Virus record (IMG/VR): IMGVR_UViG_3300031167_000052
Location: 1 to 20,087 of that record
Strand: one strand, 5' to 3'
DNA from: a virus
Length of the DNA: 20,087 nucleotides
In this document: positions 1-20,087 of the stretch, piece by piece
Numbering within the stretch: position 1 is the stretch's first letter
Layout: every line of letters begins with the position of its first letter
Made by a program: the position numbers and the translations under genes
The notes under the pieces: generated by a model
The model's input: only the letters and a program-made list of their open reading frames with translations
What the model was told of the DNA's origin: nothing
The model's database searches: none

Positions 1-1998
1 AGTTGAATTTATTGTATCAGTTGTTCTTTTACTAACTGAAATTTTATATAGATTTAATTCTTCAGCAAAATCTGTTACCTTAGTCTTTTTCTCTTTAACA
101 CATCTTTTTAATAAATCATCCCACTCATATCCTGTTCCACATTCTATAGGTTTAGTAATATCATCTATAATTCCACCATAACTTATCCAAAGGTCTCTAG
201 CTGCAGCAATATAGTCAGGAGCTTCAGCCATTTCCTTATTCATTTCTTCTTGCTCATTTTTTAATAGCTTTATCTTTCTGCTTAATTTTGCTGCAGGTAT
301 AGCCATTTGAAACATAGCCTCCCCTCTTTCTACCGCATCCTTAATAAAATCATCACTATTAGGGTCGCTTAGAGCATTAAATTTAGCTATTTCCTCCTTC
401 TGTTTTGTTTCTAATTTAGATATTTCTAAGGCTTTAAGTTTTAGTTGATATTGATTTGCCATATCTTTAGCTATAGCATCATTCATAACCTCTTCAGCAG
501 CTTGTAATCTTATCTTATCTTCAAACACAGCATTAAGTTCTCTTTGAGCTTGTGAATTCTTAAGTTTACTGAAATATAATTCTTCTCCATTATCAATAGC
601 TTCTAATTCATATCCTAATTGCTCTCCGTAAAGTCTATTTGCTTTTTTAACTAGCGAAACTGCAGTTTTCGTTGCTGTGTTATTATTTCTAATAGCATTA
701 AATAAATCATTCATTGCTTTTTGGTCTTTCCTAAGCTTATCAGATAACCTTACTTCAGCCACTTCTGTCATTGACCCTGCTAATGTAGTCATCCATTCTG
801 CCAACTTATTTACAGCGGGAGCAACTCTTTCTGATAAAGATAAATATAAACCTTCTAAAGCTGATTGAAACTTTTTAAATGCACCTTTAGATGTTTCTTC
901 CATTATAGCACTCATTTCCCTACCTGCTCCTTCTGCATTGTTTAGTGCTGTAGTATATTTTTCTATTTCCTCTACATTCTTAATCATAGACTCCATAGCA
1001 ATTACTTGTCTTTTATCAACAAGACTTTGCATCTCTAACTGACCGATTTGAGATTTTTTAAGTATTTTAAGAGCCTCAATCATATCCTCAGTACTACTTA
1101 CCGTAAATCCTATTCTCTTTGCTAGAGCCTCTGTAGGGTTAGACATTTTTAAGAATATATTCCTTAAAGACGTACCTGCAATAGAAGCTTCAATACCTGT
1201 ATCTGCTAAAGCACCCATAACCGCAGCAGTTCCCTCAATATCAACTCCAATACTTGCTGCAATAGCAGAAACCTTAGTCATAGATGTTTGCCATTTTTCA
1301 ATATCTAAAGCTGAACTAGTAAATGATACAGCCATAACATCAACTACTCTTCCTGCTTCGCTTGCATCAAGACCAAAACCTCTTACTGCTGAACCTGCAA
1401 CTGTTGCTGCTCTAGCTAAATCACTTCCTGTAGCCATTGATAAATCTAATGTAGCTGCCTGAACCTTAAGTATTTCATCAGCACTAAATCCTAACTTAGA
1501 AAAATTAACCTGTAATTCAGCTACTTGTTTTGCTGTAAAGAATGTTGTACGACCCAATTCCTTAGCACTTTCAGTAAGCTTCATAAATTCATCATTTGTA
1601 GCTCCTGATATTGCTCTTACTTTAGCCATTGAGAACTCAAACTCAGTAAAAGTTTTAAATGCAGTAACAAAAACACGACTAAGAACCCTAACGATTGAAA
1701 TTACTGCCGTTATAGTTGCGGCTGTTTTAAGCATACTTGAACCCATAGACCTACCTGCCTTTGTAGATTTTTTCTGAGCAGATGTTTGAGCAATTAATGC
1801 TTTTCTATTTTCTCTTACCTTTACAGTAGCCTTATCAATAGCTCTTTCTTTATCTTTCCATTCTGCCTCTGATTCTTTATTTACCTTAGTAACTTTCTTT
1901 TGTTCGTCTTTAAGGTCTTTTAATGCTTTCTTTAGTTTAAGAAGGTCATTAACACCTTTAATTTTTACATCTATAATTTTTTGTTCTGCTCCTGCCAT
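1..1998 (-). CDS. Phage tail tape measure protein, TP901 family (N-terminal 666 residues, runs off left edge)
   Basis: This is the N-terminal part of a tape measure protein, which sets tail length and is packed inside the tail tube. The frame stays open from ATG at 1998 to the window edge. Residues about 1-80 are a lysine/glutamate-rich, coiled-coil-like segment. Residues about 88-115 are hydrophobic (ITAVISIVRVLSRVFVTAF). Residues about 119-320 match the conserved core of the TP901/PhageMin_Tail family, with the recognisable runs MAKVRAISGATNDEF, ELGRTTFFTAKQVAEL, GFSADEI and ALADTGIEASIAGTSLRNIF. The rest is helical and charged. The start lies 4 nt after the stop of the upstream gene, so the two are probably co-transcribed. 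The gene indicates a long-tailed phage (sipho- or myovirus morphology). I am confident of the family; the C-terminal length cannot be seen. Confidence 0.93.
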   Translation of the reverse strand, partial: MAGAEQKIIDVKIKGVNDLLKLKKALKDLKDEQKKVTKVNKESEAEWKDKERAIDKATVKVRENRKALIAQTSAQKKSTKAGRSMGSSMLKTAATITAVISIVRVLSRVFVTAFKTFTEFEFSMAKVRAISGATNDEFMKLTESAKELGRTTFFTAKQVAELQVNFSKLGFSADEILKVQAATLDLSMATGSDLARAATVAGSAVRGFGLDASEAGRVVDVMAVSFTSSALDIEKWQTSMTKVSAIAASIGVDIEGTAAVMGALADTGIEASIAGTSLRNIFLKMSNPTEALAKRIGFTVSSTEDMIEALKILKKSQIGQLEMQSLVDKRQVIAMESMIKNVEEIEKYTTALNNAEGAGREMSAIMEETSKGAFKKFQSALEGLYLSLSERVAPAVNKLAEWMTTLAGSMTEVAEVRLSDKLRKDQKAMNDLFNAIRNNNTATKTAVSLVKKANRLYGEQLGYELEAIDNGEELYFSKLKNSQAQRELNAVFEDKIRLQAAEEVMNDAIAKDMANQYQLKLKALEISKLETKQKEEIAKFNALSDPNSDDFIKDAVERGEAMFQMAIPAAKLSRKIKLLKNEQEEMNKEMAEAPDYIAAARDLWISYGGIIDDITKPIECGTGYEWDDLLKRCVKEKKTKVTDFAEELNLYKISVSKRTTDTINST

Positions 1999-2002
1999 AA
2001 TT

Positions 2003-2506
2003 TTATATTGTTGCGGTTATTGTTATTGTATCATCTATTTCTGATTCTCCTAAAATTGCATCTACTTCTAATCCTGTTGCTGCAGCTATCCTTTCAAACA
2101 TACCTATCTTTCTTGCTGTATCCATTGCATTTCCTATAAATCCTTTAGGACTTGTAGTTCCTCCTGCCATTATTGAATCCTGAACTCTTTGAGCTATAGT
2201 TATTGCTATTTCATTATCAAAAGGTAACATCTTTCCTCTTGCTTGTTTATCTTTTACCCATTTTATTAACTTTGTTATTCCTACTAAAGTTCCTGCACTT
2301 ACACCTTCATCTACTGCTATAGCATATCCCGCACTATTAGTTATACTCAAGTGAATAGCACTTCCAAGAATATTGAAATCTACATCAAAAGAATCGTGTA
2401 AATTACCTGAAGCTATATGGTCTTGAGCTATAAGTTCTTGCTGAAGGAGACTTTTCATTTGCTCTCCCTCAGTAAATAACACTTTAGCCATTATTTCGTA
2501 TGCCAT
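2003..2506 (-). CDS. HK97 gp10-like neck / tail-completion protein (probable)
   Basis: This 167-residue protein resembles HK97-gp10-type proteins, which sit at the head-tail joint or complete the tail. The supporting pattern is a helical N-terminus followed by SGNLHDSFDVDF, then a strand pair ending in AGYAIAVDEGVSAGT. This S-G-x-L-x-x-S plus Y-A-x-x-V-x-x-G arrangement is typical of the family. A C-terminal helical stretch (FIGNAMDTARKI) follows. The ATG overlaps the upstream stop by one base (TAATG), showing translational coupling. It lies directly upstream of the tape measure gene, as tail-assembly genes often do. The C-terminal tail (about 140-167) is not recognised. The role is assigned by pattern and position, so it is moderately certain. 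Confidence 0.6.
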   Translation of the reverse strand: MAYEIMAKVLFTEGEQMKSLLQQELIAQDHIASGNLHDSFDVDFNILGSAIHLSITNSAGYAIAVDEGVSAGTLVGITKLIKWVKDKQARGKMLPFDNEIAITIAQRVQDSIMAGGTTSPKGFIGNAMDTARKIGMFERIAAATGLEVDAILGESEIDDTITITATI

Positions 2507-2751
2507 TACTCGGCTTCTATTTCAAGAGGTGGCTCAGGCTCAGGAGGAAATGGATTGATTCCATTAGCTAACAATACTTCTGCCCACTCAGACTCCTCTG
2601 TATAGTAGTCTACTTCGTTGTAAGGCGTTTCCATACATTGTGAAGGTAAGATACTTCCGTAAGCTCTTATCTGCTCTCTATCGTCATCCCAACATATAAA
2701 CCAAGTTTCTACTGTTGGATAACACAATTTTGTTTCTTTTAATTCTTTCAT
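2506..2751 (-). CDS. Small acidic protein of unknown function
   Basis: This 81-residue protein has no function I can assign. The middle (WFICWDDDREQIRAYGSILPSQCM) looks like compact beta structure. The C-terminus is Pro/Glu-rich (PFPPEPEPPLEIEAE) and probably disordered. There is no signal peptide or membrane segment. It sits 12 nt downstream of the giant adhesin gene and overlaps the next gene by one base. An A-rich leader (AAAAAAATG) precedes the ATG. Being tightly embedded between tail genes, it is probably a minor structural protein or a chaperone for the adhesin upstream; that is inference from position only. Confidence 0.75.
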   Translation of the reverse strand: MKELKETKLCYPTVETWFICWDDDREQIRAYGSILPSQCMETPYNEVDYYTEESEWAEVLLANGINPFPPEPEPPLEIEAE

Positions 2752-2763
2752 TTTTTTTATTTA

Positions 2764-5700
2764 TTAAACAGATTCTCCTCCATCTACTATTGTCCAACCA
2801 TAACTATTAACTAAACTTTCTCTAGCAGGAATAGCTTCTGCTGTATATCGACTACCTCCAAAGTTAGTAGTAATTCCTGTAGGTGGAGAATTTAAAACCT
2901 CTTTTACTGAGATGCTGCTTAGAGTAGCAACTGTACCTCCATTGCTATTTATCGTAAACCCATCGTTCTGATTAGCGGCTGTAAAATAATTCACATAAGT
3001 TCCATTATCTGCTGCGGTTAGTATAGGTCTTGGTGGAGTGGAACTGTGTGAACGCCCAAATTTTAACTCTATTGAGCCGCTTGTAATATCTAAGTCCTCT
3101 ATTACTAATTTGTAGCTTTTACCTATTTCAAAAAAACTACTAACCTGTGAGCAGGATGAATAAACTGTACCTCCTCCGCTTGTGTCGATTTGGCTACTAT
3201 TTAAACTTAACCCACTTGCATTAAAAAATTGACCTCCAACTGATGATATACTCCAATCCTGCCCTACCTCTTTTACTGAGATGCTTTTTAATGTTAATGA
3301 AGTACCTGACAAAGTACTAGTATAAAATCTATTATTAGTACCTGAGCCTATAAAATAAGCAGTATGAACACCTACACTATCATCTACATAAAAATAAGCA
3401 CCACCATTATAAAACCTTAAAGTCATACCTCCTACATTTTCAGTAACCTCATAAGTTACTTTATATTGTTTTCCTACAACTATAATATTACTCTGATACA
3501 GTTTAGTATTAATATCAAAAATAGCACCATTATTAAACTCTACACTACCATCAGGTACTACCCAATACTGCCCTACTTCTTTTACTGATATGCTGTTAAA
3601 TACAGAACCTACACCTGATGAATATCCATTATTAATTCCTACTCTTCCCCCGCCCCAAGTGCTACTCCCTCCTACAGCATATATTATCTGTAGTCCTACT
3701 ATTAATGAATAATTTCTACCTGCTACCCAAAGTGTAGTAGCTCCATCTAAACTCACTACATCTACAATTATTTTATATGAATTGCCTGCAGTTATTCCGC
3801 CTGTTGTTTGATATGCTAAACCTCCTGATGTTTTAGCTAATTGTTGAGTTTCTGTATTTATACTTGAAGAGCCACCCCAATTAGTATCTGTTACAAAGTT
3901 TGGATTAAGCATAAATTCACTACCTATCTCACTAAAATCTCCATTAAGTATCTCCTCTGCTCCTATCTCATCAAAATCTCCATTGCTTATAAGTTCAGGC
4001 TCTTGTACTGAACCTGAATCCTCCCATTGCATAAGTAATTCATCATAGTTAGCAGTTGATAGAGTTACATTTGTCATAAAACCACCCATACTACTTGTAG
4101 AGTTATCTATTATTGATGTAATATCCCATTGACTTATATTTTGGTCAAAATTATTAGCATTACGGAACATATGACCCATATCTTCAACATACTTCATCTC
4201 CCAATTATTTATGGGTTGGTTAAAATTATTGCAATAATAAAACATATATCTCGTCCTAGTAGCAGAACTTGTATCCCAATTATTTAAAGGCTGATTAAAT
4301 GCGAAACATCTGAAAAACATTGTATAGAAATCAGTAACATTTCTAACGTCCCAATTATTAACAACTCCATTAAAGAAATCACAATTCCTAAATGTATTTT
4401 GTAAGTTAGTAGTTGAAATAATAGGAGCGGTAGTAGCAGTACAAGTCATATAAGTACATCCGAAAAATGAAGAATGCTCAGTTATATTAAATCCTCCCCA
4501 ATTACTTATAACTCCCATCTTAAGCCTATCTCCTCCTTCATTAAACTTCCAACCTTTTACCTCTCTATAAATATTTATAGTATAAGTTCCTGCAGATGCA
4601 TAGGTATGTAAAGTTTCTGCTTGATTGTAAGATGTTATGTTACTTGTAGTAGCATCTCCCCAATGAACTACCATATTTATATCTCCTGATGATATTAATG
4701 GTAATTGGAATTGGTCTGTATCTGATAATACTTTTTTTACTGATACGTTAGTAACGGTAAATTGCCAATCCCCTGCTGCAGAATTCCGTGCTACATTAAT
4801 TCCTTGAGAATTGCTATTAGATTCAAAAAATATTTCTATATTTTGAGTTGCTCCTGTTAATGTTACTGCTCCATTTACTGAAGTTAACCCCCCTACATTA
4901 CTAGAATTATCCTGAAATCTCATTACCTTACCTGCAGTACCACTTAACGTAGCGGTTAACTTATATTTTTCACCGGAAGTATATGTTAAACTTTGATAAA
5001 TAGAAGCGTATGCCCCCCTTATAACATTTATTTCAGCAAGTCCATTAGATATTGTAGCGTTGGTTTTTGACCAATCTCCATTATCTCCTAAGCTAAAATC
5101 TGAATTATCAACCATTTCACTCCCCAAAGTACTACTATCAGTATCTACTGAAAATGTAAATGATTCATCTACAGGAAGAACACCACCACCATCTGTTATT
5201 GTCCAACCATAATCATTTACTAATTCGTTCCTAGCAGTTTCAGCGTCTCCGTAGAATTTATATTCACTATTCCCAAAGTTAGGAGTTAAGTCTGTAGGAG
5301 CAGTATTTAATATTTCTTTTACTGATACACTATTAAAAGTAATATCTACATTAGCAGTCGCTCTATAAAATTTTAAAGGAGTATTACCGGTTGGAGTAAT
5401 TATCCTTGTATTTATTCCTAAAGTATTAAAAGTTTCTGTTATTCCTGCACCATCTATTTTTACACCTCCACTAACTCTCTCTGAAATATCTACAATTATT
5501 TCATATGTCTTTCCTGCTGTTAGGATATAAGTCGATGTTATTAACTCAGTAATAGGACTTGTATTTAAAAACTTTAATCTTGCCGTACTGCCATCAAATA
5601 CAACATAATTATCAGTAGTTTCAGAACTTACTGTCCAACCTGTACCTAAAGGTAGTTGAGTAAAATCCCCATTAGTTACGAGTTCAGGTTCTACTACCGT

Positions 5701-7407
5701 AGGAGAACCTAACCATCCTGTTAATAAAGAATCATAGTTAGAAGTCCCAAGTGTTGCTCCTAACATTACGTCATTCATATTTGTTACTGATTCAATATTC
5801 CAATTACCTAAGTCTTGGTTGAAGTTAGTAGCGTAAGCAAACATACCCTCAATTCTAACAAAAGAACTAGTATCCCAAAAACTTAATGGTTGGTTAAAGT
5901 CATAAGCTTGATAAAACATATTGAGCGTAAGAGTAACAGAACTTACATCCCAATTATTTAAAGATTGATTGAATTCATAAGCTCTAAAAAACATATAACT
6001 CATCTCAGTAGCAGAACTTACATCCCAATTATTTAATGGCTGATTGAATTTATGGGCTGCATAAAAAACACCAAACATACTTTGTGCAGAACTTAAATTC
6101 CAATTATTTAAAGGTTGATTGAAATTATCACAATTAGCAAACATATAATTCATATATATAACAGAACTTGTATTCCAATTATTTATGGGTTGATTGAAGT
6201 TATTGCACCCTAAGAATACTTGTTGCATATCTACAACTCCACGAGTATTCCAATTATTAACAACTCCATTAAATAATAAACAATTTCTAAAGGTCTGATA
6301 CAGATTTGTAGTTCCTATAATTAGAGAGTCAGTAGCAGTAGCAGTCATATTAGAACAGCCTTTAAACGTTTGAGTATCAGTTATAGTAAACTGTCCCCAA
6401 TTACTTATATCATTTATTTTAAGTTTATCTCCTGAATCAGAAAACCTCCAACCCCTAACCTCATTAGTAATCTTTATAGTATAAACTCCTGATGCAGCAT
6501 AAGTGTGAAGAGTTTCAGCTTGATTATAAGTTGTTATAACATCTGAAGTTCCATCTCCCCAATCTACATTCATACTAATAGCTCCATTTGAAACTAAAGG
6601 TAATTGGAATTGGTTTGTGTCTGATATTACCTCTTCTTCACTCCCTAATGTCTGACTATTAGTATCTACCTCAAAAGTAAACTTTATATTTGAGTCTTTT
6701 TCAGCATTACTAGGTCTTCCATCTACATATCCAAGTCTTTCATTTGGATAGTTATGGATAGTTTGATTATTAACATAAGAACCTAAAGCTGAAGTATCTT
6801 CTATATCTGATGACCTCAGCAGTTCCACAAGATTACCATACTCATCACTAACAAGAGTTTTAGAATATAATGAGTCTTCTTCTGTTGTTACTTCTTTTAT
6901 TGATATGCCTGTAACACTTCCAACTGTACCTGAAGCATTAGGTCTCACTCTTACTCTATCAGTATTTGTAGCTGTAATTATTTGAGAATAAATACCTGTA
7001 GTGTATCTATTATCCCCTACAACACCACCAAAAGTCATAACAAAATTACCTGAATATATAGATAATACTTGAAAACTTAAAACATAAGACTTTCCTATTT
7101 CAGCAATAGTAGTTCCTTGATTTAGGTCATCATTTGAAGTCCCATCACAACTGAAAAATCCTGCTATTGTTTTATCCCAATTTGAATTAGCGTTCCAATC
7201 AGTTCCTGCAACAGCATTACTTCCATTCTCTATTTCTTCAGCACCTTCAGGATTAGTATCGTAATAAACATTACCCTTTGAAAGACTTACAATTCCTGTA
7301 TCACTAGTAGACATAGAAGAACTGTTAATTGGATTCCAATTTTGTTCAGACGCACTATTCCTTCTAGGTATATTTTGGTGTGATTTAGTTTTATTATATG
7401 TTCTCAT
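2764..7407 (-). CDS. Giant modular tail adhesin: PKD-like, BspA/DUF285 repeats and nested carbohydrate-binding-like modules
   Basis: A 1547-residue protein, probably a receptor-binding tail fibre or spike component. From the N-terminus it holds: a short leader; a carbohydrate-binding-like module (about 57-171); a segment SLYSKTLVSDEYGNLVEL; a PKD-like domain (about 268-320, VDWGDGTSD); seven 25-residue BspA/DUF285 repeats (about 378-552, FNQPxNNW core); a second module (about 573-699); and GWTITDGGG. A second copy of the plan follows: VDTDSSTLGSE, an inserted module (765-894), a PKD-like domain (about 900-950, WGDATTSN), four DUF285 repeats (about 1010-1120), then three mutually nested modules (1137-1504) and a closing GWTIVDGGE. 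Six modules carry NGDF-like starts and SVKEV-like ends. DUF285 repeats are leucine-rich-like and found in surface and phage adhesins. There is no signal peptide, as expected for a virion protein. Function is inferred from architecture and its place in the tail cluster. Confidence 0.85.
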   Translation of the reverse strand: MRTYNKTKSHQNIPRRNSASEQNWNPINSSSMSTSDTGIVSLSKGNVYYDTNPEGAEEIENGSNAVAGTDWNANSNWDKTIAGFFSCDGTSNDDLNQGTTIAEIGKSYVLSFQVLSIYSGNFVMTFGGVVGDNRYTTGIYSQIITATNTDRVRVRPNASGTVGSVTGISIKEVTTEEDSLYSKTLVSDEYGNLVELLRSSDIEDTSALGSYVNNQTIHNYPNERLGYVDGRPSNAEKDSNIKFTFEVDTNSQTLGSEEEVISDTNQFQLPLVSNGAISMNVDWGDGTSDVITTYNQAETLHTYAASGVYTIKITNEVRGWRFSDSGDKLKINDISNWGQFTITDTQTFKGCSNMTATATDSLIIGTTNLYQTFRNCLLFNGVVNNWNTRGVVDMQQVFLGCNNFNQPINNWNTSSVIYMNYMFANCDNFNQPLNNWNLSSAQSMFGVFYAAHKFNQPLNNWDVSSATEMSYMFFRAYEFNQSLNNWDVSSVTLTLNMFYQAYDFNQPLSFWDTSSFVRIEGMFAYATNFNQDLGNWNIESVTNMNDVMLGATLGTSNYDSLLTGWLGSPTVVEPELVTNGDFTQLPLGTGWTVSSETTDNYVVFDGSTARLKFLNTSPITELITSTYILTAGKTYEIIVDISERVSGGVKIDGAGITETFNTLGINTRIITPTGNTPLKFYRATANVDITFNSVSVKEILNTAPTDLTPNFGNSEYKFYGDAETARNELVNDYGWTITDGGGVLPVDESFTFSVDTDSSTLGSEMVDNSDFSLGDNGDWSKTNATISNGLAEINVIRGAYASIYQSLTYTSGEKYKLTATLSGTAGKVMRFQDNSSNVGGLTSVNGAVTLTGATQNIEIFFESNSNSQGINVARNSAAGDWQFTVTNVSVKKVLSDTDQFQLPLISSGDINMVVHWGDATTSNITSYNQAETLHTYASAGTYTINIYREVKGWKFNEGGDRLKMGVISNWGGFNITEHSSFFGCTYMTCTATTAPIISTTNLQNTFRNCDFFNGVVNNWDVRNVTDFYTMFFRCFAFNQPLNNWDTSSATRTRYMFYYCNNFNQPINNWEMKYVEDMGHMFRNANNFDQNISQWDITSIIDNSTSSMGGFMTNVTLSTANYDELLMQWEDSGSVQEPELISNGDFDEIGAEEILNGDFSEIGSEFMLNPNFVTDTNWGGSSSINTETQQLAKTSGGLAYQTTGGITAGNSYKIIVDVVSLDGATTLWVAGRNYSLIVGLQIIYAVGGSSTWGGGRVGINNGYSSGVGSVFNSISVKEVGQYWVVPDGSVEFNNGAIFDINTKLYQSNIIVVGKQYKVTYEVTENVGGMTLRFYNGGAYFYVDDSVGVHTAYFIGSGTNNRFYTSTLSGTSLTLKSISVKEVGQDWSISSVGGQFFNASGLSLNSSQIDTSGGGTVYSSCSQVSSFFEIGKSYKLVIEDLDITSGSIELKFGRSHSSTPPRPILTAADNGTYVNYFTAANQNDGFTINSNGGTVATLSSISVKEVLNSPPTGITTNFGGSRYTAEAIPARESLVNSYGWTIVDGGESV
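2896..4000 (-). repeat. Three nested carbohydrate-binding-like modules
   Basis: The outer module begins at residue 1137 (ISNGDFDEIG), is interrupted after residue 1149, and resumes at 1383 (QDWSISSVGG), ending near 1504 in SVKEV. The middle module begins at 1150 (AEEILNGDFSEIG), is interrupted after 1162, and resumes at 1280 (QYWVVPDGS), ending in VKEVG at 1382. The inner module runs uninterrupted from 1163 (SEFMLNPNF) to 1279 (VKEVG). In nucleotides: outer 4000-3961 plus 3261-2896; middle 3960-3922 plus 3570-3262; inner 3921-3571. Each module resembles the CBM_4_9-type fold found in many marine phage virion proteins. Confidence 0.7.
4070..4378 (-). repeat. Four BspA/DUF285 repeats, block 2
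   Basis: Four units (FNGVVNNWDV, FNQPLNNWDT, FNQPINNWEM, FDQNISQWDI) repeat the plan of block 1 in the second half of the same protein. The last unit is extended by a Ser/Gly-rich insertion (STSSMGGFM). The block is three units shorter than block 1, consistent with unit gain or loss after duplication. The boundaries are approximate. Confidence 0.8.
5752..6276 (-). repeat. Seven tandem 75-bp (25-residue) BspA/DUF285 repeats, block 1
   Basis: Seven consecutive 25-residue units each begin FN and carry the core FNQPxNNW, then (N/D)xSSxxxMxxMF. The first (FNGVVNNWNT) and last (FNQDLGNWNI) are the most diverged, as is usual for end caps of a solenoid. The period is exactly 75 bp with no indels. 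The first ends of the block are approximate to a few bases. Confidence 0.85.
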
Positions 7408-7414
7408 ATTTATT

Positions 7415-10400
7415 TTAAGTGTAATCTATAATATCAGTATTCTGATATACAGGATAATGTCCAACTTCTAACCATTGTATTAATTCAACTTTTGTTGATT
7501 CATTGTTAGCAGGACTAAATTCTGAAATTTTATTTACTCTCCACCAAGATTCATCAAGATAAACTAATTCTCTTAGGTCTAAATTTAATATATCGCTAAT
7601 TTTTAAATTAATATAAACAGTTCTAATACGAGGAGCTTGCTTTAATTGCTCTATCATATTTTTATAATATGTTGTATATAATCCCGGCACTTCATTTACA
7701 TTAAACTGACCGGGAGCTGTAAATAATTCATCATTAAAAGATAGCGATGGTCGTTGAGTAATTGAGTGTATTCTTTCTTCCCAATCTACAAATGTAGCTC
7801 TAGGGTAAACTGTTTGGTTTTGAAATGGACTTCCATTACTAAATACTCTAGACCAATATGTTTGAGTACCACTTGCATTAGCAACTAAACCATTTGGCAT
7901 CGTTGTGTAATTTACAGGATTTTCCCAACAATAATAAAATATTCGAGGAACAAAAGAAGCCATTAGCTGTGCAGGTCTCCATTGGCTATTTCCTAACCCT
8001 ATTCCCGCATAACAATCCTCATTCCATAAGTTAGGAATCAAGATAGGAGCTTTTATAGCAGTAGAATCATCGTGAGCATCATTGTCCCAAACCTGCGTAG
8101 ATGAAGAGAATAAATTATTTATAATTTTAATCTCTCCCGACTCATAATTATCTCCTAGATTTTCATTATAATTAAATAATTTAGTTGTGTCTCCATATAT
8201 GTTAGATTTAAAGTTTTGTTCCTGCTGAAAAACATCTGAGTTGTCTTCTTTATATCCTATTGTTAGTTCTCTTTTAAGTCCTATATCATAATCATCTACT
8301 ATATCTTTAGATAAATCTACTTTCATATCCCAATTTGAAGAATATTCTTTTGATTTAAAGAATTTATTAAAAGGCTCTATATATACTGTTTTAGACTGAA
8401 CATCAGTTGTAAAATAAAGATTAAACAACTGAGATATACTTTTTATGTAATCCGTTTGACTAACACCACAAGGAAGTATATTGTTATAATTGATATACCC
8501 TCCTAATTTTATAGATGCATCATCAAATGTAATTGACATACTAGGTCTAGTAGAACCTGCTGTTGCTGCAGAAGAATTATATCCGAATAATAAATCTACA
8601 TCAGGCTCGCATCCTATTATATTTTGTGTATCAATCTTCCCTTGAAGCTCTATTGTGTCTCCAACTGATAGAACAACACTACCCGGAGGTATAGATGTAT
8701 TTCCATTAGAAACTTGTCCACATAACACATAAGCATAATCTAATGGCAGCATATTTGGACTACCCCATCCCGATGATGTAGTGCCTACATAAGCAACACC
8801 CCCTGAAGCGTAAGTAACTTTAACTCTACTAGCGTAAGACCACATATCAGATGGAGCGGATGGAGTCCACCCCCATTCACAAGTCTCACTATAATTACCA
8901 CAACCATTATTTCCGTTAGAATCAGGACCTAACCTTAATTTAATCCAAAATCCCATTTGAGCATTTATTGAGTATTGACCTGCTCTTTGACAAGTCCAAA
9001 TTCCTGTTGCATTGTCATAAGAGTTTGAATTATCTTCAACACTAACATCTAATATGCAGGTTTCCCAACCTATATTATTGTTACCCATTCCAACATCACT
9101 ACCAAATAACTGAAAACTATTATCATTCCTTTCCTGCAGACTACTAAAATGAATAGAATCATCTACAGCCGTATTTGATAAAAAAGGAAAAGTATTTAAA
9201 AGTCTACTAAAATGGTCTGTTTCAATAAAAGAAGAGTCAATAGTGTATCCTATTCCATTAAATATTCTTTTAAGCATATTTTTAACATAGTATGAAGGCT
9301 GTAAATCAGGATGTTTTGTTTCGTCAAATGTATTTACATAGTTAGCTAATCCACCTACACCAAAGTCTTTATAAGATATTAAAGGATATTGAATATCACT
9401 ATTAGAAGAGTTTTTTAGCCAAGTGTTTTCTATTTCTTGGTAGTTATATAAAAACTCTTCATCAGCACCAAAAACCTCACATAGAAATTTATCTTTTAGC
9501 AAACTCATCCAACTAAAATTACCCCCATAAAGAGTACAAGAATAATACTCAGGATTTGATTTCTGTATAGAACTCTTAATTTGAATAGTTCCTTCAAAGA
9601 AAGGAAGCCCATCAACCAACACCCTACAATCTTTTACCCCAAATGTTTGCTTGTCTACTTGGTCTACAGTTGATTTCCAAACATTGTTTAATATACTGTT
9701 ATTTTTTGCTGTAGCAGGAATATTAAAAGTCTGAGAATAATCTCCAAATCTACTCTCTAAATCCTTTCCATCTGAAATATTATATGATATGTTTAGAGGA
9801 AAATCTTGACTATTACTAACTTCTAATTTTCCATATAAACTTTTATCTTCATTTATAACTTGCGTTGTAGATGCAGTACTAACACTTTGATAAACAACAT
9901 CTAGCTTTGATATTATAACATTTACTCCTGATTCACTAACTACAGTACAATCAATATATCTATCACTAGCAGTAAATGGAGCTACTGAATCAGTTTGATT
10001 GAATTGAATAACAGCACTATTAGTACCAATAATTAATGGATGTGTAGGATTCCAAGCAGGATTATTAGAAAATCTTATACCTCCCGCAGGAGCAGTCATT
10101 AAAGTCTGCAGTCCTGTAGTATTTTGCAATGGATACAAACTCTCTCCAATGGTAATCATATCTTCATTAAGATTAACAGCAGTTACATCTACATCTACTC
10201 TACCAAAGAGAGGAGTTGTTCCTGTTGGAGTATTTTTAACATCAGCTATACCATAAATAGTACTTATGTTATAAGGGGCATCAGGAACTTCAGTTATTTT
10301 AATTAAATTGAAGGAAATATCACTTCCTTGCACAAAATATCCCGGAGTAAACCCTTTATATTCTATACTAAAAACTTCATTACCTCCTACAGAAACAAAA

Positions 10401-11344
10401 TCTACATACTGAGAGGCTGTATTTTGAGGGTAAAAATGAAATGCTGTAGTCGGTTGTGTTACAGGTGTCCATTCTCCTGCTCCTGCCGTTCCATATATAG
10501 GAGAGTTATCTCCTCCTAAATTATTATAAACTTGTCCATTTATAGATACTCCATTATCAAGTGCGTGTGTACCAAGCTTCCAAATACCATTTCCCAATGT
10601 ATCTCCGTTGTCAAGGTCTATTTCTAATCTATATGTTACTCCTGCAGTAAGACCTTGTATTGTTTGGTATATTCCTGAGCTTGCCTGAGCACCACCACCT
10701 GTCCCGCACAAAGAATTACCTTGAAAAAGCTGACAAACTGCTGCACTTTGATTTATGTTAGGAAGAGAATTTGTTGCAGTTCCATTTACACCAAGACCTA
10801 TATCAATACAAACAGTTCTAGCTCTCCTCCACTTAGCACTTCCTGATTGTTGTTGAGATATATTTCCTAGAGTCATAGCTAAACCTACAGCATCTTGCGT
10901 AGTATAAGAATTATAAGAGCTTGCAAATCCTCCACTACCTCCACTAGAACTATTAAAATCTCCATTTTCTACAAGATTTGTAGATAGAGGCACATTATTA
11001 GTTCCATAAAAAGTAATTTCTCCTCCCGTGCCTAAAGGTACAGGAGTGTCTCTATAGAATATACCGCAAAATCCTCCACTAGCCCCATAGGCAGTACCAA
11101 TAGCGAAAGAACAGGGCGTCCAAATTGTACTTGAAGGAGTTCCATTTGCTCCTCCCCTATTAAAACTAATATAATTTTCAGTAAGACTACATCCTGCTTG
11201 ACCTATATTTAATTGATTAACTTGACTTCCTGAGAATCCAGTATCCCAAACATTATTTGAATGAGTTGTAGTTACTCCTCCTCCTGTTGTTACTGTTTCT
11301 AACTCAGTATCTATAATTTCTATTTCAATAGACTTTGAACTCAT
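7415..11344 (-). CDS. Large tail protein, probable baseplate/tail-tip hub with inserted adhesin domains
   Basis: A 1309-residue tail protein. Residues about 127-318 form a carbohydrate-binding-like module starting NLVENGDF, with the typical strand GIYQTIQGLTAGVTYRLEID. From about residue 497 (EDKSLYGKLEVSNSQDFPL), through DLESRFGDYSQTFNIPATA at about 530, the sequence resembles large tail proteins that I associate with flavobacterial phages. About 775-950 looks like an inserted C1q-like jelly-roll (YDNATGIWTCQRAGQYSIN ... VLSVGDTIELQG). The hub-like sequence resumes at DYIKSISQLFNLYFTTD (about 960) and ends with LVYLDESWWRVNKISEFS. The ATG follows directly on the stop of the upstream gene, and the stop lies 7 nt before the adhesin gene. 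The hub role is inferred from resemblance and order. Confidence 0.7.
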   Translation of the reverse strand: MSSKSIEIEIIDTELETVTTGGGVTTTHSNNVWDTGFSGSQVNQLNIGQAGCSLTENYISFNRGGANGTPSSTIWTPCSFAIGTAYGASGGFCGIFYRDTPVPLGTGGEITFYGTNNVPLSTNLVENGDFNSSSGGSGGFASSYNSYTTQDAVGLAMTLGNISQQQSGSAKWRRARTVCIDIGLGVNGTATNSLPNINQSAAVCQLFQGNSLCGTGGGAQASSGIYQTIQGLTAGVTYRLEIDLDNGDTLGNGIWKLGTHALDNGVSINGQVYNNLGGDNSPIYGTAGAGEWTPVTQPTTAFHFYPQNTASQYVDFVSVGGNEVFSIEYKGFTPGYFVQGSDISFNLIKITEVPDAPYNISTIYGIADVKNTPTGTTPLFGRVDVDVTAVNLNEDMITIGESLYPLQNTTGLQTLMTAPAGGIRFSNNPAWNPTHPLIIGTNSAVIQFNQTDSVAPFTASDRYIDCTVVSESGVNVIISKLDVVYQSVSTASTTQVINEDKSLYGKLEVSNSQDFPLNISYNISDGKDLESRFGDYSQTFNIPATAKNNSILNNVWKSTVDQVDKQTFGVKDCRVLVDGLPFFEGTIQIKSSIQKSNPEYYSCTLYGGNFSWMSLLKDKFLCEVFGADEEFLYNYQEIENTWLKNSSNSDIQYPLISYKDFGVGGLANYVNTFDETKHPDLQPSYYVKNMLKRIFNGIGYTIDSSFIETDHFSRLLNTFPFLSNTAVDDSIHFSSLQERNDNSFQLFGSDVGMGNNNIGWETCILDVSVEDNSNSYDNATGIWTCQRAGQYSINAQMGFWIKLRLGPDSNGNNGCGNYSETCEWGWTPSAPSDMWSYASRVKVTYASGGVAYVGTTSSGWGSPNMLPLDYAYVLCGQVSNGNTSIPPGSVVLSVGDTIELQGKIDTQNIIGCEPDVDLLFGYNSSAATAGSTRPSMSITFDDASIKLGGYINYNNILPCGVSQTDYIKSISQLFNLYFTTDVQSKTVYIEPFNKFFKSKEYSSNWDMKVDLSKDIVDDYDIGLKRELTIGYKEDNSDVFQQEQNFKSNIYGDTTKLFNYNENLGDNYESGEIKIINNLFSSSTQVWDNDAHDDSTAIKAPILIPNLWNEDCYAGIGLGNSQWRPAQLMASFVPRIFYYCWENPVNYTTMPNGLVANASGTQTYWSRVFSNGSPFQNQTVYPRATFVDWEERIHSITQRPSLSFNDELFTAPGQFNVNEVPGLYTTYYKNMIEQLKQAPRIRTVYINLKISDILNLDLRELVYLDESWWRVNKISEFSPANNESTKVELIQWLEVGHYPVYQNTDIIDYT

Positions 11345-13162
11345 TTAATTTCTTTGTGTATTTATTTCGTGAGATTCAGAAAATTCTATGTTCATTTGAA
11401 CTAACCCTTCTTCCTCATCAACTAAAACAGAACTTGAATTAGTTATTAATACAGGCATATACCCTAATTCACTAGGTCTAGCTTCGTCTGTATTACCTAA
11501 TGAACTTAAATAATCATAACCCTTAGTCTTTTGAATTACCCAAACATTTGGAGAGGTTAAAATTTCTTCTAACCAAGTAGATTCTATAGGTGTTAGTGGG
11601 TCTGTATATACCGTTAAATTTCTATTGGCATTTGTATTTAAAGCTTCTCTTGAGTGAGGATATATATTAGCTCCAATACTGCTATTAGCAACAGTACCAT
11701 AAGCTTTATTAGGGAATTTTCTATCAGGACTCCTTCTTTTAATTATATCTTGGATTACCTCTACTGAAGCACTTATATTTCTTTTAGCTGTATATGTATC
11801 AATCCCTCCTAGTCTATTTACCCACATAAACTTAACTCCATTTTCATAACCTAAAACATCACTCCAATTACCCTTATCTTCTAAATCTAATTCATAATAC
11901 ATATGACGGCTTAATTTAACTTGTGAGCTACTTCCTGTAGTAATCGAAACAACACTAACTCTGTAGTATTTATTTGTAGCAGTTATTGGGCTAGCTACAT
12001 AAGCTGAAGAATGAGACCTTATGTTAGCTCCGTTATTATGTAGGTTTATCCAATTTGGAGATATATTTTGAGCAAACTGTCTATACTGAGTGTTGTGTAA
12101 ATTATTGCCTGCAGTAATTCTAGCCCTTCCTCCCATCATAAAGTCCACTAAATAAACAGTATTAGAAGAACTGAAATTTTTATTAGGGGAGTAATCTACT
12201 CGTAAAGCAAAACCATCTTTATATGCACTTCCCGTTCCTAAAGAACTTTGAAACCATTGTAAATATTCTGATTGAGAATCTAAACTAACTTTCTTAAAAT
12301 ACACATTTGCTGTTGAAGTCCCATCATTAGGAGAATTAGTTAAAAACCTTTTAGTTCCTGCATAATAAACAAGTTGCCTATCTTTAAGATTATGCCTGTC
12401 TGACCATTGAGGAGCAGAATTAATTACAACAAAATCACTAATCTTTCTATCTGAAGGACTATCTGTAATTTCTAATGTTCCGTCTGATTTCATTACTTCA
12501 AATCTAGCTCTAACCCTAATTCTTCTTTCTGCTCCATTAGCTGTAAGATTATACATACTAGCTGCAGTTGTATTTGGAGTTAAAGCTATATCTTCCATAA
12601 CCCATTGACCGTTTAAACCCCCGTATAGATTAGGCTGAGTGCTTGCATTAGTACCTCCTTGAGGTCCTGTACTCCCATCATTCAATCCACCCCAAGTACC
12701 TATATTATTCGGTATTAAACTGTAAGATAGTAAATCTGCACAAATATCACTTATATCTATTGTAAATCGATGACCACTTAAAGTAGGCTCTTCATTAGGT
12801 CTACCATTCCAAACCTTAGGAATATCTTTTGATTTTTTTATACTACATATCTTTTTGAAATCGTTTGCTGTTGTAACACTTGAGTGAATCGCTGTTGTTC
12901 CTTCATAAATATCAAATATAACATTTACTAAGTCTCCTGCAACTCTTATCCCACCTGCACCTGTCCCTTCTTGAGATTGAGTTAGATTTGTATTTTGCCA
13001 CCAAACCTGTAATGTTACAGGAGCGTTTGCACTATGAATATAAGTATCTAAGTTCCCTCCATAAACATCATACACATAACCTCCATCATTTAAAGCTAGT
13101 GTAGAATACGCTCTTGGAGATATACTAAAGAATATATTAGTGTTGTTTAAAGCTTGTGCCAT
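11345..13162 (-). CDS. Tail protein of unknown role (flavobacterial phage type)
   Basis: A 605-residue, beta-rich protein without signal peptide or membrane segment. The N-terminal 140 residues alternate beta-strand-like runs (APVTLQVWWQNTNLTQSQEG, VNVIFDIYEGTTAIHSSV). The C-terminal half has FMWVNRLGGIDTYTAKRNIS, then DPLTPIESTWLEEILTSPNVWVI and a closing YMPVLITNSSSVLVDEEEG. I associate this C-terminal pattern with tail proteins of flavobacterial phages, possibly part of the tail tip or distal tail. Its stop is immediately followed by the ATG of the next gene, and its start lies 3 nt after the stop of the gene upstream, so it is inside one transcription unit. The exact role is not known. 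Confidence 0.7.
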   Translation of the reverse strand: MAQALNNTNIFFSISPRAYSTLALNDGGYVYDVYGGNLDTYIHSANAPVTLQVWWQNTNLTQSQEGTGAGGIRVAGDLVNVIFDIYEGTTAIHSSVTTANDFKKICSIKKSKDIPKVWNGRPNEEPTLSGHRFTIDISDICADLLSYSLIPNNIGTWGGLNDGSTGPQGGTNASTQPNLYGGLNGQWVMEDIALTPNTTAASMYNLTANGAERRIRVRARFEVMKSDGTLEITDSPSDRKISDFVVINSAPQWSDRHNLKDRQLVYYAGTKRFLTNSPNDGTSTANVYFKKVSLDSQSEYLQWFQSSLGTGSAYKDGFALRVDYSPNKNFSSSNTVYLVDFMMGGRARITAGNNLHNTQYRQFAQNISPNWINLHNNGANIRSHSSAYVASPITATNKYYRVSVVSITTGSSSQVKLSRHMYYELDLEDKGNWSDVLGYENGVKFMWVNRLGGIDTYTAKRNISASVEVIQDIIKRRSPDRKFPNKAYGTVANSSIGANIYPHSREALNTNANRNLTVYTDPLTPIESTWLEEILTSPNVWVIQKTKGYDYLSSLGNTDEARPSELGYMPVLITNSSSVLVDEEEGLVQMNIEFSESHEINTQRN

Positions 13163-13165
13163 TTG

Positions 13166-15073
13166 TTAATATATTTTATATTTATTATTTAAGTAATTTA
13201 TTACTGCAGTTTGTTCTGTTAAACTTAAAGCTCTATTGTATATTATAAGCTCCTGAACATTTCCATCTAAATTACCTAAATGAGTTCCGTTTCCTATTTT
13301 AAATTTAGCAGCATTGTATGTTTGAGTGCTATCGTAACTTGCCATAGTTCCTTCTTGTATAAGAACATTATTATACTGAAGGCTTAAATTAGATATAGAT
13401 GATTCTAGCTTCATAGTTGCTATATGGTACTTTGAACTATCCCCATTCCATATCCTTCTAGCGTTCCACTCCCCTGAACTCTGAGAACTATCAGCTAAAT
13501 TACAATATATTCTTTCTGAAGAACTTCCTAAAGATATTTTTGCATTTCCAAACTCATAACTAAAGTAAGTGCTTTCTTCTGAATTAGGAGCAAATGCTCT
13601 AAAGTTATCAGCAGTCATACCCACCATAGTACCATCATTAGAATTTGCACTAGCATCAGGAATAGTAGGGAATGTTGCCCCATCTCCCATTCTCCACCAA
13701 CCAATAAGACTTGGAGAGCTAGTTGCTAAAGTTGTTAAGTCGTTTGGATTACCTAAATTATACAGCTCAACAATTTCAGCAGTAGATAATTCTTTATCAT
13801 AAATACTGCATTCATCTAAATCTCCAACATAAGGATTGGTATTCCCATTTCCTAAATCAAGAGAAGATGTAGTTGTCTGCATACCATTATAAGTACCACC
13901 TTGATGAAATGAGCTTTGAGATTCTACTCCATTTACATATATTTTCATTCCTGCAGTAGTACCACTACCATCATAAGTAGCTGTATATAAAGCCCATTCT
14001 CCTTTCTGATTGATATTCAATACCTTTGCGTTTATATACCCTCCTGCTATATTATCATAAATAAAAAAGTGTACATCTCCTGAAGAGTACACAGGTCGAA
14101 AAGAATACTCTGCCTGACCTACTTCATATTTCTCTATCCACCCCCTCCAAGGCTCTGTAGGGTCTACATTTGCCCAAACACTAAGGCTGAATGGTTGGTC
14201 GTTTCCTGCTCCATCTGTAAATGAGAAAAGCTGACCTCCTGCTCCACCTGCAGGGTTGCCACAATCAACAACATCTCCTGCTCCTTCAAAGTTTGTAGAG
14301 TATGTATTTGTAAATGGAGTAGTTACAGGCTCTGCTTGTGCAACTGTAAATATTGTAAAGTCTGTATTAATAGGACTATTAGTAACTGATTCTAATTCAT
14401 CAGCAGTTCCATCAAAGTTTATTCTTGTTTTATCTGAAGCTCCATCATAAGGTATTCTTAATGGCTGTTTTGTTGCTGTAGATTGAGCAGCATTGTTATT
14501 GTTTCCTGATTGGTCTTGCCAAGCACTTATTCTTTTAGTTGGAGTGTCAAATGTAACGCCACTATCAGCCCTTAACCAAGTTGATAAATTAGGTATCTGA
14601 GTAGGGTAGTGTGTTGGTATGCTACCTAACATACATCTTGTAACTCCTCTCATTGTAAAGCTCATCTTAATTTGAATAAGCCTGTCATTTGCAACTTCTT
14701 TTACTCTTTTTATATCAATAGATTCGTCTAGGAAGTAAACCCCCACTCCTGCTCCTGTAGGATTCTTAAAGTTAATCATTACATTATTTAGCCATTCTAA
14801 AGCTAAATCCTCTAAGTTATCCCATTTTTGTTCTAGTAAAACTGATTTCTGTGATGCTGTTTGATATAAATCAAAGAAATCTATCTCAAAATCATAAGAT
14901 TCCCATCCATTATATATTTCAGGTATTTGTGAGTCAGGTGGTATTATCATCATATACGGATATTGCGTATTATGATGTTGATTTACTTCAAATTCATAAG
15001 CAAAGTCCTTATCCCCGTAAGTCCATTTGCTTTTCATTGCAGCTACTATATCTGTTAGTCTTGTTATTGCCAT
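13166..15073 (-). CDS. Tail protein with a LamG-like domain inserted inside another LamG-like domain
   Basis: A 635-residue protein. Residues 1-150 form a conserved-looking domain (YPYMMIIPPDSQIPEIYNGW, DFEIDFFDLYQ, NLEDLALEWLNNVM) resembling small tail-completion or terminator proteins; that is a tentative reading. Residues about 160-253 start a concanavalin/LamG-like fold (LSTWLRADSGVTFDTPT, AWQDQSGNNNNAAQS, TDFTIFTVAQAEP). Residues 254-496 are a second, complete LamG-like unit (NTYSTNFEGAGDVVDCGN, FSLSVWANVD, MKIYVNGVES, LDECSIYDKELSTAEIVELY, SLIGWWRMGDG). Residues 497-635 finish the first fold (YFSYEFGNAKISLG, YNAAKFKIGNGTHLGNLDG, ELIIYNRALSLTEQTAVINY). LamG domains bind glycans, so an adhesion role is likely. 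The gene starts 5 nt after the proposed frameshift extension ends. Confidence 0.75.
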   Translation of the reverse strand: MAITRLTDIVAAMKSKWTYGDKDFAYEFEVNQHHNTQYPYMMIIPPDSQIPEIYNGWESYDFEIDFFDLYQTASQKSVLLEQKWDNLEDLALEWLNNVMINFKNPTGAGVGVYFLDESIDIKRVKEVANDRLIQIKMSFTMRGVTRCMLGSIPTHYPTQIPNLSTWLRADSGVTFDTPTKRISAWQDQSGNNNNAAQSTATKQPLRIPYDGASDKTRINFDGTADELESVTNSPINTDFTIFTVAQAEPVTTPFTNTYSTNFEGAGDVVDCGNPAGGAGGQLFSFTDGAGNDQPFSLSVWANVDPTEPWRGWIEKYEVGQAEYSFRPVYSSGDVHFFIYDNIAGGYINAKVLNINQKGEWALYTATYDGSGTTAGMKIYVNGVESQSSFHQGGTYNGMQTTTSSLDLGNGNTNPYVGDLDECSIYDKELSTAEIVELYNLGNPNDLTTLATSSPSLIGWWRMGDGATFPTIPDASANSNDGTMVGMTADNFRAFAPNSEESTYFSYEFGNAKISLGSSSERIYCNLADSSQSSGEWNARRIWNGDSSKYHIATMKLESSISNLSLQYNNVLIQEGTMASYDSTQTYNAAKFKIGNGTHLGNLDGNVQELIIYNRALSLTEQTAVINYLNNKYKIY

Positions 15074-15078
15074 ATTAT

Positions 15079-15387
15079 TTATTTATCTGCATATATAGCC
15101 TCTTGAACTGCTCCCTCATAATCTGACTTAGCGTTTTGCCAACTCAAGTAGGTTAATACCTTGTATAAGTTTGTATTCTTAACGCTATCTATCTCATTCA
15201 TTCCTTTTATTGTAAAAATTTTCTTTCCTGCTAATTCAAATAAACTATTTAACCATCCAAAAGGTTTTATGTATTTTTTATAATAACCTTCTGAAGCTAC
15301 CTTTCCTTTTATACTTCCACCGCCTCTTTTCTCTCCTCCGAATACATTTCCAAAACTTTTCCCAATATTTGACTTTGTTTGGTCAAA
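15079..15387 (-). CDS. -1 frame extension of the tail assembly chaperone (T part of a G/GT-type fusion)
   Basis: After the T9 run, the -1 frame stays open for 101 residues, from DQTKSNIGKSFGNVFGGEKR to QEAIYADK and the stop at 15079-15081. An in-frame TAG lies just upstream of the run, and no ATG occurs before 15201, so independent initiation would give only 41 residues. The reading (SEGYYKKYIKPFGWLNSLFE, TNLYKVLTYLSWQNAKSDY) looks like real protein, not random sequence. It fills a 230-nt gap between tightly packed genes and stops 5 nt before the next ATG. The fused product would be about 313 residues. In lambda the longer gpGT form links gpG to the tape measure and tube proteins. The frameshift is inferred, not shown; a separate gene with a rare start is the alternative. 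Confidence 0.6.
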   Translation of the reverse strand, partial: FDQTKSNIGKSFGNVFGGEKRGGGSIKGKVASEGYYKKYIKPFGWLNSLFELAGKKIFTIKGMNEIDSVKNTNLYKVLTYLSWQNAKSDYEGAVQEAIYADK

Positions 15388-16019
15388 AAAAAACTAAACT
15401 CCATTATGATGTCCATTTTTAAGTTCTTGAATTTCTCTGTTTTCTTTGCGACTTCATCTTCATCATACTCCTCTCCTAGTCTCCTGCATAATATAGCCAT
15501 TTGCTCAGGTAAAACATCATAATGACCATTAGTCATTGCTTTTTCATTCATATCTAACTGAGTAGACTCTATATAATCCCCAAAAGTATTATCTTTCATA
15601 TTATCTTTAGGGAAATAATAAATTTCATCTTCAAACTCAAAGCTTTCAACTCCCTTAGGCTTATATTCTTTTTGAAATATATTTATTGCACTCAAAACAT
15701 CCATAGCTTTTTTGAAATCAACTCTTTCAATATCTTCATCACTAACTTGAGCTATATACTTGAATATCTCTTTATTCATATTAATAGCATCTCTTTCTTT
15801 AAGAAATTCTAAATTAGATTCGTTCATTTCATTAGTGTAATGCTCTAAGTGTGATTCAATCTTATCCTTGACTAATTTTTCAGTAATTTTTCCTTTTTCT
15901 TTATACTTTCTAAATATTCTATAAATTCCACACCAATAACTTAACGTCATATCTTCCCAATCGGTAGGTATGTTTATTGTCTTTGTTTTATCTCCGTCAA
16001 TTACATCTATAAATAACAT
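15309..16019 (-). CDS. Probable tail assembly chaperone (G-like, frame-0 product)
   Basis: A 236-residue, mostly helical, charged protein. The N-terminus (MLFIDVIDGDKTKTINIPTD, WEDMTLSYWCGIYRIF) resembles small tail chaperone-type proteins of flavobacterial phages. The stretch YDVLPEQMAILCRRLGEEYD followed by KFKNLKMDIIMEFSFFLTKQ is the part I associate with that group. The FSFFLT codons contain the T9 slippery run at residues 209-212. Tail assembly chaperones bind the tape measure protein and recruit tube subunits; they are absent from the mature virion. Unlike the common order, here four large tail genes separate it from the tape measure gene. The stop of the upstream gene lies 4 nt before the start. 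The call rests on weak similarity plus the frameshift architecture. Confidence 0.55.
   Translation of the reverse strand: MLFIDVIDGDKTKTINIPTDWEDMTLSYWCGIYRIFRKYKEKGKITEKLVKDKIESHLEHYTNEMNESNLEFLKERDAINMNKEIFKYIAQVSDEDIERVDFKKAMDVLSAINIFQKEYKPKGVESFEFEDEIYYFPKDNMKDNTFGDYIESTQLDMNEKAMTNGHYDVLPEQMAILCRRLGEEYDEDEVAKKTEKFKNLKMDIIMEFSFFLTKQSQILGKVLEMYSEERKEAVEV
15385..15393 (-). promoter_or_regulatory. Candidate -1 ribosomal frameshift slippery run (T9)
   Basis: The coding strand reads AGT TTT TTT TTG ACC in frame 0. The heptamer T TTT TTT (or T TTT TTG) fits the X XXY YYZ slippery pattern, and a -1 slip leads into TTT GAC CAA and the extension. A 6-bp inverted repeat (TTTGAC / GTCAAA, 8-nt loop) starts inside the run. 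The site lies 24 codons before the frame-0 stop, as in phage G/GT pairs. Confidence 0.55.
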
Positions 16020-16022
16020 ATA

Positions 16023-16433
16023 CTATTTTTTCATTAAATTAGTTAGTAAGTCTTCTAGTTCTCCTATAGCTTCTAGTTTATCTAGCATTTTATTTGTATC
16101 AGAAGTTATCTTTACTGTATTCTCAAATAATCTATCAATAGCCTGTTCAACATCTTCACTATTATCATTGTTTTTTATACCAATTAAGAATCCTGTTGAT
16201 GCATACATCATAAGATTTGGAATCATATAGCACCACTCATTGATTTCTTGCGGACTATTAGTGTATTCCTTGAATTTATTAGAATACCTAACAACATTAG
16301 ATAAAAGGTCATTAATTTCTGAAAATTTACCTGTATTGGCATTTTCAGTTGCATCAAACATAATCTCTTGAATATCTTTTATATAATCCTTGAGATAGCT
16401 TGCGTGTTTTTTATTTATGGCTTCTATTTTCAT
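16023..16433 (-). CDS. Helical protein of unknown function
   Basis: This 136-residue protein is predicted by eye to be almost wholly alpha-helical and charged (KIEAINKKHASYLKDYIKDI, EDVEQAIDRLFENTVKITSD). One more hydrophobic stretch (WCYMIPNLMMYASTGFLIGI, about 67-86) could be a membrane segment or simply a buried helix. It lies between the large terminase gene and the probable chaperone gene, with 3 nt before the next start. The ATG is preceded by GATTAAGAATAA, a typical A-rich leader here. I do not recognise the family. Its place suggests a virion assembly role. Confidence 0.7.
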   Translation of the reverse strand: MKIEAINKKHASYLKDYIKDIQEIMFDATENANTGKFSEINDLLSNVVRYSNKFKEYTNSPQEINEWCYMIPNLMMYASTGFLIGIKNNDNSEDVEQAIDRLFENTVKITSDTNKMLDKLEAIGELEDLLTNLMKK

Positions 16434-16498
16434 TTATTCTTAATCTTTCGCAATAATATGAAAAAAAATCCGTATAGATGCGAAGTTTTTAAAAGTGA

Positions 16499-17944
16499 TT
16501 ACTCAAAATATAACACTTTTGAGTGATTCCACATATTCTTATTGACAGCCATAACTAAACAGTCTACCATATCATCGTGTTTTGCTGCAGGAAATCTAAC
16601 AAGTTGGTTTAAAAACTCCTCATTCCACTTACCTTTTACCAAACTAACTCTACCGCTTTCTAATGAAGCACTTATATCCTGTACTCTAGCCACTTTATCT
16701 TTAGATGGTGGCTTATCTTCCCTTACATTTAGACCTGTTTCTTTCTTTAATGTCTGTACGATTGACTTTCCTGAAGCTTTTGGCTCAACATATACTCTAC
16801 TTCTGTTTGAGTATCCATTCTTAACAACCCATTGTTGAATAAACTTAATTAAATCGGGAAATTCCTTATATACGTTGATACAATCTACTATTTGCCATTT
16901 ATTATCTCTAAATGTATATGCGAGTAATGCAGAAGGGTCATTCTTCTCATTTGCAGTATATGCCGGGTCAATCACGAAATCTACAACTGTTTTCTCGTCT
17001 ACATACTTTGTGCTGTCTATTTTAAACCAATCTGCCTTAATCATTCCCGAATTGATAGGTGTTGGGGTCTGCATAAGCTGTCCTGCGTAACCATAGCTAC
17101 CTAAGGCTTGTTTATAGTCATCTAATATATCTCTACTAAACCTATCAGACCAAAATAAACCATTTTCATCATAATTATCTTCAAGTGCAGCAGGTTTTAG
17201 GTCTCTTGATAGTTCTGCGGGTATACAAATATGTTTATACTTCATTCTTGACTCGTGTCCAATCAAAAATCCACTTAAATCATTTTCGTGTATCCTTTGC
17301 ATAATAACAATCCGAACTCCTGTCAATGGATTATTAAGTCTTGAGTAGAATGTTGTTCTATACCATTCGTTAGCGTTCTCTCTTTCAATTTCCGATGCTG
17401 CGTGCTGAGGAGACACAGGGTCATCCACAATAAGGAAGTCCCCTCCTTGCCCCGTAACAGTTCCACCTACAGAAGTTGCTCTCCTTACTCCCATAAAGTT
17501 GTTTTCGTATCTTGCCTTTAGATTTTGGTCTTTTTTAATGTGAAATATATCTCCCCATCTGTCTTTAAACCAATCTGAGGTTATAATATCTCTACTTCTA
17601 GTTGCGTGTTCTATAGAAAGGTCTGCTGAGTAGGATGCGGTAATGAATCTAAGCTTAGGATTCATAATCCAAGTCCATACAGGGAACATAACGGTAACGA
17701 GTATTGATTTCGTACTACGGAATGGGATATTAATTACAATATCTTTTGTTTTCGGTCTATTCTCATTTATTCTATTTGCTTCTTCCTGCAGAATATCACA
17801 AAGATATTTATGATGCCAATTAGTAGAAAGAGGAATAGAAGGCTCAATGATATGCCAAGCTTTTTTAAAGAATTCATAGAAAGATAATTCGCAAAGTTTT
17901 TTTTCTAATGCCTCTTGTATAGGGTCATTAGCTTTCTCCTTCAA
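16499..17944 (-). CDS. terL: Terminase large subunit (packaging ATPase and nuclease)
   Basis: This 481-residue protein drives DNA packaging into the prohead. The ATPase domain has a Walker A-like loop at residues 73-80 (IPFRSTKS) and Walker B at 169-175 (DFLIVDD), followed by the helicase-like motif MQRIHENDLSG at about 215-225. The C-terminal RNase H-like nuclease shows D322 and D326 in VDFVIDPAY, E387 in YVEPKASGKS, and HDDMVD with D457, D458 and D461. The length is normal for a terL. The Walker A loop departs from the more usual PPRxGKS by having F-R-S-T-K-S, but keeps Lys and Ser. It overlaps the small terminase gene by 17 nt. No portal gene follows, which is unusual. Confidence 0.95.
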   Translation of the reverse strand: MKEKANDPIQEALEKKLCELSFYEFFKKAWHIIEPSIPLSTNWHHKYLCDILQEEANRINENRPKTKDIVINIPFRSTKSILVTVMFPVWTWIMNPKLRFITASYSADLSIEHATRSRDIITSDWFKDRWGDIFHIKKDQNLKARYENNFMGVRRATSVGGTVTGQGGDFLIVDDPVSPQHAASEIERENANEWYRTTFYSRLNNPLTGVRIVIMQRIHENDLSGFLIGHESRMKYKHICIPAELSRDLKPAALEDNYDENGLFWSDRFSRDILDDYKQALGSYGYAGQLMQTPTPINSGMIKADWFKIDSTKYVDEKTVVDFVIDPAYTANEKNDPSALLAYTFRDNKWQIVDCINVYKEFPDLIKFIQQWVVKNGYSNRSRVYVEPKASGKSIVQTLKKETGLNVREDKPPSKDKVARVQDISASLESGRVSLVKGKWNEEFLNQLVRFPAAKHDDMVDCLVMAVNKNMWNHSKVLYFE

Positions 17945-18326
17945 TTTCTTTTAATTTAGCTTTAATATCATCAATAGATATATCATCATTAAAATCTATC
18001 TTGATTTTTTTAGAAGTATTGTCTGTTATCTCGTTAGAAGAGAGTTTAGGAACAGTATAATTCATTAATTTAGTAATTGCTCCAATATAAGCTTCAGGAC
18101 TTTCTTCAAATAACTTATCTAATGCTATTTTGATTTTATATGAATGTCCTTCCAATGCCCAAGCCAAAGCAGACCTACTCATTTTTGTTATCTTGTTAGG
18201 CTCTCCTTTTTTTCTTCCATTAGGATTACTAAGTTTTGGTGGATTTTTTTTTGTAATTTTTTCCACCTCAATATTACTATCCATTACTTTTTTTCTGAGC
18301 ATTCTTCTTTTATCTTCCTCTTCCAT
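17928..18326 (-). CDS. terS: Terminase small subunit (probable)
   Basis: A 132-residue basic-to-acidic protein directly upstream of, and overlapping, terL. Residues about 31-47 carry LSNPNGRKKGEPNKITK, a pattern common at the start of small terminase-like DNA-binding domains. Helical segments follow (SRSALAWALEGHSYKIKIAL, AYIGAITKLMNYTVPKL). The C-terminus is acidic (FNDDISIDDIKAKLKEIEGE). Small terminases recognise the packaging site and load the motor. An A9 run occurs at codons for KKN, but shifted frames stop quickly. The position makes the role likely; the sequence match alone is weak. Confidence 0.75.
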   Translation of the reverse strand: MEEEDKRRMLRKKVMDSNIEVEKITKKNPPKLSNPNGRKKGEPNKITKMSRSALAWALEGHSYKIKIALDKLFEESPEAYIGAITKLMNYTVPKLSSNEITDNTSKKIKIDFNDDISIDDIKAKLKEIEGES

Positions 18327-18336
18327 AGTATATATA

Positions 18337-18597
18337 TTAAAGTTTTTTTATTGAATCAGTCAGTTTATTAATATAATCATCTAGCTCGTCATCTAACATT
18401 GATATAATCTTCTCATCATTACTTTTATCTTCAATTATTTCTTTCTCTTTATTGTATGTAAATGAAATTACCATATCTTCTTCTCCTCCTTCTATTCTAA
18501 CATCTAACTTACCTTCCATATGAAGTTCTTCCATCATAGACTCTGTAAAGTTAAAATTATACTTCACTTCTGCGTACTCTTTCTTTTTATCTTCCAT
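18337..18597 (-). CDS. Small acidic protein of unknown function
   Basis: An 86-residue acidic protein, with beta-like runs in the centre (KLDVRIEGGEEDMVISFTYN) and a helical C-terminus (MLDDELDDYINKLTDSIKKL). It has no signal or membrane segment. The ATG follows an A-rich leader (AAATATGG preceded by AAAAAATAAAAAA). It lies 10 nt upstream of the small terminase gene and 14 nt after the preceding gene, so it belongs to the terminase operon. I do not recognise the family. Confidence 0.75.
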   Translation of the reverse strand: MEDKKKEYAEVKYNFNFTESMMEELHMEGKLDVRIEGGEEDMVISFTYNKEKEIIEDKSNDEKIISMLDDELDDYINKLTDSIKKL

Positions 18598-18611
18598 ATT
18601 TTTTTTATTTT

Positions 18612-18971
18612 TTATGACTGACTACAATCTTTATAAAGTATTAAAATAATTCCTGCTCCTACTCCTGCTGTAACACCAGTAAAGTCTCCCATAATTATTT
18701 GTCCATTTAATAAATACGCACTTGTAATAACAGCACATCCTTCACTTGATATATTAGATGCAGCTAAAGTGGAAAATACTCTAGCAGGTCTTCCACTTGC
18801 ATCTCCATTATAAAGCACATCTATTCTCCATACCTTATCTCCTGTTCCCGCAGTCCATTGCTCATTTGCTCCTAATACTTCTATCGTTCCACACTTACAA
18901 TTTTGTTCGTATAATAAATCAGCACTATATATTGGTGCTACATTTGTTGTTATTCCTGTTGGCTCTGCCAT
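18612..18971 (-). CDS. Unknown protein, first gene of the terminase-tail operon
   Basis: A 119-residue, Gly/Ala/Thr-rich, beta-like protein (CKCGTIEVLGANEQWTAGTG, VWRIDVLYNGDASGRPARVF, GVTAGVGAGIILILYKDCSQ). It contains four to five cysteines. The composition suggests a compact virion component such as a head decoration or tail subunit, but that is a guess. The ATG follows a strongly A-rich leader (AATTAAAAAAAATGG), typical of Bacteroidetes genes. It is the first gene after the roughly 780-nt gene-poor region, so the promoter should lie upstream at 18980-19300. Confidence 0.75.
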   Translation of the reverse strand: MAEPTGITTNVAPIYSADLLYEQNCKCGTIEVLGANEQWTAGTGDKVWRIDVLYNGDASGRPARVFSTLAASNISSEGCAVITSAYLLNGQIIMGDFTGVTAGVGAGIILILYKDCSQS

Positions 18972-19061
18972 TTTTTTTAATTTTTTTTAATTAAGACTAC
19001 AAATAAAAGAAAATTATCCGAATAACCTACGAAATTATTGGAAATGAACTTATACTAGATA

Positions 19062-19097
19062 TATTACTATAGCTATTACTATATATATTACTATAAG
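19062..19097. repeat. Three direct repeats TATTACTATA, 12-bp period
   Basis: Copies start at 19062, 19074 and 19086 and are identical over 10 bp, with 2-bp spacers GC, TA and AG. A degenerate copy (TATACTAGATA) precedes them. On the transcribed minus strand the unit reads TATAGTAATA. Perfectly spaced short repeats suggest protein binding sites or iterons. Confidence 0.75.
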
Positions 19098-19114
19098 GGT
19101 ATACTGAACCCTTA
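19094..19114. repeat. Inverted repeat TAAGGGT-7 nt-ACCCTTA
   Basis: A perfect 7-bp stem (19094-19100 with 19108-19114) flanks the loop ATACTGA. It joins the 12-bp and 11-bp repeat arrays. There is no T-run beside it, so it is not an obvious terminator; an operator or replication hairpin is more likely. Confidence 0.6.
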
Positions 19115-19139
19115 AGCAACCCTTCACTAACCCTTTAAT
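19107..19139. repeat. Three direct repeats AACCCTT, 11-bp period
   Basis: Copies start at 19107, 19118 and 19129, each followed by a different 4-bp spacer. On the minus strand the unit reads AAGGGTT. The 11-bp spacing puts all three on one face of the helix. The first copy also forms the right arm of the adjacent hairpin. The last copy overlaps the end of the possible 41-codon ORF. Confidence 0.75.
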
Positions 19140-19252
19140 ATAAAATTGAAATCCTTTTCCATTTTGAATATATTATTAATTACCATAAACTTCTTTGATA
19201 TGTCAAATAAATCCTTTACCTTTGAATTCTTATAGGATATGCTATTGCTCAT
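19127..19252 (-). CDS. Possible 41-residue basic peptide
   Basis: An ATG-initiated ORF (start MSNSISYKNSKVKDLFDISK, end MEKDFNFILKG) with Lys/Phe/Ile-rich composition like the other genes here. It is isolated, 155 nt upstream of the first operon gene, and its last codons overlap the third AACCCTT repeat. No family is recognised. It may be a small regulator or a chance ORF in A+T-rich DNA. Confidence 0.25.
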   Translation of the reverse strand: MSNSISYKNSKVKDLFDISKKFMVINNIFKMEKDFNFILKG

Positions 19253-19368
19253 ATCGCAATTAACATATCTAATACCAAACTATATGTTTAAAATAACTAT
19301 CGGAAGACTTACAATACAACTATTACCCCCCAAAATAACCATTAGATTATAAAATTGGATTTGAAAAC

Positions 19369-19392
19369 TGAGCGTTTGTGTGTATATGCTCA
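19369..19392. repeat. Hairpin TGAGCGT-10 nt-ATGCTCA
   Basis: Seven base pairs including one G-T wobble (19369-19375 with 19386-19392) enclose a GT-rich 10-nt loop. There is no adjacent T-run in either direction. The role is unknown. Confidence 0.4.
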
Positions 19393-19423
19393 AAGAAGGC
19401 GTAGCCCAAATTTGACGGTTTTG

Positions 19424-19465
19424 CCCCTCCCCCACCGATATTCAGCCCCTCTTCAGCCCCTCCCC
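19424..19465 (-). other. Potential G-quadruplex: five runs of four or five G
   Basis: On the minus strand the runs are GGGG, GGGG, GGGG, GGGGG and GGGG, with loops of 1, 7, 12 and 1 nt. The unit AGGGGCTGAA occurs twice in a row. Such runs are exceptional in DNA this A+T-rich. It lies about 450 nt upstream of the first operon gene. Confidence 0.6.
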
Positions 19466-19558
19466 TACTGAAAATTAAGGCTTTAACCTGCCAAAATGTC
19501 TTAAAATAATGACAAAATAAATGTAGAAAAACGTTGATTTTTGGAGGCGTGGCGTGTT

Positions 19559-19592
19559 TTTGTGCTTATCCTGGTCTTAATATCTAACTTTG
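19559..19592 (+). promoter_or_regulatory. Weak candidate Bacteroidetes promoter on the plus strand
   Basis: TAACTTTG at 19585-19592 matches the Bacteroidetes -7 element TAnnTTTG, and TTTG at 19559-19562 could be the -33 element with 22 nt between. The known consensus spacing in Flavobacterium is about 17-23 nt. No plus-strand gene follows, so it would drive only a short non-coding or antisense RNA. The match may be chance. Confidence 0.2.
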
Positions 19593-19752
19593 TCAGAGTT
19601 TAGCCCGTGAACGTCTGCAGGAAGCTAGCAAATAAGCCCCAAAACATAAAGAAACTTATAAACCTTATAAACTAATTTAAGCACGTATAAACGCTTTAAA
19701 CCTTCCAACCTATACCAATACAACCCCCAACACTATAAAACCCTTTAGATGT

Positions 19753-19775
19753 AAAAAAACCACCCGTTAAGGTGG
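19753..19775 (-). terminator. Rho-independent terminator of the right-hand operon
   Basis: On the minus strand CCACC-TTAACG-GGTGG forms a 5-bp GC-rich stem with a 6-nt loop, followed at once by seven T. It lies just downstream of the 24-codon ORF, closing the operon that enters from the right edge. Confidence 0.8.
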
Positions 19776-19781
19776 CTTTAG

Positions 19782-19856
19782 TTAATTGCAAATAGTAAGT
19801 AAGATGCTTATCCATACTATTATAGATAATAGCGTGTCGTTGATGTCTTCTTTCAT
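19782..19856 (-). CDS. Possible 24-residue membrane peptide
   Basis: This ORF begins at an ATG directly after the stop of the upstream gene (TAAATG) and encodes MKEDINDTLLSIIVWISILL then TICN. It has a charged N-terminus and one hydrophobic segment long enough to span a membrane. It ends 6-7 nt before the terminator stem. The exact abutment with the upstream stop and the terminator placement suggest translation coupled to the upstream gene. It could still be chance; the family is unknown. Confidence 0.4.
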   Translation of the reverse strand: MKEDINDTLLSIIVWISILLTICN

Positions 19857-20087
19857 TTAGTGGAAGATTAAACCAACCTTTTTGTTGTTCTGTATTGCTT
19901 GCAAATCGTTTGTACTTGCGTCAATATATCCCGCCCCTGTTAGCTCCTTAATGCTCTGAAATATGCGGGCGTGTCTATCTTTGGCGATGTCAATTAGTTC
20001 GTCCTTTTTGCTGCCTTCTGAATAGATAATAATCATATTTGCAGGAATATTAATGCAACCTTTAAAAAATTGTATGCTTTTAGTATA
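19857..20087 (-). CDS. C-terminal part of an unknown protein (start beyond right edge)
   Basis: An open frame enters from the right edge and gives 76 residues before TAA (IQFFKGCINIPANMIIIYSE, KKDELIDIAKDRHARIFQSI, AGYIDASTNDLQAIQNNKKV). The sequence is soluble and mixed alpha/beta. Codons such as GCC, CGC and GGG are more frequent than in the tail genes, so it may have a different origin. No family is recognised. It is the last or second-last gene of an operon that ends at the terminator near 19753. Confidence 0.6.
   Translation of the reverse strand, partial: YTKSIQFFKGCINIPANMIIIYSEGSKKDELIDIAKDRHARIFQSIKELTGAGYIDASTNDLQAIQNNKKVGLIFH

Follow-up and report, generated by a model that had tools for sequence, protein, structure and literature searches.

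Nested CBM4/22-like modules in a putative tail-associated adhesin of a tailed phage

Stacked heads and displaced bodies in P0001

The C-terminal region of the phage protein P0001 contains three short module starts in a row followed by three long module bodies, raising the questions of which start belongs to which body and of how such an arrangement is produced. The window, i.e., the whole stretch of DNA analyzed, is a 20,087-base virus record encoding a large terminase and a tape measure protein, indicative of a tailed phage. P0001 (2764 to 7407, minus strand) is a 1547-amino-acid tail-module protein with PKD-like and DUF285 blocks. The tape measure gene lies near P0001 and the terminase within the same window, and from its sequence and setting P0001 is likely to be a tail-associated adhesin, a function that is putative. 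A profile search with the full protein detected no match to a CBM family. The DUF285 region is partly repeated (4351 to 4650 versus 6250 to 6549, 72% identity over 300 nt, 1899 nt apart). Elsewhere in the window, a 635-amino-acid protein (13166 to 15073, minus strand) has laminin-G-like domains, and it matches the tail terminator family phrog_347 within this laminin-G-like part.

Modules of this type consist of a head, xELVxNGDF, with a Trp-starting body, ending in SVKEV, that begins 6 to 7 residues further on. Residues 1138 to 1504 of P0001 (2896 to 3996, minus strand, as are all of the following features) contain three consecutive heads, with the motifs NGDFDEIG (1142 to 1149), NGDFSEIG (1155 to 1162) and NPNF (1168 to 1171), and then three bodies, with KEVGQYW and KEVGQDW at the joins. 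The innermost module, SEFMLNPNF...SVKEVG (3571 to 3921, residues 1163 to 1279), is a contiguous head and body. The middle head, AEEILNGDFSEIG (3922 to 3960, residues 1150 to 1162), is assigned to the middle body, QYWVVPD...SVKEVG (3262 to 3570, residues 1280 to 1382), and the outermost head, ELISNGDFDEIG (3961 to 3996, residues 1138 to 1149), to the outer body, QDWSISS...SVKEV (2896 to 3261, residues 1383 to 1504), whose last SVKEV occupies residues 1500 to 1504. These two pairings of outer heads with particular bodies required relatives, as the window sequence by itself gives no assignment. The original prediction, that heads are stacked and tails return in reverse order, was confirmed in P0001 and found to recur in uncultured phage contigs, and the predicted cut points, 1150 to 1382 and 1163 to 1279, were exact. 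The same nest is present, identical, in two other assembled contigs, making an assembly error unlikely.

Rejoining of the displaced pieces restored the layout of an uninterrupted module. With a profile of uninterrupted modules, the two rejoined window modules scored 68 and 60 bits over nearly the full profile length, while the bodies without heads scored 53 and 46 bits; an uninterrupted copy within P0001 itself (ELVTNGDFTQLPLGTGW..., 5305 to 5685 with approximate ends, head at residue 579) scored 59.5 bits. The spacing from the head F to the body W was 7 in 131/131 rejoined pairs and 6 or 7 in 212 of 221 uninterrupted modules. Head sequences differ between the two classes, being F-ATDSDW or F-SNGSTDW when uninterrupted and F-SQIG, F-SQEG or F-SEIG when stacked, and displaced bodies start with KEVGQ(D/N/H)W. 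The tail is SIDNVSV in contiguous modules (D in 185/222) and SITNISV in many displaced ones (T in 123/207). An EIG-type head adjoining W was found in 0 of ~250 uninterrupted modules, the nearest being NGDFSQGGQDW in contig L225.

An AlphaFold2 model of the window nest (68 sequences; mean pLDDT of 75), the structural check suggested with the original prediction, gave bodies rich in beta strands but left residues 1 to 26 of the model, containing both outer heads, unplaced at a pLDDT of <50. For a natural two-level nest, L242 (96 sequences), the model had a pLDDT of 92.6 and a pTM of 0.81, and its outer-head blocks scored pLDDTs of 91 and 89. We infer that each outer head would pack physically on its distant body. 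Foldseek matched the porphyran-binding CBM 8xmz (TM of 0.68 over one domain) and also CBM4 (1gui) and CBM22 (4xup), placing the modules by structure comparison in the beta-sandwich fold of the CBM4/9/22 family. Pfam CBM_4_9 (PF02018) matched 11 of 46 related uninterrupted modules (E values of up to 0.1; best, 5.3e-7). Fold matches to the C-terminal sandwich domains of insecticidal proteins were taken only as a resemblance of fold. Carbohydrate binding by the modules is putative. The phage modules resemble CBM4, CBM9 and CBM22 in fold, and some of them match PF02018; the solved CBM22 pair that was matched (4xup) is in tandem, whereas the phage modules are nested.

Empty sites, paired layers and balance

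Homologues with an empty insertion site, sought as a check on nested insertion, were found. Contig L236 has one module and L241 has two, with ~92% DNA identity around the loop (72/78 nt identical upstream and 345/374 nt downstream); where L236 has a 15-nt loop (ATDSV), L241 has instead 369 nt carrying a complete module. Hence, in this pair, as in the rejoined profile matches of the window, a host domain is interrupted by a complete domain and then resumes. In L217, an uninterrupted module corresponds to the body displaced to the middle position in L067 (98.8% identity across 320 nt), and the outer body of the window occurs uninterrupted in L003 to L010 (68 to 74% protein identity, with DNA identity of 81 to 83% for L003 and L009). 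The residue-579 module of the window represents the empty-site version of the body that is outermost and interrupted in L018 (84% DNA identity), and L225, with its rejoined-type junction, has a body that is 73 to 74% identical to the one lying outermost in L047 and L072. Sites with no module at all were detected in L288, L290, L291 and L292, in which the gene context is the same and the linker between LamG-like regions, nest-bearing in relatives, is empty.

Close relatives differ by matched starts and ends. The two-level L209 and three-level L057 share 681 nt of inner nest at 89% identity, and L057 has an extra head (+42 nt) before the shared nest and an extra body (+330 nt) after it. A single outermost body, with 96.6 to 97.2% DNA identity, closes nests of depths 2, 3 and 4 (L248, L128 and L043, respectively), so that an inserted domain in turn carries an insertion. 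No gap separates the innermost head from the first body.

In order to compare heads and bodies across loci, i.e., uncultured phage contigs from IMG/VR scans, bodies were detected with a profile and heads with a motif; a parse using a profile that included the head scrambled the head/body order and was discarded. Before manual correction, equal head and body counts were observed in 85/105 complete stacked clusters, compared to a permutation expectation of 48 on average and 63 at most (10,000 permutations). Three-level clusters dominate this set and are related to each other, such that the 105 clusters do not represent as many independent events and the contrasts between close relatives carry more weight than this count. 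On reading, the remaining 20 clusters were mostly due to missed tokens. Counting of unusual innermost heads restored balance in L124 (6/6), L096 (4/4) and L281, L256, L258, L071 and L199 (all 3/3); other misses were an NSNF head (L275) and unrecognized bodies (L011 and L012, 6/6; L018 and L040, 4/4). False heads (L043 and L076), contig ends (L193 and L204) and insertion into a second loop (L084 and L085) accounted for further mismatches. Nests of relatives had one to six layers, with balance holding up to six heads and six bodies on inspection. A real exception was L201, with three heads and one body, possibly due to a deletion between tails or an assembly error. The tail of the L201 body (SIDNVSVKEYLG) resembles that of the next downstream module in relatives.

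More complex arrangements were also observed. In L011, a closed module is followed by a new stack, both lying within an open module. In L084, an entire three-level nest interrupts a body at a second loop, and the rejoined pieces of this body align to the module profile unbroken. From NGEFDELG onwards, L084 and L085 have a branched arrangement of six heads and six bodies, in which the interrupted body resumes after the nest.

Order of pairing and mode of variation

The preferred reading, considered very probable, is that CBM4/22-like beta-sandwich domains form a three-level nest in the C-terminal region of P0001, with layers that vary, probably by recombination at anchor sequences, and with a putative role in surface binding. 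Whole modules would occupy the loop between the head and body of another module. Heads would thus form a stack, with bodies closing in the opposite sequence, and each outer domain would be discontinuous, its body completed by a head located 100 to 230 residues or more upstream. The nesting, the empty sites, the balance and the paired gain and loss of heads and bodies are directly apparent in the sequences compared. An unlikely alternative is that heads and bodies were duplicated independently in tandem, the bodies being complete side-by-side domains and the heads a repeated linker with its own role. The heads are indeed short, near-identical repeats, the bodies alone reach substantial profile scores, the window model does not place the outer heads and L201 is unbalanced. 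Independent duplication does not, however, account for equal numbers at depths 2 to 6, the constant rejoined spacing, the paired difference between L209 and L057 or the single whole-module insertion separating L236 and L241, and the outer head is placed with confidence in the two-level L242 model.

Nesting might also involve crossing of the chain, with the outer pairs formed in parallel (first head with first displaced body). Exchanging the heads, which have almost interchangeable sequences, gave profile scores that did not separate the two orders, and statistics on the junctions of all nests gave no discrimination of head-to-body pairing because the junctions are too uniform. Relatives of different depths were informative. 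The four-level nest of L040 and the window have two outer heads identical over 62 nt (each window head being identical in DNA to its L040 counterpart) and the same QYW and QDW junction DNA, and the additional layer of L040 (TPG head, AQNW junction) sits inside these window-type heads and junctions; partners are, therefore, kept under mirror but not parallel pairing. Similarly, L209 retains an SQE-type head together with the middle body of L057, its mirror partner. Pairing in mirror order is thus supported by these sequence comparisons and is the order that whole-module insertion yields directly, making parallel pairing very improbable.

As for the mode of insertion, the original prediction proposed that modules entered repeatedly and in frame at a (D/S)EIG site already present, by way of 8-bp microhomology. 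Window inserts are flanked by such sequences, with GAGATAGG at both heads and GAAGTAGG and GAGGTAGG at the two tails. This mechanism did not prove general: no uninterrupted module has EIG beside W, the L236/L241 loop was replaced rather than split and the 8-nt junctions differ at 3/8 positions on average (131 mirror pairs). As mirror pairs were no closer than parallel pairs, the near-perfect repeat of the window mostly reflects E-I/V-G codons, and the 8-nt repeat was rejected as a general signature of insertion. Microhomology is, hence, an unlikely explanation, while nested insertion itself stands on the empty sites, the profile fit and the mirror order of relatives.

Most related three-level pairs have a body in common at only one position, and head-stack DNA is conserved while bodies differ. 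Across loci, the SVKEVGQ(D/N/H)W junctions of displaced bodies contain a strong excess of rare synonymous codons (TCA/TCG for Ser, GTC for Val and GGG for Gly), a sequence pattern that suggests gene conversion or a shared origin of the anchors. From these three observations, homologous exchange at conserved head and tail anchors, together with selection for balanced products, appears to fit better than 8-bp insertion. Under the nested reading, the range of one to six layers probably results from recombination between these anchors, and surviving products are nearly all balanced, presumably because a headless body does not fold.

Distribution, known systems and implications

Searches of cultured phages detected no match to the window region and, with another nest as the query, two weak single matches, one of them in a Microcystis phage. 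No match was found in plasmids, and none was confirmed in bacterial and archaeal genome contigs with two queries. Deep domain nesting is described mainly in conserved enzymes. In the Si3 region (hybrid-motif/HABAS) of the cyanobacterial RNA polymerase beta-prime subunit, recursive insertion reaches up to six levels, many of one fold (PMC13114784). The phage nests resemble Si3 in having domains within domains of the same family to as many as six levels. Si3 belongs to a conserved cellular enzyme, whereas the phage protein is a putative adhesin of a different fold and function, and phage nests vary in depth between close relatives and exchange bodies between layers. In RTX adhesins, such as AhLap of Aeromonas hydrophila, a ligand-binding CBM buds from a discontinuous beta-sandwich domain and projects off the adhesin axis, and a vWFA domain, itself interrupted, emerges from an RTX domain (PMC12077191). 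These split domains similarly project a ligand-binding-type domain from a discontinuous beta-sandwich, but they are shallow and combine different families, while in the phage nests host and insert are of the same family and insertion is recursive and mostly into one loop.

A literature search mainly outside subscription papers yielded no account of phage tail proteins with self-nested modules of polymorphic depth, no paper on nested domains in phage tails and no layer-wise mode of phage tail diversification. Within the literature searched, the claim that such nesting is undescribed thus holds for phage tails but not for recursive same-family nesting, which was already known from cyanobacterial RNA polymerase; it is the self-nested, depth-polymorphic phage version that is new.

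In many phages, a single small domain family provides the host as well as the insert, with insertion mostly at one fixed loop. Given natural empty sites at ~92% DNA identity, matched pairs from nature can be used directly to test how nested domains evolve and fold. Annotation as tandem domains would misread such proteins, as distant heads and bodies belong together. The likely role would be for a tail-associated adhesin to project surface-binding domains of several different kinds, pointing to a compact mounting of binding domains on the phage tail. A broader proposal, on which we are evenly divided, is that phages vary receptor binding at the population level by adding, removing and exchanging whole self-nested layers under a balanced grammar enforced by folding. 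As layers are gained and lost as matched start and end pieces, these findings suggest that marine phages vary their attachment proteins through wrapping domains around one another rather than lining them up.

Follow-up and report, generated by a model that had tools for sequence, protein, structure and literature searches.

Recursive nesting of CBM-type modules in a putative phage adhesin, and a probable deletion scar in one of its duplicated linkers

The 20,087-base phage record IMGVR_UViG_3300031167_000052, analysed at its full length and referred to here as the window, contains a gene of 1547 amino acids at 2764-7407 on the minus strand, near a tape-measure gene located at 1-1998 (phrog_1533, E 4.2e-66). 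Direct reading of the sequence, a core HMM, and Pfam and phrog matches show that the encoded protein consists of two successive units, each with a PKD-like domain ahead of BspA/DUF285 leucine-rich repeats, and contains six CBM-like modules recognised by the core HMM. The DUF285 match (E 2.4e-86, 285.9 bits, with a cut-off of 25) places the repeats in the BspA/DUF285 leucine-rich repeat family, the PKD_4 match lies below the cut-off of that family, and the two PKD-BspA units share 54% protein identity. The same sequence is present in two other IMG/VR records, with 100% identity over 6,393 bases, and therefore an assembly error is unlikely to be the source of the difference between linkers described below.

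The tails of the BspA repeats, flanked by EPEL...LN(T/S)(A/P)PT, carry one module level in copy 1 and three in copy 2, all of them on the minus strand. The tail of copy 1 holds a single uninterrupted module (5311-5685, ELVTNGDF...SVKEI), identified by reading and by the core HMM. In the tail of copy 2 (2896-3996), two openings located by reading and by a structure model, opening 1 (ELISNGDFDEIG, 3961-3996) and opening 2 (AEEILNGDFSEIG, 3922-3960), precede an innermost complete module (3574-3921, SEFMLNPNF...SISVKEV; reading and core HMM). This is followed by the core of a middle module (3265-3573, GQYW...SISVKEV) and by that of an outermost one (2896-3264, GQDW...SISVKEV), whose first strands, on the basis of the core HMM and the structure model, would be opening 2 and opening 1, respectively. 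The module is interrupted by itself at one loop, NGDFxxIG-[module]-GQ(D/N)W, and the order of a stack in proteins is opening-opening-...-module-core-core. When the cores of the copy-2 nest were compared with that of the copy-1 tail, no clear counterpart appeared (28-31 identities over 90-106 positions).

The linkers of the two units differ as well, and the occupied and unoccupied duplicates reported in the preliminary description can be read directly in the DNA. The linker of copy 1 is TLGSEEEVISDTNQFQLPL, encoded on the minus strand at 6648-6622 by TTA GGG AGT GAA GAA GAG GTA ATA TCA (LGSEEEVIS), with LGSEEEV itself at 6628-6648. The linker of copy 2 reads TLGSE, then 130 codons (MVDNSDF...VSVKKV), then LSDTDQFQLPL. 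Here the leader TTG GGG AGT GAA (LGSE, 5127-5116) is followed from 5115 by ATG GTT GAT AAT TCA GAT TTT (MVDNSDF), and the insert closes with TCA GTA AAA AAA GTA TTA (SVKKVL), ending at 4726, after which SDTDQFQLPL is found. The insert comprises 390 bases, in frame, and the core HMM confirms that the module, located with its leader at 4729-5127, belongs to the family (E 9.4e-13). With six such modules in this gene and 90 non-redundant balanced stacks of related ones (see below), its recurrence greatly exceeds what chance would produce.

A protein query with the module in viral contigs returned the same phage twice and no other, and relatives were for this reason gathered by means of DNA back-translation patterns. 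A tblastn search in 50,697 named phage records gave no match for the nested region of the window or for that of locus L004. The A5 profile found nothing in five genomes behind bacterial BspA loci. In the family of G001, 299 genomes yielded one match, to a single module (model positions 13-134), at most nine candidates in the genomes listed having been scored in this first look, where absence is weak evidence. Searching IMG/VR by DNA pattern for two successive openings, the first of the form NGDFxxIGxE, recovered 91 stretches, and a module profile was built from 280 loci (122 distinct seeds, 116 columns, consensus ELVTNGDFATDSDW...SIDNVSVKEV), the core profile being the module without its first strand. 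ORFs were then written as tokens, namely O for an opening without an adjacent core, M for an opening with its core, and C for a core without an opening of its own; the cut-off used called 625 openings, versus 6 in shuffled sequences. Removing 42 stacks cut by contig ends and 27 near-duplicates from an initial 184 left 115.

With the strict tokeniser, openings equal cores in 90 of these 115 uncut and non-redundant stacks, which belong mostly to other phages, versus a mean of 36% and a maximum of 53% in 10,000 permutations. The commonest words are O M C (50) and OO M CC (36), frequencies that are not representative, as part of the sampling was made via nested signatures. By eye, ten of the ten complete stacks of one printed set balance (from 2/2 to 5/5), and two more in that set are cut by contig ends. 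Among the 25 stacks that remain unbalanced under strict tokens, eight are openings called without any core, and several others show, on inspection by eye, an opening or a core that had been missed, the stacks of L074, L100 and the window itself balancing 3/3 in this way. A looser regular expression for openings brought no gain (87/115 balanced, 24 unbalanced, 4 without core). The nested modules claimed in the preliminary description are thus borne out, with three levels in the copy-2 tail and balance in most of the related stacks.

A branched bracket word, OOOMOMCCCC, balanced overall and with its first openings at amino acid 26, is found in L034, L035 and L063 (six rows); one module seems there to contain two guests in series, the second of which is nested too. 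The largest stacks, those of L211 and L229 (about amino acids 190-918), have six cores each, with four or five openings according to the strict tokeniser and more by eye. Nested modules have been seen in at least four phage protein contexts (ATRVN...PRIDY, NTYYSPNR, MIQLTKGTNVLDINLSDFSGAG and PKD-BspA).

The topology of these stacks was modelled with AlphaFold2. The two-level stack of L088, a query chosen for its high mean identity, was predicted from a 56-row alignment of 57 two-level sequences from which the window locus (L001) was omitted, giving a pLDDT of 93.9, a pTM of 0.85, and a pLDDT of about 93 for the orphan opening. The model resembles the CBM16 2zew (Z 13.7, rmsd 2.2, 117 aligned of 146 residues) and the porphyran CBM 8xmz (Z 13.7, 118 of 137), a hyaluronan-binding module being also found in this range (Z 13-14). 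Single domains (2zew, 8xmz, 4d0q) span residues 1..235 to 1..238 of the model with 117-127 residues aligned, which exceeds the length of the outer core by itself (132-238, 107 residues), while 6zps (13..131, 119 aligned) and 6sgf (13..133) fit the inner module. Thus, as judged from first and last aligned residues and aligned counts rather than from coordinates, the model has an A1-B-A2 arrangement, with an outer domain at 1-13 plus 132-238 and an inner one at 13-131, and the orphan N-terminal strand completes, in this prediction, the outer domain around a contiguous inner domain.

The triple nest of the window (2890-4002, with 43 three-level relatives) was predicted with a pLDDT of 73.6, residues 1-19 being below 50. 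Single domains nevertheless extend over nearly all of this model. The best matches, both over 2..370, are the ligand-binding domains of Eph receptors (Z 11.8, 128 aligned) and, level with them, 8xmz (Z 11.4, rmsd 2.9, 123 aligned), and 8x8h aligns over 13..247 (Z 10.9) with 114 residues, the middle core alone having 103. In this model, opening 1 is paired with core 3 and opening 2 with core 2.

On the predicted L088 structure, the module is a galactose-binding-like (CBM-type) β-sandwich. At the sequence level, Pfam CBM_4_9 (PF02018) reaches E ≤ 0.1 in 2 of 43 members, with 2e-4 as its best value, and has no match in the window protein at E ≤ 1. DUF642 (4/43) and AlcCBM31 (8/43) also appear sporadically at E ≤ 0.1, and a PDB sequence search with A3 returned nothing at E < 0.02. 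Carbohydrate binding by the module and a role of the protein as a tail adhesin, forming an adhesive side arm, are suggested by the fold and by the position of the gene.

The same slots are found occupied in some proteins and empty in others, the module-free state being present in other phages and in bacteria. Among 38 ATRVN...PRIDY slots of other phages, taken from loci first found by the ATRVN pattern and not by a nested signature, the module is absent in 19 (17 with just 17-18 residues between anchors and two with another insert). One module is present in 2/38, two levels in 4/38 and three levels in 13/38, this last count including two OMCC rows judged by eye. Four levels occur once in the full set, in L019, and a single homologous slot therefore carries from zero to four levels across phages. 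As regards BspA tails, 49 of 52 distinct ones lack the module by motif, among them L306, with a module-like insert missed by the motif, and L435, which is a long match across repeats. Genuine empty sites are thus those of the BspA tail and of the ATRVN slot of other phages. In L142, the ATRVN slot holds a single uninterrupted module where two or three levels are usual, and its core resembles by eye the innermost core of the window nest (SLDGATTL, NNGYSS and GSVFNSISV in common).

Cores also recur in different positions. There are 94 DNA matches with at least 82% identity that each cover a single core in two proteins, some of them corresponding to related genes and the same slot. The outer nested core of L005 and a free core of L030 share 98% identity over 331 bp, from DW to just beyond SVKEV, and the module in the copy-1 tail of the window is 90% identical in DNA, over 329 bp, to the outermost nested core of L050. 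These matches indicate that cores have been exchanged between nested and free positions.

It could be argued that nothing is nested, openings (NGDFxxIGxE) being one tandem repeat and cores (GQxW...SVKEV) another, independent one, with each core folding with the preceding SVKEV strand or with none. Openings are short and may in part be matched loosely, cores are seen to move independently of their opening, and the sequence distances of outer openings are uncorrelated with those of outer cores (Mantel r -0.01); those of inner openings and inner cores do correlate (Mantel r 0.41, P 0.0005). However, the absence of outer covariation, which is not positive evidence, would be expected if cores were exchanged under a conserved skeleton. 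Furthermore, the numbers of openings and cores are coupled, AlphaFold2 puts the orphan opening into the outer domain with high confidence, and free and nested cores swap NGDFxxxxDW for SVKEVGQNW in the presence of an upstream orphan opening, all of which makes independent repeats very improbable. A different proposal would be that the module is carried into a DNA target such as GGNAGTGAA by a dedicated mobile DNA element or by a site-specific recombinase. The module ends are precise and in frame, the common junction DNA is specific to each nesting level, and junction codons are skewed, the second V of SVKEV being GTC in 85/189 junctions versus 4% across those ORFs, the G next to it being GGG in 91/192 versus a background of 9%, and the Ile of the 5' junction being ATA in 125/135 versus 57%. 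Nevertheless, codon identity for the same residue, compared in two sets of random pairs (700 and 300) drawn from 48 stacks, is 0.57 at the 3' junction (expected 50%) and 0.55 in the interior of cores (expected 48%). Since it is no higher at the junction than inside cores, the skew fits shared descent, and the 48 stacks display no excess of DNA conservation at junctions, nor did the analysis of junction codons find a DNA-specific insertion site. Moreover, the sites used are unlike in protein and in DNA (PKD linker, BspA tail, ATRVN slot and the module itself), and no recombinase was recognised among the scanned genes of the window, whose record is a fragment, so that a dedicated element is quite improbable.

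The linker pair had been presented as evidence for insertion, copy 1 preserving the empty target. Insertion and nesting of modules are supported by the data above, but copy 1 as a preserved target is not. A pristine site (TLGSEEEVISD), with EEV replaced by the module ends when copy 2 received its insert subsequent to the duplication, would be favoured by the direct alignment of the linkers on either side of the insert and by the presence of the module in copy 2 only. However, PKD-type linkers collected by DNA pattern in viral and bacterial contigs (136 distinct, 91 with both anchors recognised) have 8-12 residues between anchors in 85/91 cases. This length is 9 in L306 (two copies), L325 and L343, and 8 in L375 and L379, the linkers with the closest flanks, while it is 16 in copy 1 and, among the 91, in only one other (L485). 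The linkers of the nearest relatives are thus 7-8 residues shorter than that of copy 1, which is also the only one of the 91 with GxE in this stretch, GSE being present in 0/90 of the others. By contrast, the leader with which the module normally starts is [LFYI]GSE(L/E), with GxE at that position in 105 of 138 non-nested complete modules. Nor does the proposed EEV replacement recur. An overlap of SVKEV-like ends with a resident (D/E)E(I/V), claimed from three cases, is not general among 204 nested 5' junctions, in which the position two before G is occupied by Q 151 times and by E 52 times. A pristine target is therefore unlikely, and LGSEEEV is probably a deletion scar rather than a pre-existing sequence, because its extra residues match the two ends of a module, the start LGSEE and the end EV, with the middle lost; this polarity is based on motif and length and not on a rooted tree. 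An ancestral module in both copies, deleted from copy 1, was the outcome that the preliminary description had set beforehand against its own claim, and it is now the better reading, if not a proved one.

Taking all these data into account, the best explanation, to which a probability of about 0.8 can be given, is that CBM-type modules are nested within modules of their own family and that the linker of copy 1 probably keeps a deletion scar. The two ends of the module, the leader (L/I/F)GSE with strand 1 'ELVxNGDF' and the last strand 'SVKEV', would close on each other, and it could thus be inserted into a loop without disturbing the host domain. In this phage and in many relatives, one favoured loop would be that which follows strand 1 in a further copy of the module (NGDFxxIG^GQ[DN]W). 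Repeated insertion would lead to the order opening-opening-module-core-core, in which each orphan opening provides strand 1 for a core lying one hundred to several hundred residues further along the chain. From this topology, both ends of a stack would lie at the base of a side arm, and each added level would lengthen that arm of the adhesin leaving its neighbours unmoved. Variation of the cores may serve binding, and units could be spread by ordinary recombination between conserved blocks (NGDF, SVKEVGQxW), a process that would most simply account for their spread as well as for nesting. As for the linkers, the module would have been present before or soon after the duplication of the PKD-BspA unit, and that of copy 1 would have been lost through an internal deletion with LGSEEEV as its residue. 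In more general terms, we are slightly inclined to consider that phage adhesins can grow tree-like architectures through recursive self-insertion of one β-sandwich module at a fixed loop. Their domain order would follow a bracket grammar, depth (up to 5) and occasional branching would be evolvable, and cores would be exchangeable cassettes on a retained skeleton of openings and junctions.

CBM_4_9 and CBM16-type modules have an N-terminal motif ahead of W comparable to that of the phage module. The phage module resembles CBM_4_9, CBM16 and other galactose-binding-like CBMs in its predicted fold (Z 13-14), and differs from curated CBM families in that its sequence matches are weak and sporadic and in that it is interrupted by its own kind. 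Nested domain insertions (A1-B1-C-B2-A2) are known, reaching six levels in the SI3 of cyanobacterial RNA polymerase (PMC13114784), where, as here, domains lie within domains at several levels and each still folds. SI3 is described there as a lineage elaboration of one enzyme, whereas in the phage proteins the same small family acts as host and guest, at the same loop, with a depth of 0-4 at one slot and with exchanged cores. A CBM4 pair is inserted in GH10 xylanases (Pm25; PMC7848910), and the CBMs of BiXyn10A (4mgs, 4qpw) are among the structural matches of the L088 model. In those enzymes, CBMs also lie within a loop of another domain, as two tandem CBMs inside an enzyme and not one inside another. 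Repeated, putatively carbohydrate-binding BACON domains occur in crAss-like phages with predicted Bacteroidetes hosts (PMC6949934), and these repeats are tandem, whereas the phage modules described here are nested. Domain mosaicism in phage receptor-binding and neck proteins (PMC10684548) is similar in that exchange between phages diversifies host contact, but the exchanges shown there are whole-domain swaps, the word 'nested' does not appear in that paper, and the modules here are self-nested. Thus, nested insertions, CBMs inserted in enzymes and tandem carbohydrate-binding repeats in phages were already known, and no description of one module family recursively self-inserted at variable depth in phage proteins was found in the open-licence PMC literature.

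As a rule, a domain is inserted once, into a member of an unrelated family, whereas this module is its own favoured host. Since one homologous slot carries from zero to four levels in living phages, it can be observed how nested domains are added step by step, lost and exchanged, which is relevant to how phages lengthen and diversify their surface-binding arms. It has to be borne in mind that ordinary annotation misreads such proteins when it lists tandem modules together with 'orphan' N-terminal motifs, and that in them a lone NGDF motif belongs to a core located up to hundreds of residues away.

Two further genes of the window deserve mention. The neighbouring gene at 7415-11344, on the minus strand, encodes a protein of 1309 amino acids with a lone NLVENGDFN motif, scored as an opening and without a core match (locus row L027). 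At 13166-15073, also on the minus strand, a 635-amino-acid protein matches the tail terminator family phrog_347 at residues 399-487 (E 8.1e-16) and the virion structural family phrog_10356 at residues 157-264; it may be a fusion of a tail terminator with LamG-like domains.
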